The position numbers and the translations under genes are program-made. This document shows, one piece after another, positions 1 through 64,000 of a stretch of DNA of 64,000 bases. The notes under the pieces were generated by a model. That model worked only from the letters and a program-made list of their open reading frames with translations, was not told the DNA's origin and searched no databases. Source of the DNA: Candidatus Cloacimonadota bacterium (GTDB lineage: Bacteria; Cloacimonadota; Cloacimonadia; Cloacimonadales; Cloacimonadaceae); assembly GCA_020532545.1 (NCBI GenBank), contig JAJBAW010000001.1, forward strand, positions 1 through 64,000, in the 5' to 3' direction. Every line of letters starts with the position of its first letter. The stretch's first letter is position 1.

Positions 1-648
1 CAGGCAGATATCAATTTCCCTGGGTATCTATCTCTGCAGAAAGAGTAATAAAACAAGCTCTAATGTATCATACTTAAGAGGCTTGCACCTGGTGATATAA
101 TGTCTAAAGCAGACCTTGGTCTTTATAAACCAAGAAAAAAGTCTAACACAAACTAAAACAAAAGGAGAACAAGATGAAAACAAGAGCAATCGTCACCTTA
201 CTGCTGCTGGCAATTTGCACTGCCATCTACGCCAGTGAAGACATCACCGATCCGGAGGTGTACTGGCGTAAAACCCAGGAAATGAATCAAATGGCGGAGA
301 GATTTAAGGAAGACACAGGGTTTACTGGAGAGGTAGCCCACAGCTTAAACACAATGAGACTGCATGTTTACAGAGGACGTTTCTCAGATATTCCTTTCAC
401 AGCCGATGCGGACACCACAGCTTTCCGGCAAGCCTGTGAAAGAATAGTGGAAAAGATTCTGCCATACTCACCCGCAAACCGGTCCCAGCTAACTATGAGC
501 CGGATAACAAATCAGTGGGGTAGATGTACCACTGATTATAAGCAGCAAGTAGGGGGCTACCAGGTAGAAGGTGCGGGATACATAATGATTACTTACGATG
601 CTGGACGCAAGCACTTTTCAATCAGTGATAATACTGTGGACTTACCGG
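1..648. repeat. Direct repeat copy A (promoter, leader and propeptide-type domain)
   Basis: This stretch is repeated at about 908-1557, offset by 909 bases. The leader, promoter and first ~150 bases of coding sequence are almost identical between copies. Similarity then drops for about 50 bases and resumes to the codons around VDLP. The repeat already begins at base 1, so it may extend left of the window. The two copies drive two different proteins, so this is a segmental gene duplication rather than an insertion sequence. No transposase or terminal inverted repeat is seen. Confidence 0.85.
93..134 (+). promoter_or_regulatory. Extended -10 promoter and leader hairpin, copy A
   Basis: A perfect extended -10 element (TGATATAAT, 93-101) lies 72 bases before the start codon. 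No good -35 is seen at the usual distance, which is typical of extended -10 promoters. The predicted start near base 108 puts a small hairpin in the leader: CTTGGT at 115-120 pairs with ACCAAG at 129-134. A ribosome binding site AAAGGAG precedes the ATG at 174. The prediction is from sequence only. Conservation of the whole block in copy B supports function. Confidence 0.6.
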
Positions 649-887
649 AAGGTGTACAGATAAACATAGCACGAGATAAGGCAATTAGCATCGCTATTGA
701 CTATTTCAAAGATCAAGTTAGCCCTCCAGAACATAAATTAGTCCCATACGTTATTGATGATTTAAGGTTCCACAATCCGAACAAAATGAGTTACTCGTTG
801 AAGTATATAATCTACTTGGGAGATTATGTTTACTATGTTGATGCGTTCTCTGGAATATTAGATTGGGATAATGTTATAGCTGATTGA
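174..887 (+). CDS. Exported stand-alone propeptide-like protein (FTP/PepSY type)
   Basis: The protein has 237 residues and starts with a signal peptide (about residues 1-20, ending near IYA/SED). Residues ~110-160 contain a DYKQQVGGYQVEGAG stretch that resembles the FTP propeptide of thermolysin/fungalysin proteases. Residues ~165-237 look like a PepSY domain, ending in a YYVDAFSGILDW segment. There is no protease domain: the gene stops where the next gene continues into its long body. It is therefore a propeptide-only paralogue of the N-terminus of the 1083 product. By analogy with FTP/PepSY propeptides it could act as a chaperone or inhibitor of the neighbouring protease. That role is inference. 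The start is fixed by an AAAGGAG site and by the identical start in the paralogue. Confidence 0.75.
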   Translation: MKTRAIVTLLLLAICTAIYASEDITDPEVYWRKTQEMNQMAERFKEDTGFTGEVAHSLNTMRLHVYRGRFSDIPFTADADTTAFRQACERIVEKILPYSPANRSQLTMSRITNQWGRCTTDYKQQVGGYQVEGAGYIMITYDAGRKHFSISDNTVDLPEGVQINIARDKAISIAIDYFKDQVSPPEHKLVPYVIDDLRFHNPNKMSYSLKYIIYLGDYVYYVDAFSGILDWDNVIAD

Positions 888-907
888 TTAAAAAGAAGCA
901 CTTTCTG

Positions 908-1557
908 CACAGGTAGATATCAGTTTTTCTGGGTATCTACCTATGCAGACAAAGCAATAAAGCAAGCTCTTATGTATCATACTTAAGAGGCTTGCACCTG
1001 GTGATATAATGTCGAAAGCAGACCTTGGTCTTTATAAACCAAGAAAAAAGTCTAACACAAACTAAAACAAAAGGAGAACAAGATGAAAACAAGAGCAATC
1101 GTCACCTTACTACTGCTGGCAATTTGCACTGCCATCTACGCCAGTGAAGACATCACCGATCCGGAACTGTACTGGCGTAAAACCCAGGAAATGAATCAGA
1201 TGGCGGAAAGATTTAAGGAAGACACAGGGTTCGAAGGACAGATTAGTTACGGCTACAAGAGAATGAGATTAGGTTCTTTTGAAGGGAGTTTCTCTGATAT
1301 CCCTTTCACTGCTGATGCGGACACCACAGCTTTCAGAGAGGCCTGTGAAAGAATAGTGGAAAAGTTACTGCCCTATTCCCCTGCGGATCGAATGCAACTA
1401 TCCATGTGCAGAATAAGTAAGCAATGGGGTAGCTTTACCACTGATTATAAGCAGCAAGTAGGTGGCTACCGGGTAGAAGGTTCGGGATTCATAATGATCA
1501 CTTACGAGGCTGGACGCAATCACTTTTCAATCGGTGATAATACTGTGGACTTACCAA
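908..1557. repeat. Direct repeat copy B
   Basis: This is the second copy of the 1-648 block, shifted by 909 bases. It contains the same leader, promoter, ribosome site and signal peptide codons, with a few substitutions. The third-position and conservative changes in the coding part suggest that the copies have been kept under protein-level selection while diverging. Long near-identical tracts leave the pair open to homologous recombination that would delete one copy or exchange the N-termini. Confidence 0.85.
1002..1043 (+). promoter_or_regulatory. Extended -10 promoter and leader hairpin, copy B
   Basis: The TGATATAAT element (1002-1010) and the downstream CTTGGT/ACCAAG leader hairpin are the same as in copy A and lie the same distance from the ATG at 1083. 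Both paralogues are therefore expected to respond to the same signals. The assignment is by sequence match to the extended -10 consensus only. Confidence 0.6.
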
Positions 1558-3890
1558 AAGGGGATAGTGTACCAGTATTGAAGTATGAAGACGCCGTCAG
1601 AATTTACGATCAAAATGTCGTTTATGATGAAGTATTTAAGAGAATCCAAAAGGGAAGCCCTTTCCTCAGACTGAAGTTTTGTAACATTAACTGGGCTGAT
1701 CCTAATAAGAAACCTGAGTATCGGCTTTGTTGGACAGGAACACTCACAAAAACAATTTATATTGATGCTGTTACTGGGAAGGTACATTTAGTGTTTGATA
1801 ATAGAATGGATGATTCCTCAATTCATGTGCAGGCGGTAGTCAAGCTTGACTCCGACAATAATGGTTCAATGGACTCTACGATAGTGCATCTTGACAGTAC
1901 TTTAGTGGTAGCCGTTTGCGACGGCAACCTGAAAATGAAAGTCACTGATGAAAATGGGAATATTGAATTTCAAGGGAATGTGATAACCGAGATCCAAGCA
2001 TTTCTTTCTTCAGACTATAACATTACTGCAATTGATAGCTCCGGATTAACAATCAATGATAATAGCCTTAAAGAAGATTTACCAAACCTTACGTTCAATT
2101 ATACAAACATAAATGGAAACCCAAGCAATCAATACTATCACGCTATTCGGTTCAGAGAAAAATTGAAAAGATTGATGGCTATTTGCAATTCACAATGTTA
2201 TAATGACTCTACATGCACAGCACTAAACATAAAAGCAGGTCAACAGTTACCAGAGGACGTAAACGGGGAGTATACCCCTAGCCAGCCAGGCCTGATTAGA
2301 ATTAGTGCTGATAATGGTAACTTTAGTTCAACACTATGTCATGAAATGACGCATGATATGGTATATAGAAGTTTAGAGAATCATTACTTTCGTAATAGCT
2401 ATACCAGCGTTTTGTGCGGGGCTACCGATGAAGCATTTTCGTCATATTTTCCCTGTATGTATAGAGACAATCCATACTATAGGTCAAGCCTGTACACTAA
2501 GGATCTTCGAGACCCTGCATTAACGGTAGCAAGTGTTCATATCAGCCAGTATCCATCAACCACAATAAATGAAGACCTTTATGCTCGCTATCACATGAGA
2601 TTTCCTTTAGCGTCCGCCTGGTGGAGTTTACGCAATAGGACCCACTTCCCGGATCTGAATGATAATAATTTTAATGCCGTTGATACACTACTTGTTGGTG
2701 CTTTGGGTATTGTTAAACGCGATCTTGATGATAACGCTAGCTATCGTTACAAGCCCCGATATTTCTACAATATCCTGATGAAGCGAGTGGATGATGATGT
2801 TAGCCCTTATCCATTGAACCCCAAGCAGGTGGCAATCAAAGAAGCGTATGAATCACGCGGTTTTCATTTCTATCCAAAAGTGGAGAGCTATAGCCTTGCT
2901 CAAAAGCCGAGAAACTCCTTTTCTGCGGGTAATCAGGTGCATGTGAACATCACCGAAGCTCCTCAGAATACCCCATTTAAGGTATATGTAATAAGGCATG
3001 GTGATTACACATATATCAATGGTGCTTCAGTATCTACCCTAAACGATCACCTTGCCAGTGAGTTCACCCCCATTGAAGAAGGCACTGATGCCGATGGTAG
3101 ATGGAGCGGACTTATCTGGACTATCCCTACCATAACGGAAAACGCGATTGGTGATTATGACATAATCGTAGATTTTGGCAGCCCTGAGGGTTCGGATGGT
3201 CTTATTCATTATGCTTTCAATGCCGCAGATGTAATGGACGGTTTTGATGGACTTTTTGGACCTGGTTTTACAGTTTATGATAATGGGATTGATGTGGTTT
3301 TAGCCATAGACCTTTCGGGTAGTATGGCTTCAGAACTAGCAAACCTTCAAATGCTTACTAAGAAATTTATTGGTGCTATGATACCAGGAGACAAAATAAA
3401 CATTTTTGGTTTTAGTGAAAATGCATCAAACTGGCCGGCTGGATTTATTAATTTACCCCCGACTTCCACAGCAGAGCTATTCCCAATAACTGTATCAAAT
3501 CAACCCACTATGATCAATAGTGTGGGACTACCAAGTGCAATAGGTGCTACTGATCTATATGTCCCTTTTTTTAATGGATACGGTAGATTTGGAAGTCCTA
3601 CTGACAGGAAAAAAGGGATGGTACTGCTGTCGGATGGGTTGCATGATCCAACGGATGGCAACTCTCACAATATGAGCCATGTTAGCAATAGCATATACGC
3701 TAATTACAACCCAAGAGATATTAAGTGTTACACGATGCGATTTAACGATGAAAGCGTAGGTGCTGAAAACATGCGCAATATTGCGTTTTACGGGCATGGC
3801 GCAGCATACCAAGTGTCAGAATTGTCAGGTATGTCATTGATTGTAAGTCGTTTATTAAACAGATTGAGGGGTACCCCCCCCCTCCTTTGA
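1083..3890 (+). CDS. Secreted HExxH metalloprotease with von Willebrand A domain (5' part of a frameshifted gene)
   Basis: The ORF encodes 935 residues. A signal peptide is followed by an FTP-like and PepSY-like propeptide region (to about residue 240). A zinc-protease motif HEMTH (H420, E421, H424) is followed by E450 within TDEAF, an arrangement like gluzincin proteases. Near residues 735-930 is a von Willebrand A domain with an intact MIDAS DLSGS (D743, S745, S747) and a later LLSDG. The frame ends in RGTPPLL just after nine consecutive C. Removing one C joins it to the next ORF (GTPPSFDNNYVIPANSD...), giving a ~1546-residue protein. The intended product is probably a cell-surface or secreted protease. 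Whether the split is a sequencing error, phase variation or a real truncation cannot be decided here. Confidence 0.8.
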   Translation: MKTRAIVTLLLLAICTAIYASEDITDPELYWRKTQEMNQMAERFKEDTGFEGQISYGYKRMRLGSFEGSFSDIPFTADADTTAFREACERIVEKLLPYSPADRMQLSMCRISKQWGSFTTDYKQQVGGYRVEGSGFIMITYEAGRNHFSIGDNTVDLPKGDSVPVLKYEDAVRIYDQNVVYDEVFKRIQKGSPFLRLKFCNINWADPNKKPEYRLCWTGTLTKTIYIDAVTGKVHLVFDNRMDDSSIHVQAVVKLDSDNNGSMDSTIVHLDSTLVVAVCDGNLKMKVTDENGNIEFQGNVITEIQAFLSSDYNITAIDSSGLTINDNSLKEDLPNLTFNYTNINGNPSNQYYHAIRFREKLKRLMAICNSQCYNDSTCTALNIKAGQQLPEDVNGEYTPSQPGLIRISADNGNFSSTLCHEMTHDMVYRSLENHYFRNSYTSVLCGATDEAFSSYFPCMYRDNPYYRSSLYTKDLRDPALTVASVHISQYPSTTINEDLYARYHMRFPLASAWWSLRNRTHFPDLNDNNFNAVDTLLVGALGIVKRDLDDNASYRYKPRYFYNILMKRVDDDVSPYPLNPKQVAIKEAYESRGFHFYPKVESYSLAQKPRNSFSAGNQVHVNITEAPQNTPFKVYVIRHGDYTYINGASVSTLNDHLASEFTPIEEGTDADGRWSGLIWTIPTITENAIGDYDIIVDFGSPEGSDGLIHYAFNAADVMDGFDGLFGPGFTVYDNGIDVVLAIDLSGSMASELANLQMLTKKFIGAMIPGDKINIFGFSENASNWPAGFINLPPTSTAELFPITVSNQPTMINSVGLPSAIGATDLYVPFFNGYGRFGSPTDRKKGMVLLSDGLHDPTDGNSHNMSHVSNSIYANYNPRDIKCYTMRFNDESVGAENMRNIAFYGHGAAYQVSELSGMSLIVSRLLNRLRGTPPLL
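3874..3882 (+). other. C9 homopolymer at the frameshift point
   Basis: Nine C residues lie at the end of the protease/VWA frame. With eight C, the upstream frame runs on through 3883-3900 into the downstream ORF with no stop. With nine, a TGA follows at 3888. Homopolymers of this kind are known slippage sites in phase-variable surface genes, and they are also a frequent assembly or basecalling error. Confidence 0.85.
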
Positions 3891-3900
3891 TAACAATTAT

Positions 3901-5724
3901 GTGATTCCGGCAAACTCTGACCAGACGTTTCAAATAGTGGTTGATGATTTGGCAGATGCCCTAAGAGCCACTTTGATATGGAGAACAGCAGGCAATGCAA
4001 GCGATAGGTATTGCACACTTACATCGCCTTCTGGCATTGTATTCAACCAACCGGATATCATTGGTGGGGTTACGCTGAAATTTAATATCCCATCACCAGA
4101 AAGTGGGATTTGGGATGCAATCATCACAAATAACCGTTCTACCACTCAAGGTTGTAGTATAATTGCTGAGGTTGATTCGGATTTAAGGGTTGCTATTGAA
4201 GAAATACCCGCGAAACATCCAGTTGATCACCCTTTGTTGCTGAAAGTTTCTGTCATGAATTATGTAACACCTGTGTCAGATGCATTGATTTATGCAACTT
4301 TGGAAAAGAATGGTTGTCAGTATTCAGCGAATCTGTATGATGATGGCAATCATAATGATGGGAATGCGGATGATGGACTGTATGCAAATTACATATATGC
4401 TTATTCGGAGCCATATCAACATGGAGATTTTGATCTATCATTCGTGATAGACATACCATCTATAAACGGACAGCGTGTCGTTAAGCAAAACATTTATTTA
4501 AAGCGTCCACAAACAAACTCATATCCTTTCGTAACACGCAACCTACACAAGGGATGGAACTGGGTTGGGTATCCCAGGCTGAAAAGGGATGAGTTCGGTG
4601 TCTCCAAGGATGAGTTCGGTGTATCCATTGAATATGCAAATCTATCTTTAGCCCCTTATCTTCACAAAATATTGTATTTTGAAGATTCTGCTCAGTATTC
4701 TAACAATCACTGGAATTATTACGGCTTGAACTCTCTAAAAAGCCCTGATGGATATAAATTGAGAATAGATAGTACTGAGGATGTAAAGCTGTATGAGCTG
4801 GGGACAATAGTTGATACCTTGATGATGCATCCATTATACCAGGGGCAATGGCACTGGTACACATATCCTTGCTATGAAAAAGTTTATCCTCAGGAAGCCC
4901 TATTAAACGTGATTAACAACATAGACTACATCATGGCTGAAAAATGGAGTATGAAGAAAGAAAATGGGGTATGGATTTTTGGTGGCCTTGGAAGGCCATA
5001 TCTTAAATATGGTGATTCCATCATGATCCGTGCTACGCAAAACGGTGCTTTAGTTTGGAATAATCCCTATACCACTCCGCTGATTGTTGAACCACAAAAA
5101 CCAATTCACTTTACTTTTGAGGATAAGCCCGAGTATGAAACTCTTATGATAGAATCAATTGAGGGTAATCAGGACTTTTCTGAGATCGGAGTATTTCAGG
5201 ATGGTGAATGCATAGGAGCCAGGGTTATCCAGGCATATCCCATTCAGATTCTGGCATATTCGACCCCACCGGAAGAAGGTGGAGGCAATCTCAGTTTTCT
5301 GCTATACTCTGACAACAAAGCAGTCGTTACTGCTATTCCCAGCTCCGATTTGTACGAGATAAATACTGATCCTCCCTATAGTCTCGCGCCGGAGCATTTT
5401 GGCTTCCGCGGCTTTAGTTTAAAAACGGATGGTCAACAACTACCGGTTGTATTATCCTTACATTCAAATTATCCCAATCCATTTAATCCTTCCACTACTA
5501 TCAGCTTCTCTATTCCCTCAAGTTCTAATGTAAAATTGACTGTTTACAACATTAGAGGTCAAGTAGTTAGGGAATTGTCAAACGCTATGATGGAACGTGG
5601 CAGGCATATTATCCAATGGGATGGAAAAGACGATAGAAATAGCTCTGTGAGCTCTGGACTGTATTTCGCCCGCTTGGAACATTGTGGGGAAACTAAAGTA
5701 CGTAAAATGATGCTGGTTAAATAG
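3901..5724 (+). CDS. C-terminal part of the split protease: beta-sandwich domains and sorting-type tail
   Basis: The ORF has 607 residues if started at the GTG at 3901. The frame is open back to 3868 and no convincing ribosome site precedes the GTG, so it is best read as the continuation of the 1083 gene. Residues 1-120 resemble a pre-peptidase or proprotein-type beta domain, followed by a long middle region of unrecognised, probably beta-rich, domains with a repeated DEFGVS. The last ~85 residues form a YPNPFNPSTTISF...LTVYNIRGQVVRE...GLYFARL...KVRKMMLVK domain, the FlgD-like/T9SS type-A-like tail of FCB secreted proteins. Alone it would lack a signal peptide and could not be exported, which also favours the joined reading. 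Confidence 0.75.
   Translation: MIPANSDQTFQIVVDDLADALRATLIWRTAGNASDRYCTLTSPSGIVFNQPDIIGGVTLKFNIPSPESGIWDAIITNNRSTTQGCSIIAEVDSDLRVAIEEIPAKHPVDHPLLLKVSVMNYVTPVSDALIYATLEKNGCQYSANLYDDGNHNDGNADDGLYANYIYAYSEPYQHGDFDLSFVIDIPSINGQRVVKQNIYLKRPQTNSYPFVTRNLHKGWNWVGYPRLKRDEFGVSKDEFGVSIEYANLSLAPYLHKILYFEDSAQYSNNHWNYYGLNSLKSPDGYKLRIDSTEDVKLYELGTIVDTLMMHPLYQGQWHWYTYPCYEKVYPQEALLNVINNIDYIMAEKWSMKKENGVWIFGGLGRPYLKYGDSIMIRATQNGALVWNNPYTTPLIVEPQKPIHFTFEDKPEYETLMIESIEGNQDFSEIGVFQDGECIGARVIQAYPIQILAYSTPPEEGGGNLSFLLYSDNKAVVTAIPSSDLYEINTDPPYSLAPEHFGFRGFSLKTDGQQLPVVLSLHSNYPNPFNPSTTISFSIPSSSNVKLTVYNIRGQVVRELSNAMMERGRHIIQWDGKDDRNSSVSSGLYFARLEHCGETKVRKMMLVK
4588..4629 (+). repeat. In-frame 21-base tandem duplication
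   Basis: The unit beginning GATGAGTTCGGTGT occurs twice back to back (4588-4608 and 4609-4629). It encodes DEFGVSK then DEFGVSI. The duplication keeps the frame, and the few differences at the 3' end of the unit suggest it is recent. Confidence 0.8.
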
Positions 5725-5744
5725 TGTCATATGATTATAGGTTG

Positions 5745-5778
5745 CCTAAAAGCCTTTCTATAAAAGGGGTTTTCTAGG
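5745..5778 (+). terminator. Probable terminator after the protease locus
   Basis: An imperfect inverted repeat starts 21 bases after the stop codon: CCTAAAA...CCTTT at the left pairs with AAAGG...TTTTCTAGG at the right around a CTATA loop. The U-tract is short, so its strength is uncertain. It is the only hairpin placed to end this transcript. Confidence 0.5.
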
Positions 5779-6171
5779 GCATCACCAAAATGGAAATTGG
5801 GGCACGGTCATCGGATCGTGCCCTCACTCGTTTTATATCCGGTTATTGTTGAGAGTTTGCTGCTCCAGCAGAGTCTGATCATGACAGCAGTAAGGCACTC
5901 CCCTGTGTGCAGATAAAGACGGATGAGCAAGAATGTGTAAGAACACAAAGATAATCCGTTTAGATCATGCAGCAAGTGGAGTATCATCAAAAAGATATTA
6001 TTCATGCTGAGGAAATACAAGCACATAGTAATATACGCACTCGCTCATATGAGAGAAAGCCAAAGATAAATATCATGAGAATCAGCTACCCTGGATAACA
6101 GGCAAGAATAAATGGGGGACATGATCTCAGATCACACTTGACAAGTATTGCCCTCCAGTTAAAAGGGTAAA
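5779..6171. other. Gene-free spacer before pgpH
   Basis: I see no credible gene here. A short ORF on the minus strand (5808-6026) has no ribosome site and no recognisable composition. A 7-base-pair hairpin (GGGCACG at 5800-5806 with CGTGCCC at 5817-5823) lies near the left end. A TTGACA at 6138-6143 could be a -35 element for pgpH, but no good -10 fits before the start codon. Confidence 0.5.
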
Positions 6172-8265
6172 ATGAATTCGAAATATCTACTGATCATCAT
6201 ATTAACAGCTTTCGCGCTGGTGGGGCTGTACCACGTCTTTGCGGTGGGAAGTTTTAACTATCCGGAGCTGCGTCTCAAAGCCGGACAAGTGGCAGAGACG
6301 GAGATCATCGCGCCCTTTGATTTTCCTATCCTAAAATCGCCACAGCAGCTCAGCACGGAGCAGGAGGAGAGCATACAGGCTTTGTCCACACCATACGAGA
6401 TCTCCGATGATGCTCTGTTTGAGGCTTTTAGCAGTTTGGACGAAGTGTGGGAAGTGATCTACAGCCATCCCAATATGCCGGCTGAGGAGCTTTCCGGGGA
6501 GCTGGCCAAAGCAGGCTTTAAGATTTCTGCGGAAGCTCTGAAATTTGCGGAAAACCCGAAACAGCGTGATCAGCTCTATGAAAAGCTGAGAGGGCAATTG
6601 AACGCTTTGTACAGTCAGGGCATTTACGAAGACTTGAAGGCAGATAGCCTCAGCCTGTGGAGACAAGGCGAGGAAAGCAGAAGGCCGATCAGTGATTTTC
6701 TCAGCGTGGATACGGCTAGAGATACACTGGCAGTCTTCATTCCTGAAGCAGAGGGCTTGATCCTGTCTCTGTCCGGTGAGCTCATCAAGGCCAACATCCT
6801 GCCCAATAGTGACCTCAGGGAAGAGCTCAGCCAGAGACGGCTGCGCGACATCTCTGAAACCGAAGGCTTCGTGCTGCAAAATGAAGTAATCATCCGCAAA
6901 AATGCCCGGGTAGCGCAGAGCGATATCGACAAATTGGAATCCTTGCAAGCCGCTTATCGCAATAGAAATGTGCGAAAATCGGCCTTTCAACAGACCTTGC
7001 TCGCTCTGGGTATGCTGATCTATTTCTTTATGATTCTGCTCTTGGCGAATCACTATTTTGGCGTGAACACCCTGGAAGAAAAGAAGAGCGTGACCGATTT
7101 TCTGCCGGTGAACCTGGGCTTCGTGCTGGTTACCATCTTTGCCATTCTCACAAATCACGTCTTTAGCCTGAACAACCTCTTGATACCTTTTGCCCTGACC
7201 GCGATCGCCGCCGCCATCCTGGTCTCGGTGGATTATGGCATTCTGTACAGTGTGTGCAGCATGCTCATCATCAGCCCTTTCATCAATTGGGAGAGCTATC
7301 CCCCCGTGATTCTTCTGCTCAGCGCGATCAGCACTTTGGTCTTGATCAAGCGGCAAAAAGCACATCATGAGTATCTGAGCATCTGGTTTTATCTGGTGAT
7401 TACGGTGGTCTCTGCCAATCTGGCTTTATCCCTGTACAAGAGCGATCCCCTCAATATCGTGTTCCGCAATATCGGCTTTAGCGTGGTTTCGGCAGCCATC
7501 AGCATCATGGGCATCATCATGATCGTGCCTTATTACGAAAAGAAATGGAACCGCGCTACCAAACAGACGCTTTTGGAACTACTGGATTTTAACCATCCTT
7601 TGCTCAAGAAATTGGCTACTTCTGCAGTAGGTACCTATCACCATAGCCTCATCGTGGGCAATCTGGCAGAAAGAGCGGCCGAAGCCATCGGGGCAAATCC
7701 CCTTCTGGCCAGAGTGGGAAGCTATTATCATGACATCGGTAAGATCATCAATACCGAGATATTCACAGAAAATAATGAAGAATCCTCTGAGATTCATGAT
7801 GGCATGACTCCGGATAAGAGCGCCTCATTGATCAAAAATCATGTGCTGGAGGGGGTCACTATGGCCAGGAAATACAAGATTCCCCAGCCGGTGATCGATA
7901 TCATTACTCAGCATCATGGCAACAGCACGATCCGCTATTTTCACGATCAAGCTGAGAAGATGAAGCTACCCTCGGAAGGGGATACCTATCAGTACCCGGG
8001 CCCCAGGCCGCAAAGCAAGGAAGCCGCCCTGGTGATGATCGCAGACATTGTGGAAAGCACCACCAAGGCCAAGACCATCAAAGATGAAAAAGACATTGTA
8101 AAGATCATAGACGATACCATTTCCAGGCTGATCCGGGAAGGACAATTCGACGAAGCGCCGATCACGATGAAGGATCTGGCCGTGGTCAAAGAATCCATGA
8201 TGCCGGTGCTGGGCAGCATATACCGCAAGAGATTGGACTACCCGGACGACAATGACAAGTCTTGA
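6172..8265 (+). CDS. pgpH: 7TM-HD family cyclic di-AMP phosphodiesterase (PgpH type)
   Basis: The protein has 697 residues. It has one N-terminal membrane segment (about 4-24), a ~250-residue extracytoplasmic 7TMR-HDED domain, a cluster of membrane segments (about 275-470) and a cytoplasmic HD domain. The HD domain shows TYHHSL (near 485) and YYHDIGK with H520/D521, then a later ITQHHG. In characterised members this architecture degrades cyclic di-AMP to pApA. A diadenylate cyclase gene lies at 48258-49004, which fits that role. The gene opens a long plus-strand run and overlaps ybeY by 14 bases, a pgpH-ybeY linkage also common in other bacteria. The ATG start has an AAAGGG site just upstream. 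Confidence 0.9.
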   Translation: MNSKYLLIIILTAFALVGLYHVFAVGSFNYPELRLKAGQVAETEIIAPFDFPILKSPQQLSTEQEESIQALSTPYEISDDALFEAFSSLDEVWEVIYSHPNMPAEELSGELAKAGFKISAEALKFAENPKQRDQLYEKLRGQLNALYSQGIYEDLKADSLSLWRQGEESRRPISDFLSVDTARDTLAVFIPEAEGLILSLSGELIKANILPNSDLREELSQRRLRDISETEGFVLQNEVIIRKNARVAQSDIDKLESLQAAYRNRNVRKSAFQQTLLALGMLIYFFMILLLANHYFGVNTLEEKKSVTDFLPVNLGFVLVTIFAILTNHVFSLNNLLIPFALTAIAAAILVSVDYGILYSVCSMLIISPFINWESYPPVILLLSAISTLVLIKRQKAHHEYLSIWFYLVITVVSANLALSLYKSDPLNIVFRNIGFSVVSAAISIMGIIMIVPYYEKKWNRATKQTLLELLDFNHPLLKKLATSAVGTYHHSLIVGNLAERAAEAIGANPLLARVGSYYHDIGKIINTEIFTENNEESSEIHDGMTPDKSASLIKNHVLEGVTMARKYKIPQPVIDIITQHHGNSTIRYFHDQAEKMKLPSEGDTYQYPGPRPQSKEAALVMIADIVESTTKAKTIKDEKDIVKIIDDTISRLIREGQFDEAPITMKDLAVVKESMMPVLGSIYRKRLDYPDDNDKS

Positions 8266-8698
8266 AATCCAGGGAGATTTGCCTGACAGTATCAGTGCAG
8301 ATCTGCTTCAAAATATTGCCGAACATATCTTGGGCCTTGAGGCTGCAGACACGGATTTTGAGATAGCTTTGCTGCTTACAGATAGCGGCCAGATGCGGGA
8401 ATACAACCGCAAATTCAGAGGAGTGGATGGCTTTACAGATGTCCTGAGCTTTGAGGGCGAAGTCCTGGATCTGGGCGGTAGGAATCTGCGCCTCTGTGAT
8501 ATTATTATTGACACAAATCAAGTCTTCAGGCAAAAGGGACAAAATACGTATAATGAGGAATTTTGGCAGGTCTTGATTCATGCGCTGCTGCATTTGGCAG
8601 GCTATGATCACATAAAACCTGCAGACAAAAAGAAAATGGAAGACGCCGAAGAAAATTACCGAAAGCAGATTCCGGGAGCCCAAAAGCGTGGATACTAA
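8252..8698 (+). CDS. ybeY: rRNA maturation endoribonuclease YbeY
   Basis: The protein has 148 residues, the usual family length. It carries the zinc-binding signature HALLHLAGYDH with H110, H114 and H120, and an upstream FRGVDGFTDVLSFE segment typical of the family. YbeY takes part in 16S rRNA 3'-end maturation and 70S quality control. It overlaps pgpH upstream (14 bases) and the CorC-like gene downstream (11 bases), so translation is likely coupled. Confidence 0.93.
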   Translation: MTSLEIQGDLPDSISADLLQNIAEHILGLEAADTDFEIALLLTDSGQMREYNRKFRGVDGFTDVLSFEGEVLDLGGRNLRLCDIIIDTNQVFRQKGQNTYNEEFWQVLIHALLHLAGYDHIKPADKKKMEDAEENYRKQIPGAQKRGY

Positions 8699-9941
8699 AA
8701 GTTTGTATCTTGTGCTTTTTATCATACTCTCGGCTTTCTTTTCGGGCAGTGAGACAGCGATGTTCTCACTTTCCCGCGTGTATCTCAAAAAGCTGGAAAA
8801 CAGCGGTGGTAAGAGTGGAAAAAGGGTTTTAAAACTCCTCCTGAGGCCCAAACGCCTGCTGGTGACCCTACTCTTGGGCAATACCTTTGTAAACATGGCA
8901 ATATCGTCCTTTAGCACCTTGATTGCCTATAATCTGGCAATGGATAAGGGCTGGGATTTGTCTTTGACCATCGCCATCCAGATCATCATCGTGACCACAG
9001 TGATCCTCATCTTTGGAGAGATCGTGCCGAAATTGATCGCGCTGGCCATGGCAAATGAGATTTCGCTTTTGATAGCATACCCCATCAGCGCAATTCAATT
9101 TGTGCTGAGCCCTGTGGTCTGGGTTCTCGAAAAGCTCAGCTCGGCCATCTCCCGCAAGGGTTCTGTAGATGGGAAAATAGGGCAACGCTTTACCCATGAA
9201 GAATTTCACAATCTCATCCAGAGTGAATCCAGTTCCGGCTCACTCCAGGAGCATGAAAAACGCATGCTGGTGGGTCTATTCCGCTTTCGCGAAGCTGAGA
9301 TCAGTGAGATTTATGTGCCCCGGGTGAAGATTGTCGCCATTGAGGAAAGTCAGAGTCTGGAAGATCTGCGCGCTCTGGTGATAGAAAACGGCTATTCCCG
9401 CATCCCTGTGTACCACGAAACCATAGACGACATCATCGGCATCATCTATGTGAAAGATTTGCTGCTGTTTCCTGAGAAACAAAGCCTTACCGAGCTTATG
9501 CGTCCGGTCTGGTTTGTCACGGAAAACATGAAGATCCAGAGCCTTTTGAACCAATTTAGACTCAAACGACTGCAGGTAGCTGTGGTGGTGGACGAATATG
9601 GTGGCACCTCCGGCATCATCTCTCTGGAAGACATTCTGGAAGAGATCGTGGGCGAGATTCAGGATGAGTATGATGACGATGAGATTCCGGAATTCATGCG
9701 GCTGGAAGACGGCAGCTTCCTGGTGAGCGGAAATTACAGCGTGCGCCAGTTCAATCAGGAGTTTTCCCGCGAAATCTCTGTGGAAGAATACGATAATATG
9801 GCGGAGTTTCTGCTGGCACAATTTAATCATGTTCCCCAGGTGGGGGAGCTGTGGAGCCTGGATGAAGATCTGAGCTTTGAGGTTTTGGACAGCGATGAGA
9901 AGAGCATCAAACAGATACGGGTGCAGTGTCACCAGTTTTAA
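8688..9941 (+). CDS. HlyC/CorC-family membrane protein with CBS domains
   Basis: The protein has 417 residues. A DUF21 (CNNM-type) membrane domain with several hydrophobic segments occupies about residues 1-150. Two CBS domains follow (about 205-325, including RIPVYHETIDDIIGIIYVKDLL and VAVVVDEYGGTSGIISLEDILEEIVGEI). A C-terminal CorC/HlyC transporter-associated domain ends the protein. Members are linked to magnesium or other divalent-ion efflux; the substrate here is not known. Its place directly after ybeY matches the ybeY-corC order of many genomes. Confidence 0.88.
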   Translation: MDTKSLYLVLFIILSAFFSGSETAMFSLSRVYLKKLENSGGKSGKRVLKLLLRPKRLLVTLLLGNTFVNMAISSFSTLIAYNLAMDKGWDLSLTIAIQIIIVTTVILIFGEIVPKLIALAMANEISLLIAYPISAIQFVLSPVVWVLEKLSSAISRKGSVDGKIGQRFTHEEFHNLIQSESSSGSLQEHEKRMLVGLFRFREAEISEIYVPRVKIVAIEESQSLEDLRALVIENGYSRIPVYHETIDDIIGIIYVKDLLLFPEKQSLTELMRPVWFVTENMKIQSLLNQFRLKRLQVAVVVDEYGGTSGIISLEDILEEIVGEIQDEYDDDEIPEFMRLEDGSFLVSGNYSVRQFNQEFSREISVEEYDNMAEFLLAQFNHVPQVGELWSLDEDLSFEVLDSDEKSIKQIRVQCHQF

Positions 9942-9942
9942 G

Positions 9943-10641
9943 ATGAGAAAAGCTGCTCTTTGCCTCATTCTCCTGCTGGCTACCTTCCTGCTAAATGCAC
10001 AGGTTGCAGAGTACAAGATCAGCTCTCTGGGCGTCAAAGTGGCCGATCTGCGCATCGAATTTCAGCCCAATAAAGCCGTAATCAAGGTGCAGAACAAAGG
10101 CAAGATCTGGATATTCCCCCATATCGACAATCTCTACGAGGTGGAATTTGATAAGCAGTTCTTGCCCAAAAGGTATTTACGCACTATCCATCAGGGTGAG
10201 CTCAGAGATTCTGTATTTACACTTTACGCTGCCCCCAAAGCCACTATGTATCAGAAGAGTACTGGGAAAAACACCTTCTATAGGATTGAGCCCTCGACGC
10301 GGGATTTCTTCAGCTTTTTGCGGATGATCTGCAGCAATAAGAATACCAGCGGAAACTACCTTTTGGATGGCAATGGCGCGAGCTGGCAAGCCTGGGTGAG
10401 CCCCGGGAAAATGGACAAAATCAAGACTGCCCTGGGCACTTTCACCGCTAGGAAACATGATATCACCCTCAAAGCTCTCAGCCAGGAAAAGGCTCCATAT
10501 ACAGATATGCTGACCCACAATTTTCTCTCGGAAGATACCAAGATGAGCATCTGGATCTCGGACGCAGGCCTGCCGCTGAAGGCACAACTGAAAAAGAAGA
10601 TCTGGAGCATGAACTGGGATATCATCAGCATCCGCAAATGA
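9943..10641 (+). CDS. DUF3108 exported protein
   Basis: The protein has 232 residues from the ATG at 9943, one base after the upstream stop codon. The longer frame from 9877 lies inside the CorC-like gene and is rejected. Residues 1-19 form a signal peptide (MRKAALCLILLLATF, cleavage near LNA). The rest matches the general pattern of DUF3108 periplasmic proteins: a beta-rich fold with YKISSLGVKVADLRIEF near the mature N-terminus. The function of the family is not established. Overlap with the next gene (ATGA) places it in the same transcript. Confidence 0.75.
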   Translation: MRKAALCLILLLATFLLNAQVAEYKISSLGVKVADLRIEFQPNKAVIKVQNKGKIWIFPHIDNLYEVEFDKQFLPKRYLRTIHQGELRDSVFTLYAAPKATMYQKSTGKNTFYRIEPSTRDFFSFLRMICSNKNTSGNYLLDGNGASWQAWVSPGKMDKIKTALGTFTARKHDITLKALSQEKAPYTDMLTHNFLSEDTKMSIWISDAGLPLKAQLKKKIWSMNWDIISIRK

Positions 10642-11000
10642 AAGCAAAACACTACCTGATCCTGATGCTGGCGTGGATGGCGCTGATTTGGCTGCTGTCT
10701 TCCCTGCCTTCGGACGATCTTCCTTCCATAGAGATCTGGGGCATAGACAAGCTTGCCCATCTGGGGATTTATCTGGTCTGGGGAGTCTTGGCTGTGTTGT
10801 ATTTACTAAAGCGCCAAGCCTCAGCGAAGCTGGTCTGCATGAGCTTTTTGATCATGCTGATCATAGCAGCGCTGGATGAATATCATCAGCACTATATCCC
10901 GGGCAGGCAAGTCTCTGGGTACGATCTTTTGGCAAATGCCTCAGGACTGCTGCTGGCTTTTCTCCTCTACTTTATCTTGAAACCAGGGAAATCAGCTTGA
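10638..11000 (+). CDS. VanZ-like membrane protein
   Basis: The protein has 120 residues with three to four hydrophobic segments. It shows the VanZ-family features DKLAHLGIYLVWG (about 36-48) and DEYHQHYIPGRQVSGYDLLANASG (about 76-99). The family is named for a teicoplanin-resistance gene, but most chromosomal members have no known role. The start overlaps the DUF3108 stop by four bases. Confidence 0.85.
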   Translation: MKAKHYLILMLAWMALIWLLSSLPSDDLPSIEIWGIDKLAHLGIYLVWGVLAVLYLLKRQASAKLVCMSFLIMLIIAALDEYHQHYIPGRQVSGYDLLANASGLLLAFLLYFILKPGKSA

Positions 11001-11713
11001 TCGCAGTAAAGAACCTGAGCATCAGTCTGGCCGGACATGAAATTCTGAGAGGGATAGATTTCGTCCTGCCTTTTTCAGAAAACCTGGTGATCCTGGGCCG
11101 AAGCGGCTCCGGTAAAACGGTATTGATCAAGTGCCTGTTGGGTATATATCCTCCGGATGAAGGCAGCATCATAGTAGATGGTTGCGATCTTTACGATTGC
11201 TCCGCTGCTGAGCTGGACGAGCTGAAAAAGCGCTTTGCCATGGTTTTTCAGCATGCGGCTTTGCTGGATTCATTTACCGTGTTTCAAAATGTGGCTTTGC
11301 CCCTGTATGAAAGAGGCGTGAAAGACGAAGATTACATCATGAGCAGAGTGTCCGAATGCCTTGAACTGGTGGGTCTGGCAGATACTCAGGATAAATATCC
11401 CGCAGAGCTGAGCGGTGGCATGCGCAAACGCATCGGGATCGCCCGGGCTCTGGTTTATCAGCCGGCTTATCTGATCTTTGATGAACCGACCAGCGGTCTG
11501 GATCCCATCACTGCCAGCGAAACTTTATTTTATATGACTCAGATTATCAAAAACAACACCGCCACAGTGATAACCATCACTCATGACATTGCCACCATCT
11601 CCCAATTGGGGCAAAAAGTGCTATTTATCGATAGCGGTAACCAGATCTATTATGGCTCGTACCAGGGCCTGATGAAAAGCGATAACGAATTGATCCGCCA
11701 GTATTTTGCCTGA
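10997..11713 (+). CDS. MlaF-like ABC transporter ATPase
   Basis: The protein has 238 residues and a TTG start overlapping the VanZ-like stop. It has Walker A GRSGSGKT (34-41), a Q-loop FQHA, signature LSGGMRKR and Walker B LIFDEPTSGLDP. The ...GGMRKR signature and overall similarity are those of the MlaF/Mkl group, which powers phospholipid transport by the MlaE permease and MCE-domain proteins. No MlaE or MCE protein is encoded next to it or anywhere in the window, so it must work with partners encoded elsewhere or belong to another transporter. Confidence 0.82.
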   Translation: MIAVKNLSISLAGHEILRGIDFVLPFSENLVILGRSGSGKTVLIKCLLGIYPPDEGSIIVDGCDLYDCSAAELDELKKRFAMVFQHAALLDSFTVFQNVALPLYERGVKDEDYIMSRVSECLELVGLADTQDKYPAELSGGMRKRIGIARALVYQPAYLIFDEPTSGLDPITASETLFYMTQIIKNNTATVITITHDIATISQLGQKVLFIDSGNQIYYGSYQGLMKSDNELIRQYFA

Positions 11714-12225
11714 TGAAACCTAAGTATCTTACTTTCCTGGCCTTCCTCACTGCCACCGCTTCGGTGATTTACATCGTGGAAAGCCTGATCTTCCGGATGC
11801 TGCCCCTGCCTTTTTTGCGCCTGGGACTGTCCAATATCGTGGTCTTATATCTGATCTGGCAGCGGCGCGTTTTCAGCGCAATTATTGTGAATCTGGCCAA
11901 GTCCATCGTGGGCGGCATCGCTACTTTCACCTTGCTCAGTCCCACCGTGATTCTTTCTCTGGGAGGCGGCTTTATCGCTGTATTAATCATGAGCATTGGG
12001 CTTTTGGTGCGTCCGCGCTTCAGCCTCACAGGAATCAGTATTTTGGGAGCTATCTCACACAATCTCACCCAATTAGTGCTGGCCAGATACCTCATTATTA
12101 CCAATGACAGTCTTTTTGTGTTGACACCAATCCTTATCTTATTTGGCTTGATTAGTGGGATAATCACCGCATATATTTGTTATTACTTAGAGGACAAAAT
12201 ACCAGGCATGAAGGCCACGATATGA
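11713..12225 (+). CDS. Gx transporter family membrane protein
   Basis: The protein has 170 residues with five to six hydrophobic segments. It matches the pattern of the Gx transporter family, formerly called heptaprenyl diphosphate synthase component I: LPFLRLGLSNIVVLYLIW near the N-terminus, then NLAKSIVGGIATFTLLSPT. Members resemble ECF-type substrate-binding membrane subunits. The substrate is unknown. It overlaps the upstream ATPase by one base, so a functional pairing with that ATPase is conceivable but unproven. Confidence 0.78.
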   Translation: MKPKYLTFLAFLTATASVIYIVESLIFRMLPLPFLRLGLSNIVVLYLIWQRRVFSAIIVNLAKSIVGGIATFTLLSPTVILSLGGGFIAVLIMSIGLLVRPRFSLTGISILGAISHNLTQLVLARYLIITNDSLFVLTPILILFGLISGIITAYICYYLEDKIPGMKATI

Positions 12226-14294
12226 AAAAGAGATTAAAACAACAAAGACTCGGCAAGATATTTACCTGGATCGCGATCGCAAGCTGCATCGTGATCGGGA
12301 TCGTCGTAGGCACAATCTGGTTCTATTCCGACACGCTGCCTCCCACCAGTGAGCTCAGGAATTTCACCATGCGTAGCGGCTCTGAGGTCTATGACCGCAG
12401 CGGAAATATGGTCTATCTCTTTGCTTTTGAAAAGCGTAAGCTGGTCTCACTGAAGGAACTGCCTCCATACTTGGTGAATGCCTTGGTGGTCACCGAAGAC
12501 AAGAGCTTTTACCGACACTTTGGTATCGATATCTTTGGCAATATCAGGGCTTTGGTGGTCGATGTCATCCGCATGGATTTTTCGCAAGGCGCCAGCACCA
12601 TCACCCAGCAGATGGCGCGCAATATGTTTCTCACCCTGGATAAACGCATCTCCCGCAAGATGAAAGAGATCCTGCTGGCCTTCCGCATCGAGCGCGAATT
12701 CAGTAAAGACGAAATCCTGGAGATTTATTTCAATAAGATCTTCTGGGGTGGCCAATTGCATGGCATCGAGGCCGCAGCCTTGAATTACTTCGGCAAGCAT
12801 GCCAGCGAGCTGACTTTGGCGGAATCTGCCACCTTGGTTGGCATGATCCAGCGTCCCAATTACTATAACCCAATCAAGTATCCAGAACGCACCATTGCCA
12901 GGCGAGATAGGGTGTTGAAGAGGATGAAAGATGCCCGAAAGATCAGCAAAGAAGAATACGAACTGGCTTTGAGCGCCCCGCTGCGCAGGGAAGGAAGCTC
13001 CATGCGCCAGGCGGCATCAGACTATTTTATCGAGCACATCAGAGTGTATCTGGAACGCAAATATGGCACCGACCGTCTCTTTGAGGGCGGGCTGAGAATC
13101 TATACCACACTCGACCAAGACCTTGCCGTGTATGCAGATTCCGTCTTGAACAACTATCTTACCACCATAGAAAAGAATCATAATTACAGCAATAAAATGT
13201 CCAGCATCAGCGCAAGTTCCTACGATATCAATACCCGCTACCTGCAAGGTGGCCTGGTGCTGATGGAAAACGATACCGGCTATGTGAGAGCGATGATCGG
13301 CGGGCGGAATTTTACCCATAGCAAATTTAACCGTATGACTCAGGCTAAACGGCAGCCCGGCAGCGCGATCAAGCCCATTTATTACACTGCTGCCATCGAA
13401 AAAGGCTATACCCCCGCCACCGTGATCAACGATGCCAGAATCTCTTTGACCGGTGGAGATGGCAAAGCCTGGACACCTTCCAACTATAGCAAGAAATACT
13501 ACGGTTATTCCCGTATGCGCACGGCACTTACCCATTCTTACAATATCTGGGCTGTGAAAACCGCTATCGATCTGGGTCTGGATACCTTGACCGATGCTTT
13601 CAACCGCTTTGGCCTCGGCCGCAGAGTGACGGATTATTCGGCAGCTTTGGGCTCTTATGAAGTCACACCCATCAACCTGATCTCGGCTTACACCACCTTC
13701 CCGAATATGGGAACCAGGGTATCGCCCGTCTTTATCAGCAGAGTGGAAGATCTGAACGGCAAGGTGCTGGAAAGGGGAATCACCACCAAGAGCAGAGTCA
13801 CCAGCCCCCAGGTCAGCTATATCATGACCAGCATGCTGCAATCTGTGACCACCTCCGGAACCGGTGCCAGAGCCAGGAATAACTACCAATATCAAGTGGC
13901 CGGGAAGACCGGAACCTCCAGCGATCATCGTGACGCCTGGTTCATCGGCTACAATCCCAAGTTTACCCTGGGCATCTGGAATGGTTTTGACAGCAATGCG
14001 AGCATCTCTTCCAGCGCTGTCTGCGCTCCCATCTGGGGCCAGATCATGACCCGCTGTATCAAGCTGGACAATGGCGGCAGGCTGCCCGGCAGCGATAACC
14101 CTCGCTATAGTTTTAAGCGTCCGGAAGGTATCGTAACCCGCATGATCAATCCCAGAACAGGTTTTCTGGCTTCATCTGGCGGCATTGAGGAGTATTTTAT
14201 CGAAGACAATATCCCCCCTGCGATGTCCGACACCCTGCAATTCAACTTTTACCCCACCCGTTGGGGCTTTAACGACGAACTGGAAATGAACTAA
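12222..14294 (+). CDS. Class A penicillin-binding protein (PBP1A type)
   Basis: The protein has 690 residues from the ATG at 12222, which overlaps the upstream stop (ATGA). The longer frame from 12177 would extend into the previous gene. It has a short cytoplasmic basic tail, one membrane anchor, a GT51 transglycosylase domain (EDKSFYRHFGID, GASTITQQMARN, KIFWGGQLHGIEAAA) and a transpeptidase domain with SxxK S381-K384 (GSAIKP), SYN and K562-T-G (GKTGTSSDHRDAWF). It polymerises and cross-links peptidoglycan at the inner membrane. All expected catalytic motifs are present. Confidence 0.93.
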   Translation: MKKRLKQQRLGKIFTWIAIASCIVIGIVVGTIWFYSDTLPPTSELRNFTMRSGSEVYDRSGNMVYLFAFEKRKLVSLKELPPYLVNALVVTEDKSFYRHFGIDIFGNIRALVVDVIRMDFSQGASTITQQMARNMFLTLDKRISRKMKEILLAFRIEREFSKDEILEIYFNKIFWGGQLHGIEAAALNYFGKHASELTLAESATLVGMIQRPNYYNPIKYPERTIARRDRVLKRMKDARKISKEEYELALSAPLRREGSSMRQAASDYFIEHIRVYLERKYGTDRLFEGGLRIYTTLDQDLAVYADSVLNNYLTTIEKNHNYSNKMSSISASSYDINTRYLQGGLVLMENDTGYVRAMIGGRNFTHSKFNRMTQAKRQPGSAIKPIYYTAAIEKGYTPATVINDARISLTGGDGKAWTPSNYSKKYYGYSRMRTALTHSYNIWAVKTAIDLGLDTLTDAFNRFGLGRRVTDYSAALGSYEVTPINLISAYTTFPNMGTRVSPVFISRVEDLNGKVLERGITTKSRVTSPQVSYIMTSMLQSVTTSGTGARARNNYQYQVAGKTGTSSDHRDAWFIGYNPKFTLGIWNGFDSNASISSSAVCAPIWGQIMTRCIKLDNGGRLPGSDNPRYSFKRPEGIVTRMINPRTGFLASSGGIEEYFIEDNIPPAMSDTLQFNFYPTRWGFNDELEMN

Positions 14295-14296
14295 CT

Positions 14297-15466
14297 GTGA
14301 TAGGCAAGATTCTTTACTACCTGCTATTGGCCTTGGTGGGCTCGGGATCGCTCACCTATATCATCTTTGTGATCCGCTTTTATTTTGGCTGGAAACGCTA
14401 TAAACCGGTGCTCAATTTTGAGAAGAAACGCGTCTCGGTGGTGATTGTAGCCCGTAATGAAGCCAAGAATCTACCACTACTCATGACCTGCCTGCTTTCC
14501 CAGGATTATCCCCGGGAGCTTTACGAAATAGTGCTGGGTGATGACGATTCTCAGGACGACACCGAAAAGATCATGCGGGGCTACATAGAAGCCGGCCATA
14601 ACATCAAATACATCAGGTCCATGGGCAGAGCAGATGTGGTTTCTCCCAAAAAAGTCGCACTCAGCCGGGCCATTGAGGCCGCAGAAGGCGACATCATCCT
14701 CACCACAGATGCAGATTGCATGGTTCCCACATCCTGGATCACCAGCATGGTTGCTCACTTCAGCGAAGACGTGAGCATGGTGGCAGGCTATTCCCGCACG
14801 CTGATTCCAGCCTGGGACCAAGCCAGCGTTCTACAAAAGTATGAGCATTTTGATTTTGCCCTTACCTATATGGTCTTGGGTGGTGGCTACACCCTGGGTA
14901 AAAGTTGGGCCTGCATCGGGCAGAATCTGGCCTATCGCAAAAGCGCCTGGGAAGCAGTGGGCGGTTTTTCCAGGATCATGCACCTCATCAGCGGCGACGA
15001 TATCAACCTCATGCAGCTCATGCGCCAGGAAAACCATAAGATCATCTTCAATTTTGCACCAGCCTCGTTTACGCATACCCATCCGGTGAAGACCTGGAAA
15101 CAGTTTGTGAATCAACGCAGCCGCTGGGCTTCGAATATGAAGTATCAGCTTTCCTTCAATCCGGAGTTCTTCTTTATCCTGTTTTCCATGGCCTGCTTGT
15201 ATTGGGGTGGCATCATTCTGATGTTCGTCAATCTACGGCTGGGTCTCTGGGTTTTTGCCTACCGCATTGTGATCGAACTCATGATGGTATCATACTCGCA
15301 CCGGCACTTTGGAGTGAAATCCCGCATGCTCTTGTTTTACCCTGTCTGGCTCGTGATTCAGACCTTTATGTTGGTCTTCACCATGGTTTTGGGCCAATTG
15401 GGCATCTTCGTCTGGCATGGAAAACGTCCCCCGAAAGGAGTGAACAATGCACGTAATAATATTTGA
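14297..15466 (+). CDS. Membrane glycosyltransferase, family 2
   Basis: The protein has 389 residues and a GTG start two bases after the PBP1A stop codon. It has an N-terminal membrane segment, a GT-A domain with VVIVARNEAKNLP, GDDDSQDDTE and TTDADC (metal-binding DxD-type), then GDDINLMQLM and the QRSRWASN (R/QxxRW-type) motif of processive enzymes. Two or three C-terminal membrane segments follow. The sugar donor and product are not predictable. Its position between PBP1A and a GlmU-like gene suggests an envelope or lipid-linked glycan. Confidence 0.85.
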   Translation: MIGKILYYLLLALVGSGSLTYIIFVIRFYFGWKRYKPVLNFEKKRVSVVIVARNEAKNLPLLMTCLLSQDYPRELYEIVLGDDDSQDDTEKIMRGYIEAGHNIKYIRSMGRADVVSPKKVALSRAIEAAEGDIILTTDADCMVPTSWITSMVAHFSEDVSMVAGYSRTLIPAWDQASVLQKYEHFDFALTYMVLGGGYTLGKSWACIGQNLAYRKSAWEAVGGFSRIMHLISGDDINLMQLMRQENHKIIFNFAPASFTHTHPVKTWKQFVNQRSRWASNMKYQLSFNPEFFFILFSMACLYWGGIILMFVNLRLGLWVFAYRIVIELMMVSYSHRHFGVKSRMLLFYPVWLVIQTFMLVFTMVLGQLGIFVWHGKRPPKGVNNARNNI

Positions 15467-16637
15467 TGACCTCAAACATAAATCGTTTTATCCCATCACC
15501 CAGACGCGCTCTGTGGGAGATATCCGTTGTGGAATACTCAAGCTCAGACAGCGTCTCGGCCAGGCCTTTGAAGCCCCGCAGGAATGCGTGCTGATCGATC
15601 CACTGCTGGTAGATCTATACAAAGAGCGACACCCTGATTGGTTGGTCAATTCCGTGCCCGAGGGCGATAAGCTCTATCTGAATTCTCGCTTGAAATTAGA
15701 CGATGCAGCCCAGGCGGAGATCAAAGCTTTGCAGCCCAATCAGGCTCTCTTTTCTGGCGAATACTGCGTGGCTGTGCGCACGAATCAGGCGCTGTCCTTT
15801 GGCTTTCAGGATATCCCTGATACTCAGAGGAAGGACAGCCAGATTTCGCTGTACCGGCATTTGACCGATATCGTGCACGACAATTCCAGGCTCATCACCC
15901 GGGATTTTGAAACGATCTTTTACGATGAGGACAATTTCTTTGAAATCGAAACTGGAGTAAGTGTGCTCAATCCTTACCAGATCTGGCTTGCCGAAGGTGT
16001 GACCCTGGCGCCAAACGTGGTTTTGGATGCCTCCCAGGGGCCCATTGTGATCGACTCTGAAGCACGGGTAATGGCAAATAGCGTGATCCAGGGTCCTGCG
16101 TATATAGGCAAGAAATCCCTGATCAAGATCGGAGCCAAGATCTATCCTGGCACCAGCATCGGGCCGGTTTGCAAAATCGGCGGAGAGGTCGAGGACAGCA
16201 TCTTTCAGGCTTATTCAAACAAACAGCATGATGGATTCCTGGGCCATGCCTACATCGGCGAATGGGTGAATCTGGGTGCGGGAACCAACAATAGCGATCT
16301 CAAGAATACCTACAAAAACGTGAAAACCTACGATTACCCGAGCCAGGACAGCATCGATAGCGGCAGTCAATTTATGGGCTGTGTGCTGGGTGATCACGTG
16401 AAAACCGGCATCAATACCAGCCTCAATACCGGCTTGGTAGTGGGGCTGGGCTCAAATCTTTACGGTAGCAAGCTCTTCAGTGGCTTTGTCCCGGATTTTT
16501 CCTGGGGGCAGGCAGAGTGCTTGACAAAATACCGCTTTTCAGCATTTTGCGATACAGTAGCTATCGTGAAACAACGCAGAGGTTTGGACCTCAGCGAAAA
16601 CGAAAAAGAGCTGCTCAGACAGATCTCTGGAGAATAA
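15447..16637 (+). CDS. GlmU-like bifunctional sugar-1-phosphate nucleotidyltransferase/acetyltransferase
   Basis: The protein has 396 residues. The N-terminal half is an unusual nucleotidyltransferase (FDDLKHKSFYPITQTRSVGDIRCGILKLRQ). The C-terminal half is a left-handed beta-helix with IGEWVNLGAGTNNSDLKNTYKNV and GTSIG/GINTSLNTG repeats. This is the pattern of the alternative GlmU found in Bacteroidetes and relatives, which makes UDP-GlcNAc from glucosamine-1-phosphate. It overlaps the glycosyltransferase by 20 bases. It could instead act on another sugar phosphate, but the match in length and order of domains is good. Confidence 0.82.
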   Translation: MHVIIFDDLKHKSFYPITQTRSVGDIRCGILKLRQRLGQAFEAPQECVLIDPLLVDLYKERHPDWLVNSVPEGDKLYLNSRLKLDDAAQAEIKALQPNQALFSGEYCVAVRTNQALSFGFQDIPDTQRKDSQISLYRHLTDIVHDNSRLITRDFETIFYDEDNFFEIETGVSVLNPYQIWLAEGVTLAPNVVLDASQGPIVIDSEARVMANSVIQGPAYIGKKSLIKIGAKIYPGTSIGPVCKIGGEVEDSIFQAYSNKQHDGFLGHAYIGEWVNLGAGTNNSDLKNTYKNVKTYDYPSQDSIDSGSQFMGCVLGDHVKTGINTSLNTGLVVGLGSNLYGSKLFSGFVPDFSWGQAECLTKYRFSAFCDTVAIVKQRRGLDLSENEKELLRQISGE

Positions 16638-17477
16638 ATGCAAGAATATATAGAAGTTGAATTTCGTACCGGCAGAATGGGGTATTATCTGAATCCAGAT
16701 GAACTCCCCCTGCAGCCGGAAGACCTCATCATCGTGGAAGTGGAACGCGGTGAAGATATAGCCCAGATCGTCCACATGGCCGCTCTGCGCGAGGAACGGG
16801 ATATTCCCGACGCCTCCGAAAGAGTGTTCAAAATAAGCCGTAATGCCAGTGCAAGCGATATGGAAAAGCTTAGCAACATAGATTACGAGGAGAATAAGGC
16901 CGCCAGTACCTTCAATGACATCCTGCAGCGTTATCCCTTTGAAATGAAGCTGATCGAAACTATATATCAATTTGATGGCAATAAACTTACCTTCTTTTTT
17001 ACCGCGGATGGCAGGATAGATTTTCGCACCTTTGTGCGGGAACTGGCCACCGTGTTCAGAACCCGGATCGAACTGCATCAAACCACAGGGCGTGATGAAG
17101 CCAAACGCCTGGGCGGCTTTGGTATGTGTGGCAATCAGTATTGCTGCAGCAGTTTCCTCAAACGCTTCAATCAGGTAACCATCAAGATGGCCAAAGATCA
17201 AAACCTGACCGGGAATCTCTCCAAAATCTCAGGCCCCTGCGGCAGATTGCTCTGTTGCTTGAATTTCGAAGAGGATTTTTACATGGAAGCCAGCAAGGAT
17301 TACCCCATTATCGGCACCTGTGTGCAGCACAAGAATCAAAAAGCCATGGTCCTGCGCATCGATGTCCTGGCGCACAAAATCTTTGTGGCCCACGATGATG
17401 AAAGCGTGGAGGACATCAGCCTGGAAGAGTTTGCTACCCTCAAAGTCCTCAGCATACCGGATCTTGAACCATGCTGA
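16638..17477 (+). CDS. ricT: PSP1/RicT-family protein
   Basis: The protein has 279 residues with a PSP1 C-terminal-type domain. It contains the conserved cysteine group GFGMCGNQYCCSSFL and SGPCGRLLCCLNFE. RicT (YaaT) of Bacillus forms an iron-sulfur complex with RicA and RicF that influences RNA maturation and development. Homologues occur widely, usually beside housekeeping genes. The protein starts immediately after the GlmU-like stop and overlaps rlmN by seven bases. Confidence 0.87.
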   Translation: MQEYIEVEFRTGRMGYYLNPDELPLQPEDLIIVEVERGEDIAQIVHMAALREERDIPDASERVFKISRNASASDMEKLSNIDYEENKAASTFNDILQRYPFEMKLIETIYQFDGNKLTFFFTADGRIDFRTFVRELATVFRTRIELHQTTGRDEAKRLGGFGMCGNQYCCSSFLKRFNQVTIKMAKDQNLTGNLSKISGPCGRLLCCLNFEEDFYMEASKDYPIIGTCVQHKNQKAMVLRIDVLAHKIFVAHDDESVEDISLEEFATLKVLSIPDLEPC

Positions 17478-18487
17478 CGAATATATTTTCCCTAAAGCCG
17501 GAAGAGCTTGCAGTCAAAATGAAAGAGCAATTCCCCGCTTTCCGCTATCGCCAGGTGATGCATTGGCTCTATAACAAGCTGGTCTTTGACCCGGAACAAA
17601 TGACAGATCTGCCTGCTCCCGTGAAAGAATATCTGAGCAAGAATTTCAGCTTTGCCCTGCCCAAGATCGACGTCGTCCAAAAAGCTGATGATGAGACTGC
17701 CAAGTATCGCCTCAAGCTGGAAGACAATGAAGTCATCGAAATGGTGCTGATTCCCTATGAAAAAAAGCGTACACTCTGCGTATCCTCCCAAGTGGGCTGT
17801 GCCCGCGCATGTGCCTTTTGTGCCACCGGGAAACTGGGTTTAAAGCGCAATCTGGAAGTGCATGAAATCGTGGGACAGATTCTGCTGGCTTCGGCCATCT
17901 GTCTGCCCGAACGCCTTACCAATCTGGTCTTTATGGGCATGGGAGAACCGCTGGATAATCTGGATAATGTGCTTGCCAGCCTGAAGATCATCCAGGCGGA
18001 GGATTCTCTGACTTTCAGCCCTCGCAGAACCACCATCTCCACCTGCGGTCTGCCGGATAAGATCAGACAAATCGCCAACAGCAAAGTGCGCACCAAGCTG
18101 GCGGTATCACTGAATTCCGCCATCGATGACAAACGCGATATCCTGATGCCGGTCAACAAATTGCATCCTTTGTCGGAGCTCAAAGAAGCTCTGTTCTATT
18201 ACCTCAACAGAGTCAATTTTAGAGTGACTTTCGAATATATCATGATCCCCGAAGTCAATATGGGTGGGGAGGATATCAAGGCACTCAAAAAGTATGTGGG
18301 AGACCTCTCCTGCAAGATAAACTTTATACCTTATAACCAGGTGCCGGATCTGCCATATCGTAGCCCTACCGAGCGGGAGATCGACGAATTTCTCAGCCGT
18401 GCCCAAGTCCTGAACCAAGCCATCACCTTGCGCCGCAGCCGGGGTGCTAATATCTGCGGAGCCTGCGGCCAATTGGCTGGAACTTAA
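17471..18487 (+). CDS. rlmN: 23S rRNA (adenine-2503-C2)-methyltransferase RlmN
   Basis: The protein has 338 residues. The radical-SAM cluster motif is CARACAFC (C110, C114, C117). The C-terminal ICGACGQL supplies the catalytic cysteine conserved in RlmN/Cfr enzymes. GEPLDN and the SLN (VSLNSA) motif are also present. It methylates A2503 of 23S rRNA and, in some species, A37 of certain tRNAs. The RlmN assignment is favoured over Cfr by its housekeeping context. Confidence 0.93.
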   Translation: MLTNIFSLKPEELAVKMKEQFPAFRYRQVMHWLYNKLVFDPEQMTDLPAPVKEYLSKNFSFALPKIDVVQKADDETAKYRLKLEDNEVIEMVLIPYEKKRTLCVSSQVGCARACAFCATGKLGLKRNLEVHEIVGQILLASAICLPERLTNLVFMGMGEPLDNLDNVLASLKIIQAEDSLTFSPRRTTISTCGLPDKIRQIANSKVRTKLAVSLNSAIDDKRDILMPVNKLHPLSELKEALFYYLNRVNFRVTFEYIMIPEVNMGGEDIKALKKYVGDLSCKINFIPYNQVPDLPYRSPTEREIDEFLSRAQVLNQAITLRRSRGANICGACGQLAGT

Positions 18488-18498
18488 AGGAGTAAGAG

Positions 18499-19272
18499 AT
18501 GAAAAGTATTGAACAAATTGCCCGGGAGTTTTTTCCCAGCGAAGACCTGGCCCGCTGTGGCGGAGCCCATAAAATATGCTTGCATTGTGCCAAATGTCGG
18601 GCTGATGAGCCCGATGAGCTCTACGATCCCGAAAAGGGCATCGCGAGCGCCATCGATGCCACCCTTCTGAAGGCCGATGCCAGTAAAGAAGCGGTGAGCG
18701 AACTTTGTGAAATGGCGAATTCATATCAGACCGCCTCTGTGTGCATCAATTCCTACTTTATCCCCCAGATCAAGAAGCTCTTGGATGAATCCGTAAAGAG
18801 CTGCACTGTGATCAATTTCCCCTTGGGAGCCTCCAGCCGTCTGGCTGTGAAAAAGCAGGCCAAAGCAGTGCTCGAAGCCGGAGTGGATGAGGTGGATATG
18901 GTGCAAAACCTGGCCGCCCTCAAAAGCCGTGATTGGCCCATGGTGCTGGAGACCATAAAAACGGTCGCCATCCAGTGTCTGGAGCGCAAAAAGCTGCTCA
19001 AGGTGATCCTGGAAACCTGTTATCTTGATCGTGAAGAGCTGATCATTAGCTGTTTGATGAGCAAGAAAGCCGGTGCCAAATATGTGAAAACTTCCACCGG
19101 ATTCGGACCTTCCGGAGCCGAGGTGGAAGACATCGCCCTCATGCGCGAAGTGGTAGGACCCAAATTTGGCGTAAAAGCCAGCGGTGGAATACGTACTCCC
19201 GAGGCCGCAAAAGCCATGCTGGATGCAGGTGCAAACCGCATCGGAGCCAGCAGCGTGAAAGCTCTTTTATAG
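18499..19272 (+). CDS. deoC: Deoxyribose-phosphate aldolase with Cys-rich N-terminal extension
   Basis: The protein has 257 residues. The DeoC barrel starts near residue 50 (ASAIDATLLKADASKEAV) and contains FPLGASS, DEVDMVQN and the Schiff-base lysine segment KYVKTSTGFG, followed by KASGGIRT. It splits deoxyribose-5-phosphate into acetaldehyde and glyceraldehyde-3-phosphate. The first ~45 residues are an extension with four cysteines (C20, C27, C30, C33) spaced like a metal-binding site. A strong AAAGGAG site precedes the ATG. The next gene is thyX, so two deoxynucleotide genes are adjacent. Confidence 0.92.
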   Translation: MKSIEQIAREFFPSEDLARCGGAHKICLHCAKCRADEPDELYDPEKGIASAIDATLLKADASKEAVSELCEMANSYQTASVCINSYFIPQIKKLLDESVKSCTVINFPLGASSRLAVKKQAKAVLEAGVDEVDMVQNLAALKSRDWPMVLETIKTVAIQCLERKKLLKVILETCYLDREELIISCLMSKKAGAKYVKTSTGFGPSGAEVEDIALMREVVGPKFGVKASGGIRTPEAAKAMLDAGANRIGASSVKALL

Positions 19273-19279
19273 GCCAAAA

Positions 19280-20698
19280 ATGAAACTCATCGTAGCCGGA
19301 TACAATCTCGACAGCAGCCTGATCGACAGCTTGAAACAGGACAATGCCAGCCCGGAAGTAATTTCCGCGGCCTATGCCCGCATCAGTCGTAGCAGCAAAA
19401 GCGTGGATCTGCTCCGTCAGGAAGCCTTAAACGAGGTCGAAAAAGCCCGTAAGTCCAATGAAAGCATCATCTTTGAGATGGGACACGCCTCCGTGGCAGA
19501 ACACGCGGTCTTCAATCTTGATCTGATCGATATCTCCCGCTTGCTCACAGAGACCGTTCAACGCAGCCGTCTAGCCTCCTTCACCGAAAAGTCTCAGCGC
19601 TATGTTACCTTTGGGCAGAGCTATGTGGTTCCTGCCGAGTTGAACAAAAAGCCCAAGCTGAAAAAGGCCTATAAGGACATGATGAAGCAGCTTTTTGGCC
19701 TCTATGAAGATAGCTTCAAGGCCTTGTGCGAGCTTTACCAGCAAGAAAGACCGGAGCTTAAACAGCGCGATCGTGAAGGTCTGGCCAAAGAGGACGCCCG
19801 CTATATCCTGCCTTTGGCTACCAAAACTCAGATGGGGATGACCATCAATGCCCGCAGCCTGGAGAATCTGCTGAGGCGCCTGGCCAATAGCCCGCTCAGT
19901 GAAGCTCAGGAGCTCAAAGAGTTGATCTTTAACGCTGTAAAGCCCATCACTCCTTCTCTTATCCGGCACGTGGAGCCCGATGGCTATCTGGGCCAGATCA
20001 ACCTCAACAGCATAGGCTTTAGTGATTTTCTCCAGCAGGAATTGCCCTGGCTGGCCGAGATTGATCTGGAAAACAAAGCCAGATTGGTCTCTAGTCCCAA
20101 AAATGCTGATGACAAAGTGCTCGCTGCCCTCATCTACAGCCAGGGAGAGCTTTCCTGGCAAGACAATCTGGATACGGTAACCCGCCTGCCCAGAATGGCC
20201 AAAGAACAGCTTTGGCAGCAGGTGTTTAAGGGTATGAAGGTCTGGCACAAGGTTCCCCGCGCCTTTGAAGCGGTGGAATTTGAATTTGAACTTTCGATGA
20301 GCGAATCCTGCTGGGCGCAGTTCAAGCGGCACCGGCAGTGCACGATCCTGAAAAAAGCAGGCTATCCGGGCTTGGCCATCATCCCACCGGCAATAGGGAA
20401 GATCGGCCATCTCAAGGCCTGGCAAGAGGCTATGCAGCATTGCACCCTTTTGGCAGATGCCTTGCCCGAGCCTCTCAAACATCTGCGGGATTATCTGAAG
20501 CTAAACTCAACTCCCTGCAAGATCTATGCCAAGATGAACCTGCGCGAGATCTACCACTTTGTACGCCTTCGCTCCGATGATCATGCCCAATGGGAAATCC
20601 GCCATGTCTCAGATGCCATCTGTAGCCAGGTGCAAAAACAGGCTCCCAATGCCTCCCGTCTGCTCTGTGGAAAGAGCGATTTTAAGCAAATCTATTGA
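19280..20698 (+). CDS. thyX: Double-length ThyX-like flavin-dependent thymidylate synthase
   Basis: The protein has 472 residues, about twice the classic ThyX length. Each half resembles one ThyX domain. The N-half has GHASVAEHAVF and the motif RSRLASFTEKSQRY (95-108), in which the classic RHR has become RSR. The C-half has an intact RHR (350-352) but lacks the following S...E.S.RY part, then CKIYAKMNLREIYHFVRLRS and WEIRHVSDAI. The two halves thus each keep part of the signature, as if an internal duplication had divided the site. The family makes dTMP from dUMP using methylene-tetrahydrofolate and FAD. Enzymatic activity here is inferred. Confidence 0.82.
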   Translation: MKLIVAGYNLDSSLIDSLKQDNASPEVISAAYARISRSSKSVDLLRQEALNEVEKARKSNESIIFEMGHASVAEHAVFNLDLIDISRLLTETVQRSRLASFTEKSQRYVTFGQSYVVPAELNKKPKLKKAYKDMMKQLFGLYEDSFKALCELYQQERPELKQRDREGLAKEDARYILPLATKTQMGMTINARSLENLLRRLANSPLSEAQELKELIFNAVKPITPSLIRHVEPDGYLGQINLNSIGFSDFLQQELPWLAEIDLENKARLVSSPKNADDKVLAALIYSQGELSWQDNLDTVTRLPRMAKEQLWQQVFKGMKVWHKVPRAFEAVEFEFELSMSESCWAQFKRHRQCTILKKAGYPGLAIIPPAIGKIGHLKAWQEAMQHCTLLADALPEPLKHLRDYLKLNSTPCKIYAKMNLREIYHFVRLRSDDHAQWEIRHVSDAICSQVQKQAPNASRLLCGKSDFKQIY

Positions 20699-20736
20699 CA
20701 GAAAGGCTCACTGAAATATTAATGATTAAAATCTGC

Positions 20737-20813
20737 GTCCCTGTAGCTCAGCTGGATAGAGTGGCACCCTCCGAAGGTGAAGGTCAGGCGTTCGAATCGC
20801 CTCAGGGACGCCA
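20737..20813 (+). tRNA. tRNA-Arg (anticodon CCG)
   Basis: A full cloverleaf can be drawn. The 7-base-pair acceptor is GTCCCTG/CAGGGAC. The D arm is GCTC...GAGT, the anticodon loop CTCCGAA, and the T arm AGGCG-TTCGAAT-CGCCT. A discriminator G and an encoded CCA (20811-20813) follow. The outermost anticodon-stem pair is a G-A mismatch. It lies between thyX and the ABC-F gene on the same strand. Confidence 0.93.
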
Positions 20814-20853
20814 TAAGATTTTGGCAAAAATCCTCTAATATAGTATAGCAATT

Positions 20854-22620
20854 ATGGCAAACGAAGTAATCCTCACCGCTGAAAACATCAATGTCGCCTT
20901 TGGTGACAGGGTAGTGATAGAAGACGCTTCCTTTGGCCTGCATGCCGGTGACAAACTTGGCATTGTAGGCGTAAACGGTTGTGGCAAAACCACCTTGCTC
21001 AAGGTGATTAGTGGAATCATCAGACCTGCAACCGGGGTGATCACCACGCGCAAAGACCTCAAGATCGCCTATCTGCAGCAAGATCCCAATGTGGATCCCC
21101 AATGCACTGTCTTGAACCACGTGATCCCGGACGACCCCAAAATCCGTAAAGAAGATCATCATTACAAGGCACTGCTCACCCGTCTGGGTATGGATCTCTA
21201 CGATACTCCTCTGGGCATCCTCTCCGGTGGTCAACGCCGCAAAGTCGATCTGGCCAAAGAGCTGGCCCATGAACCCGATCTTTTGCTGATGGATGAGCCC
21301 ACCAACCATCTTGATCTGGATAGCATTGAGTGGCTCCAGGATTATCTCATCAATACCAAATCCGTGCTGATTTTCGTAACTCACGACCGCTATTTTCTGG
21401 ATTCTATCTGCAATCGCATCTTGAATATCGAGCACAGCAAGCTCTACTTTCATGAAGGCAATTACAGTGAATTTCTGAGAGGCAAGCTGCAGCGGGAACA
21501 GGACAAATTGCGCAAGGAAACCCGGCGTCAGGCTCAGCTTACCAAAGAACTGGCCTGGCTGGCACGAGGCGCCAAAGCGCGCGCTACCAAGCCCAAAAAC
21601 CATGTAGATAGGGTAAAAGAACTGCTCAGCAAAAGTTATCTTATCTCCAATCAGGATCTCGACATCTCATTTCAGACCGATCGCATGGGACGCACCATCC
21701 TGGAACTGCACAATCTCAGTAAGGGATACGATGGCAAGACTCTCTTCGAGGATATCGACCACAATTTTCAGCCTCTGGAACGCATCGGCATGCTGGGGCC
21801 AAATGGCTGCGGCAAGACCACGCTCCTGCGCCTCATCATGGGAGAGGAACAGCCCGATCTGGGCAGCATCAAAGTAGGCCAGAATACCCACTTTGCCTAT
21901 TACAAACAGGAAGAAGACAGCTTCGATCCCAATCTCAGCGTCTATGACTACATCGCGCAATATGCCGAGAGCATTCGCAGTGCGGACGGAAACAGAATCA
22001 CCGCCACCGAGATGCTGAACCGCTTCCTTTTTGATGCCAAGATGCAGCAGATGAAGCTTTCCGCACTTTCCGGAGGCGAAAAGAAAAGGCTGTACCTGCT
22101 GAAATCGCTCATGTTTGGCGCAAACTTTATCATCTTGGATGAGCCCACCAACGATCTGGATATCCGCACTCTGGAGATTCTGGAAGACTATCTGGATGCC
22201 TTCAAAGGCTGTTTGCTCATCGTCTCGCACGATCGCTATTTTCTGGATCGCACCGTGGATTACCTCTTCATCTTTGAAGACGGCAAATTGCGCAAATTCG
22301 CCGGCAACTATTCCGATTACCTGCTGGTAAAACGCTTCGAAGAAGAAGAAAAAGTTGCCAGTACCCAAACAAAGGTCATGAGGCCCAAACAGGCAATCAA
22401 AGGTCTGAATTACAACGAAAAGCGGGAATTCTCGCTCCTGGAAACCGAAATCGAGAGCCTGGAGAACAAGCTGAATCTCTGCGAAGAAAAGCTCTCGCAA
22501 AGAGGGCTCAATCACCAGCAGTATGAAGATCTGGCCAAAGAAATAGCGAGTCTGGAGGATAGGCACGATCAGGCTTTTCACCGCTGGGTGGAACTGAGCG
22601 AGAAAGAACAGGACTTGTAG
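20854..22620 (+). CDS. ABC-F family ATPase
   Basis: The protein has 588 residues and two ABC domains with no membrane segment. The first has Walker A GVNGCGKTT, LSGGQRRK and LLMDEPTNHLD. The second has GPNGCGKTT, LSGGEKKR and ILDEPTNDLD. A basic linker (ATKPKNHVDRVKELL) lies between them and a charged coiled-coil tail covers about 525-588. ABC-F proteins act on the ribosome. The C-terminal coiled coil suggests the Uup-like branch, but subgroup assignment needs a tree. It ends the long plus-strand run. Confidence 0.9.
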   Translation: MANEVILTAENINVAFGDRVVIEDASFGLHAGDKLGIVGVNGCGKTTLLKVISGIIRPATGVITTRKDLKIAYLQQDPNVDPQCTVLNHVIPDDPKIRKEDHHYKALLTRLGMDLYDTPLGILSGGQRRKVDLAKELAHEPDLLLMDEPTNHLDLDSIEWLQDYLINTKSVLIFVTHDRYFLDSICNRILNIEHSKLYFHEGNYSEFLRGKLQREQDKLRKETRRQAQLTKELAWLARGAKARATKPKNHVDRVKELLSKSYLISNQDLDISFQTDRMGRTILELHNLSKGYDGKTLFEDIDHNFQPLERIGMLGPNGCGKTTLLRLIMGEEQPDLGSIKVGQNTHFAYYKQEEDSFDPNLSVYDYIAQYAESIRSADGNRITATEMLNRFLFDAKMQQMKLSALSGGEKKRLYLLKSLMFGANFIILDEPTNDLDIRTLEILEDYLDAFKGCLLIVSHDRYFLDRTVDYLFIFEDGKLRKFAGNYSDYLLVKRFEEEEKVASTQTKVMRPKQAIKGLNYNEKREFSLLETEIESLENKLNLCEEKLSQRGLNHQQYEDLAKEIASLEDRHDQAFHRWVELSEKEQDL

Positions 22621-23155
22621 GGTTTTAGCGTTTTAGGGTTTTAGGGTTTTATCGTTGTGGCGGACTCTGTTCCGCCTACACCGGAAGTTCAGACAGTTTA
22701 TCAGGTTGAGAGGGTTTAGAAGGTTTAATGACCCGCTTTCTGCCCACAAAAAGATCTTCCCCAGGGCTTAGTTTTACATCTTTATAAGACCTCAATCAGG
22801 CTCTCGCATCTTCTAAGCTCAGACTATTCCAGATTCCAGACCTGTAGCCTCGGAATCCTGAACTTTCAGGATCTGATCTACATCTGTCAGGACTATCCAA
22901 CCCCGTTTGATGTCGTGAATATGACGTGGAGATAGCAGGAAAAAATCCTCCTATCTCTACGTCATCTACAGCACAAGTTATACAGCAGGGCACTATGGTT
23001 AACTGGCGACTCAAGAACAAAGCGAAAGTGTGTTATAAAATTTGGCAAGAATGCATCTTGGCATGAGAAAAAGCCGATGGGTATGCCCAAAGTGCGGCTT
23101 TATCACAAAGTCTCACCCACAAAGTGGCGATATATGAGAAATAATCTCATTTATC
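22620..23155. other. Repeat-rich gene-free spacer
   Basis: No gene is supported here. At 22620-22653 there is a short (G)GGTTTTA-type tandem array in the plus strand. A GGCGGA-ctctgt-TCCGCC hairpin follows at 22660-22677; a similar ...CTGTTCCGCC hairpin occurs at 61326-61346. A long hairpin lies at 22921-22965 and is listed separately. The spacer separates the housekeeping run from the AAA15/RloB module. Confidence 0.6.
22921..22965. repeat. 20-base-pair perfect-like hairpin
   Basis: The arms are 22921-22940 (ATGACGTGGAGATAGCAGGA) and 22946-22965, pairing at 18 of 20 positions around an AAAAA loop. There is no T-run on either side, so it is not a typical terminator. It could be a mobile palindromic element, a structured RNA or a relic. 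No second copy was seen in the window. Confidence 0.7.
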
Positions 23156-23183
23156 TTGACAATATGCATGGGTTGTTTATCTT
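23156..23183 (+). promoter_or_regulatory. Candidate promoter for the AAA15/RloB module
   Basis: A perfect -35 TTGACA (23156-23161) is followed after 16 bases by TATCTT (23178-23183), a 4/6 match to the -10 consensus. The first gene starts at 23216, preceded by an AAAGGAG site. The module therefore appears to have its own promoter rather than depending on read-through. Confidence 0.5.
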
Positions 23184-23215
23184 AGTTCTTAAGACATAAA
23201 CAAAGGAGTTGTCCT

Positions 23216-24481
23216 ATGCTAATAGAATTCAGTGTTCAAAACTATCGATCATTTAACCAAAAAGTTACATTGAGTATGGTAGCTAGTTCCATAAAAGAGC
23301 ATCCAGAGCATGTTTTTCAGGCTTGCGGATTGAAACTATTGAAATCTGGAGTTTTATACGGGGCAAACGCTAGTGGTAAAAGTAATCTTGTTAAGGCAAT
23401 GGCTTTTATGAGGAACTTCATCTTGGAATCACAGACAAAAACTTCTTCGACAGATTCAATCAATGCCGTTCCCTTCTTACTAAATGCTAACTCTCGAAAA
23501 GAACCCTCTATGTTTGAAATATCGTTATTACTCAATGAGTCAATCTATAGGTATGGGTTTGAGCTTACTCCAAAAGCTGTGATAAAGGAATGGTTATATA
23601 TAAAAGAATGCACAGCTTATTCCAGAGAGAAGTTGATCTGGTCTCGGACCGAGCAGTCTGTGGAACCACAAGATATTATCGACACATCCAGGCTTCGCCA
23701 TAATGCCTTATTGATAAGTGTTTTAAACCAGAATAATGATACGCACGCCAAATTGATATTCGAAATATTGCATGATATGCAGGTTATACAAGATACAAGC
23801 GCACTGTACCAAATGACTCTTGAGCTTATATCAGCACACGAAGTTCCCCAGGCCTGGGTGCAGCAATTGCTTAAAGCTGCTGATCTTGGAATTGATGATT
23901 TTGAGATGCATGAGCAGGTTATGGATTGGGGGAAATTTATGTTGATGACCAATGAAGAGTTTAACATCAAGAATCCTCCTTCACAAGTGAAAGTGTTCAA
24001 TACACAGGCCTTGCATAAGTACTATGATTCTGATTTGGATAGCATGAACATTGCGAGGTTTGATATGCAGGATAAGGAATCACTTGGGACTAAGCTCATG
24101 TTTGGCTTTGCAGGACCTCTGTATCAAGTATTAAAGAGTGGAGGCATGTTAATTGTAGATGAAATGGACAACAGCCTTCATTACTTTATAACTAAAATTA
24201 TCGTTGAGCTATTCCAACGCAAAGAGACAAATCCCAATAATGCCCAGTTGATTTTCACCACACATGATATTATTCATCTTGATAAATCACGATTTAGGCG
24301 AGATGAAGTCTGGTTCACGGAAAAGAATAAGGAAAATGCAACATCTTTATACTCTTTAGCTGAATTCAAGGTTAGAAATGATTCTTCTTATGGTAAAGAC
24401 TATTTAAGGGCTAAGTATGGGGCAGTGCCTTACACGGATTTTGATAAGTTTGCTAGGCTAGTAACTGAAGATCAAGAATGA
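23216..24481 (+). CDS. AAA15-type ATPase (RloA/AbiLi-like)
   Basis: The protein has 421 residues with one SMC/OLD-type ATPase domain. The N-terminus reads MLIEFSVQNYRSFNQKVTLSM, followed by Walker A GANASGKS (49-56), Walker B GGMLIVDEMDNSLH and the switch-like FTTHD. There is no TOPRIM nuclease domain in the same chain; that role may be filled by the next protein. Ten bases separate it from the RloB-type gene. ATPases of this type paired with RloB-like proteins occur in anti-phage modules such as AbiL and near restriction loci. The coding sequence is visibly more AT-rich than the flanking housekeeping genes, suggesting transfer. Confidence 0.82.
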   Translation: MLIEFSVQNYRSFNQKVTLSMVASSIKEHPEHVFQACGLKLLKSGVLYGANASGKSNLVKAMAFMRNFILESQTKTSSTDSINAVPFLLNANSRKEPSMFEISLLLNESIYRYGFELTPKAVIKEWLYIKECTAYSREKLIWSRTEQSVEPQDIIDTSRLRHNALLISVLNQNNDTHAKLIFEILHDMQVIQDTSALYQMTLELISAHEVPQAWVQQLLKAADLGIDDFEMHEQVMDWGKFMLMTNEEFNIKNPPSQVKVFNTQALHKYYDSDLDSMNIARFDMQDKESLGTKLMFGFAGPLYQVLKSGGMLIVDEMDNSLHYFITKIIVELFQRKETNPNNAQLIFTTHDIIHLDKSRFRRDEVWFTEKNKENATSLYSLAEFKVRNDSSYGKDYLRAKYGAVPYTDFDKFARLVTEDQE

Positions 24482-24491
24482 GGCGATTGTC

Positions 24492-25118
24492 ATGGAAAAA
24501 AGCTATAAAAGGAAAACAAGCACTCGTAAGCTGGCCCCTGACTTGATTATAATATACACTGAAGGGACAAGAACTGAACCATACTATTTTGATTGCTTCA
24601 AATTGAATGCGGTTACTTTGAAAACCATTGGCTTGGGCATGAATACCAAGAGCTTAATAAGATATATTGAACGTGATGTTAGCAAAGTCGTAAAAGAATA
24701 TGCGAAGAAACATGGCATGCCTGCGGAAGAAGTTGAACACGTGGTCTGGTGTGTTTTTGACAAAGATGATTTTAAGGAAACTAATTTTAACGCTGCAATA
24801 AGGATGGCGGAAAGCAGAGAATACAGGGTTGCTTATTCGAATGAGGCCTTTGAATTGTGGTATGTATTACACTATAATTATCTTGATTCCGGTATAAGTA
24901 GAGATCAATACAACGAAATACTTTGTGAAAAACTAAAGACAAAATACGAGAAAAGTAGAGAAGATATGTATGATAAGTTAAAGAACATGCAGCAAACCGC
25001 CATTAGGAATTCTAAAAGGCTATACAGTCAATATCCGCTTTCCTGCTCTCCAGCATCTATGAAACCTGTGACCAAAGTGCATGAATTAGTACTATACTTG
25101 AACCAATTTCTGCGATAA
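24492..25118 (+). CDS. RloB-family protein
   Basis: The protein has 208 residues. Family features are an early IIYTEGTRTEPYYFDCF (about 16-32), a central WCVFDKDDF with clustered aspartates, and SNEAFELWYVLHYNY. These glutamate and DxD-like positions have the look of a TOPRIM-like metal-binding fold, though no activity is shown by sequence. It follows the AAA15 ATPase in the same operon and is expected to be its effector partner. It is AT-rich like its partner. Confidence 0.82.
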   Translation: MEKSYKRKTSTRKLAPDLIIIYTEGTRTEPYYFDCFKLNAVTLKTIGLGMNTKSLIRYIERDVSKVVKEYAKKHGMPAEEVEHVVWCVFDKDDFKETNFNAAIRMAESREYRVAYSNEAFELWYVLHYNYLDSGISRDQYNEILCEKLKTKYEKSREDMYDKLKNMQQTAIRNSKRLYSQYPLSCSPASMKPVTKVHELVLYLNQFLR

Positions 25119-25182
25119 CAAGGTGGGGACTATTTCCTCACAAACCCTTGACTAAAATCCCCATAATCCCAAACTGGCACAC

Positions 25183-26256
25183 ATGAAAAAGATCATCCAT
25201 GTGGATATGGACGCCTATTTTGCAGCAGTGGAGTGCCGTGAAGACCCTTCACTACGGGGGAAGTGCGTGATCGTGGGGGGACCTCCAAACAGTAGGGGAG
25301 TGGTGGCGACCTGTTCTTATGAGGCGCGCAAGTTTGGCATTCACAGCGGTATGTCTTCCCATCAGGCCTGGCAATTGTGTCCTCAGGCGGTCTTTGTGCA
25401 TGGCCATTTTAATCTTTATAAAGAGATTTCCAGGCAGGTGCGGGATATCTTTTATGCCTGGACAGACAAGGTGCAACCGATGAGCCTGGATGAGGCCTAT
25501 TTGGATGTGAGCGAAAATAAGCTGGGCGAACCGGATGCGATAAAGATAGCCCAGGCTATTAAGGACGAAGTATATCGCAGAACCCGCTTAACCTGCTCTG
25601 CCGGAGTGTCTTACAATATGTTCCTGGCCAAGATTGGCTCGGACTTGAATAAACCAGATGGACTCTCGATCATCACGCCGGAAAATGCCCGGGAGATCCT
25701 TTTTGCGCTGCCCATTCGCAAGTTCCACGGCATCGGCAAAGTGACCTCAGCCCGGATGAAAAAGATGGGCATTCATAATGGGGCAGACCTCTTTGAAAGG
25801 GACGTGCAGGAGCTAATGCGCGTCTTTGGCAAGGCCGGCTACTTCTATTACAACGCGGTGCGGGGCATCGATACCCGGGAGCTGGTCAGCTCTTGGGAAC
25901 GCAAATCCATCAGTTGTGAAGACACTTTTGACGATGACATTGGTGATTTGGATTTGCTGCTGGCAGAGCTCAATGACCTGGCAGAGCGCCTGTCCAGCCG
26001 GATGAAGGTGAAGAACATCCAGGGACAAAGCCTGGTGCTGAAGCTGAAATATGACAATTTTGAGATCATTACCCGCAGTGCTCCTTTGTCCGAAAGCACC
26101 AACGACTACGAAGCTTTATTGCAAGGTGGGGAACAGCTCTTGATCGGAAATTGGGATAGCGCCCGGAAAGTACGGCTCTTGGGCCTCGGGGTGACAAAGC
26201 TGGATTGTGAAGGGGATTGCGAACAGATTACCCTTGATGATCTGCTTGAAAAATAG
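25183..26256 (+). CDS. dinB: DNA polymerase IV (Y family)
   Basis: The protein has 357 residues, the usual length. The catalytic acidic residues are in HVDMDAYFAAVE (near residues 6-16) and SLDEAYLDV (near 100-108). The thumb HhH segment GIGKVTSARMKKMGI and a little-finger domain follow. It copies across DNA lesions with low fidelity. The start is the ATG at 25183. No LexA-like site is recognised upstream. It ends convergently against the kinase gene across a repeat-filled spacer. Confidence 0.93.
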   Translation: MKKIIHVDMDAYFAAVECREDPSLRGKCVIVGGPPNSRGVVATCSYEARKFGIHSGMSSHQAWQLCPQAVFVHGHFNLYKEISRQVRDIFYAWTDKVQPMSLDEAYLDVSENKLGEPDAIKIAQAIKDEVYRRTRLTCSAGVSYNMFLAKIGSDLNKPDGLSIITPENAREILFALPIRKFHGIGKVTSARMKKMGIHNGADLFERDVQELMRVFGKAGYFYYNAVRGIDTRELVSSWERKSISCEDTFDDDIGDLDLLLAELNDLAERLSSRMKVKNIQGQSLVLKLKYDNFEIITRSAPLSESTNDYEALLQGGEQLLIGNWDSARKVRLLGLGVTKLDCEGDCEQITLDDLLEK

Positions 26257-26463
26257 TCACACGGATTTTACGGATTAGACGGATTAACACGGATCAGTCA
26301 GATAATGTCAATTTCACCTTTGTCCAAAACTAATCAACAAAGGGCAAAGAGTCTCTCACAGATCACACAGATTTTACGGATCAACACGGATTAATCAGAT
26401 AATAGCTAATTCCATCCAAGATCCCTGCTCTATTTAGCCCCAAACTAGTCCACAAAGCGCGGA
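26257..26463. repeat. Tandem imperfect ~107-base repeats with CACGGATT motifs
   Basis: Two imperfect units start at about 26257 and 26364. Each opens with TCACAC(G/A)GATTTTACGGAT, continues through AACACGGAT and CAGATAAT, and ends in a CCAAAACTA/CCCCAAACTA...CACAAAG stretch. Short degenerate repeats of the GATTnnACGGATT kind are common in intergenic DNA of FCB and other bacteria. The rest of the spacer to 26557 ends with a related AATCTGCGAAATCAGCGTGA segment. No gene is seen. Confidence 0.7.
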
Positions 26464-26557
26464 AATACGCTATAAATAACTTTTATTTCTCTCTTACTGC
26501 TAATCTGCGAAATCAGCGTGATCTGCGTGCGACCCTTTTCCCGCAGAAGATCTCTGC

Positions 26558-29500
26558 CTACTTCTTCAAAGGCAGACTCACAAACACCGTAGTCCCTTCG
26601 TTTTCCTTACTCTTGATCCAGATCTTTCCCTGGTGCAAATCCGCGATTCTTCGGGAAGTAGCCAGCCCCAAACCCAGGCCGCTGGAACGGTATTCTATGG
26701 TGCCGGATTTGTGCGCATAGATCTCATTGAGCTCGTAGAACTTACGGAAGACATTCTTAAGCTGATATTCCGGAATGCCGATCCCATTGTCCTGCACATA
26801 GATCACCACGCTGTTCTTGCCATCGATCTTTTCCTGTTGGAAGGCGGCTTTGCGGGCGCCAATCACGATGCTACCAAAGTCGTTGGTAAAGCGGATGGCA
26901 TTGAGCACCAGATTGTAAATCATCAGATGTAGCGCTTCCCAGTTTGCACTGATCTCAGGCAAGCCTTTTTCTATATCCGTGCGAATGAACATCTTGCGAT
27001 TGCGGGATAAGATATCCACTTCCTGCTGAACCAGCTCCAGAATCTCTTCAATTACCACAGGTGCCATATTCAGGCTCTTCTTGAGGTTATAGTTATTCAT
27101 GGTAGTGATATCGCCGGTGGTCAGGATGAGTTTTTTCACGGAGCTTTCGATCTTGCCAATGATCTCTGTGCGTTCATCTTCATCGGCATACAGGTTTCTT
27201 TTCAACCTGGAGACATAGCTTTGCAGGGTGGTGAGTGGGGTATTCAGCTCATGCGAGACGATCGCCATGAATTCATCCTTCAGCACTTCAAAGGCGTTCA
27301 ATTCACTGCTTTTCTGCAGGACATTTTCATAGAGCATAGCGTTTTTGATGGCAATGCTGAGCTGTTTGATGAACAGGGCGACGATCTCTTCTTTGAGATA
27401 CATGGCGCGGGTATTGTCATCCATATTGTCCAGATACAGGAAGCCGAAGATGTTCCCATCCACCGAGATTGGCGTGCAGAAGATGGTATGCAGTTGATAA
27501 TCCTGGACGCTGATGGCGCTCTTGAAGCGGTTGTCTTCGATAGCGTTGATAGTGCTCACCATCTCCATGCTGGTTTGCGATAGGGACAAGGCGGTTTTAC
27601 TCACTCCGGCCACGTTGCTCAGGATCTGCTTGCCTTTGTTGATTTGAACCTTGTAAATATTGTTGCCATCGCTATCGCGTTTGATCAGGAATCCCCGGCT
27701 ACTATTGGTAAAATCGATGGCATTGGAGACGATTTCATGCTCCAGATCCGAGATATCCACGATGCTCATGAGTTCATGGGAGATCTGCATGAGCTGATTC
27801 ATCTTTTCGATGCGCAAGGTGATTTCGGAGTAGTCCTGTATACGCACTATCAGGGCGGAAAGGTGTTGCCGGACATTGCGCATGATGGAGATTTCTTGCT
27901 TCGTAAAAGGCAGTTCACCATCATCTGAAATCAACAGGTATCCCACCCGCTTGGAGCCTGTCAGAAGCGGGATGATGACCACATGACGCTCATTATGGAT
28001 GATCTGCAACATGTTGTCCAGCTTCAGTGCCCGTTCGACTTCTTTATTCAAGAAAGGATCGATGAGGCTGTCTTTCTCGCAATTGTGCTGGATAAATTCA
28101 GTAAAGTTTTGGATGCGGTCAGAGTATTCCATCAGGCGGAATTGCCAGGGGGCCAGGACCTCGTTGATCCCCTTTTCCATAAGGAATTTGATCCTGTCCA
28201 CATTGTAGATATTGGCGATATTAAAGAGCAAATCATTCCATTTGCGGCGCAGATCTTTGGTCCGGGATTTGAGAGGGATCAGGTCGAACTTGCGGACGTT
28301 CTTGAGGCCGTAGAGATTTAGATTCAGGTAATTAGCTTTATCATCTTCCGGGGTGTCTTTGGTGATGCTTTCAAGGTATTTCCGGTATTCCTGGAAGGCC
28401 TCAGAGGCCATCTCGTCTTGTTTGAGTTCGACCAGAATCTGAATCCGGATTTGATATAATTCCACATTGAGCTGGTAATATTCATATTCGCGCCAGTCTG
28501 CCAGAGCGTTGTTCACCCTGCGCAGGATATCCCTTAAGGGTGTGTTTGCCGAAAGCATGCCCAGTTTCAATTGCAGGATATCCAGACTGCACAGCCAGTA
28601 CCGGTAACTGTTCTCTTGGGCGATACCGCGGGCTTTGTCTATCAATTCCTGAGCTTTGAGATAGTCTCCCAGGCCGTAATGACAGGTGGCTTCCAGGATA
28701 TAAAACACCGTGATGGCATAGTTGTTGTTGATCTCACCTGCGTGTCTGATAGCGAGTTTGAGCTCAGCCAGGGCTTTCTCATAATCCAATTCCACCATGG
28801 CGATCAGGCTGAGCACGTTGTGCTGAAACTCCTCTTCCCGCAGGTGCTTGAAATTGATCTGGACGTTACTGCTCAGGAGCTTTTTCAGCTTCTTGGCGCT
28901 CTTCATTTCGTGCAAATAGTAGAAGTAGGTCTTGACCAATGGATTGATAGTCTTTAGTTTACCCTTTGTGAGTTCAGGTTCTTGCTCCATTATATAATCG
29001 TAATAGTGTCCAAAGCCTTTGATTTTGCTCTTTGCCAAGGCCATATTGCGCTTTACGGCATCCATATAAGCATAATTATTGACGGATTCCATGAGGGTCT
29101 TGCAGGATAGGAGCAAGCGCTCCGCTTCGTGAAATTCCCCCATTTTGATCTTGGCTTCTCCCTGGTTCAGCAGTGCCAGGGCTTTCATGGAGGTGAGATT
29201 TAGCTCTGAGGAATGTTTGTAAGCCAGATCGGAATAGCTGCTGGCCTTCACAGTGATGCCTTGCTTGAGATAGAGATCCGAGAGATTGTTGTAGATCAAT
29301 CCCCAATAGCGACGGATATTGTGGCGTTTCCAGATATTCAAGGCTTGATTCAGGTGATCGTCCGCCTCTTCAATGTTTTTTTGATCGCTGTAAAACACCC
29401 CTAAGTTATTGTGCATGGAGGCCAAGCGGATCAAAACATTGTTATCCAGTTCCGGCGGAATCTCTTCCAGAAAATCATCCATTAGTTTTAGGGCACGATC

Positions 29501-32014
29501 CGGCTCGCCATTGATATTGTGATATACAGCCAATTTATCCACAAAGGCGATCTTAAGATCAAGGGGAAGTTCTTTAGACAAGGCCAGATCCAGATAGTGC
29601 TTTGCTTTGGCCAAATCACTTTTGAGATATATCTGTATAAAACTAAGCCAGATCAGGAGCTGCTGCTTGCCGGTTATGCGCAGGGGCTCGGCTTTTTTAA
29701 AGTATTCCAAGGCTTTTTTATAGTCTTCACGCAAGAAATGAATAGTCCCGATCGCATAGTATTTCTCAAAAAGCTCCGGAATCAAGTCTGAGCTTTCCAG
29801 CAGGAAGCCGGCCCGATCAAAGAACCCTGTAAGCTCAGTTTTTTCCTGGAAGACGCTGAGGTCCTGGATGATTTCTTTGATGCTTACATTGGTGCGGGGA
29901 TCAAAATCCAGCTTCAGCACACTGAGCATGGCTTCATAGGCCTGAGCCTGCTCATAATCCTCACTCAGCATATCTTTTAGCACCAGATAGTAGTGTCTTG
30001 CAGATTGCAGGTCTTTGGCCAGCCTGGCGTTGTCAATCAAGCCCAGACAGGTCTGGATATTGCTTATCTTTCTATTGCTGAAATACTGTAAAAGTCGTTT
30101 TGACACCAGGACATGGACTTTCTCATCGCTTTCCTCAAACATGCGGTCTTTTGCTTCTTTGAAGGTAAAGCCATAGTGCTTCTCATCTTTGTACAAGATT
30201 TCGTTGTAATTTGCATCGTTCAGCAGATTGTACAATTCCGTGTCTTTCAGCTTCAGTATGTAGATCATCAGTTCACGGCTGAGGGCAGTCTGCACGATGC
30301 TCAGCTTCTGCAAATGAGCGTAGTTCAAGGTGGTGAGATGGCTCATGCGCGAGTAGATCGAATGCACCAGCCGGGCGGGCAAAACGTAGTCCTGCAAATC
30401 AGGGGGGAACTTGATTTCATCATCCAGGGCGATCTCTTTCTTTTGCACCAGATCAATGAGGATCTCTCTGATGAAGTGCGGATTTCCTGCGGAGCGCTCA
30501 TGCACTTCATCCATGAATCTGGCAGGCGCTGCTACCGGTAGCAAACGGTTGATATAGGACTTGCTTTCATTTTTGTTGAGGAAGGGAATATTGATCAGCA
30601 CGGTGTGATCGATCTGGCTCACTTTATTGAAGTCATTGCAGGAGAGCACTATCATCATCCGGTTTTGCACCAGGAAGGGAGAGATGAAATTGATAAAATC
30701 TATGGTATGGCGGCTCACATATTGGAAATTGCGGATGATGAAAATGACGGGCTTGTCGCGCACGAGCTGGGACATCAGGCTTTGGACGCTATCAAAATCA
30801 CTTTTGAGGTCGTCCACGGTCTGCGTCAGAGACTTTGCTTCATGTTCACTGGCAAAAAGGTAGCGTTTGAATTTGGGTGAGATCTGCTGCAGGGACTTGT
30901 ATTTCTGGATCTCTTCCTGATTGAGGGATTGCAGATATTCCTTGATCAGAGCAAAAAAGGCTTCATGGTCTGTGCGTGTACAGGAGTAATCGTAGAGAAA
31001 GAATTCACCGCCCAAAAGATGATAGCGAAAAAGCGAGAGGATGCTGTCTTTACCCAGCCCGTCTCCACCGATCAGGGAGACTATCTTGCCATTCATATTC
31101 GTGATCGCGGGCACAAAATCCAGGATTTGGTGGGAGTATTTTTCCCGCACGATGTAGCTATTGAAACGCATGGTATTTACCACAGACCAGGTGGCCGAGA
31201 AGGGATACTCATCATGATGAATACGATTGATATAGCCGATGATCTCTTTCCCGCTTTTAAAGCGATTCTGAGGATTCCGTTCCAGCAGTCTGAGGATGAA
31301 TTTTTCCAGTTCCGGGGGGATGTTTTTGTTCAGTTCGGAAGGGAAATTCGGGATAAAGTATTGGTGCCCACCTGTGATTAGGGCATTGATCTGATCTATG
31401 CTAAAGGGAAAGGACCCTGTGCACAGGCGGTATAGCATCACGCCCAGGGCATAGAAATCACTGCTTTCTGAGGGCGCTTCTCCCAAGTAAAGCTCTGGGG
31501 CCAAATATGGCAAAGAGCCCGAAACATGTTGATTATCCTGTCCTGGATCTATCTTGGAAAAACCATAATCGATGAGCTTTACCGTGATCCGTGAGTTTTC
31601 CAGATGGTAAAGCACGTTCTCCAATTTCAGATCTTTGTGAAAGATGTTCTGGCGATGCAGGGCATGCAAGGCGTAACAGATCTGTACCACTATGTCGTAG
31701 ATATGATTCAATTTGGATTTTGAAAAGCGGAAGTTCGCCAGGGTCTTACCTTCAAAGTATTCGCTGATGAAGTAGATGTGATCGCCCACGTGCCCAAAAT
31801 CTACCACGTGAGAGAGATTGGGGTGCTCGATTTTGGTAATATGGTGCATATCTTCCGCGCTGAAGTAGCGGTACAATTCTTCGGAAGAAAGGTATTGAAA
31901 AAGTTTTAGGGTGTAAATGCGGTCTGTGCGAATATCGCGCACCTTGAACATATTGGCCCAGCTACCCGAGCCCAGGCTCTCCAGCACTTCATAGCGGTGA
32001 TCTATATACATCAA
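26558..32014 (-). CDS. Giant Ser/Thr kinase - AAA - TPR - GAF - histidine kinase hybrid
   Basis: The protein has 1818 residues. Residues ~8-265 form a eukaryotic-type kinase with GSGSWANMFKV, catalytic HKDLKLEN (D128) and DYGFSK in place of DFG. Residues ~280-500 resemble an AAA/STAND ATPase, with a variant P-loop GGDGLGKDS. A long helical TPR region (~670-1180) follows, then GAF-type sensory regions (~1200-1560). The last part is a histidine kinase: SHELNTPLTTLQ with H1588, an N-box NLVLNAIRFTN, DNGIGIPE, and SGLGLGLATS. There is no receiver domain and no response regulator gene beside it. Proteins of this general build exist in cyanobacteria and deltaproteobacteria. The signal sensed is unknown. 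No membrane segment is obvious, so it is probably cytoplasmic. Confidence 0.88.
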   Translation of the reverse strand: MMYIDHRYEVLESLGSGSWANMFKVRDIRTDRIYTLKLFQYLSSEELYRYFSAEDMHHITKIEHPNLSHVVDFGHVGDHIYFISEYFEGKTLANFRFSKSKLNHIYDIVVQICYALHALHRQNIFHKDLKLENVLYHLENSRITVKLIDYGFSKIDPGQDNQHVSGSLPYLAPELYLGEAPSESSDFYALGVMLYRLCTGSFPFSIDQINALITGGHQYFIPNFPSELNKNIPPELEKFILRLLERNPQNRFKSGKEIIGYINRIHHDEYPFSATWSVVNTMRFNSYIVREKYSHQILDFVPAITNMNGKIVSLIGGDGLGKDSILSLFRYHLLGGEFFLYDYSCTRTDHEAFFALIKEYLQSLNQEEIQKYKSLQQISPKFKRYLFASEHEAKSLTQTVDDLKSDFDSVQSLMSQLVRDKPVIFIIRNFQYVSRHTIDFINFISPFLVQNRMMIVLSCNDFNKVSQIDHTVLINIPFLNKNESKSYINRLLPVAAPARFMDEVHERSAGNPHFIREILIDLVQKKEIALDDEIKFPPDLQDYVLPARLVHSIYSRMSHLTTLNYAHLQKLSIVQTALSRELMIYILKLKDTELYNLLNDANYNEILYKDEKHYGFTFKEAKDRMFEESDEKVHVLVSKRLLQYFSNRKISNIQTCLGLIDNARLAKDLQSARHYYLVLKDMLSEDYEQAQAYEAMLSVLKLDFDPRTNVSIKEIIQDLSVFQEKTELTGFFDRAGFLLESSDLIPELFEKYYAIGTIHFLREDYKKALEYFKKAEPLRITGKQQLLIWLSFIQIYLKSDLAKAKHYLDLALSKELPLDLKIAFVDKLAVYHNINGEPDRALKLMDDFLEEIPPELDNNVLIRLASMHNNLGVFYSDQKNIEEADDHLNQALNIWKRHNIRRYWGLIYNNLSDLYLKQGITVKASSYSDLAYKHSSELNLTSMKALALLNQGEAKIKMGEFHEAERLLLSCKTLMESVNNYAYMDAVKRNMALAKSKIKGFGHYYDYIMEQEPELTKGKLKTINPLVKTYFYYLHEMKSAKKLKKLLSSNVQINFKHLREEEFQHNVLSLIAMVELDYEKALAELKLAIRHAGEINNNYAITVFYILEATCHYGLGDYLKAQELIDKARGIAQENSYRYWLCSLDILQLKLGMLSANTPLRDILRRVNNALADWREYEYYQLNVELYQIRIQILVELKQDEMASEAFQEYRKYLESITKDTPEDDKANYLNLNLYGLKNVRKFDLIPLKSRTKDLRRKWNDLLFNIANIYNVDRIKFLMEKGINEVLAPWQFRLMEYSDRIQNFTEFIQHNCEKDSLIDPFLNKEVERALKLDNMLQIIHNERHVVIIPLLTGSKRVGYLLISDDGELPFTKQEISIMRNVRQHLSALIVRIQDYSEITLRIEKMNQLMQISHELMSIVDISDLEHEIVSNAIDFTNSSRGFLIKRDSDGNNIYKVQINKGKQILSNVAGVSKTALSLSQTSMEMVSTINAIEDNRFKSAISVQDYQLHTIFCTPISVDGNIFGFLYLDNMDDNTRAMYLKEEIVALFIKQLSIAIKNAMLYENVLQKSSELNAFEVLKDEFMAIVSHELNTPLTTLQSYVSRLKRNLYADEDERTEIIGKIESSVKKLILTTGDITTMNNYNLKKSLNMAPVVIEEILELVQQEVDILSRNRKMFIRTDIEKGLPEISANWEALHLMIYNLVLNAIRFTNDFGSIVIGARKAAFQQEKIDGKNSVVIYVQDNGIGIPEYQLKNVFRKFYELNEIYAHKSGTIEYRSSGLGLGLATSRRIADLHQGKIWIKSKENEGTTVFVSLPLKK

Positions 32015-32073
32015 TTACTCCAATCGGCTAATTATTCCTCCCAGTTTTGTGACCTTAGTACAGGTGTCAATCT

Positions 32074-32964
32074 TTATCTTTCGAACATGTCAAAAGCGTG
32101 CTTCCAACGCTTGTGCACCCAAAACCAATGATCCGGGTATTTGTGGATATAACGTTCTGTAATGGCAATGATCTGGGACAGTACTTTCTCGTAATTCTCT
32201 TCTTTATCCTGCAGATCCGGATGGTAGATCATGGGCGAAAACTCAAAGCGCAGGCCATCATCTTTGCTGCGGACCACAAAGCCCGGAACGATGGGGATCT
32301 GGTATCTTAGCGAGAGCTTTGCCACTCCCTTCCAGTGTGAGGCCGGGTAAGACAGGAAATCAAGTACCAGACCGTGCGAGCCGGCATTCTGATCTGCCAA
32401 AATGGCCACCATTCTGTTGTCTTTCAGATCGATGATAATGTCTCTTAGCCCACGCTTCATATCTATCACGTGCAGGCCACTACGTTCCCGAATGGCGTTG
32501 GTATAGTCATCAAAGAGGGTATTGCGCTGTTTTTTGGCGATCACGCTGAGGGGGATTCCCTTCAGAGGCAAGATGCGGGCTGCCTCCCAATTGCCGAAAT
32601 GGGCAGTGGCCAGGATCGCGCCCCGCCCCATGGCCAAAGCTTCATCTACATGCTCTCGGCCTTGGATCTCGGATATGCGCTCAAGTTCGGCATCGCTCAT
32701 CAAGTATTCCTCGATGATATTGAGCCCCATCTGCCGGTACAGGCCCTTCAAGACCTCATTGATGCGCTCCTGGGGCCAGGTAGGATAAACTTTCTTGAGC
32801 TGAATAGACGCCACTTCGCGCCTGATTCCCAATCCGTAACCAATATGGTGAAAAAGGCCTAAAACAAAGGCTTTGCTCAGGCGATAGGGCAGAAACTTCA
32901 GCACCGCAATCAAAGCCCTGAAGGGGTAGTATTCGAGTCTGTTTTTCAGTTTTTTCTGGCGCAA
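32074..32964 (-). CDS. Lysophospholipid/lipid A acyltransferase (LpxL/HtrB family)
   Basis: The protein has 296 residues with a hydrophobic N-terminal region. The catalytic HxxxxE motif is ATAHFGNWEAA. Later motifs include LADQN and PIVPGFVVR, and WVHKRWK is near the C-terminus. Enzymes of this family add secondary acyl chains to lipid A at the inner membrane. Its presence supports a Gram-negative envelope. The exact lipid substrate is not predictable. It lies 59 bases downstream of the kinase start and in the same direction as trxA. Confidence 0.87.
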   Translation of the reverse strand: MRQKKLKNRLEYYPFRALIAVLKFLPYRLSKAFVLGLFHHIGYGLGIRREVASIQLKKVYPTWPQERINEVLKGLYRQMGLNIIEEYLMSDAELERISEIQGREHVDEALAMGRGAILATAHFGNWEAARILPLKGIPLSVIAKKQRNTLFDDYTNAIRERSGLHVIDMKRGLRDIIIDLKDNRMVAILADQNAGSHGLVLDFLSYPASHWKGVAKLSLRYQIPIVPGFVVRSKDDGLRFEFSPMIYHPDLQDKEENYEKVLSQIIAITERYIHKYPDHWFWVHKRWKHAFDMFER

Positions 32965-32980
32965 GATAGCCTTTGCCCCA

Positions 32981-33289
32981 TCAAGCGAGGGCAGCGAGTT
33001 TGTTTAGTATTACGTTTTTTGATACAACACCGATTGAGGAATCCATGAGCTCTCCATTCTTAAAGAAAAGCAAGGTCGGGATGCTCATTACTCCATGTTT
33101 TCCAGCTAGTTCCGGGTAGTCGTCCACATTGAGTTTGCCCACAGTGACCCCCTCTGCTTCCTTCTGTATCTCCTCGATGGTAGGACCAATCATTTTACAG
33201 GGACCACACCAGGGTGCCCAAAAGTCTATTAATACCCGTTCACGAGAGATTACTTCATTGAAGTTTTTATCGGTTATTTCTATCAGCAT
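32981..33289 (-). CDS. trxA: Thioredoxin
   Basis: The protein has 102 residues with the active-site WCGPC (C28 and C31) inside DFWAPWCGPCKM, and the cis-proline segment MSIPTLLFFKNG. No signal peptide is present, so it is cytoplasmic. It reduces protein disulfides using thioredoxin reductase, which is not in this window. An AGGAGC ribosome site precedes the ATG. Confidence 0.95.
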   Translation of the reverse strand: MLIEITDKNFNEVISRERVLIDFWAPWCGPCKMIGPTIEEIQKEAEGVTVGKLNVDDYPELAGKHGVMSIPTLLFFKNGELMDSSIGVVSKNVILNKLAALA

Positions 33290-33670
33290 TATATGCTCCT
33301 AATTTGTTTTTTATTTACCTATAATATAATGCTGATACTTGCTTGGGCAAATCCCAAAACTGCATTTGGGACTCATCCGAACTAAGCTTCTGTTTTGCAG
33401 ATGCTTAATCGCCATATTAAACGAAACCTGTTCAAGGATCACACCTCCCCTTGCTCTTTGATTTGTTAAAAGCGAATCGGAACAAAGAGCAAGAGTAGAG
33501 GCAGGAAAGGCGAAATATTGCTGAAGTGCAGATGGCTATGCTTCGTCCATCTGAACTGGTATGGAGCCCCTCGAAAAAACGGAAATGATCTGGCCTGCGT
33601 ACATTATGCTTGACTAAAATCGCTGGATAAATAGCTTTGAGGAAAATAACGGATTCATACAAGGAGAATC
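33290..33670. other. Divergent spacer with a long inverted repeat
   Basis: No gene is supported. An 11-base perfect inverted repeat is at 33450-33460 (CTTGCTCTTTG) and 33483-33493, with a partly self-pairing loop. A CAGATGG/CCATCTG hairpin is at 33529-33553. Together they could form a structured RNA of unknown type, but I do not recognise a known family. The spacer must also hold promoters for trxA (minus) and the 33671 gene (plus); none is clear. Confidence 0.5.
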
Positions 33671-34332
33671 ATGCGAAATCTAATTATTACTATAGCAATG
33701 CTCGGCTTTTTGCTGGGCCTTTCAGCGACGGATATTCTGATATCTCCAGTCGAATATCGTATATTAGAAGCTGAGGAATACAACCTGGAGCTTACTTCCA
33801 GCCGAAAACTGGAAAAAATGTATGCCACGCTTAGATTCGATATCCCGAAAGCCGACTTGAAAAAGGCCGATCATTACAGTATGTTTTTGGCATGCTGCGC
33901 AGGGATCGACAGGCTGAAAATCAATGGTGAAAATGCACAATATTTCGTCACCACAGATCTTCATCCTTTGCATTTTGTTCCGGTACTCCGGCATGAGGAA
34001 CTGATCGAGGCAGCTGCGCCGGTCTCCTGTTATTCCTTTGATCCCGAACTCTTCGATCAGGAAATAAACTCTGTATATATAGAATATCATTTCCCCACGC
34101 CAGGCTGGCAGACTCGTGCAGACGGCTCTGAGGTATTGCACATAGGGGATATTCCGTTCTTTTACCCCCGCAATATCTACACCCCTGCCGAACTTTCCCT
34201 AACTCTAAACACCACCATTTTTTACAGCATGGCAAATGCGGATCAAATTTCAGACAAAGGCAGCTTCAGAGTCATTCGTAAAAAAGTCATTGATATGATA
34301 GACGATGATCTGCGCTTCGATCTTTACAAGGT

Positions 34333-34342
<10 letters not shown>
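33671..34342 (+). CDS. Exported protein of unknown function ending inside tRNA-Thr
   Basis: The protein has 223 residues with an N-terminal signal peptide (MRNLIITIAMLGFLLGLSAT). I do not recognise a domain in the rest, which has predicted beta strands and aromatic residues. An AAGGAG site lies before the ATG. The stop codon TAG (34340-34342) is inside the tRNA-Thr gene, which begins at 34333: the last three codons GTG-CTA-AAT read across its acceptor stem. The transcript could therefore be processed at the tRNA 5' end. Frame and signal peptide make a real gene likely. Confidence 0.65.
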
Positions 34343-34408
<66 letters not shown>

Positions 34409-34660
34409 GGGTTTACGGCGGTTTGAGAAAATCGCCGTCTGACCAAAAGGACATAGTATCGATAAGATGCTATGCAGCTATGCACTACGGCTCTGAACCT
34501 TTCTTGATGCACTGAAGATCACGATAGGGGCTTCCATGCTCTTTCTGCCGTATGTCTGAAGGGCTGGTTTTGGCATTTGAGCTTTCCTTGCTAAGATTCT
34601 CATTGACACAGATGGGCAAATCCAAAACTTTGATTAGATGAAAACAATGTGGAGAGTGAA
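34409..34660. other. Spacer after tRNA-Thr
   Basis: A hairpin with arms ACGGCG (34415-34420) and CGCCGT (34433-34438) follows the tRNA closely and may help end its transcript, although it has no T-run. No coding sequence is recognised. A GGAGAG site at 34651-34656 serves the next gene. Confidence 0.45.
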
Positions 34661-35761
34661 ATGCGCAAGACCTTGATAGTGATCATATTGATCATGTCTG
34701 GAATCATGCTTTATGCGGATGAAATAGACGATAGAGTGCGGGAATTGCAGCGTCTGAAAACCGAGCTGGAAAGCACAGAAAGCAAAGTTCGGGAAACAGC
34801 CGCCAAAAAGAAAAGCACCCAAAGCGAGATTCAGCGCACTTCTTCACTCAAACGCATCACAGAACAAAACCAGAAAAAGTATCAATTTGAAGAGCAAACC
34901 GTGCGGGATTCTCTCTCGCGAGTGCAGCGCCAGATCCAGATCGCCAGTGAGAAATTGGAGCATCTGTACGAGGTGCAAAACGATCAACTAAACATATTGC
35001 TCAGAGTGAATTACAGCTATAAGAATCAGGATATTGCGCATCGCGACCATCGCTATCTGAAAGAGCTGATCCGGCATAACAAGCGCAGTGCAGATGTACT
35101 GGGCGGGCACAAAGTATCTCTTGAATTAGCCCAGAAAATCACCACTAACCAAGCTGCCAGGATCTCTCACAATCTACGAAGCGAAAAGCAAAAAGGCAGC
35201 AAATACAATAAGCAGATTAGCAATCTTACCAAGCAGAATCAAAAGCTCACGGCTCAGGAAACCGCTCTGCAAGCGAGTATTGCCAAGCTCCGCAAGGACG
35301 CCGCAGATCTGGAAAACCTCATCAATAGTCTGATGGCAGAGAGCGGAAGAGAGCCCTCTTCCTACGAATTTACCAAGGCTAAGATTCTCTGGCCGGTACG
35401 TGGTCAAATCATCCGCAATTTTGGTCAGGAGACCCGGTCTTACAATACCTCCGTGGTGAGCAATGGCATCGATATCGCAGTACGTGAAGGCACCAAGGTG
35501 GTGGCCGTGGACAAAGGCGAAGTGGTCTTTGCAGACCGTTATGGCGGCCAGGGTAAGATGGTTATCATCGATCATCAAAACGGCTTTTTCAGCTTGTATG
35601 GCTTTAATAGCGACCTTGTGGTAAAACGAGGCGACACCGTGACCCGGGGACAAATGATTGCCCGCAGCGGAATGACCGGCTCGGCGACCCAGGCCTCCTT
35701 GCATTTTGAATTGCGCAAAGATGGCACTGCCATCAATCCATTGCCTTATTTTGAACGCTAA
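34661..35761 (+). CDS. EnvC-like coiled-coil protein with degenerate M23 domain
   Basis: The protein has 366 residues from the ATG at 34661, chosen because GGAGAG lies just upstream; a GTG at 34649 is the alternative. A signal peptide is followed by a long coiled coil (about 20-235) and a LytM/M23 domain (about 245-366). The metal site is incomplete. The first ligand His is replaced in SNGIDIA, the YxH position reads YGF, and the HxH motif reads SLHFELR. In EnvC and NlpD-type proteins such loss goes with a role as activator of cell-wall amidases rather than hydrolase. It acts in the periplasm, probably at division. No amidase gene is nearby. Confidence 0.85.
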   Translation: MRKTLIVIILIMSGIMLYADEIDDRVRELQRLKTELESTESKVRETAAKKKSTQSEIQRTSSLKRITEQNQKKYQFEEQTVRDSLSRVQRQIQIASEKLEHLYEVQNDQLNILLRVNYSYKNQDIAHRDHRYLKELIRHNKRSADVLGGHKVSLELAQKITTNQAARISHNLRSEKQKGSKYNKQISNLTKQNQKLTAQETALQASIAKLRKDAADLENLINSLMAESGREPSSYEFTKAKILWPVRGQIIRNFGQETRSYNTSVVSNGIDIAVREGTKVVAVDKGEVVFADRYGGQGKMVIIDHQNGFFSLYGFNSDLVVKRGDTVTRGQMIARSGMTGSATQASLHFELRKDGTAINPLPYFER

Positions 35762-35810
35762 ATATGGTATATAGAATAGAATACCATCACAAACCGAGAA
35801 AGGATAGAAG

Positions 35811-36926
35811 ATGATAAAAGTAAATAATCCCTCGCCCAAAAAGCTAATCAGCATCTTGAACAAGAACCCGCTGAAGCAAGAGAGTATCCTGCATTATACG
35901 GGAACTATGTGGGGAGTGGGAGCCCGGCTGTCGGCCATCGATACCATCAAAAGGATCAATGATCTCAAACAGCGTGATGGGGCCGGAATGATAGTTCTGG
36001 TACCCAATATTATGTGGTTTGACGAACAGAATATTCCCATCCCGGACAAGATTTACGCGCTGATGCAACAGTATTTTCCCGGTAATCTCAGCATAGCTTT
36101 TCCTGTGGATGATCCGCGGTTTGAGCACATAGCCCTGAATGGGAAGGTAGCTTTTAGGGTGCCGGAAGATCCTCTGCTACGGCTCTTTATCGAGCTTTTG
36201 GACGAGCCCATTGTTAGTACTTCGATCAATTATTCCAGTCTTCCTGCAGAAAACGATGTTGCGAGACTGGAGAGGATCTTCGGTTCGTGGTTTGATTTTG
36301 CCCTGTATCCTTCCAGAAGGGTGATTCAGGATGGAGCCACAGCTTCTACTATCGTAGAATACTTCGGCAAGAAAGAAGGCGGGATCGAAGATCTCAAATG
36401 CCTGCGCGAGGGCTCGGTACCTTTTTATGAGGTGAAGAAATCCTTCTTCCAGCCTCTGGTGATGTTCGTCTGCACAGCCAATATCTGTCGCAGTCCCATC
36501 GCTGAAAAACTCTTTGCCAAGATGATCCGGGAGCAGCAGCTCAATCTGGATACCGATAGCAGTGGACTACTGGAAGGCGGGCACATGATCTCGCTATTCT
36601 CCATGCAGCTCCTCATGCAGAATGGTATGATGGAGGCTCAAGAGCATGTCTCCAAGAAGATTACACCGGAAATGGTGGCAAGATCCTGGCTGGTAATCAC
36701 CATGGAAGAACGCCAGCGGAATTTCCTGCGGGAAGCGAATCCTCAGACCAGTCACAAGATACTCACCCTCAATGAAATCACCGGATTTGGCGGCGATATA
36801 GAAGACCCTCATGGCAGTAGTCTTGAGTACTATCAAAAGACCTATGCCCTCATCGAAGAGCGCTTAAACATACTCATTAAAATGATAAAAAACGACGAGA
36901 TAAAACTCTTTAAGGATAAACAATAA
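35811..36926 (+). CDS. Fusion of Sua5/YrdC-like domain and low-molecular-weight phosphatase
   Basis: The protein has 371 residues. Residues ~15-210 resemble the Sua5/YrdC/YwlC fold ([30 protein letters not shown]). Residues ~215-370 are a low-molecular-weight tyrosine or arginine phosphatase with P-loop CTANICRS (C221 to R227/S228) and the acid DPHG (D332). In Bacillus the separate proteins YwlC and YwlE are encoded close together, so this fusion mirrors a known gene neighbourhood. The Sua5 part lacks some usual motifs (TMWGVG for TVYGLG; KQRD for KxRP), so its threonylcarbamoyl-AMP synthase activity is uncertain. The end overlaps purL by one base. Confidence 0.83.
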
Positions 36927-39127
36927 TGCAAATTACAGATCAGATCATCGCCGAACACGGCATCTCAAAGGAAGAATATCAGTACATACTGGAAATCTTG
37001 GGACGCGAACCCAAGCTGGTGGAATTGGGCATATTCAGCGTGATGTGGAGCGAACATGCCAGCTATAAGAACTCTATCTTGCAACTCAAAACCCTGCCCA
37101 AAGAAGGCAAGATGATGCTCACCGAAACCGGAGAAGAAAACGCCGGCGTGGTGGATATCGGAGATAATCTGGCGATCAGCTTCAAGATTGAAAGCCACAA
37201 TCACCCCTCCGCTCTGGAGCCCTATCATGGCGCAGCTACAGGCGTGGGAGGCATCCTGCGGGATATCTTTACCATGGGAGCGCGGCCCATCGCAGCGCTG
37301 AATTCCCTGAGGTTTGGCAATCCCCAAAACCCCACAGTCAAACACCTTCTATCCGAAGTGGTGCGTGGCATTGCGGATTATGGCAATTGCTTTGGAGTTC
37401 CTACTGTGGGCGGAGAAATCTATTTTGAAGACAGCTATGAGGGCAATCCTCTGGTAAACGCCATGGCTATAGGACTGCTCAAACACGAAGATCTGGCCAA
37501 ATCCGCTGCAGCAGGAGTGGGCAATGCCGTGATCATAGTAGGTGCAAAGACCGGCAGAGACGGCATCCATGGTGCGACCTTTGCTTCTATCGAACTTTCG
37601 GAAGAATCCGAAGAAAAACGCACAGCCGTTCAAGTGGGAGATCCTTTTTATGAGAAGCTCCTGCTGGAAGCTACTTTGGAGATCATTTACGCCGGATTGG
37701 TGGTGGGAATTCAGGATATGGGAGCCGCAGGGCTTACCTGTTCCAGCTCCGAGATGGCGGGCAAAGGCGAAGTGGGCATAGAGATCGACGTGAGCAAAGT
37801 GCCTCAGCGAGAAAGCGGTATGACTACCTATGAGATCATGCTTTCGGAATCTCAAGAGCGCATGCTGGTGATAGTGGAGCCGCACAATATCGCTAAAGTA
37901 CTGAGCATCTTTGCAAAGTGGGATCTGGATGCGGTGCAGATTGGCACAATCACCGATGATAAGATCCTTCGGGTAAAAAACCAAGGCGTGGTGGAAGCTG
38001 AGATCCCGGCAGAGTACCTGATTCTGGGTGGCAAAGCGCCGGTTTATAAGCGCGAATCCCAGCGGCCGGAGTATCTGGACAGCTTGCAAAATGAAGATCT
38101 GAGCCAGATCAATCTGGATCATAACCTGAATGAGATCTTGCAGCAACTTTTAGCGACCCCGAATATCGCCTCCAAACGCAATGTTATCAGTCAATATGAC
38201 CACATGGTGGGAATCTCCACCACAGTCGAGCCCGGTAGTGATGCCGCGGTGATCCGCATCCGCGAGAGCGACAAAGCCATTGCCGCCTCTACGGATTGTA
38301 ATGGTCGCTACTGCTATCTTGATCCTTATGAAGGCACCAAAGCTGCAGTGGCAGAAGCTGCCCGGAATGTGGCCTGCAGCGGAGCCCAGCCCATGGCCAT
38401 CAGCAATTGCCTGAATTTTGGCAATCCCTACAAACCGGAGGTCTATTACGGCTTCATGGAATGCATCCGCGGCATGAAAGACGCTTGTCTAGCCTTCGAC
38501 ACCCCTGTGACCGGTGGGAATGTCAGTTTTTACAACGAAAGCCCGGAAGGCGCCATCTATCCCACACCCGTAATCGCCATGCTGGGACTGATGCAGGACT
38601 TCCGCAAAGCCCAAACTCAGTATTTCAAGACAGTGGGAGACAAAGTCTTCCTTCTGGGGCCTCTTGCCAAGACCATCGGTGGCAGCGAATATCTCAAGGT
38701 GATTCATCATAAGATCGCCGGTCTGCCTCCCCGGATAGATCTCGCTCTGGAAAAAAGGGTGCAGGATACTGTGCTGGAGCTGAATGAAGCCGGACTGACT
38801 CACAGTGCCCATGATCTCAGTGAAGGTGGCCTGGCCATCGCTTTGGCAGAAAGCTGCTTCCATCCCGAACAGACTTTTGGCTTCAAAGGCAAGTTCTCAC
38901 ATGCCCAAGCTGCTGCCCTATGCTACTTTGGAGAGGCTGGTGCCAATATCATCATCTCGGCGGCACCAGAGCATCAAGCCGCTATCCAGGCTTTGGCCAA
39001 AAAGCATCAGGTCGAGCTGCATGAACTGGGCGAAGTAACTAAAGAGCAATCCTTTATAATCAATGATAAGATCGATGTATCTGCTCTGAGACTCAGAGAA
39101 GCATACGAAACTGGCATAACTCTATAA
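36926..39127 (+). CDS. purL: Phosphoribosylformylglycinamidine synthase, large subunit
   Basis: The protein has 733 residues, as expected for the small (PurLQS-type) PurL rather than the ~1300-residue fused form. Motifs include [54 protein letters not shown], and a repeated half with [20 protein letters not shown] and [11 protein letters not shown]. It performs the fourth step of purine synthesis, FGAR to FGAM, and needs PurQ and PurS, which are not in this window. The ATG overlaps the previous stop (TAATG). Confidence 0.95.
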
Positions 39128-39142
39128 AAAGTGGAGGAGGAA

Positions 39143-39727
39143 ATGAAAATGAACTTTTTCTTCGGTAACGTCTTTTGGGGGATACTCCTGGTCCTATGGG
39201 GTGCTTCGTTGATCTTGAGGACTTTCAATATCAACATGCCCATGCACAAGATCTTCCTGGCTGTAATCATCATCATGTTTGGTGTAAAGCTACTCATCGG
39301 AACCTCAAACAAGGCCGTGAAAGGCAATCGCTCTCAGGGAAGATCATACATCCGCAGCAACAAGAGTGGAGATTATAATATGATCTTTTCAAGCGGGAAA
39401 TTTGATCTCACCGATTTGGAAGAAGGTGCCAGGGATATCGAAATCAATGTGGTATTTGGCTCTGCTGAAGTGGTATTGCCCAATCATCTGCCATTCGATA
39501 TCGAACCTACCACGGTTTTTGGAGCCACAGTGCTTCCCGAACGCAGTCAATATGGCTTTGGCGATAGTCACTATAAGGCTGGCGAGGGACAGGGCAGAGC
39601 TATCCATATCGAGTCTAATAGCGTTTTTGGCCGCATAGAGTACATCTTCCAGGATGTGCGCGGCAAGGATATCATCGAGCCCCTCGATCCTGACGCAGAA
39701 GCTGCAGGTACAGACAGCGATTTCTAA
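39143..39727 (+). CDS. LiaF-like membrane protein
   Basis: About 194 residues from the ATG at 39143. The next ATG at 39149 is equally well placed relative to the GGAGGAGG site (39133-39140). There are two N-terminal membrane segments (FWGILLVLWGASLIL and IFLAVIIIMFGVKLL). The C-terminal half is beta-rich (IEINVVFGSAEVVLP, VFGRIEYIF), like the LiaF/VraT and DUF5668-type envelope-stress proteins. It could be involved in cell-envelope stress signalling, but no two-component genes are adjacent. It directly follows purL and precedes the patatin gene. Confidence 0.7.
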   Translation: MKMNFFFGNVFWGILLVLWGASLILRTFNINMPMHKIFLAVIIIMFGVKLLIGTSNKAVKGNRSQGRSYIRSNKSGDYNMIFSSGKFDLTDLEEGARDIEINVVFGSAEVVLPNHLPFDIEPTTVFGATVLPERSQYGFGDSHYKAGEGQGRAIHIESNSVFGRIEYIFQDVRGKDIIEPLDPDAEAAGTDSDF

Positions 39728-39736
39728 GCTAATCAA

Positions 39737-41896
39737 ATGAAGAAACCAGCCCTTATCATCGCTTTGATGATGCTTGTGAGCGTGGCTTTTGCCAGCGAGA
39801 TAGGTTATGCCCTATCCGGAGGCGGAGCTCGCGGCTTTGCCCACATAGGCATCCTCAAGGTCCTGGAAGAAGAGGGACTAAAGCCGGATTACATCACCGG
39901 TACCAGCATCGGAGCCATCATCGGCGGAATGTACGCCCTGGGCTTCACTGCTGCTGAGATTGAGGAGATGGCCTCCAGCACAGATTGGAATGCCCTGATG
40001 CAGGACAAAGTCTCGCGGAGAGGTCTATATATCGGCCAAAAACGATGGGCTCCCTATGGCAATGCCGTGTTTGAGCTGGATCGGCATTGGCTGCCGAAAT
40101 TGCCCTCGGCGGTGTTTAAAGTAAATTCGCTGAATCTAGCGCTATTTGATTTGGTCGCCAGCGCTTCACAGGAGCAGGATTTTTTCCGCTACCCCATACC
40201 CTTCAGTTGTGTAGCCACGAATTTGGGAACAGGGCAGCCTTATGTCTTCAAATCAGGCTCACTTTTGCAGGCCATCCGCGCTTCAATATCCATCCCCAGT
40301 ATATTGCCCCCGTTTCAGGTGGGGGAAGAGTACTACATCGATGGAGGAATCTCCCAAAACCTCCCTATAGCAGAGGTGAAGGAAATGGGAGCCCAGCAGG
40401 TGGTGGGCATCAAGGTGAATTCCACGCTCAGAGCTGCACGGCAATTGAACAACATTGTGGATGTTTTGGACCAAACCATCAATATCGGAGTCAGCCGCAA
40501 TCTCAGTGAAGGCCTGGATCAATGTGATCTCTTGCTGGAGCCTGATCTTTTACAATACTCCTCCGGCAATTTTAAATATGTGAGAGAGATCATCGCGATC
40601 GGAGAAAGCTATGCCCGTGATCATATAGAAGAAATCAGGGCTTTCGCCAGGGCGTATCAGGATAGCGATCAAAAGCCTCTTAAGCATTTTGACAAAGATC
40701 TGGATTCTTTCTTCGTAAGCAGCATAGAAGTGTATGGTAGCAATCGTCTTAGTGCCGCTAAAATCCGTGAGTACTTAGGGCTGCATTCCGGTGGAACCAT
40801 GTCCAAACAAGAGATATTTGCAGCCTGTCACCGGGGCTGGAATTCACAATACTTCAATGTCTTATATCCTGATCTTGTGCCTTTGGAAGACGGCAGCTAC
40901 AGGCTGGGCCTCCATGTGAGCGAGCGCGAACCCAAGACTATCGCCATCAATAATTCCTACAACGACGTAGAAAAGCTCACCGCCAGCGTGGTACTCAGTG
41001 TGGAGAATTTGCTGCTGAAGAATTCCAAGCTCATGGCCGGAGTGCTCCTGGGTGGCAAAAACGAGCTGGACATAGATTACGTGAAGAATTTCGGGAACTA
41101 TTGGGGTGTTTATTATCGGATATTCCCTTATATCAATGAGAAAACCCTGTATGTGTATAATGACGAGCATTACCGGATAAATAGCGTAAAATCTCTGGAA
41201 TGGGGTGGCACCACAGGGCTGGGGCTCTTTACCAAAGACATCGCGGTGGCGGAACTCTTTTGGTATTATAGCAATACCAATCTATATCGGGGCATCTCAG
41301 AATCTGAAATGATTTCCCGACGCTATACTGTAAGCGGATTTGGCCTGAAAGCCTATCATGAGAGCCTGGACGACTATACCTTTCCCTATAGTGGGGCTAG
41401 AGTGCTGGGCAAGTTCAATTTTGCCCGGGACGAGAGGATTTCGGATTATATCTATAACAGCATGAAAGGTCGCATGGACGCGTATCTGCCTGTGGCGAAA
41501 GGCCTCAGCCTCAAGGTCGCAGGCAATATCGGCAGCTACTTTGATTCCACCCCTTCAGATAAGTTTGACCCCTTTACCATCGGTGGCATAGATGGCTTTA
41601 AGGGCTATTCCCGCTATGAGATCAGTGCCCCGCACTTCTTGATTTACGAGCTGGGCGTGGTACTCAATCCCTTCAAGAACCTGCACTTGCAGGCAGGGGT
41701 TCAGGGAATGAGCTATGCTGATGATGAGTTTTTGGCCAAGGATGCCTGGACAGAGTATTGTGCCTATGCTGGCATAGGATACAGCACCATGTTTGCGCCT
41801 TTGCGCCTGCAGCTTGCCCTCAATGAGCGCAGCAATGTAAACGTCATGCTTTCCCTGGGCTTCGATACAGATATCTTCGAGTTCTCCAGAAAGTAA
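39737..41896 (+). CDS. Patatin-like phospholipase with outer-membrane barrel
   Basis: The protein has 719 residues. A signal peptide is followed by a patatin domain with SGGGARGFAHIG (oxyanion), GTSIG (nucleophile S57) and the partner D202 in DGGISQN. The rest contains a POTRA-like section (~315-400) and a C-terminal beta-barrel (~400-719) like BamA/FhaC-type surface antigens. This is the RssA/PlpD-like layout in which a lipase domain is linked to an outer-membrane barrel. Its substrate is not predictable. It ends convergently only 15 bases from ribD. Confidence 0.9.
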   Translation: MKKPALIIALMMLVSVAFASEIGYALSGGGARGFAHIGILKVLEEEGLKPDYITGTSIGAIIGGMYALGFTAAEIEEMASSTDWNALMQDKVSRRGLYIGQKRWAPYGNAVFELDRHWLPKLPSAVFKVNSLNLALFDLVASASQEQDFFRYPIPFSCVATNLGTGQPYVFKSGSLLQAIRASISIPSILPPFQVGEEYYIDGGISQNLPIAEVKEMGAQQVVGIKVNSTLRAARQLNNIVDVLDQTINIGVSRNLSEGLDQCDLLLEPDLLQYSSGNFKYVREIIAIGESYARDHIEEIRAFARAYQDSDQKPLKHFDKDLDSFFVSSIEVYGSNRLSAAKIREYLGLHSGGTMSKQEIFAACHRGWNSQYFNVLYPDLVPLEDGSYRLGLHVSEREPKTIAINNSYNDVEKLTASVVLSVENLLLKNSKLMAGVLLGGKNELDIDYVKNFGNYWGVYYRIFPYINEKTLYVYNDEHYRINSVKSLEWGGTTGLGLFTKDIAVAELFWYYSNTNLYRGISESEMISRRYTVSGFGLKAYHESLDDYTFPYSGARVLGKFNFARDERISDYIYNSMKGRMDAYLPVAKGLSLKVAGNIGSYFDSTPSDKFDPFTIGGIDGFKGYSRYEISAPHFLIYELGVVLNPFKNLHLQAGVQGMSYADDEFLAKDAWTEYCAYAGIGYSTMFAPLRLQLALNERSNVNVMLSLGFDTDIFEFSRK

Positions 41897-41911
41897 AACC
41901 GATTCCGGGGG

Positions 41912-42994
41912 CTATAAGAGCGGATAGCCGGTAATCAAGATATTGTCCTGCAGCTTCTTCACCTTGATTCTTTCCAATTGCACAGCGCGGTCTACATTGT
42001 GGCGGTCATAGTGTCTCAATACGCTTTTTTCTCCGCCGAGGATCATATTACCGTAAAAGATCATGCACTTATCCACCAGCTTTGCTTTCCAAAAAGCTTC
42101 ACTCAGCCGGTTTCCGGTTTCCAAAAGCACAGAATTTAGCTTCATCTCATAGAGCGCGGCCATCACAGCTTTCAGATCCAGCTCGTCCTTGTTGCCAGCA
42201 ACCTGTCTGAGCTGCAGTCCCTTGTCCTGCAATGCCTTGATTTTGTCTTCACTTGCCAGATGATACAAGATCATGGCGGGAAAATCCTCTGCGCTGGCCA
42301 CGAGCTTTGAGGAGAGTGCGATATCCAAAGAGGGGTCCAGGATCACCCGCAAAGGCTGGTTGGCAGAGCGCAAGCCACGCGCGTTTAGCATGGCATCGTC
42401 ATGCGCCACACTCTTGATGCCCGCCAAAACCACATCGACCTGAGCGCGGACTCTATGCACATGTTTACGCGAGGCGGGATTTGATATCCATTTTGAACTG
42501 CCATCACTGGCAGAGTATTTGCCATCCAAAGACAAGGCGCTTTTCCAGATCACAAAAGGACGTCTGTATTGCACAGAAAAAATATAGTATTCCAGTTGCT
42601 CTGTGATCTCTTCTGCAAAAAATCCGTGTTCCACCTGAATCCCAGCTTCTTGCAAAGCTTTGATGCCGTTGCCGGAAACCAGAGGATTGGGGTCCATTAT
42701 CCCCACCACCACGCGCTTGATCCCAGCTTTGATGATGGCATCTGTACAGGGTGGAGTTTTTCCGTAAATGCAGCAGGGTTCCATGCTTACATACATGGTA
42801 GAGCCTTTGCATTTGTTGCCGGCGGCTTTGATGGCCACTATTTCAGCGTGATCAGATCCGTAAGGCTGGGTATTGCCTTCTGCCACGATCTTACCGCCAT
42901 TCACTATCACTGCGCCCACAAAGGGATTGGGCGAGCACTTGCCCCGGGAGCGTTCTGCCACTCGCATGGCGAGTTTCATATAATATCTATCCAT
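41912..42994 (-). CDS. ribD: Bifunctional riboflavin biosynthesis deaminase/reductase RibD
   Basis: The protein has 360 residues. The N-terminal deaminase has the zinc site SDHAEIVAI and EPCCIYGKTPPCTDA. The C-terminal reductase begins around residue 150 (FVIWKSALSLDGKYSASDGSSKWIS) and has a GNRLSEAF segment. It carries out steps 2 and 3 of riboflavin synthesis. Other rib genes are not in this window. The start overlaps the end of the upstream TPR gene by eight bases, suggesting coupled expression. Confidence 0.94.
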   Translation of the reverse strand: MDRYYMKLAMRVAERSRGKCSPNPFVGAVIVNGGKIVAEGNTQPYGSDHAEIVAIKAAGNKCKGSTMYVSMEPCCIYGKTPPCTDAIIKAGIKRVVVGIMDPNPLVSGNGIKALQEAGIQVEHGFFAEEITEQLEYYIFSVQYRRPFVIWKSALSLDGKYSASDGSSKWISNPASRKHVHRVRAQVDVVLAGIKSVAHDDAMLNARGLRSANQPLRVILDPSLDIALSSKLVASAEDFPAMILYHLASEDKIKALQDKGLQLRQVAGNKDELDLKAVMAALYEMKLNSVLLETGNRLSEAFWKAKLVDKCMIFYGNMILGGEKSVLRHYDRHNVDRAVQLERIKVKKLQDNILITGYPLL

Positions 42995-44162
42995 AAAGTT
43001 CCAGGTTCCTTTTTGCCATTTCGTGGGTGGGGAAGTTCTGCAAGATTTCGCGCCACATGTTCAGGGCTTTGGCTTTGTCGCCCCCTGCCAGGTGGGCTAT
43101 AGCCAGGTTGTTCTTTGCATCCGGGTTTTCAGGCTCAAGCTGCACCAGGGCGGCAAACCATTTTTGGGCCTCAGGATAATCCTTATCATTCAGATTCATC
43201 AGCCCCAAATGCATATAGGGAGGGGCAAAGGAATTGTCCAGGGCGATGGAGGACAAGAGATTCTGTTTGGCCTTAGCGGGCTGCTTTACCAGGAGCCAGT
43301 ACAGAGCCTTATAGTAATACAAGTCAGCACTATCCGGATAGCTACGCAAGGCCAGGGTGATTTCTTCCAGGGCCTTCGCTTCCTCTCCATTGGCTAAAAT
43401 CTGCGCTATCGTCTGATAGACAGCATTTTGCTTGAAATACAGAGCAGGATTGCCGTTTAGACTTTGCCGCAGATACCAGCTATCGTCTTCTTTGCGCAGG
43501 ATGAGGGTGTATTCGTCACGATAGTTAAGCTCTACAAACACAATAGCTTGAAAGTTGTCTTCGGATAAGCCGCTGTGGATAAAGCTATAGTTTTTGAGCT
43601 TTTTCAAAAATGGATTGTTGCGGATGAGATCGGCATAAAGACCGTCTAAATCCGGGAGTGAAGAGGTATTCAGGGTGAGTTCTTGCAGTTCGCCATATTC
43701 CAGGGCGATGATGTGATCCAGATACTGGCCTGCGACATCTTCTGCGCTGTCTGTTTTCGCTACTTTTTGGTAGGGGAGATCCAGCTTTTGCATCAGATAA
43801 TCGACCGGGAAATTCCCCGGATATTGAAATTCGGAGAGGATCTCCAAGGCTCTCTTTTTATCTGCTGAAGCCAGCTCGTGCGGGGTTCTGTCATCAAAGA
43901 GGCTGCTGTTTTTGTTGATCCAGATATCTATATAAGTCTTTGTGGCCTGCATAGCTTCGTGATTGTTATCTGCTTTAAAGGCGGGGAAGGGACTGCCTGC
44001 TTCGATCTTGGGGGTATAAGGGCAGGTGTCCGGACACCTTAGATCGATGCGCAATTCATTGCAGCAACGCCAACACAGGCCTTTATTGATCCTGGGACAG
44101 AGCCTGAGCGCCCGCTCGCTACGGCATTTTTTACAGCGGTCTTTGGGGCTCAAAGAGAACAC
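42987..44162 (-). CDS. TPR protein with cysteine-rich N-terminus
   Basis: The protein has 391 residues. The first 47 carry eight cysteines (C10, C13, C22, C30, C33, C34, C43, C47), suggesting a zinc- or metal-binding domain. The C-terminal ~160 residues contain three to four TPR-like repeats (ALEEITLALRSYPDSADLYY, SIALDNSFAPPYMHLGLMNL, ALNMWREILQNFPTHEMAKR). The middle is unrecognised. It sits between nadE (overlap of 13 bases) and ribD (overlap of eight bases) in one operon. No specific function is assigned. Confidence 0.75.
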   Translation of the reverse strand: MFSLSPKDRCKKCRSERALRLCPRINKGLCWRCCNELRIDLRCPDTCPYTPKIEAGSPFPAFKADNNHEAMQATKTYIDIWINKNSSLFDDRTPHELASADKKRALEILSEFQYPGNFPVDYLMQKLDLPYQKVAKTDSAEDVAGQYLDHIIALEYGELQELTLNTSSLPDLDGLYADLIRNNPFLKKLKNYSFIHSGLSEDNFQAIVFVELNYRDEYTLILRKEDDSWYLRQSLNGNPALYFKQNAVYQTIAQILANGEEAKALEEITLALRSYPDSADLYYYKALYWLLVKQPAKAKQNLLSSIALDNSFAPPYMHLGLMNLNDKDYPEAQKWFAALVQLEPENPDAKNNLAIAHLAGGDKAKALNMWREILQNFPTHEMAKRNLELYG

Positions 44163-44911
44163 GGTTCCTCCGGCATGGGTGTGGGGATGCGTTTGAAAGC
44201 GCTGCGGGCAATCAGTTTGTAAACTTTGTTCACCTCGCTTTGGTCAAAAACATCCAGATCATCCATATTGCGTATAGCCCAGAGAATCTTGTCCAATTCC
44301 GGGTAGGAGATGCCGATCTCCTGTTCGTCGGATTGATCTTCCCAAAGATCGGCCGTGGGCACTTTACTGATCAGCTTTTCCGGCAAGCCCAAAGCTCTGG
44401 ACATACCCCAGACCTCTACTTTATAAAGCTGGGCAATGGGTTCTACGGCTGCTGCCGCATCGCCATGCTGCGTGAAATATCCGGTCATAAACTCACTTTG
44501 GTTGGTGGTTCCCAAGACCAAAGCCCGGTGCTTTACCGATAGATCAAACAGCACGCACATGCGCATTCTGGCCATCCAATTTCCCCTGCGCAGAGTATCG
44601 GCATCTTGTTCGAGGGCAACAAAATAAGCATCCACCATGGGGCTGATATCGATGTTTAATAGCTGTATATCCAGATGCTTGCACAGCAGTTCTGCGTCCT
44701 TCTTGCTTTCGGGACTGCTGCCCCGATAGGGCATAAAGACGCCGATTACCTGGCCTTTCCCGATGGCATGCACTGCCAAAGCAGCAGATAGAGCGCTGTC
44801 TATACCTCCGGAAATTCCGATGATGTATTTCTGTTGTCCGCTGGCCAAAAGGTAATCCTTCAGGAAAGCGGAGATCTTTTTGATCTCTTGATGGAAGTCA
44901 ATCTTTCGCAT
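44150..44911 (-). CDS. nadE: NH3-dependent NAD+ synthetase
   Basis: The protein has 253 residues, lacking the glutaminase domain of the longer form. The PP-loop is ISGGIDSALSAALA, followed by GTTNQSEFMTGYFTQHGD and KVPTADLWEDQSDE. It amidates nicotinic acid adenine dinucleotide to NAD+ using ammonia. It is the first gene of the nadE-TPR-ribD operon, joining two redox-cofactor pathways. An AGAGGAGC site precedes the ATG. Confidence 0.94.
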   Translation of the reverse strand: MRKIDFHQEIKKISAFLKDYLLASGQQKYIIGISGGIDSALSAALAVHAIGKGQVIGVFMPYRGSSPESKKDAELLCKHLDIQLLNIDISPMVDAYFVALEQDADTLRRGNWMARMRMCVLFDLSVKHRALVLGTTNQSEFMTGYFTQHGDAAAAVEPIAQLYKVEVWGMSRALGLPEKLISKVPTADLWEDQSDEQEIGISYPELDKILWAIRNMDDLDVFDQSEVNKVYKLIARSAFKRIPTPMPEEPCSL

Positions 44912-45104
44912 TGTGGCTCCTCTTATTTACTATGCGACAGAAACCATAGGGTCTGCCTCAGGTCAAGTAAAACTTCTTGCTCCTTGCCGTTTTTGGGGCC
45001 GGCTATAAACTAAGTAAATGCGAATATGACTGTGCCGCAGCCATCAGTGCTTGCTCCCTGCACAAAGCCGTGCGCTTGCTTGAGCCATAAACGGGATTTT
45101 AAGG

Positions 45105-45158
45105 CATGTTCGATTCGAGATGACTCGAATATCTAAGTCATCTCGAGTCGAATACATG
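45105..45158. repeat. Dispersed palindromic element, copy 1
   Basis: The arms 45111-45125 and 45136-45150 pair at 14 of 15 positions around a CGAATATCTA loop. An outer CATGT (45105-45109) also pairs with ACATG (45154-45158). The core matches the element at 61561-61606, including the loop CGAATATCT(A/G). Same-family copies in unrelated spacers indicate a repeated palindrome rather than a terminator, and there is no T-run. Confidence 0.75.
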
Positions 45159-45467
45159 TTAAAAGCAAGTCCGACGGAAAGGGAAGAATAGGGCGCTATA
45201 GGGAGTAAAAGGTGCCACTTATCTGGCCCTGAAATGCCCGAAACCCAAACTAAATATCTTTGTGTCAGATATCAATGCTTGCATATACGAAAGCTTACAA
45301 CTATACTATTATTATAGCTTAATTACTAAAAGGGGAGGTATTTCTGCTATGAATGATGTTTAGTTTTCTGGATATAGAGTCTTATTGTAATAGAATTTCC
45401 GTATTTATGGTCTTTTATTTTGCCAATGTTTCAGCATGGATTTCATTGATATGACGATAGCTTTAGC

Positions 45468-45493
45468 TTATTGTGGAAAAGTATCCACAATAA
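45468..45493. promoter_or_regulatory. Perfect 10-base inverted repeat
   Basis: TTATTGTGGA (45468-45477) and TCCACAATAA (45484-45493) are perfect inverted arms around AAAGTA. Each arm includes a sequence close to the DnaA box TTATCCACA. It lies in an AT-rich stretch 100 bases upstream of mscS. It may be an operator for a dimeric regulator, or less likely a DnaA-binding site. Confidence 0.5.
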
Positions 45494-45528
45494 TAGATAA
45501 ACTTCTACCTAAATCACTCTGAATTAGA

Positions 45529-45556
45529 TTGACAGGTTAATTAACTAATATATATT
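45529..45556 (+). promoter_or_regulatory. Candidate promoter for mscS operon
   Basis: A perfect -35 TTGACA (45529-45534), a 16-base spacer and TATATT (45551-45556, 5/6 to the -10 consensus) lie before the mscS start at 45592. This is one of the better sigma-70-type matches in the window. Confidence 0.55.
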
Positions 45557-45591
45557 TACATTATGTGTAAAATACAAAGAGGTACAAAAGC

Positions 45592-46461
45592 ATGTTTCAA
45601 CTTACTACAATGAGTATTGTGGCAGATTTCCTTACGCCAGAACGCATTAGCCTGCTCGTGAGAGTAGCGCTGATGTTGTTGATAGGTATTCCGCTAATTG
45701 GACTCATCAAAAAGGTGGTTAACCGCCTGCTCAGCGACAAGCTCACCAAACAGTCTGAGGTGATGATTCTTCGGGCTGTGAAATACACCTTGGTGCTCCT
45801 TCTGCTGATGATGGTCCTAAATGAATTTGGTTTCAAAATCTCAGCGATCTTGGGAGCTGCCGGTATTTTTGGTGTTGCCATCGGTTTTGCTTCACAGACC
45901 AGTATATCAAACATTATCAGTGGGATATTCCTGATCTCGGAAAAGCCATTTTTGATCGGCGATGTCATCGAAATCAACGACAAAGTGGGCACAGTCCAAT
46001 CCATTGATTTACTTTCCATCAAGCTCAAGACTTTTGATGGACGTTATGTGCGCGTTCCCAATGAGGCCATGATCAAAAATGATGTGATCAACCTCACTCG
46101 TTTTGAGATCCGCAGGGCGCAGATCTCAGTGGGTGTAGCCTTCTCTTCAGACCTACGCAAGGTGATGGCTATTCTCAAAGATATCGCAGATACTGTCCCC
46201 GGAGCCCTCAAAGAGCCGGCCCCCATGCTGCTTTTGGATGGCTTTGGTGCCTCCAGTATTAATATCAATTTTGGGGTTTGGACAGCCACTTCCAATGTTT
46301 TCAACATGAAAAACGAGCTTATTTATGCGGTCATAGATCGCTTTAGAGAGGAAGGTATTGAGATTCCCTTTCCCCATGTATCACTTTATGCTGGAGAGGC
46401 CTCAGAATCCACTGAACAACAAGAAATAACAAAAGAAATAAAACAAGAAAAGGAAGAATAA
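45592..46461 (+). CDS. mscS: Small mechanosensitive channel MscS
   Basis: The protein has 289 residues. Three N-terminal membrane segments end in the pore helix (ILGAAGIFGVAIGFASQTSISNIISGIFLI), followed by the conserved beta domain (FLIGDVIEINDKVGTV, VPNEAMIKND) and a charged C-terminal tail. It opens under membrane tension to release solutes in osmotic downshock. It begins a plus-strand group with a HAD phosphatase and YjbQ, four bases apart from the next gene. Confidence 0.92.
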   Translation: MFQLTTMSIVADFLTPERISLLVRVALMLLIGIPLIGLIKKVVNRLLSDKLTKQSEVMILRAVKYTLVLLLLMMVLNEFGFKISAILGAAGIFGVAIGFASQTSISNIISGIFLISEKPFLIGDVIEINDKVGTVQSIDLLSIKLKTFDGRYVRVPNEAMIKNDVINLTRFEIRRAQISVGVAFSSDLRKVMAILKDIADTVPGALKEPAPMLLLDGFGASSININFGVWTATSNVFNMKNELIYAVIDRFREEGIEIPFPHVSLYAGEASESTEQQEITKEIKQEKEE

Positions 46462-46464
46462 GAC

Positions 46465-47169
46465 ATGAGTCAAAAAAAACACTTGATTAAAGCTGTTATC
46501 TTTGATCTGGACGGCACTCTGCTGGATAGCATCAAAGATATTGCCGGTGCAGTGAATAGGGCCTTGAGGGATATGGATTTCCCCCAGCATCCTCTGGAAG
46601 CTTTTAGCGATTTTGTAGGTCACGGACAAACTGAACTGGTCAAACGAGCTCTGCCCGAAAATCAACGTAACGCAAAAAACATCGAGAACATGTCCAAAAA
46701 GTTTTGGGATTTTTATGATTTTGAATGGTATATGAATACGAAGCCGTTCCCGGGAACCTTGTATATGATTCAATTGGCGGTTGGCCGCAAGATCAAGCTC
46801 GCCATTTTGTCGAATAAAGCGCATTATTTCACCAAAAAGATGATTCGCCATTTCTTCAGAGGCGCGATGATCAAGCACACCAAAAACCCCTTTGGCATCT
46901 ATAGCGGTGAACAGCTAGACAAGCCCACCAAGCCCGATCCCACCCTGGCCCTGGAACTGGCCGTAAAGCTGAAAGTAGCCCCGGAAAACATCGCCTTTAT
47001 AGGTGACATGCCAGTAGATATCGAAACCGCAAAGCGGGCTGGAATGATCGCTGTGGGAGCAGCTTGGGGATTTGCCGGTAGAAGGGCACTCAAAGAAGCT
47101 GGTGCAGACTTGATCTTTGATACACCCACCGAATTTGCCAGCTATTTGGAAGCTCAGCCCATATTATAG
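46465..47169 (+). CDS. HAD-superfamily phosphoglycolate-phosphatase-like hydrolase
   Basis: The protein has 234 residues with HAD motif [11 protein letters not shown], motif II LSNK, lysine in motif III (KPDP) and motif [19 protein letters not shown]. The helical cap between I and II is of the Gph/PGPase type. The natural substrate is not certain; phosphoglycolate is the common one. It is cotranscribed with mscS. Confidence 0.85.
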
Positions 47170-47173
47170 TGCT

Positions 47174-47590
47174 ATGAAGAGTTATCGTAAAGAGTTGTGG
47201 TTCCATACCACACACAGACGAGAGTACATCAATATCACTGATCAGGTGCGTAGTGTGCTCCTTGAATCCGGTATCTCAGAAGGTCTGATCCTGGTGAACG
47301 CCATGCATATTACTGCTTCGGTATTTATCAACGATGACGAGAGCGGTTTGCACGAGGATTTTGAGACCTGGCTGGAAGGCCTGGCTCCTGAAAAACCTTA
47401 TAGTCAATACCGCCACAATGGCTTTGAAGATAACGCCGATGCCCATCTCAAAAGACAGATTATGGGACGAGAAGTGGTGGTTGCCATCACAGAAGGCAAG
47501 CTGGATTTGGGCCCCTGGGAACAAATATTTTATGCAGAATACGACGGAAAACGCCGTAAAAGAGTACTTATTAAGATAATTGGTGAATAG
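47174..47590 (+). CDS. yjbQ: YjbQ/UPF0047 family protein
   Basis: The protein has 138 residues from the ATG at 47174. The longer frame from 47117 is inside the HAD gene. Features are the N-terminal [20 protein letters not shown], the [19 protein letters not shown] segment and [30 protein letters not shown]. The family is annotated as secondary thiamine-phosphate synthase, but physiological role is uncertain. It is convergent with coaE, 81 bases away. Confidence 0.87.
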
Positions 47591-47671
47591 CAGGGGCGCT
47601 CCGAGCAGCACCCAGGATTTCTAATTCAGATTTATATTTTATATTAAATTGTGATATGAGCGGGATAGAGA

Positions 47672-48271
47672 TCAGCCCAACCTGATGTTTGGGATGTTCT
47701 CTATTAGCTTTTTAGCCTCATTTTTAAGCTGAGACAGATCCTGGCTGTTATCGATCACCAGGTCAACCCTGGCTGCCTTTTCGGCATCCGGTAGCTGTTT
47801 GTCCAGACGTAATTTGAGGTTTTCAAGCTGTCCGGGATTGCGCTCTTCGAGACGCTTTAGCACCACAGATCTGGGTGCTGTGACCAGGACCAGATAGTCA
47901 AAATATGCTTCCAGACCCGCTTCAAAGAGCAGGGGAATCTCAAAATATAGTGCGTCTTCATCGGACTTTATCAGCTCTTCGGTAAAGCGCTGCCTGACCC
48001 TCGGATGGATTTCGGAATTCAGGTATTCCAGTTCCTTTTCATCGTGAAAGACGATCTCCGAGATTGCTTGTTTATCGAGCCTGCCATCGCAAAAGACCCG
48101 GTCTCCCCATCGCTGGCGCCAGAGCTCTGGCAAATCGAACAGGATTTCATTGGCGACATCATCGGCGGACAAAACCCTCTGACCATATTGTCTCAGATAG
48201 TTACAAAAGCTGCTTTTTCCACTGCCGATATTCCCGGTGATTGCGATTGCAAAGGGCTTATTTTGTGGCAT
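47672..48271 (-). CDS. coaE: Dephospho-CoA kinase
   Basis: The protein has 199 residues with P-loop GNIGSGKSSFC near the N-terminus and the family motifs ADDVANEIL, YFEIPLLFEAG and R(LEERNP). It phosphorylates dephospho-CoA in the last step of CoA synthesis. It is the last gene of the exbB-exbD-tonB-folP-cdaA-coaE operon and overlaps cdaA by 14 bases. Confidence 0.94.
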   Translation of the reverse strand: MPQNKPFAIAITGNIGSGKSSFCNYLRQYGQRVLSADDVANEILFDLPELWRQRWGDRVFCDGRLDKQAISEIVFHDEKELEYLNSEIHPRVRQRFTEELIKSDEDALYFEIPLLFEAGLEAYFDYLVLVTAPRSVVLKRLEERNPGQLENLKLRLDKQLPDAEKAARVDLVIDNSQDLSQLKNEAKKLIENIPNIRLG

Positions 48272-49004
48272 CGGTGATGATCTGCATCAGTTCTTCAAAG
48301 GCGATATCGGTGGTAATCTGCCCACCTTGGGCTACAGAAACCTGCCCGGACTGTTCGGACACGATGATAGCGATGGCATCAGTAGCTTCGGTGATGCCGA
48401 TGCCGGCCAGATGCCGGGTACCAAATTTGCGGGCATATTCTGATTTTTGTGACAAGGGCAGAACCACTTTGGCGGACATGATCCGATTGCCGCGAATGAT
48501 GATCGCCCCATCATGCAAGACGCTTTTGGTATTGAAGATAGTCACGATCAAGCGCATGGAGATATTGGCATCGATCGGCTCACCTTTCTGCACGTATTCG
48601 GTGAGTTTGGTCTTGTTTTCCAGCACGATGAGAGCGCCGGTCTTGCGAAAACTCATGGAAGATACTGCGTCGATCAAAGGCGTGTAAATGGAGGATTTCT
48701 CCTCTTTGGAAAAGACGGATTTGAGCTCTTTGGCCAGGTTCAATTTGGTGAGAATGGTCCTCAGTTCCGGCTGGAAGAGGATCACAATCGCCAGTATCCA
48801 ATAGGTCCTGATTCCGCTGAGCAGGGAGGTCAAAATTTGTAGCTCAAATATGCTGGCCAGGAAGTAGAGGATAAGCAGAAAGAGCAAGCCCCAAAGCACC
48901 TGATAGCCACCGGATTTGCGGATAATCAACAAGGATTGGTAGATCAAAAAAGCAATGATCAGGATATCGATAATGTCTTTGAATTTGGGAATCAGAAATT
49001 CCAT
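48258..49004 (-). CDS. cdaA: Diadenylate cyclase, CdaA type
   Basis: The protein has 248 residues with three N-terminal membrane segments and a DAC domain. The DGA motif is in HDGAIIIRGNRIMSA. The second motif, normally RHR, reads GTRHLAGIGITE, so the last Arg is Leu. The enzyme makes cyclic di-AMP from two ATP at the inner membrane. A PgpH-type degradative enzyme is encoded at 6172-8265 in the same window. It is flanked by folP and coaE; in other bacteria cdaA is often with glmM or ybbR, which are absent here. Confidence 0.9.
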   Translation of the reverse strand: MEFLIPKFKDIIDILIIAFLIYQSLLIIRKSGGYQVLWGLLFLLILYFLASIFELQILTSLLSGIRTYWILAIVILFQPELRTILTKLNLAKELKSVFSKEEKSSIYTPLIDAVSSMSFRKTGALIVLENKTKLTEYVQKGEPIDANISMRLIVTIFNTKSVLHDGAIIIRGNRIMSAKVVLPLSQKSEYARKFGTRHLAGIGITEATDAIAIIVSEQSGQVSVAQGGQITTDIAFEELMQIITDATK

Positions 49005-49007
49005 CTT

Positions 49008-49844
49008 TTACGCTCCTGCATCCATAATGGCAGCAAATACATCCAAAAACTGGCGGTGCGGCTGCACATCGTGCACACGGATGATGCTAACCTGATTCAG
49101 ACAGGCCAACATGGTGGTGGCCAGGCTGCCACCAAGACGCTGATTTGGCGGTGAATTGGAAATAAAATCTATGAATCCTTTGCGTGAAGCACCCAGAAGC
49201 ACAGGATAGCCCAGCTCTGTAAGGCTGTCCAGCTCTGCCAAAAGCTTGAGATTGTGCTGCAGGTTCTTACCGAAGCCGATGCCGGGATCCAGGATGATAT
49301 GCTCTTTGGCGATCCCTTGGGAGATGGCAAACTCTGCACGTTCCTGCAGGAATTCCCTGACTTCAACGGCCACTTCCTCGTATTGGGGATTCATTTGCAT
49401 ATTCTCTGGCCTGCCTTGCATGTGCATCAAAATCACTTTAACGCCTGGATTCGCAGCAATTATCTCTACCATCTTGGGGTCATATTGCAAGGCGGAAATG
49501 TCATTGATGATGTTTGCTCCCAGGGCAATGGCCTTTTTGGCCACTTCAGCCTTTTGGGTGTCGATGGAAATCAAGACCTTGGGACTTTTGGCTTTGAGCT
49601 CTGCCAATACGGGCTGGATGCGCTGCCATTCAAGCTCTGCGGATACGCCATTGGCACCGGGACGGGTGGATTCTGCACCGATATCCAGGATCTGGGCCCC
49701 GGCCTGGATCATTTCTAAAGCATGAGCCACTGCGGCTGCAGGAGCCAGAAAATAACCGCCGTCAGAAAAGGAATCTTCGGTGAGATTGAGCACACCCATG
49801 ATCTGGGGAATCTGAAAGCGTTGAATAATGTTTTTAATACTCAC
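49008..49844 (-). CDS. folP: Dihydropteroate synthase
   Basis: The protein has 278 residues. Motifs are MGVLNLTEDSFSDGG (N-terminal), DIGAESTRPGA, NIINDISAL and ILDPGIGFGK. It condenses p-aminobenzoate with the pterin diphosphate in folate synthesis and is the target of sulfonamides. It lies three bases from cdaA and five from tonB in one operon. The start ATG has no strong ribosome site and may rely on translational coupling. Confidence 0.95.
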   Translation of the reverse strand: MSIKNIIQRFQIPQIMGVLNLTEDSFSDGGYFLAPAAAVAHALEMIQAGAQILDIGAESTRPGANGVSAELEWQRIQPVLAELKAKSPKVLISIDTQKAEVAKKAIALGANIINDISALQYDPKMVEIIAANPGVKVILMHMQGRPENMQMNPQYEEVAVEVREFLQERAEFAISQGIAKEHIILDPGIGFGKNLQHNLKLLAELDSLTELGYPVLLGASRKGFIDFISNSPPNQRLGGSLATTMLACLNQVSIIRVHDVQPHRQFLDVFAAIMDAGA

Positions 49845-49849
49845 TTAGA

Positions 49850-50527
49850 CTACCTCAATTTGAAATTACAGCGGATGCGGTAACGCTTTTCCGGCTTGTA
49901 TGCACCTGTGAAACCAAAGCGCCAGGAGCGCATCTCTTCGCGCAGGGCTTCCCAATGTGCTGCCCGGCGATAGCTGATGACATTCAGATTATTCATCTTG
50001 ACGCGGCCCTCAGCAGAAAGCGAAAATTCCACGATCACGACGTCATCTTCCAAAGGGGTAATTTTGGGCTTCGTTTCATGGATAAAATAGGCGTCTGAAC
50101 CGCCATCTATCAGACTAAGGGAAAAGCCTGAGGCATTACCTTCGCCGCCACCTGTGCTTTGGGTAGGGCTGAGCGCTTGAGTAAGGCGGGAATCGCGCGA
50201 GGGTGTGGTCTGAATCCTGGTTTTGGTCTCCGTGGGAATCTCCAGCAGGGGACTTTCAATATCGTGAAAGCTCTGGCTTTCCTCTGCGGAAACAGCTTTA
50301 GCGGGAGTGGCTTTTTCACCAGCAGCTTGAGGCGTGCCAGCGTTTGCGCTTGGGTAAGGACTGTCTGCTCCCACCGGCTCTGATTCCAGGATCCAATCAA
50401 ACTGCTGCCACTTGGTTTGAGTCTTTACATTGAGCGAGATCAGGGCAAAGATCACTAGAATCAGCGCATGCAGACCCAGTGAAATCAGATAGGCGTATTT
50501 GTCTTGGCTCGGCAGGCTGCCCTTCAC
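49850..50527 (-). CDS. TonB-like energy transducer
   Basis: The protein has 225 residues with one N-terminal membrane segment (about 12-33), a long low-complexity periplasmic linker rich in Ala, Pro, Ser, Glu and Thr, and a C-terminal beta domain ending VEFSLSAEGRVKMNNLNVISYRR. The order next to ExbD and ExbB identifies it as the TonB/TolA-type partner. It would carry proton-motive energy to outer-membrane receptors. Such receptors are not in this window. Confidence 0.78.
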   Translation of the reverse strand: MKGSLPSQDKYAYLISLGLHALILVIFALISLNVKTQTKWQQFDWILESEPVGADSPYPSANAGTPQAAGEKATPAKAVSAEESQSFHDIESPLLEIPTETKTRIQTTPSRDSRLTQALSPTQSTGGGEGNASGFSLSLIDGGSDAYFIHETKPKITPLEDDVVIVEFSLSAEGRVKMNNLNVISYRRAAHWEALREEMRSWRFGFTGAYKPEKRYRIRCNFKLR

Positions 50528-50934
50528 TTCTTCTCTTCCTCCAGGACCTCGGTGGCTACGAAGATCTTCTCAAACCCGGCTCCGCGGATGATGTCCATCA
50601 CAGAAATCACTTTCTGTAAGGGAGTGTCTTCCATGGCGGAAAATCTGACTACCTGCTCCGGATCGGTAAAATCCGCAGTTAAATGCTGGGTCAGCCCAGG
50701 GAAATCCACCGGTTCACCATTGTAGAAAAGCTGATCATCACCAAAATAGCTGATGTGGATGTTTTGCAGGGAATGCCGGGCTGCAGATTTGGAGCCTGGC
50801 AAACGGATCGGCAAGCCGCTCTGGCTGGTAAAGTTTGACACAATCAAGAGAAAGATGATGAGCAGAAAGATCACATCCGTCATGGAAATGAGCATGGTGG
50901 TGGTTATTCTCTGCTTGGAAAGCTTGAGCTTCAT
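50524..50934 (-). CDS. exbD: ExbD/TolR-family protein
   Basis: The protein has 136 residues with a single N-terminal membrane helix containing the key aspartate (SMTDVIFLLIIFLLIVS) and a small periplasmic domain. It works with the ExbB homologue encoded upstream (overlap of four bases) and with the TonB-like protein downstream (overlap of four bases). ExbD and TolR cannot be told apart here without the outer-membrane partners. Confidence 0.9.
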   Translation of the reverse strand: MKLKLSKQRITTTMLISMTDVIFLLIIFLLIVSNFTSQSGLPIRLPGSKSAARHSLQNIHISYFGDDQLFYNGEPVDFPGLTQHLTADFTDPEQVVRFSAMEDTPLQKVISVMDIIRGAGFEKIFVATEVLEEEKK

Positions 50935-51545
50935 GAGAGATTACGCATCCTGATAGTGTATTCTATGCCGCCTTCCTGCATGTCTTTGAGCAGGTTTTCC
51001 AGCTTCTGGATGAGGTCGTTGTAAAAGATGATGGCTACAATGCCCACTATCAGGCCACCAATGGTGGTCAATAGTGCTTCCCAGATGCCTCCGGCCAGTA
51101 TGCTGATATCTACGCCGGCACTGCTATGGGCCTGGATGCTCATAAACACCCGCACCATACCGGTTACTGTGCCCAGAAAGCCGATCAGGGGAGCTGTGGC
51201 CGCAAATGTGCTCAGCCAGCCCATGCCTTTTTCCAGATGCTGCAATTCCAGATTGGCGGTGGATTCCATGCTCTGGGAGATCAATTCATGATCATCAGTC
51301 TGGGCATTGAAGAGCTTTTCCAGCATCATGCCCAAAGGAGAACCCGAACGGTTTTCTTCCAAGGCACTACGCAGACCGGCCAGCGTGTTTTGTCCATGCA
51401 GCGCATTGATTAAATCCTGGTTTGCTCTTTTAACCTTGGAGAACTGGCGGTATTTTTCGATTACGATACCGATCACAGCTATTGAGATCAACAGCAGCAC
51501 GTACATTAGAATCCCACCCCTGAGGAGTAAAGATAATATGCTCAT
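50931..51545 (-). CDS. exbB: ExbB/TolQ/MotA-family proton channel
   Basis: The protein has 204 residues with three membrane segments. Typical features are the TAPLIGFLGTVTGMVRVF segment and GGIWEALLTTIGGLIVGIVAII. It forms the proton-conducting complex with ExbD. It is the first gene of the minus-strand operon reaching coaE. The family also includes MotA and TolQ, but the neighbours favour an ExbB or TolQ role. Confidence 0.9.
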   Translation of the reverse strand: MSILSLLLRGGILMYVLLLISIAVIGIVIEKYRQFSKVKRANQDLINALHGQNTLAGLRSALEENRSGSPLGMMLEKLFNAQTDDHELISQSMESTANLELQHLEKGMGWLSTFAATAPLIGFLGTVTGMVRVFMSIQAHSSAGVDISILAGGIWEALLTTIGGLIVGIVAIIFYNDLIQKLENLLKDMQEGGIEYTIRMRNLS

Positions 51546-51635
51546 AATACCTCTTTATTTGTTATTTTAAAAGGCTGCCCTTCCTTTTGCGGATAAATCA
51601 GCTCAAAGAAGGGCAGAGATTATCTTTGTCTTGTT

Positions 51636-52721
51636 TTATCCGTTTTTCTTCATGAATTCGCCCATGAACTGAGCAAGCGCGTGCGCAGCAGGCAAAGGCA
51701 GGGAATTATAGGTACTGGCTCTGCATCCACCAGACAGACGGTGGCCTTTGAGGCCGATCATGCCGGCTTTCTTGGCTTCGCTGATGAAGAGGGCTTCCAT
51801 GTCTTCGGTAGCCATGCGGAAGGTGATGTTCATCAGTGAACGGTCTTCCTTATCTACTGTGCCTCTATAGAAACCATTGGAATTGTCAATGGCATCATAG
51901 ATGTACTTGGCTTTGGCCTGGTTATTGAGCGCGACCTTGTCCAGTCCGCCCATTGCTTCGATCCATTTCAGAACGAGGCCGACCATGTAAATGGTGAAGG
52001 TGGGAGGAGTATTGAACATGCTTCCGTTTTTGGCGGCAACATTGTAATCCATCATCGAGGGCAGACCTTCTTTGGCTGTGGCCAAAAAGTCTTTTTTGAT
52101 GATTACGACCACGACTCCGGCTGGGCCCACGTTCTTTTGGGCACCGGCGTAGATCATGGAATACTTTTGGGCATCAATGGGTTTGCTCATAAAGTTTGAG
52201 CTCATATCTGCGATTAAAGGTACTCCGGCTTGAACTTCAGGGTCGTGATGCCATTCTGTACCGTAAATGGTGTTGTTTGTAGTGATGTGCAGATAGGCAG
52301 GGTTCTCTGAGAGAGTGTGGGTTTTGGGGATGTAGCTGTGGTTCTTATCTTCACTGGATGCGGCCAGATGTACTGGCAAGCCCAGCTTTTTGATTTCGCC
52401 AATGGCTTTTTTGGACCACACACCGGTGTGAATGATGTTTGCAATCTTTCCTTCATGGGCAAAGTTCATCGGCACCATGAGAAATTGCATGCTGGCTCCA
52501 CCTTGTAAGAAGAGCACATCATAATCGTCACCCAGATTGTAAATGCGCTTTACGGCTGCGTGAGTTTCATCAATAATAGCTTGGTATTCTTTGCTACGGT
52601 GGCTCATTTCCATTACGGAAAGGCCCATTCCTTTGTAGTTGAACAAATCCGCTTGGGCTTCGAGAAGAACTTCTTCTGGAAGCACTGCGGGACCCGCGTT
52701 GAAATTATGTACGCGTTCCAT
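51636..52721 (-). CDS. serC: Phosphoserine aminotransferase
   Basis: The protein has 361 residues from the ATG at 52721, behind a strong AGGAGG site; the longer frame from 52787 is not needed. The N-terminus VHNFNAGPAVLPEEVL and the segments MSHRSKEYQ, GGASMQF and the PLP lysine in YAGAQKNVGPAG fit SerC. It makes phosphoserine from phosphohydroxypyruvate in serine synthesis and also acts in pyridoxal phosphate synthesis. The 140-base divergent spacer with maf should hold two promoters. Confidence 0.95.
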   Translation of the reverse strand: MERVHNFNAGPAVLPEEVLLEAQADLFNYKGMGLSVMEMSHRSKEYQAIIDETHAAVKRIYNLGDDYDVLFLQGGASMQFLMVPMNFAHEGKIANIIHTGVWSKKAIGEIKKLGLPVHLAASSEDKNHSYIPKTHTLSENPAYLHITTNNTIYGTEWHHDPEVQAGVPLIADMSSNFMSKPIDAQKYSMIYAGAQKNVGPAGVVVVIIKKDFLATAKEGLPSMMDYNVAAKNGSMFNTPPTFTIYMVGLVLKWIEAMGGLDKVALNNQAKAKYIYDAIDNSNGFYRGTVDKEDRSLMNITFRMATEDMEALFISEAKKAGMIGLKGHRLSGGCRASTYNSLPLPAAHALAQFMGEFMKKNG

Positions 52722-52861
52722 TTGGATCCTCCTGGATATATTTTTGTACTTTAGTGCAAGGATTTTAGATGCTATTCTTTCAGGCAAGCTATTTCTTTTG
52801 CTTTTAGAATTTCATTGACGTAATCGGGCGATTAGGCAGTCTGGTTCAAAGGATTAAATCT

Positions 52862-53455
52862 ATGTTAGATAAGATGTTAAATGACTACCAGATAATTCTG
52901 GCTTCACAATCTCCCAGACGCAGGGAGATTTTTGATATGTTGGGACTCCGCTATGAGATTCAGAGCAGTGATATCGCAGAACCGGTGAATGGGGAAGACC
53001 CCGTTTTGCAGGCCATGCGCAATGCCCAAAACAAGGCAGAAAGCGTTTTTGCCAAAAGTAGTGGGCAGAGCGTTATCGTTTCGGCGGATACTATCGTGGT
53101 CTTGGAAGGCAGGATTCTGGGAAAACCTGAATCCGCAGAACAGGCCCGCAGCTATCTGGGTGAACTCAGTGCAAAGACCCACACAGTGGTCACCGGCATC
53201 TGCGTGAGGGGCCTGAAAGGACAAAGATGCGGCTATGAAAAGACCCAGGTCAGCTTTGCCTCTTTGACTGAAGAGGAAATTCGGGATTATATCCTGACCA
53301 ATGAGCCCATGGACAAAGCCGGAGCCTACGGCATCCAGGGCTTTGGCAGCCAGTTTATCACCAGGGTCGAGGGCTGTTACTTCAATGTAATGGGCTTTCC
53401 CATCCGGCGCTTTTATGAAATAGCCCGGGACATGATCAATAAGGGGACACTATGA
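52862..53455 (+). CDS. maf: Maf-family nucleoside triphosphate pyrophosphatase
   Basis: The protein has 197 residues with the family N-terminus ILASQSPRRREIFDMLG, the SADTIVVLEGRILGKP segment and the DKAGAYGIQG motif. Enzymes of this family hydrolyse dTTP/UTP or m7GTP to monophosphates and may limit wrong nucleotide incorporation. The ATG at 52862 is used, with another in frame at 52874. It overlaps the next gene by four bases. Confidence 0.93.
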   Translation: MLDKMLNDYQIILASQSPRRREIFDMLGLRYEIQSSDIAEPVNGEDPVLQAMRNAQNKAESVFAKSSGQSVIVSADTIVVLEGRILGKPESAEQARSYLGELSAKTHTVVTGICVRGLKGQRCGYEKTQVSFASLTEEEIRDYILTNEPMDKAGAYGIQGFGSQFITRVEGCYFNVMGFPIRRFYEIARDMINKGTL

Positions 53456-54930
53456 AGGTTTTTCACAATGCCAAATTTTGGCACAAGGCTTCTTTTAAGA
53501 ACAATGTAAAGGCCATTCTCACAGAGGATGGCAGGATCGTGAAACTGCTCACAAGTCTGCCGAAATCCACTCAGGACTATGAGCTTGTAGATCTCAAGGG
53601 AAACTATGTCTATCCCGGCTTCATCGATACTCACACGCACAGTTTTGAGGGCGGGCTCTATTCGCTGATGATCGATCTGGGCGGGGCCCGAAACCTGCAG
53701 GATGTCTTTGATCTGATCGCTGAAGGCAGCCAGGATAAGGGCAAATTCGTCTTTGCCTGGAATTTTGACGAGCTGAAGATTGCCGAAGGGCGTTTTCCCA
53801 CCCGGGCAGAATTAAACGCTATCGTAAGAGATAAGAACCTGGTCCTGCGTAGAGTGGACGGACATTCCTGCATGATCAACAGCTTTGCCTGCTACAATAT
53901 CTTGAGCCTTTTAGGCAATTTCCACTGTGAGGATGAAGTCTTCAAAGGCTTTGAAAACGATAGGGCAGTGCACTGGTTTCACAACAATATAGAGCATGAT
54001 CTCATCTTAAAAGCCTATCACGCTGCGTCTGAGATAGCGTTGAAGGGTGGATTCTCCACTATTCACACCATGGTGGGCGATGCGAATATGTCCATCGGTC
54101 ATTACAGCCTGATTCAGGAGAATTTAGCCAATTTCGGCGTGGACTACGTCCTGTATCCGCAATCTTTCAATATCGAAGCAGCTCTGGAAGTTGGAGCCCA
54201 GCGCATTGGCGGCTGCATCCTGGCCGATGGTTCTCTGGGTAGCTATACCGCAGCATTGTACGAGTCCTATCAGGGACGCCCCATCCGCGGAAACCTGTAT
54301 CAGACCGATGCCTATTGGTCCGATTTCATCACCCGCGCTCATCATCACAACCTGCAAGTGGGCGTGCACTGCATTGGCGACAGAGCCATTACGCAGATCA
54401 ATAGCGTCTATCTGGCCCTGGCAAATTCCGATCCCAAAGACCTGCGACATCAATTGATTCACTGCGAAATTACCGATGACGCGCTGGTCAATCAGATCAA
54501 GGCCTCGGGCGCAGTACCCGTGATGCAGCCTATGTTTGATCGGCTCTGGGGTGGCGAAAATGGCTTTTATGCCAAGGTCCTGGGCAAAGAAAGAGCAGAG
54601 AACATGAACCGCTTTGCCACTATGTTCTCAAAGGGCATCAAGATTACCGGTTCTTCAGATTGGTATATCACAGAGCTGAATATAGTTAAGTCCCTGGATG
54701 CAGCTATGAATCACCACAGTCCCGCAGAAGCTCTTACTGCCGGACAAGCGATAGATATTTACACCAAAAACGCAGCCTGGCTTTCACATGATGAAGGTGT
54801 CAAGGGGCAATTGCTAACAGGCTTGCTGGCAGATTTTACCGTGCTGAACTATGATCTAAAGAAGCCCGGCGCCGATAAACGGGTGGTGGCCACCATCAAG
54901 GAAGGAAAGCTGCTCTATGAGAATCTGTGA
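53452..54930 (+). CDS. YtcJ-like amidohydrolase
   Basis: The protein has 492 residues of the amidohydrolase-3 type. The metal ligands are expected in GFIDTHTHSFEGG (about 47-59). Later landmarks include VDGHSCMIN, GVHCIGDRAI, HCEITDD and SSDWYITELN. The pattern is that of YtcJ/DAN-type deacylases, whose natural substrate is usually unknown. ATGA overlap with maf and 14-base overlap with the following gene show it is in one operon with them. Confidence 0.85.
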   Translation: MKVFHNAKFWHKASFKNNVKAILTEDGRIVKLLTSLPKSTQDYELVDLKGNYVYPGFIDTHTHSFEGGLYSLMIDLGGARNLQDVFDLIAEGSQDKGKFVFAWNFDELKIAEGRFPTRAELNAIVRDKNLVLRRVDGHSCMINSFACYNILSLLGNFHCEDEVFKGFENDRAVHWFHNNIEHDLILKAYHAASEIALKGGFSTIHTMVGDANMSIGHYSLIQENLANFGVDYVLYPQSFNIEAALEVGAQRIGGCILADGSLGSYTAALYESYQGRPIRGNLYQTDAYWSDFITRAHHHNLQVGVHCIGDRAITQINSVYLALANSDPKDLRHQLIHCEITDDALVNQIKASGAVPVMQPMFDRLWGGENGFYAKVLGKERAENMNRFATMFSKGIKITGSSDWYITELNIVKSLDAAMNHHSPAEALTAGQAIDIYTKNAAWLSHDEGVKGQLLTGLLADFTVLNYDLKKPGADKRVVATIKEGKLLYENL

Positions 54931-55477
54931 GCTAAGCGCTGATATCGTTAGTCAAATGGTGGAGGATGAACTGAAACATCATCCCCATCTGGAGCCTGTG
55001 GATCTGTACAAACTGCTTTATCAGGCATTATACGGTCCCTTTCATATCGTCCAGGATTACGATCAGGTATTTCGCGCTATCGAGGCCGAGGTAGAGCAGT
55101 CAAGCCTCTGCTACGAGCCTATATATCAAGAATTGAGCCCCTGCTACAGCAGAGTGAGCCTGGCCTATATTCAGGCAGATGATGAGCCCCAGCTCAGGCA
55201 AAGCAAGATCACCTGTTTGACAGATTGGCTACTGGAATCCTGTGTGGCTTTGCCGGATGTAGCCCAAGACTTTCAGAGGCAGTGGAAGCTTTATCGCCAC
55301 CTGCTGTTTAGCGTCCTTCCAGCCAACCCTGAAACCTGGCAAAAGGCGGATTGCCTGGCAAGGGCAGGAAAGCTGCCCTCACACTCACAGACTTTTCATC
55401 AACACTATCAGCCTCATTACCGGCTGGTAAATAAGAATCTTAGCAAACACTATCAGCTATTTATGGAGTTTAACTAA
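54917..55477 (+). CDS. Conserved-looking hypothetical protein
   Basis: The protein has 186 residues, rich in Leu, Tyr, His and Gln, with no signal peptide or membrane segment. I do not recognise a domain. It begins inside the end of the amidohydrolase gene and its stop overlaps the start of gltX by one base, so it is almost certainly translated. A short YHLLFSVLP/HYQPHYRLVNKNLSKHYQLF C-terminal part may be helical. No function is assigned. Confidence 0.6.
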   Translation: MRICELSADIVSQMVEDELKHHPHLEPVDLYKLLYQALYGPFHIVQDYDQVFRAIEAEVEQSSLCYEPIYQELSPCYSRVSLAYIQADDEPQLRQSKITCLTDWLLESCVALPDVAQDFQRQWKLYRHLLFSVLPANPETWQKADCLARAGKLPSHSQTFHQHYQPHYRLVNKNLSKHYQLFMEFN

Positions 55478-56910
55478 TGACAGAAACCAGAGTCAGATTT
55501 GCCCCCAGTCCCACCGGATACTTGCATATTGGCGGTCTCAGAACCGCACTTTACGATTACCTTTTTGCCCGTAATACCCAAGGCAAATGCATCTTACGCA
55601 TCGAAGACACAGATCAAAGCCGTGAGGTCGAGGGTGCTGCGGCCAGCCTGGTCTCCACTCTGAGCAGCCTCGGCATCGATTTTGATGAAAGCCCTGAGGC
55701 CGGAGGAGATTATGGCCCTTATATCCAATCCCAACGCCTGGAGCTATACCGCAAACATGCCGCTGAACTGCTGCAAAATGGCCATGCTTATTACTGCTTT
55801 TGCAGCACAGAAACCTTAAGCAAAATGCGCGAAGAGCAGCAGACCAAGGGCGAGTTCGTAAAATACGATCGCCGGTGTCTGATGCTCTCACAGGAAGAAA
55901 TAGATGCCAAACTGAGGGCTGGTGATAATTATGTGATCCGTCTCAGAATGCCTGATGACCACCGCTTTGCCTTTGATGATGAAGTGCGCGGACACGTGGA
56001 GATCGAAAGCTCGCAATCCGACGATCAGGTTTTGATCAAGTCCGACGGCTTTCCCACCTACCATCTTGCCGCCACGGTGGATGACCACTATATGCAGATC
56101 TCGCATGTGATCCGGGGTGAAGAATGGCTATCCTCCACTCCCAAACACCTTTGGCTCTACGAATGCCTGGGCTGGCAGCCTCCGAAATGGGTGCACCTCC
56201 CCTTGATCCTGAATACAGACCGCTCCAAGCTCAGCAAACGCATGAACGACGTATCCGTAGAAAGCTATCTCGAAAAGGGTTACCTCAAAGAAGCTCTGCT
56301 GAATTTTGTGGCGCTTTTGGGTTGGCATTCTGCCGACGACAGAGAGCTTTACACCCTGGAAGAGCTCTGCGAGGCCTTCACTCTGGACCGGGTGAGCAAA
56401 GCCGGAGCCATCTTTGATCTGACCAAGCTGGATTGGATGAACGGCCAATACATGCGTTCGCTGCCTTTAGCAGCCATAGCAGGACGGGCCCGGCAGTGGT
56501 TTCCCGCAGATTGGGCTGAGGATTATGAGCGCTATCTGAAGGTCATCGCCGCAGCCAGAGAACGCTGCACCTTGCTACCAGAGCTGGCCGAATACGCCAG
56601 GATCTTCTTTGAACCTGCGGAATTGAGCGAGCAAGATCTGGCCATATTTACCAGCGAAACTTCCCAAAAAGTCCTAAGCTGGTATCATGAGCAGATTTCC
56701 ACAGTTCAGGCAGATGATGCTGAGGCGATCGACGCCATCACGAAGGCCGGAATCAAAGAACTGGGCATCAAGGGCAAGGATTATTACATGCCTCTGCGTC
56801 TGGCTTTGATCGGTGCACCGCATGGCCCCGATCTTCCTACCATTATAGCCATTTTGGGTAAAGAAGAGAGCCTGGCCCGTTTAGCTGGTTCATCAGCCAA
56901 ACCCGAATAA
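55477..56910 (+). CDS. gltX: Glutamyl-tRNA synthetase
   Basis: The protein has 477 residues. The class I signatures are the HIGH-type APSPTGYLHIGGLRTALYDYL and KMSKS-type SKLSKR (in DRSKLSKRMND), and the Rossmann domain also contains LRIEDTDQSR. It charges tRNA-Glu. No GatCAB genes are visible, so whether the enzyme also makes Glu-tRNA-Gln cannot be judged. The one-base overlap with the hypothetical gene places it in the maf operon. Confidence 0.95.
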   Translation: MTETRVRFAPSPTGYLHIGGLRTALYDYLFARNTQGKCILRIEDTDQSREVEGAAASLVSTLSSLGIDFDESPEAGGDYGPYIQSQRLELYRKHAAELLQNGHAYYCFCSTETLSKMREEQQTKGEFVKYDRRCLMLSQEEIDAKLRAGDNYVIRLRMPDDHRFAFDDEVRGHVEIESSQSDDQVLIKSDGFPTYHLAATVDDHYMQISHVIRGEEWLSSTPKHLWLYECLGWQPPKWVHLPLILNTDRSKLSKRMNDVSVESYLEKGYLKEALLNFVALLGWHSADDRELYTLEELCEAFTLDRVSKAGAIFDLTKLDWMNGQYMRSLPLAAIAGRARQWFPADWAEDYERYLKVIAAARERCTLLPELAEYARIFFEPAELSEQDLAIFTSETSQKVLSWYHEQISTVQADDAEAIDAITKAGIKELGIKGKDYYMPLRLALIGAPHGPDLPTIIAILGKEESLARLAGSSAKPE

Positions 56911-56929
56911 AAGCATAGCCAAAGCGAAC

Positions 56930-57187
56930 ATGCGCACCGGAAAGATCATCGATATCCACTGCAAATGTGGCTATCTGCTGTTCCGCTATTTCAAGGCGGG
57001 GAAAGGACGCCTGATCAAGGTCCTGATCTCCCGCCTCAGCGAGGATAACGTCGGTCTGAGCAAGGTGGAGACCCATAGCCGGCCGCTCTGCCCGGAGTGC
57101 CAAAAAGAGATCGGGATCATCATGATGATCCATGGTGAGCCAGCTTTGAAGCTGAATCAGGGGACGATCAAATCCGTGAGGATCTGA
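56930..57187 (+). CDS. Small zinc-ribbon-like protein
   Basis: The protein has 85 residues with two cysteine pairs, HCKC (C11, C13) and CPEC (C54, C57), likely holding one zinc. A basic linker separates them (about 20-35). It starts 19 bases after gltX and may be cotranscribed, but no strong ribosome site is seen. The family is not recognised. Function is unknown. Confidence 0.6.
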   Translation: MRTGKIIDIHCKCGYLLFRYFKAGKGRLIKVLISRLSEDNVGLSKVETHSRPLCPECQKEIGIIMMIHGEPALKLNQGTIKSVRI

Positions 57188-57387
57188 GCTAAGGTAAGCT
57201 CGTAGTTTCTTTTATAAGAAGAAGTATCGGGCTTCTTTAGCTGAAACAATAAAGCAGGTCTGCCCTTCACAGAAAGCAAAGAACTGCCGAGTCTGGATAT
57301 TAGAAGCTTGCAGGCCTGTGGCTTCGCAACTGTTGAAATATATCAACAGACTCTTGTCGCGAAATCGTAAAAACAGAAGAAAAGCTA

Positions 57388-57415
57388 TTGACAGGGATAT
57401 GGTATTCCTTAAATT
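57388..57415 (+). promoter_or_regulatory. Candidate promoter for the LamG gene
   Basis: A perfect TTGACA (57388-57393) is followed after 16 bases by TAAATT (57410-57415), a 4/6 match to the -10 consensus. The gene start is at 57486, giving a leader of about 64 bases with an AGGAGGT site. The -10 is weak, so the match is modest. Confidence 0.4.
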
Positions 57416-57485
57416 ATGTCTCAGCTAAGGCTCCTTAAAAGCTTTAACAAATTTAAATAACATATTGTGTTTTTAGGAGGTAACT

Positions 57486-58868
57486 ATGAAACACAGACTG
57501 TCATTGCTGTTAGTTATAGTATTCTGCAGCATTCTATCGGTGGGTTACTCTGTCAATAACGGAGTATTTTTGGACGGAGCTGGTGATTATGTTAGCATAC
57601 CCACTACTACACGCTTAGATTCAGGCATGAGTGGAGCAAGTGGACTTACTGTCGAAGCTTGGATAAACCCCACAACTCTTAGGACTGGAGGTGATACCTA
57701 CAGAAATTTAATAGTAAATTTTTGCACTCAGCTACCTGAATATCCTATGGTGAAATTCTATCTGCGCGATAATGGAAAACTTGTTTTTGGCGGAAGGAGT
57801 AAAGCTTCCGAAGTTTATCAAGACACAGTTACAGATGATGTATTGATTTCAACCGGCTCTTGGCAGCATGTCGCCGGGGTTTTAGATTTTGTAAACAAAA
57901 CCATCAAAATATATGTAAATGGTGAATTGAAACATACAAGAACCGGGGTACCTTTTGTTAATACTGAATTTGAACGAGGCAATGGCGGGACACAACATAT
58001 AGGAATAAATGCTCTGCTTTCAACAAATCAGTACTTCCATGGCACTATTGATGATATGCGTTTATGGAGAGTTGCTCGTACAGCAGAGCAAATCAGTTTT
58101 TACATGGACAAGGTAGTACCTCCCCAAACTGAGCTTTTAGCATATTGGAAATTCGATGAAGAGCAGGGAAGAATAGCTTACGATAGCTCTAACAGTAATA
58201 TTCCTTATAATGGAGATCTCCAAGGGGGTGCTTATTTTACAGCAGGCAATCCCACTCTCCCGGTAGAGCTTTCCTCCTTCACCGCCACCATCAGCACTCA
58301 TAACAACGTTGTGCTCACCTGGGTCACCCAGTCGGAAACTGGCGTAATGGGTTTCTACGTATTTCGCGGTACCGATCCCAATCTGGCCAATGCCCAACAG
58401 ATCAGCTCTTTGATCGATGCCACCAATACCGCAGATCAGAAGGTTTATGTCTATACAGACAACGAAATCAATCAGATCGGGACCTATTATTATTGGCTCA
58501 TGGTCGCTGACATAAATGGCAGCGAAAGCTATCATGGCCCCATTCATGTGACCTATGAAAACACCCAGCCTGGCCTTCCCAATATCCCGGTTTTCACAGA
58601 GCTGAAAAGTGTCTATCCCAATCCCTTCAATCCCAATACCACCATCAGCTATGTGTTGGCACAGCCGAGCGACGTTTTGATCACTATCTTTAATATGCGT
58701 GGACAAGAAGTACGCAGCTTTGAGCGCAGCAATGTAGCAGCCGGCCCCCAGAACTTAGCCTGGGACGGTAAAGATCAAAAGGGCAGCAGCCTTGCCTCCG
58801 GAGTATATTACATCCGCATGCAGACCGGAGCAGACAGCTTCTTCAAGAAAGCTGTCCTGATGAAATAA
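57486..58868 (+). CDS. Secreted LamG/concanavalin-type protein with sorting-type tail
   Basis: The protein has 460 residues with a signal peptide. Residues ~25-245 form a laminin-G/concanavalin-like domain (GDYVSIPTTT, LTVEAWINP, HGTIDDMRLWRVART). A fibronectin-like part follows (LPVELSSFTATISTHNNVVLTWVTQSETG). The last ~80 residues are the YPNPFNPNTTISYVL...VLITIFNMRGQEVRS...GVYYIRM...FFKKAVLMK tail. It is probably surface-bound or secreted through a T9SS-like route, and the LamG fold suggests carbohydrate or protein binding. A strong AGGAGGT site precedes the ATG. Confidence 0.85.
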   Translation: MKHRLSLLLVIVFCSILSVGYSVNNGVFLDGAGDYVSIPTTTRLDSGMSGASGLTVEAWINPTTLRTGGDTYRNLIVNFCTQLPEYPMVKFYLRDNGKLVFGGRSKASEVYQDTVTDDVLISTGSWQHVAGVLDFVNKTIKIYVNGELKHTRTGVPFVNTEFERGNGGTQHIGINALLSTNQYFHGTIDDMRLWRVARTAEQISFYMDKVVPPQTELLAYWKFDEEQGRIAYDSSNSNIPYNGDLQGGAYFTAGNPTLPVELSSFTATISTHNNVVLTWVTQSETGVMGFYVFRGTDPNLANAQQISSLIDATNTADQKVYVYTDNEINQIGTYYYWLMVADINGSESYHGPIHVTYENTQPGLPNIPVFTELKSVYPNPFNPNTTISYVLAQPSDVLITIFNMRGQEVRSFERSNVAAGPQNLAWDGKDQKGSSLASGVYYIRMQTGADSFFKKAVLMK

Positions 58869-58888
58869 AGCCAATTTACTATGATACC

Positions 58889-58914
58889 AAGCCGCGGGAG
58901 AAATCTCGCGGCTT
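58889..58914 (+). terminator. Rho-independent terminator after the LamG gene
   Basis: The stem AAGCCGCGGGAG (58889-58900) pairs with CTCGCGGCTT (58905-58914) with one bulge and an AAAT loop, followed by a short T-rich stretch. It starts 20 bases after the stop codon. The sequence resembles the terminator at 61251-61276. Confidence 0.8.
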
Positions 58915-58916
58915 TT

Positions 58917-59330
58917 ATATTGTGGATTCTCGGAGGCAGGGTGCTAGAGGGTTTGGATGTTTTTGAATGATATGTGGTTCAAGGCTTTTTTTCAAGGCCA
59001 AAATGATTGCCAAGCCAAGCGCTTTGCGGATGCCAAGCCACAAGTCCTTGGCACTAAAACTGCAGGGTATTCTGTACATACGAGGAAGCGCTATTTGTGG
59101 AAAATCATCAACAGTTCTTCCCATAGAAACACAAAAAAGTGTGGTATTGATCTTGCCAAATGCATCGGTATTCGATATATTGTCATGTAGAAGAATAATA
59201 TAATGTGTCTTTAAAACTGATGATTGCTGTGCAGTCGTCTTCTAAGCAATAAACGACAACGAATGTAAGCTCACTTGAGCGCCAAAGAATTATAACGAAT
59301 TCGGTGTTCTTGTGAGAAGGAGAATAAAAC
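58917..59330. other. Spacer with a hairpin
   Basis: No gene is supported; short ORFs here have no ribosome site or recognisable composition. A hairpin TGCCAAG (59031-59037)/CTTGGCA (59047-59053) is present in a region of CCAAG repeats. An AAGGAG site at the right end serves the next gene. Confidence 0.5.
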
Positions 59331-60047
59331 ATGAGAAGAATCTTTTTAACGCTGCTGCTCTTATCTATGCTGTGCGGCATTTACGCTCTTACCGGATTCG
59401 GAATATCCAATGCCTTTGACATCGTGCCCTGCACGCTGCCGGTTGAGCTCTCGTCCTTTAATGCTGTCATTAATGGACATAATAACGTGCAAGTCACCTG
59501 GACTACCCAGTCTCAGACTAATTTGACCGGGTTTTATATCTATCGTAATAGCATCAAGGAAGTGGCCACCGCAGAATGCGTGAGCCCACTTTTCCCTGCC
59601 ACCAATAGTTCTACATTGCAGACCTATGCTTTTACCGATATAGGAGTAGATGCAGGATTATGGTATTATTGGCTCGAGAGCCAGGAATATGATGGGTCTT
59701 CGGACTTTCATGGACCGGTTTTCGTAACCGTGAGCCACGACGGCCAACAGGGAATCCCTGATATCCCCCAGATCACTGGCATCAAATCAGTTTTCCCCAA
59801 TCCCTTCAATCCCAGCACCACCATCACCATTGGATTGACGAAAGCTGCCGATGTGAATATGGAAATTTATAATGTAAAAGGCGAATTGGTCCGCAAACTT
59901 GCTTCCGGAAGAAAGAATGAGGGAACTCATAACATACTCTGGAATGGTTTGAGTGATAGTGGCCAAGCCTGTGGCAGCGGAATTTATATCTTAAAACTTA
60001 AGGCTGGTAGTGAAACCACTCAAGCCAAGCTCACGCTGCTGAAATAA
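59331..60047 (+). CDS. Small exported protein with fibronectin-like domain and sorting-type tail
   Basis: The protein has 238 residues: signal peptide, then LPVELSSFNAVINGHNNVQVTWTTQSQTN, which closely matches a segment of the LamG protein, and a tail with VFPNPFNPSTTITIGL...MEIYNVKGELVRK...GIYILKL...TTQAKLTLLK. It is therefore a short version of the neighbour without the LamG domain. It may be a structural partner or anchor. The function is not known. An AAGGAG site precedes the ATG, and the next gene starts 11 bases after the stop. Confidence 0.8.
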   Translation: MRRIFLTLLLLSMLCGIYALTGFGISNAFDIVPCTLPVELSSFNAVINGHNNVQVTWTTQSQTNLTGFYIYRNSIKEVATAECVSPLFPATNSSTLQTYAFTDIGVDAGLWYYWLESQEYDGSSDFHGPVFVTVSHDGQQGIPDIPQITGIKSVFPNPFNPSTTITIGLTKAADVNMEIYNVKGELVRKLASGRKNEGTHNILWNGLSDSGQACGSGIYILKLKAGSETTQAKLTLLK

Positions 60048-60058
60048 GGGAGAATGAA

Positions 60059-61126
60059 ATGAAAAAACATATATTAATAATCGCTTTTAGTTTGTTGGCA
60101 CTGGCTCTTTTTGCCGCAGCACCTGTGGTAACAGGGCCTGGTAGTTATGGGGCTCAGGTGGATGCCCAACCCAATCTGGGATATCTTAGTGTTTCTTATG
60201 ATTTTACTGCAGATAACGATTGTTTTATCAGCATGGAAGTCTCCTCTGATGGTGGCTTAACTTTCGATATTATTCCCACAGCCCTTACTGGAGACATAGG
60301 TGCAGGTATAGTTCCCGGACTGGGAAAACAGATTCTCTGGTATCCTGGATCAGAATCCTATACCGTAGTGCCACATAGCAATTATGTGGTCAAAGTAATA
60401 GCTGACGATGGAAATACCGCTCCTGTGATTCCAGGTTTCGTCTTTGTACAGGGTGGCACATTCGATCAAGGTACCGTCAGTGACTTCTATATGGATAAAT
60501 TTGAAACTACCCAGGTAAAATATAATGCGGCGATGGGGCTGAGCCTTAGCACTCCGAGTAAGCCTGCGTCAAATGTTTCTTGGTTTAATGCGATTGAATA
60601 TTGCAACCGTCAGAGCTACTTGGATAACTTGACGCCTTACTACTCTTACGACAGTCATGGCACGGATACTACCACTTGGCCCGCAGGCTGGGACTTGACA
60701 GATGCAAACCAGTATAAAATAAATGGGAATTCAGCTGCCAATGGCTATCGTTTACCCACGGAGATGGAATGGATGTATGCAGCCAAAGGTGGACATCTAA
60801 CGCCTGGTACGGGCTATAACACCTGGAGCGGCACAAATCTCGAAGGCAACTTGGTTGATTATGCACAGTATATTGCTAACAATACCCCAGGTGGCTCAAA
60901 AAATGTCGGCGGCAAACTTCCTAACGAGCTTGGCATTTTCGATATGAGCGGTAACGTCAATGAATGGGTCTGGGATGAGTCCGCACCAGGCTCGGGAAAT
61001 CGTGTAAGGCGCGGTGGTGCCTTTAGCTCTCCAGCCACCAACTGCGCCGTATCGTTCAGAGGCATCAAAAATCCGACTTTTGGCAACAATCTCTATGGCC
61101 TACGTGTCGTCAGGTCTGCAGATTAG
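60059..61126 (+). CDS. Exported SUMF1/FGE-like fold protein
   Basis: The protein has 355 residues with a signal peptide (MKKHILIIAFSLLALALFAAA). Residues ~20-125 are an N-terminal beta domain with a YSVSSDGGLTFD-like core. Residues ~125-355 match the SUMF1/formylglycine-generating-enzyme fold (FVQGGTFDQGT, NGYRLPTEMEWMYAAKGG, FDMSGNVNEWVWD, RRGGAF, FRGIKNP). The pair of active-site cysteines expected after RGG is absent: only one cysteine is seen there. It is thus more likely a binding module than an active sulfatase-modifying enzyme. It lacks the YPNPFNP tail. Confidence 0.85.
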   Translation: MKKHILIIAFSLLALALFAAAPVVTGPGSYGAQVDAQPNLGYLSVSYDFTADNDCFISMEVSSDGGLTFDIIPTALTGDIGAGIVPGLGKQILWYPGSESYTVVPHSNYVVKVIADDGNTAPVIPGFVFVQGGTFDQGTVSDFYMDKFETTQVKYNAAMGLSLSTPSKPASNVSWFNAIEYCNRQSYLDNLTPYYSYDSHGTDTTTWPAGWDLTDANQYKINGNSAANGYRLPTEMEWMYAAKGGHLTPGTGYNTWSGTNLEGNLVDYAQYIANNTPGGSKNVGGKLPNELGIFDMSGNVNEWVWDESAPGSGNRVRRGGAFSSPATNCAVSFRGIKNPTFGNNLYGLRVVRSAD

Positions 61127-61250
61127 AACTTGTCAATTAACCTTAGAATGAATAAATAATTATGAATTAGATCTCGTTGGCTCGGTTCCTCAGAGCAAAT
61201 CAAAGGAACGATGCAGACGAAGCTCAGTATAAAAGACATCAACAATAAAT

Positions 61251-61276
61251 AAACCGCGGGAGCAATCCCGCGGTTT
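61251..61276 (+). terminator. Rho-independent terminator after the SUMF1-like gene
   Basis: A perfect 11-base-pair stem (AAACCGCGGGA, 61251-61261, with TCCCGCGGTTT, 61266-61276) has a GCAA tetraloop and is followed by TT and CATTT. It is 124 bases after the stop codon. It reads as a strong intrinsic terminator of the plus strand. Confidence 0.85.
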
Positions 61277-61820
61277 TCATTTAGTGCAGAAATCAGGATG
61301 TATAATGCCCAGAGCTTTCCCGTAAGGGCGGGCTCCTGTTCCGCCCAAATCCTCAAGCTATTCTCTGGAGCCGTGTATTCTGCGAAAGATTGATCATTGT
61401 ACTGTTGCTCCCACTTCGAGTGCCAGGTCGCGGTATCCCCAGGCGCCACTCACAGCGTTTCTGAGGAGAGGACAGCGCCAAAATCATGGTGCTGGGTGTG
61501 AACGCGACAAATGCCTCCACAATGTGCCTTCCCAATCCGTTAAACGTGCTTTCAACAAGTCTTCGACTCGAATTGACTCGAATATCTGAGTCAGCTCGAG
61601 TCGAAGGCGCGTTAATCTTGCATTAAAGTGTTTAGGGCGCTTTGGGCATGGCGCCCAATTATTCTCGATTTGTTTGCATATTCCTCGTAGGGGCTTTCGG
61701 TGAAAGCCCATGACGGTGATTATTGAACAAGAAATCGTGTGTTTGGGCGTTATGCCCAACCCCCTACATTGGTTTGTATTTGGAAGCTATGCCAAATTCC
61801 CCAACATGATGTCCAAAAAA
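61277..61820. other. Hairpin-rich gene-free spacer
   Basis: No gene is supported; the two short minus-strand ORFs here overlap palindromes and lack ribosome sites. Hairpins are GGGCGG/CCGCCC (61326-61346), TTGGGC-ATGGC-GCCCAA (61642-61658), a perfect GGGCTTTC-GGT-GAAAGCCC (61691-61709) and TTGGGC-GTTAT-GCCCAA (61743-61759). Several could be parts of mobile palindromic repeats. The separate palindrome at 61561-61606 is listed below. Confidence 0.6.
61561..61606. repeat. Dispersed palindromic element, copy 2
   Basis: Arms 61561-61578 (CTTCGACTCGAATTGACT) and 61589-61606 pair at 16 of 18 positions around the loop CGAATATCTG. The inner 20-base core TGACTCGAATATCTRAGTCA is shared with the copy at 45105-45158. 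This copy lies between two unrelated terminators. Short flanking A/T-rich repeats also recur. No transposase is nearby. Confidence 0.75.
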
Positions 61821-61850
61821 ATACCCCCGAAGTTTAGCCTTCGGGGGTAT
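61821..61850 (-). terminator. Strong terminator of the C25-type gene
   Basis: A perfect 12-base-pair stem: ATACCCCCGAAG (61821-61832) with CTTCGGGGGTAT (61839-61850), and a six-base loop. On the minus strand it is followed by a run of seven T (61814-61820 in the plus strand are A). It lies 32 bases downstream of the minus-strand gene's stop at 61883. Plus-strand termination is also possible. Confidence 0.9.
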
Positions 61851-61882
61851 CCGTTTTATACTTGTACTTGTATCATATGATA

Positions 61883-64000
61883 CTATTTCATCAGGATCAT
61901 TTTCCTGGTGCTGGTATATTCGCGGGTCTGCATTTTGTAGAAGTACACGCCGCTGGCGACGTTTTTATGGTTATCGTCACGGCCGTTCCAGATCAGATTC
62001 CAGGAGCCGGCTGGTGTATCACCAGAGTGCAGGGTCCTCACCTTCTGTCCCAGGACATTATAGATATTGATACTCACCGGGCCAGCTTCTTTCACAGAGA
62101 AGCTGATGGTGGTGGTGGGATTGAAGGGATTGGGGTAGTTCGCTCCCAGCTTGGTCACGAGAGGGCTGATGCCGTCTTCATTGGATACAGGGGTAGCAGA
62201 ACCCATCAGGGATACGTTTGTCACCTGGGCTGCAGGATCGTCGCTATAGATGATGAGATAGGCGGGGAATACTCCCTCCGCTGTGGGGCGGTAGCCGATG
62301 CTCAGTTCCAGGATTTCTCCGGGAGCCAGGACATAGCTCATGTTGCCCACAAATTCATCATTTTCGGAATCCAGAGTATAGGGCAGCGGCACTTGCACCG
62401 AACCCAGCATGGCGGCATCGCCCATATTGCTGATGGTGATGGGCAGAATGCTTTGGTCGCCGACATCGAGATTACCAAAATCCAGAAGATCTGTATCAAT
62501 CAGGATGGTGGGGGTGCCGGTATCGATGGATTCCACGGGGAAGACCACTTCGTCCAGCCACGCGCCATCTGCACCACTGGAGACGGAGCCGTCTTTGATA
62601 TATTCCCAACGGTAGGTATTAGTTCCGGATTGAACCATATAGCTGGCCTGACTCCAGGGTTGATCGCCGCTCCATTGGTTTTTGAGCTGGCCATTTACGT
62701 AGAATTTCAGGAAATCATGATCCTGTTCGGAAGACACCTTTTTCCAAAAGGAGATGATGCCATCGACGGGGCTATTCATGGTCACCATGAGTGAAGAGCT
62801 CTGATTGTGCGCGATACTGGGGCTGCGGGCAGAGAAATTGCCTTCGTGTGCCACGGTATCGGTAATCCAGGATCCCCCTTGGAAATTCCAGGGGAAATCT
62901 ATAAAGCCATTTTCAAAACCATCAAGGAGGATGCCGACGACCACGTTATAGACCTTGGTCTCGGTATATCCACCATAGCTGGCCATGGCGATAATCTGAA
63001 TGGTAGAGCCTGGCAGCGCTTGGGAAGACAGGCTTACAGAATACATGGAGACAGCGTCATCATCTACAGCGACTGTGTCAAAATCTGTCACAATCGGGGT
63101 GATAATAGTCTGACTGCCGTTGATGATCAGATTGACCTGCACCTCAGGAGAGGCGGCATGTCCTGTATTGCTGAAAGGAACGCTGAGGATAAAGGTTTCT
63201 CCGGGATCAATCCGGCCATTGTTGTTGCCTTCAGGATCATCTACAAAGAGACCGGCAAATTCCAGCTTGGGTGCGTTGATCGTCATGGTGTAATCATAGA
63301 CAAAGTCTTCGGTACCATCCACTTCGATCACCACGCTGTATGCGGCCACATATTGATCGGTCACAAAGTCTGAGATCTGGATATTGATTCCCAGCACAGT
63401 GGAGCCACTGCTATTGGCCTGAATATCGGCTATGAGTTCTGGCTCACCGATGATGGAGATGTAGGGGTCATCGCTGATGATGGAAATATTCACATCTTCG
63501 GCGGGATCGTTGCCCACGTTTTCCATCTGCACTTGCACGGTTACTATTTCGCCAAATCCAGGGGCTTCACCAGCATCATCGGCTATCTGAACATCAGTTA
63601 CGATGATATAAGGACCGTCTGCTGGTAAGACTTCGACAGTACCCAGGTGGGTCACTTTGTTAAAGGCGGTGATGGTAAGGGTGAGCTGCATGGGTTGATC
63701 CGGCAAAACGTCCAGATTGAGCTCTGCAGCACCGGAAATATTGGCGACAGCCCTGCCGTAGATCACACCATTATTGCTGAGCGTGATTTTGGCACCAGGT
63801 TCTGTGATCAGGGAAAAGCTGCCCATGCCGATCAAAAGTATGGGGTTGTAATTTGTGAATAACTCGGTGGGGGTTTTGGTTCTGATCATGAGAGATGCAT
63901 CGCCAAAAATGTGCCAGTTCTTAAATTCATCTGGGCCACCGGAGGGGTATTTTTCCACCATGCGGGAAGCGCCATTGAAGAAATAGCCACCGATGCTCTG
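61883..64000 (-). CDS. C-terminal part of a gingipain-like peptidase (family C25), truncated by the window
   Basis: The frame is open to base 64000 and gives 705 residues of a longer protein; the N-terminus is outside. The first residues (FNGASRMVEKYPSGG...NWHIFGDASLMIRTKTP) match the end of a peptidase C25 catalytic domain. A tandem of Ig-like and beta-sandwich domains follows, with a MAM/jelly-roll-like part near the middle (WNFQGGSW...DEVVFP) and an HYDIN-like DFGNLDVGDQS. The C-terminus is the YPNPFNPTTTISFSV...INIYNVLGQKVRT...GVYFYKMQTREYTSTRKMILMK sorting tail. The catalytic Cys and His are not visible here. It is expected to be a secreted cysteine protease, transcribed away from the SUMF1-like gene. 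Confidence 0.88.
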   Translation of the reverse strand, partial: QSIGGYFFNGASRMVEKYPSGGPDEFKNWHIFGDASLMIRTKTPTELFTNYNPILLIGMGSFSLITEPGAKITLSNNGVIYGRAVANISGAAELNLDVLPDQPMQLTLTITAFNKVTHLGTVEVLPADGPYIIVTDVQIADDAGEAPGFGEIVTVQVQMENVGNDPAEDVNISIISDDPYISIIGEPELIADIQANSSGSTVLGINIQISDFVTDQYVAAYSVVIEVDGTEDFVYDYTMTINAPKLEFAGLFVDDPEGNNNGRIDPGETFILSVPFSNTGHAASPEVQVNLIINGSQTIITPIVTDFDTVAVDDDAVSMYSVSLSSQALPGSTIQIIAMASYGGYTETKVYNVVVGILLDGFENGFIDFPWNFQGGSWITDTVAHEGNFSARSPSIAHNQSSSLMVTMNSPVDGIISFWKKVSSEQDHDFLKFYVNGQLKNQWSGDQPWSQASYMVQSGTNTYRWEYIKDGSVSSGADGAWLDEVVFPVESIDTGTPTILIDTDLLDFGNLDVGDQSILPITISNMGDAAMLGSVQVPLPYTLDSENDEFVGNMSYVLAPGEILELSIGYRPTAEGVFPAYLIIYSDDPAAQVTNVSLMGSATPVSNEDGISPLVTKLGANYPNPFNPTTTISFSVKEAGPVSINIYNVLGQKVRTLHSGDTPAGSWNLIWNGRDDNHKNVASGVYFYKMQTREYTSTRKMILMK

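Follow-up and report, generated by a model that had tools for sequence, protein, structure and literature searches.

Gene organization at the locus

The stretch of DNA analyzed here (the window) comprises positions 1 to 64,000 of contig JAJBAW010000001.1 (assembly GCA_020532545.1) of a Candidatus Cloacimonadota bacterium. It contains an open reading frame of 472 aa which matches the profiles of the flavin-dependent thymidylate synthase ThyX, and each half of the frame matches separately (Table 1). The NCBIfam profile TIGR02170 (thyX) matches the frame with a score of 158.8 bits (cut-off 87.9). When the two parts are scored separately, Pfam Thy1 (PF02511, cut-off 24.8 bits) gives 140.9 bits for the N-half and 80.6 bits for the C-half. 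Thy1 is the only Pfam family matched by the frame, and the search for ThyA (PF00303) in it is negative.

Table 1. Features of the double thyX locus in the window. Residue numbers are those of the 472-aa protein unless T. maritima is named.
Feature	Position	Strand	Basis or remark
deoC	18499..19272	+	TIGR00126, 222 bits; ends 7 bases before double thyX
Double ThyX ORF, 472 aa	19280..20698	+	ATG start; Pfam Thy1 and TIGR02170 matches
N-half ThyX domain, residues 1-236	19280..19987	+	Pfam Thy1, model alignment
N-half GHASVAEH (68-75), H53/T55-type residues	19481..19504	+	Role of subunit B
N-half R87, dUMP contact	19538..19540	+	Role of subunit C
N-half degenerate RHR (R95-S96-R97)	19562..19570	+	Column counts in 139 N-halves
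N-half S105-Q-R107-Y108, substrate loop and tyrosine lid	19592..19603	+	Role of subunit C
N-half R174 (= T. maritima R147)	19799..19801	+	139/139 N-halves
N-half R192 (= T. maritima R165)	19853..19855	+	Role of subunit B; not partitioned
Linker, residues 237-262, approximate	19988..20065	+	Lies between the two modeled ranges with a ThyX match
C-half ThyX domain, residues 263-472	20066..20695	+	Pfam Thy1, model alignment
C-half R327, derived Arg at the canonical FAD-contacting Ser/Thr position	20258..20260	+	131/139 C-halves
C-half R350-H351-R352, FAD-binding RHR	20327..20335	+	Role of subunit A
C-half R431 (= T. maritima R174), dUMP-activating Arg	20570..20572	+	Role of subunit A
tRNA-Arg	20737-20813		Downstream of double ThyX ORF
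ABC-F-like ATPase gene	20854-22620		Downstream of double ThyX ORF

Upstream DNA was available for 16 of the relatives, and in 15 of these deoC is the gene directly before the double thyX; the exception is locus L018, where the two genes are 1.8 kb apart. The recurring gene order in the loci of the relatives is glmU-like, ricT, rlmN, deoC and double thyX. In locus L086 (G082), a DHFR gene directly follows the double ThyX in the same orientation; the coordinates are C1:31309-31728 and 31779-33047 on the complement strand. Elsewhere in the window, an 1818-aa frame on the minus strand (26558-32014) is Ser/Thr kinase-like at its N-terminus and ends in a histidine kinase at its C-terminus.

Predicted fold and signature residues

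AlphaFold2 was run on 15 sequences, namely the window protein and named loci. The model of the double ThyX has a pLDDT of 81 and a pTM of 0.79. Residues 263-469 of the model align with T. maritima ThyX (1o24_C) with a Z score of 16.8 and an rmsd of 2.5 over 191 residues, and residues 1-236 align with M. tuberculosis ThyX (3gwc_D) with a Z score of 16.0 and an rmsd of 4.2 over 212 residues. A ThyX fold is predicted in both halves. An earlier reading of the DNA from its letters (the sequence-only reading) had called for this comparison and would have been refuted by a match of one half alone; in the model both halves match. The pLDDT falls below 50 over at least three residues only at 60-70 and 105-109, which are at or beside two N-half active-site loops. 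Such loops would fit an ordering by the partner chain.

The signature of ThyX is divided between the halves. The N-half reads R95-S-R97 ... S100..E103-K-S105-Q-R107-Y108, and it additionally retains GHxS (68-71) and R174, which is equivalent to T. maritima R147. The S.RY loop is absent from the C-half, in which RHR is R350-H351-R352 and the residues matching T. maritima Q75 and R174 (the latter is R431 of the window protein) are additionally retained. These residues agree with the sequence-only reading of an N-half with S...E.S.RY and RSR in place of RHR. That reading was also correct on the RHR of the C-half and on its lack of the rest of the signature; it is refined by GHxS and R174 in the N-half and by the Q75 and R174 equivalents in the C-half. 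Canonical ThyX has the whole RHR...S.RY motif in one domain. Neither half of the double protein has it, and the motif is complete only over both halves.

Distribution of the double ThyX

The 17 close relatives found for the window protein all come from Cloacimonadota, which points to the same phylum for the window. Thy1 is found in 104 of the 124 genomes of the phylum, and single-domain ThyX in only three (G000, G056, G058); the others have the double protein or its pieces. A wider set of 386 genomes, consisting of the 124 and 262 from other bacterial families, adds about 50 genomes with two Thy1 domains in one frame. The same layout occurs in plasmid records of Bacillus licheniformis, Miltoncostaea oceani, Euzebya pacifica, Paenibacillus urinalis and Parabacteroides distasonis, which carry the bare annotation 'FAD-dependent thymidylate synthase'. 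Four genomes with two Thy1 matches each (G133, G210, G281, G358) were excluded, since their frames were judged to be single ThyX, either split or separate. G330, a genome which also has ThyA, contains a 522-aa frame with a weak Thy1 match, and this frame was not counted as a confirmed double. In L197 (G215), the Thy1 domain is parted by about 1 kb inside one long frame; the insert is likely an intein or similar element within a single ThyX.

Conservation of the split across relatives

A set of 139 distinct double proteins (88 from Cloacimonadota including the window protein, 51 from other bacterial families) was divided into halves, which were aligned with nine canonical ThyX sequences, and residue columns are numbered after T. 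maritima ThyX. Duplicates, frames under 380 aa (e.g. L017, L020, L031) and proteins with a profile score below 50 bits were left out, as were G215 and G222, in which ThyX is apparently interrupted or split and not doubled, and the fragment of G364. Both full sets, S88/R90/Y91/R147 in the N-half and R78/H79/R80/R174 in the C-half, are present in 137 of the 139 proteins. The two exceptions are a row at a contig edge (L121) and a frameshifted row (L009). The whole set is not found in one half in any of the 139 N-halves or the 139 C-halves. Since 137 of 139 relatives keep full complementary sets, the partition is not a product of chance, and the complementary loss in two ThyX domains that had been suspected from the window alone is borne out. 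The double ThyX of G035 (L009/L026) has an apparent frameshift in its C-half, with residues 1-333 and 368-469 in different frames; the break may be genuine or may come from the assembly.

The individual columns give the same picture. S88, R90 and Y91 are each present in 139/139 N-halves, and in 15, 0 and 0 of the C-halves. R147 is present in all N-halves vs 3/139 C-halves. No C-half has H53, S/T at position 55 or Arg at position 70 (M. tuberculosis R87), whereas these occur in 135 (missing in four), 138 and 127 N-halves, respectively. R78, H79 and R80 are each present in 138 C-halves, the remaining row having X. In N-halves R78 is kept in 50/139 and R80 in 122/139, including 88/88 from Cloacimonadota; H79 is kept in 21/139 and in 0/88 from Cloacimonadota. 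R174 is found in 137 C-halves; an Arg at or near that site occurs in 89 N-halves, a count that hinges on a one-residue alignment gap. Q75 is found in 125 C-halves vs 3 N-halves. The partition is therefore imperfect, as R165 is kept in both halves (125/139 N-halves, 120/139 C-halves) and R80 and an R174-like Arg are kept in many N-halves. At the position of C-half R327, 131 C-halves have Arg (83 + 48). By column entropy, the RHR and R174 sites rank 1, 2, 3 and 5 of 185 in the C-half, whereas their ranks in the N-half are 141, 147, 24 and 100 of 188. The N-half ranks of S88, R90, Y91 and R147 are 2, 3, 4 and 6; in the C-half, the columns of S88 and R90 rank 170 and 171, that of Y91 is mostly gap, and that of R147 ranks 159. 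Eight further doubles examined outside the 139 rows (L211, L212, L214, L218-L222) have the same split. The Bacillus and Paenibacillus rows have, by eye, an extra residue within the C-half RHR (RHNR).

Subunit roles and a probable composite active site

ThyX is essential in many bacteria and is a drug target, and its active site is common to three subunits. According to the account of the canonical site in PMC6514825, a review based on solved ThyX structures, subunit A supplies RHR and R199 (M. tuberculosis numbering; T. maritima R174), subunit B supplies S71 and R190, and subunit C supplies R87, S105, R107 and the Tyr108 lid. S88, R90 and Y91 of T. maritima ThyX are among the residues treated by mutation in PMC8316439, and their equivalents are among the invariant positions of the N-half. 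When conservation is compared with these structural roles, the A set sits in the C-half and the B and C sets sit in the N-half.

The six placements of two N-halves and two C-halves on a D2 tetramer were enumerated. Only CNNC, or the equivalent NCCN, gives complete sites (3/3, 0/3, 0/3 and 3/3 roles). In the remaining placements no site exceeds two of the three roles, and all four sites are incomplete.

Conservation, structural role assignment and genome content support a gene duplication and fusion with a composite site. A ThyX gene would have been duplicated and fused, and the halves would then have lost complementary parts of the active site. Two fused chains would form a pseudo-tetramer with C-half A, N-half B, N-half C and C-half D. 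In a live site, a C-half would supply RHR and the dUMP-activating Arg (T. maritima R174), one N-half the GHxS/FAD-phosphate residues, and the other N-half the Ser/Arg/Tyr substrate loop. Each chain would account for one live site and the dimer for two, and these would bind FAD, dUMP and CH2-H4folate and yield dTMP via ordinary ThyX chemistry. The remaining two pseudo-sites would be without the required set and therefore dead. The double ThyX is very probably a flavin-dependent thymidylate synthase that arose in this way and has composite sites in a dimer; the dimer, its FAD stoichiometry and its activity are predictions of this model. The sequence-only reading had arrived at a composite site by duplication and fusion, although it considered a single one, whereas the enumeration points to two per dimer and two empty pseudo-sites.

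The empty pseudo-sites may have a use of their own. C-half R327 is near-invariant, R165 is kept in the C-half and R80 is kept in every N-half from Cloacimonadota. R327 occupies the canonical FAD-phosphate Ser/Thr position, so it would sit in a dead pseudo-site. These residues suggest that a pseudo-site could be a plug or a new anion or nucleotide pocket (e.g. for NAD(P)H or a regulatory nucleotide), although this is rather unlikely. It is similarly doubtful, but conceivable, that such a pocket signals to the neighboring live site, which would make this ThyX asymmetric and regulated, with a single FAD in each chain.

Thymidylate synthesis in genomes with the double protein

ThyA (PF00303) has no match in the genome of the window. 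The sequence-only reading had asked for a search for thyA elsewhere in the genome, and a thyA gene together with loss of both sites in this protein would have refuted it; neither was found. The same assembly has a canonical single-domain ThyX with a complete motif (225.8 bits) on contig C101. This contig contains genes for a tail sheath, a baseplate wedge, a tail fiber, a DNA polymerase and an RNA polymerase beta-like protein. The tail, baseplate and polymerase genes indicate that this copy of ThyX is phage-borne. C101 (G000; L198, L223-L226) is about 90 kb long, and in a reading of its frames the canonical thyX is near an nrdD/nrdG-like pair. The 1149-aa nrdD-like frame looks intein-interrupted by eye, and the 1841-aa RNA polymerase beta-like frame matches several unrelated phage profiles.

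By Fisher tests that take related genomes as independent, strong ThyA is found in 1 of the 103 phylum genomes with the double protein (or a fragment) vs 4 of the 21 without it (p 0.0028), and outside the phylum, where counts were made by hand, ThyA is found in 0 of 53 multi-match genomes, including G215 and G222 which are probably not true doubles, whereas the other 209 include 37 with strong ThyA (p 0.0002). The phylum genomes with strong ThyA are G058, G059, G103, G104 and G105, and only G103 also has the double; G008 and G093 have weak partial matches. Outside the phylum, 55 genomes have doubles or candidates; a strong thymidine kinase (E <1e-20) is found in 18 of them, and the 37 others have neither this nor ThyA. 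Thymidine kinase is present in most Cloacimonadota, so auxotrophy is conceivable there, and its use as a test of essentiality was dropped for this phylum. DHFR was not a clean marker of ThyX chemistry, as it is found in 57 of the 124 phylum genomes, most of which also have the double. Among 70 good-quality phylum genomes, neither ThyX nor ThyA was found in G039 (99% complete) and G072 (94%), which may reflect assembly gaps or thymidine auxotrophy. The third good-quality genome without ThyX, G105, carries ThyA. From gene content and conservation, the double protein appears to be a working thymidylate synthase, and it is the sole such enzyme found in many bacteria.

The protein could instead be a ThyX-derived flavoenzyme with another job, such as methylation of UMP/dUMP or a modified nucleotide, while dTMP comes from salvage or an unseen enzyme. 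PolB is a UMP/dUMP methylase of the ThyX fold, and the thymidine kinase of most Cloacimonadota would also fit a salvage route. However, conservation of the essential dUMP and FAD residues is 99-100%, ThyA is found in the phylum mainly where the double is absent, and outside the phylum it is missing from all 53 multi-match genomes, with 37 of 55 also being without a strong thymidine kinase. Therefore, another job is improbable.

It is less probable still that one domain catalyzes alone in an unusual way and the other is a scaffold. In favor of this, the N-half keeps more of the family residues and has the higher Thy1 score (140.9 vs 80.6 bits), but it has lost H79 in 118 of 139 proteins, and a scaffold would have no need for the RHR and R174 of the C-half, which are among its most conserved sites. 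Decay of a paralogue, with the function covered by a canonical ThyX elsewhere, is suggested by the C101 copy with its complete motif, and is the hardest reading to credit. That copy is phage-borne, single ThyX is found in just 3/124 phylum genomes, and it is the intact double that is conserved throughout the phylum. Catalytic sets that are invariant in 137/139 proteins largely refute decay.

Origin of the double protein

The two halves of the window protein have no pairwise similarity (BLASTP E 2.1; local score 33 vs a shuffle mean of 32). Since the halves are not alignable by sequence, their kinship, and hence the duplication, rests on profiles and fold. An IQ-TREE tree was made from 62 halves and canonical rows; of the trees built, the second was without the extra canonical rows L207-L210. 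In the IQ-TREE tree, a branch (99/97) separates all 26 C-halves from the other rows, and a single group (100/98) unites 24 of the 26 N-halves; L116_N and L138_N are not placed with support. A constraint to a single N-half group is not rejected (AU p 0.425). In FastTree, both halves of L116 (G274) are among canonical ThyX. The G274 double is possibly an independent or early-branching case; however, the hint of a second origin comes from FastTree only, and IQ-TREE and the AU test leave it unproven. The G274 proteins (L116/L146) have the same N/C polarity of loss as the other doubles. A single ancient duplication and fusion would explain the doubles most simply.

Meaning and comparison with known systems

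The double ThyX is a fused, widespread form of ThyX in which the subunit roles appear to have been separated genetically, and it is probably functional. It resembles an experiment of nature that is both old and widespread. Each role could thus be mutated by itself, a possibility that a homotetramer does not offer. The protein would also be a clean case of subfunctionalization of an interface site following duplication and fusion. It likely accounts for thymidylate synthesis in a phylum that is usually without ThyA or a canonical chromosomal ThyX, and the plain automatic name 'FAD-dependent thymidylate synthase' conceals the double architecture. A literature search, in which few subscription papers were within reach, returned no account of a split ThyX site and only a remark on duplication from 2009.

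The double protein shares with ThyX of T. maritima (TM0449) and M. tuberculosis the profile, the fold, the dUMP/FAD site residues checked and the genomic role of sole thymidylate synthase. Canonical ThyX assembles four chains, each with the whole motif, into a homotetramer whose four sites are identical, whereas the double has two fused domains, a split motif and a predicted two live sites per four domains.

The remark from 2009 concerns an uncharacterized Chloroflexi ThyX with a domain duplication, also present in 'a few other species' (Valas and Bourne 2009, PMC3224940). As described in that passage, it has two domains and is the sole ThyX of its genome. The window protein likewise has two ThyX domains per chain and is the only ThyX of its host besides the phage copy. 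Compared by description, the Chloroflexi protein is very likely of the same architecture, although the passage is silent on the partition of the motif, the roles of the halves and the mechanism.

The closest parallel in principle is the herpesvirus dUTPase, in which an oligomeric enzyme was also duplicated. As outlined in the review PMC8961515, duplication left this monomeric enzyme as one larger chain, in which the catalytic motifs of several subunits are found together but in a changed order. Its fold is unrelated to ThyX, and it is a monomer with one site derived from a trimer; in contrast, the double ThyX is a predicted dimer with two sites derived from a tetramer, and it is found in many bacterial families.
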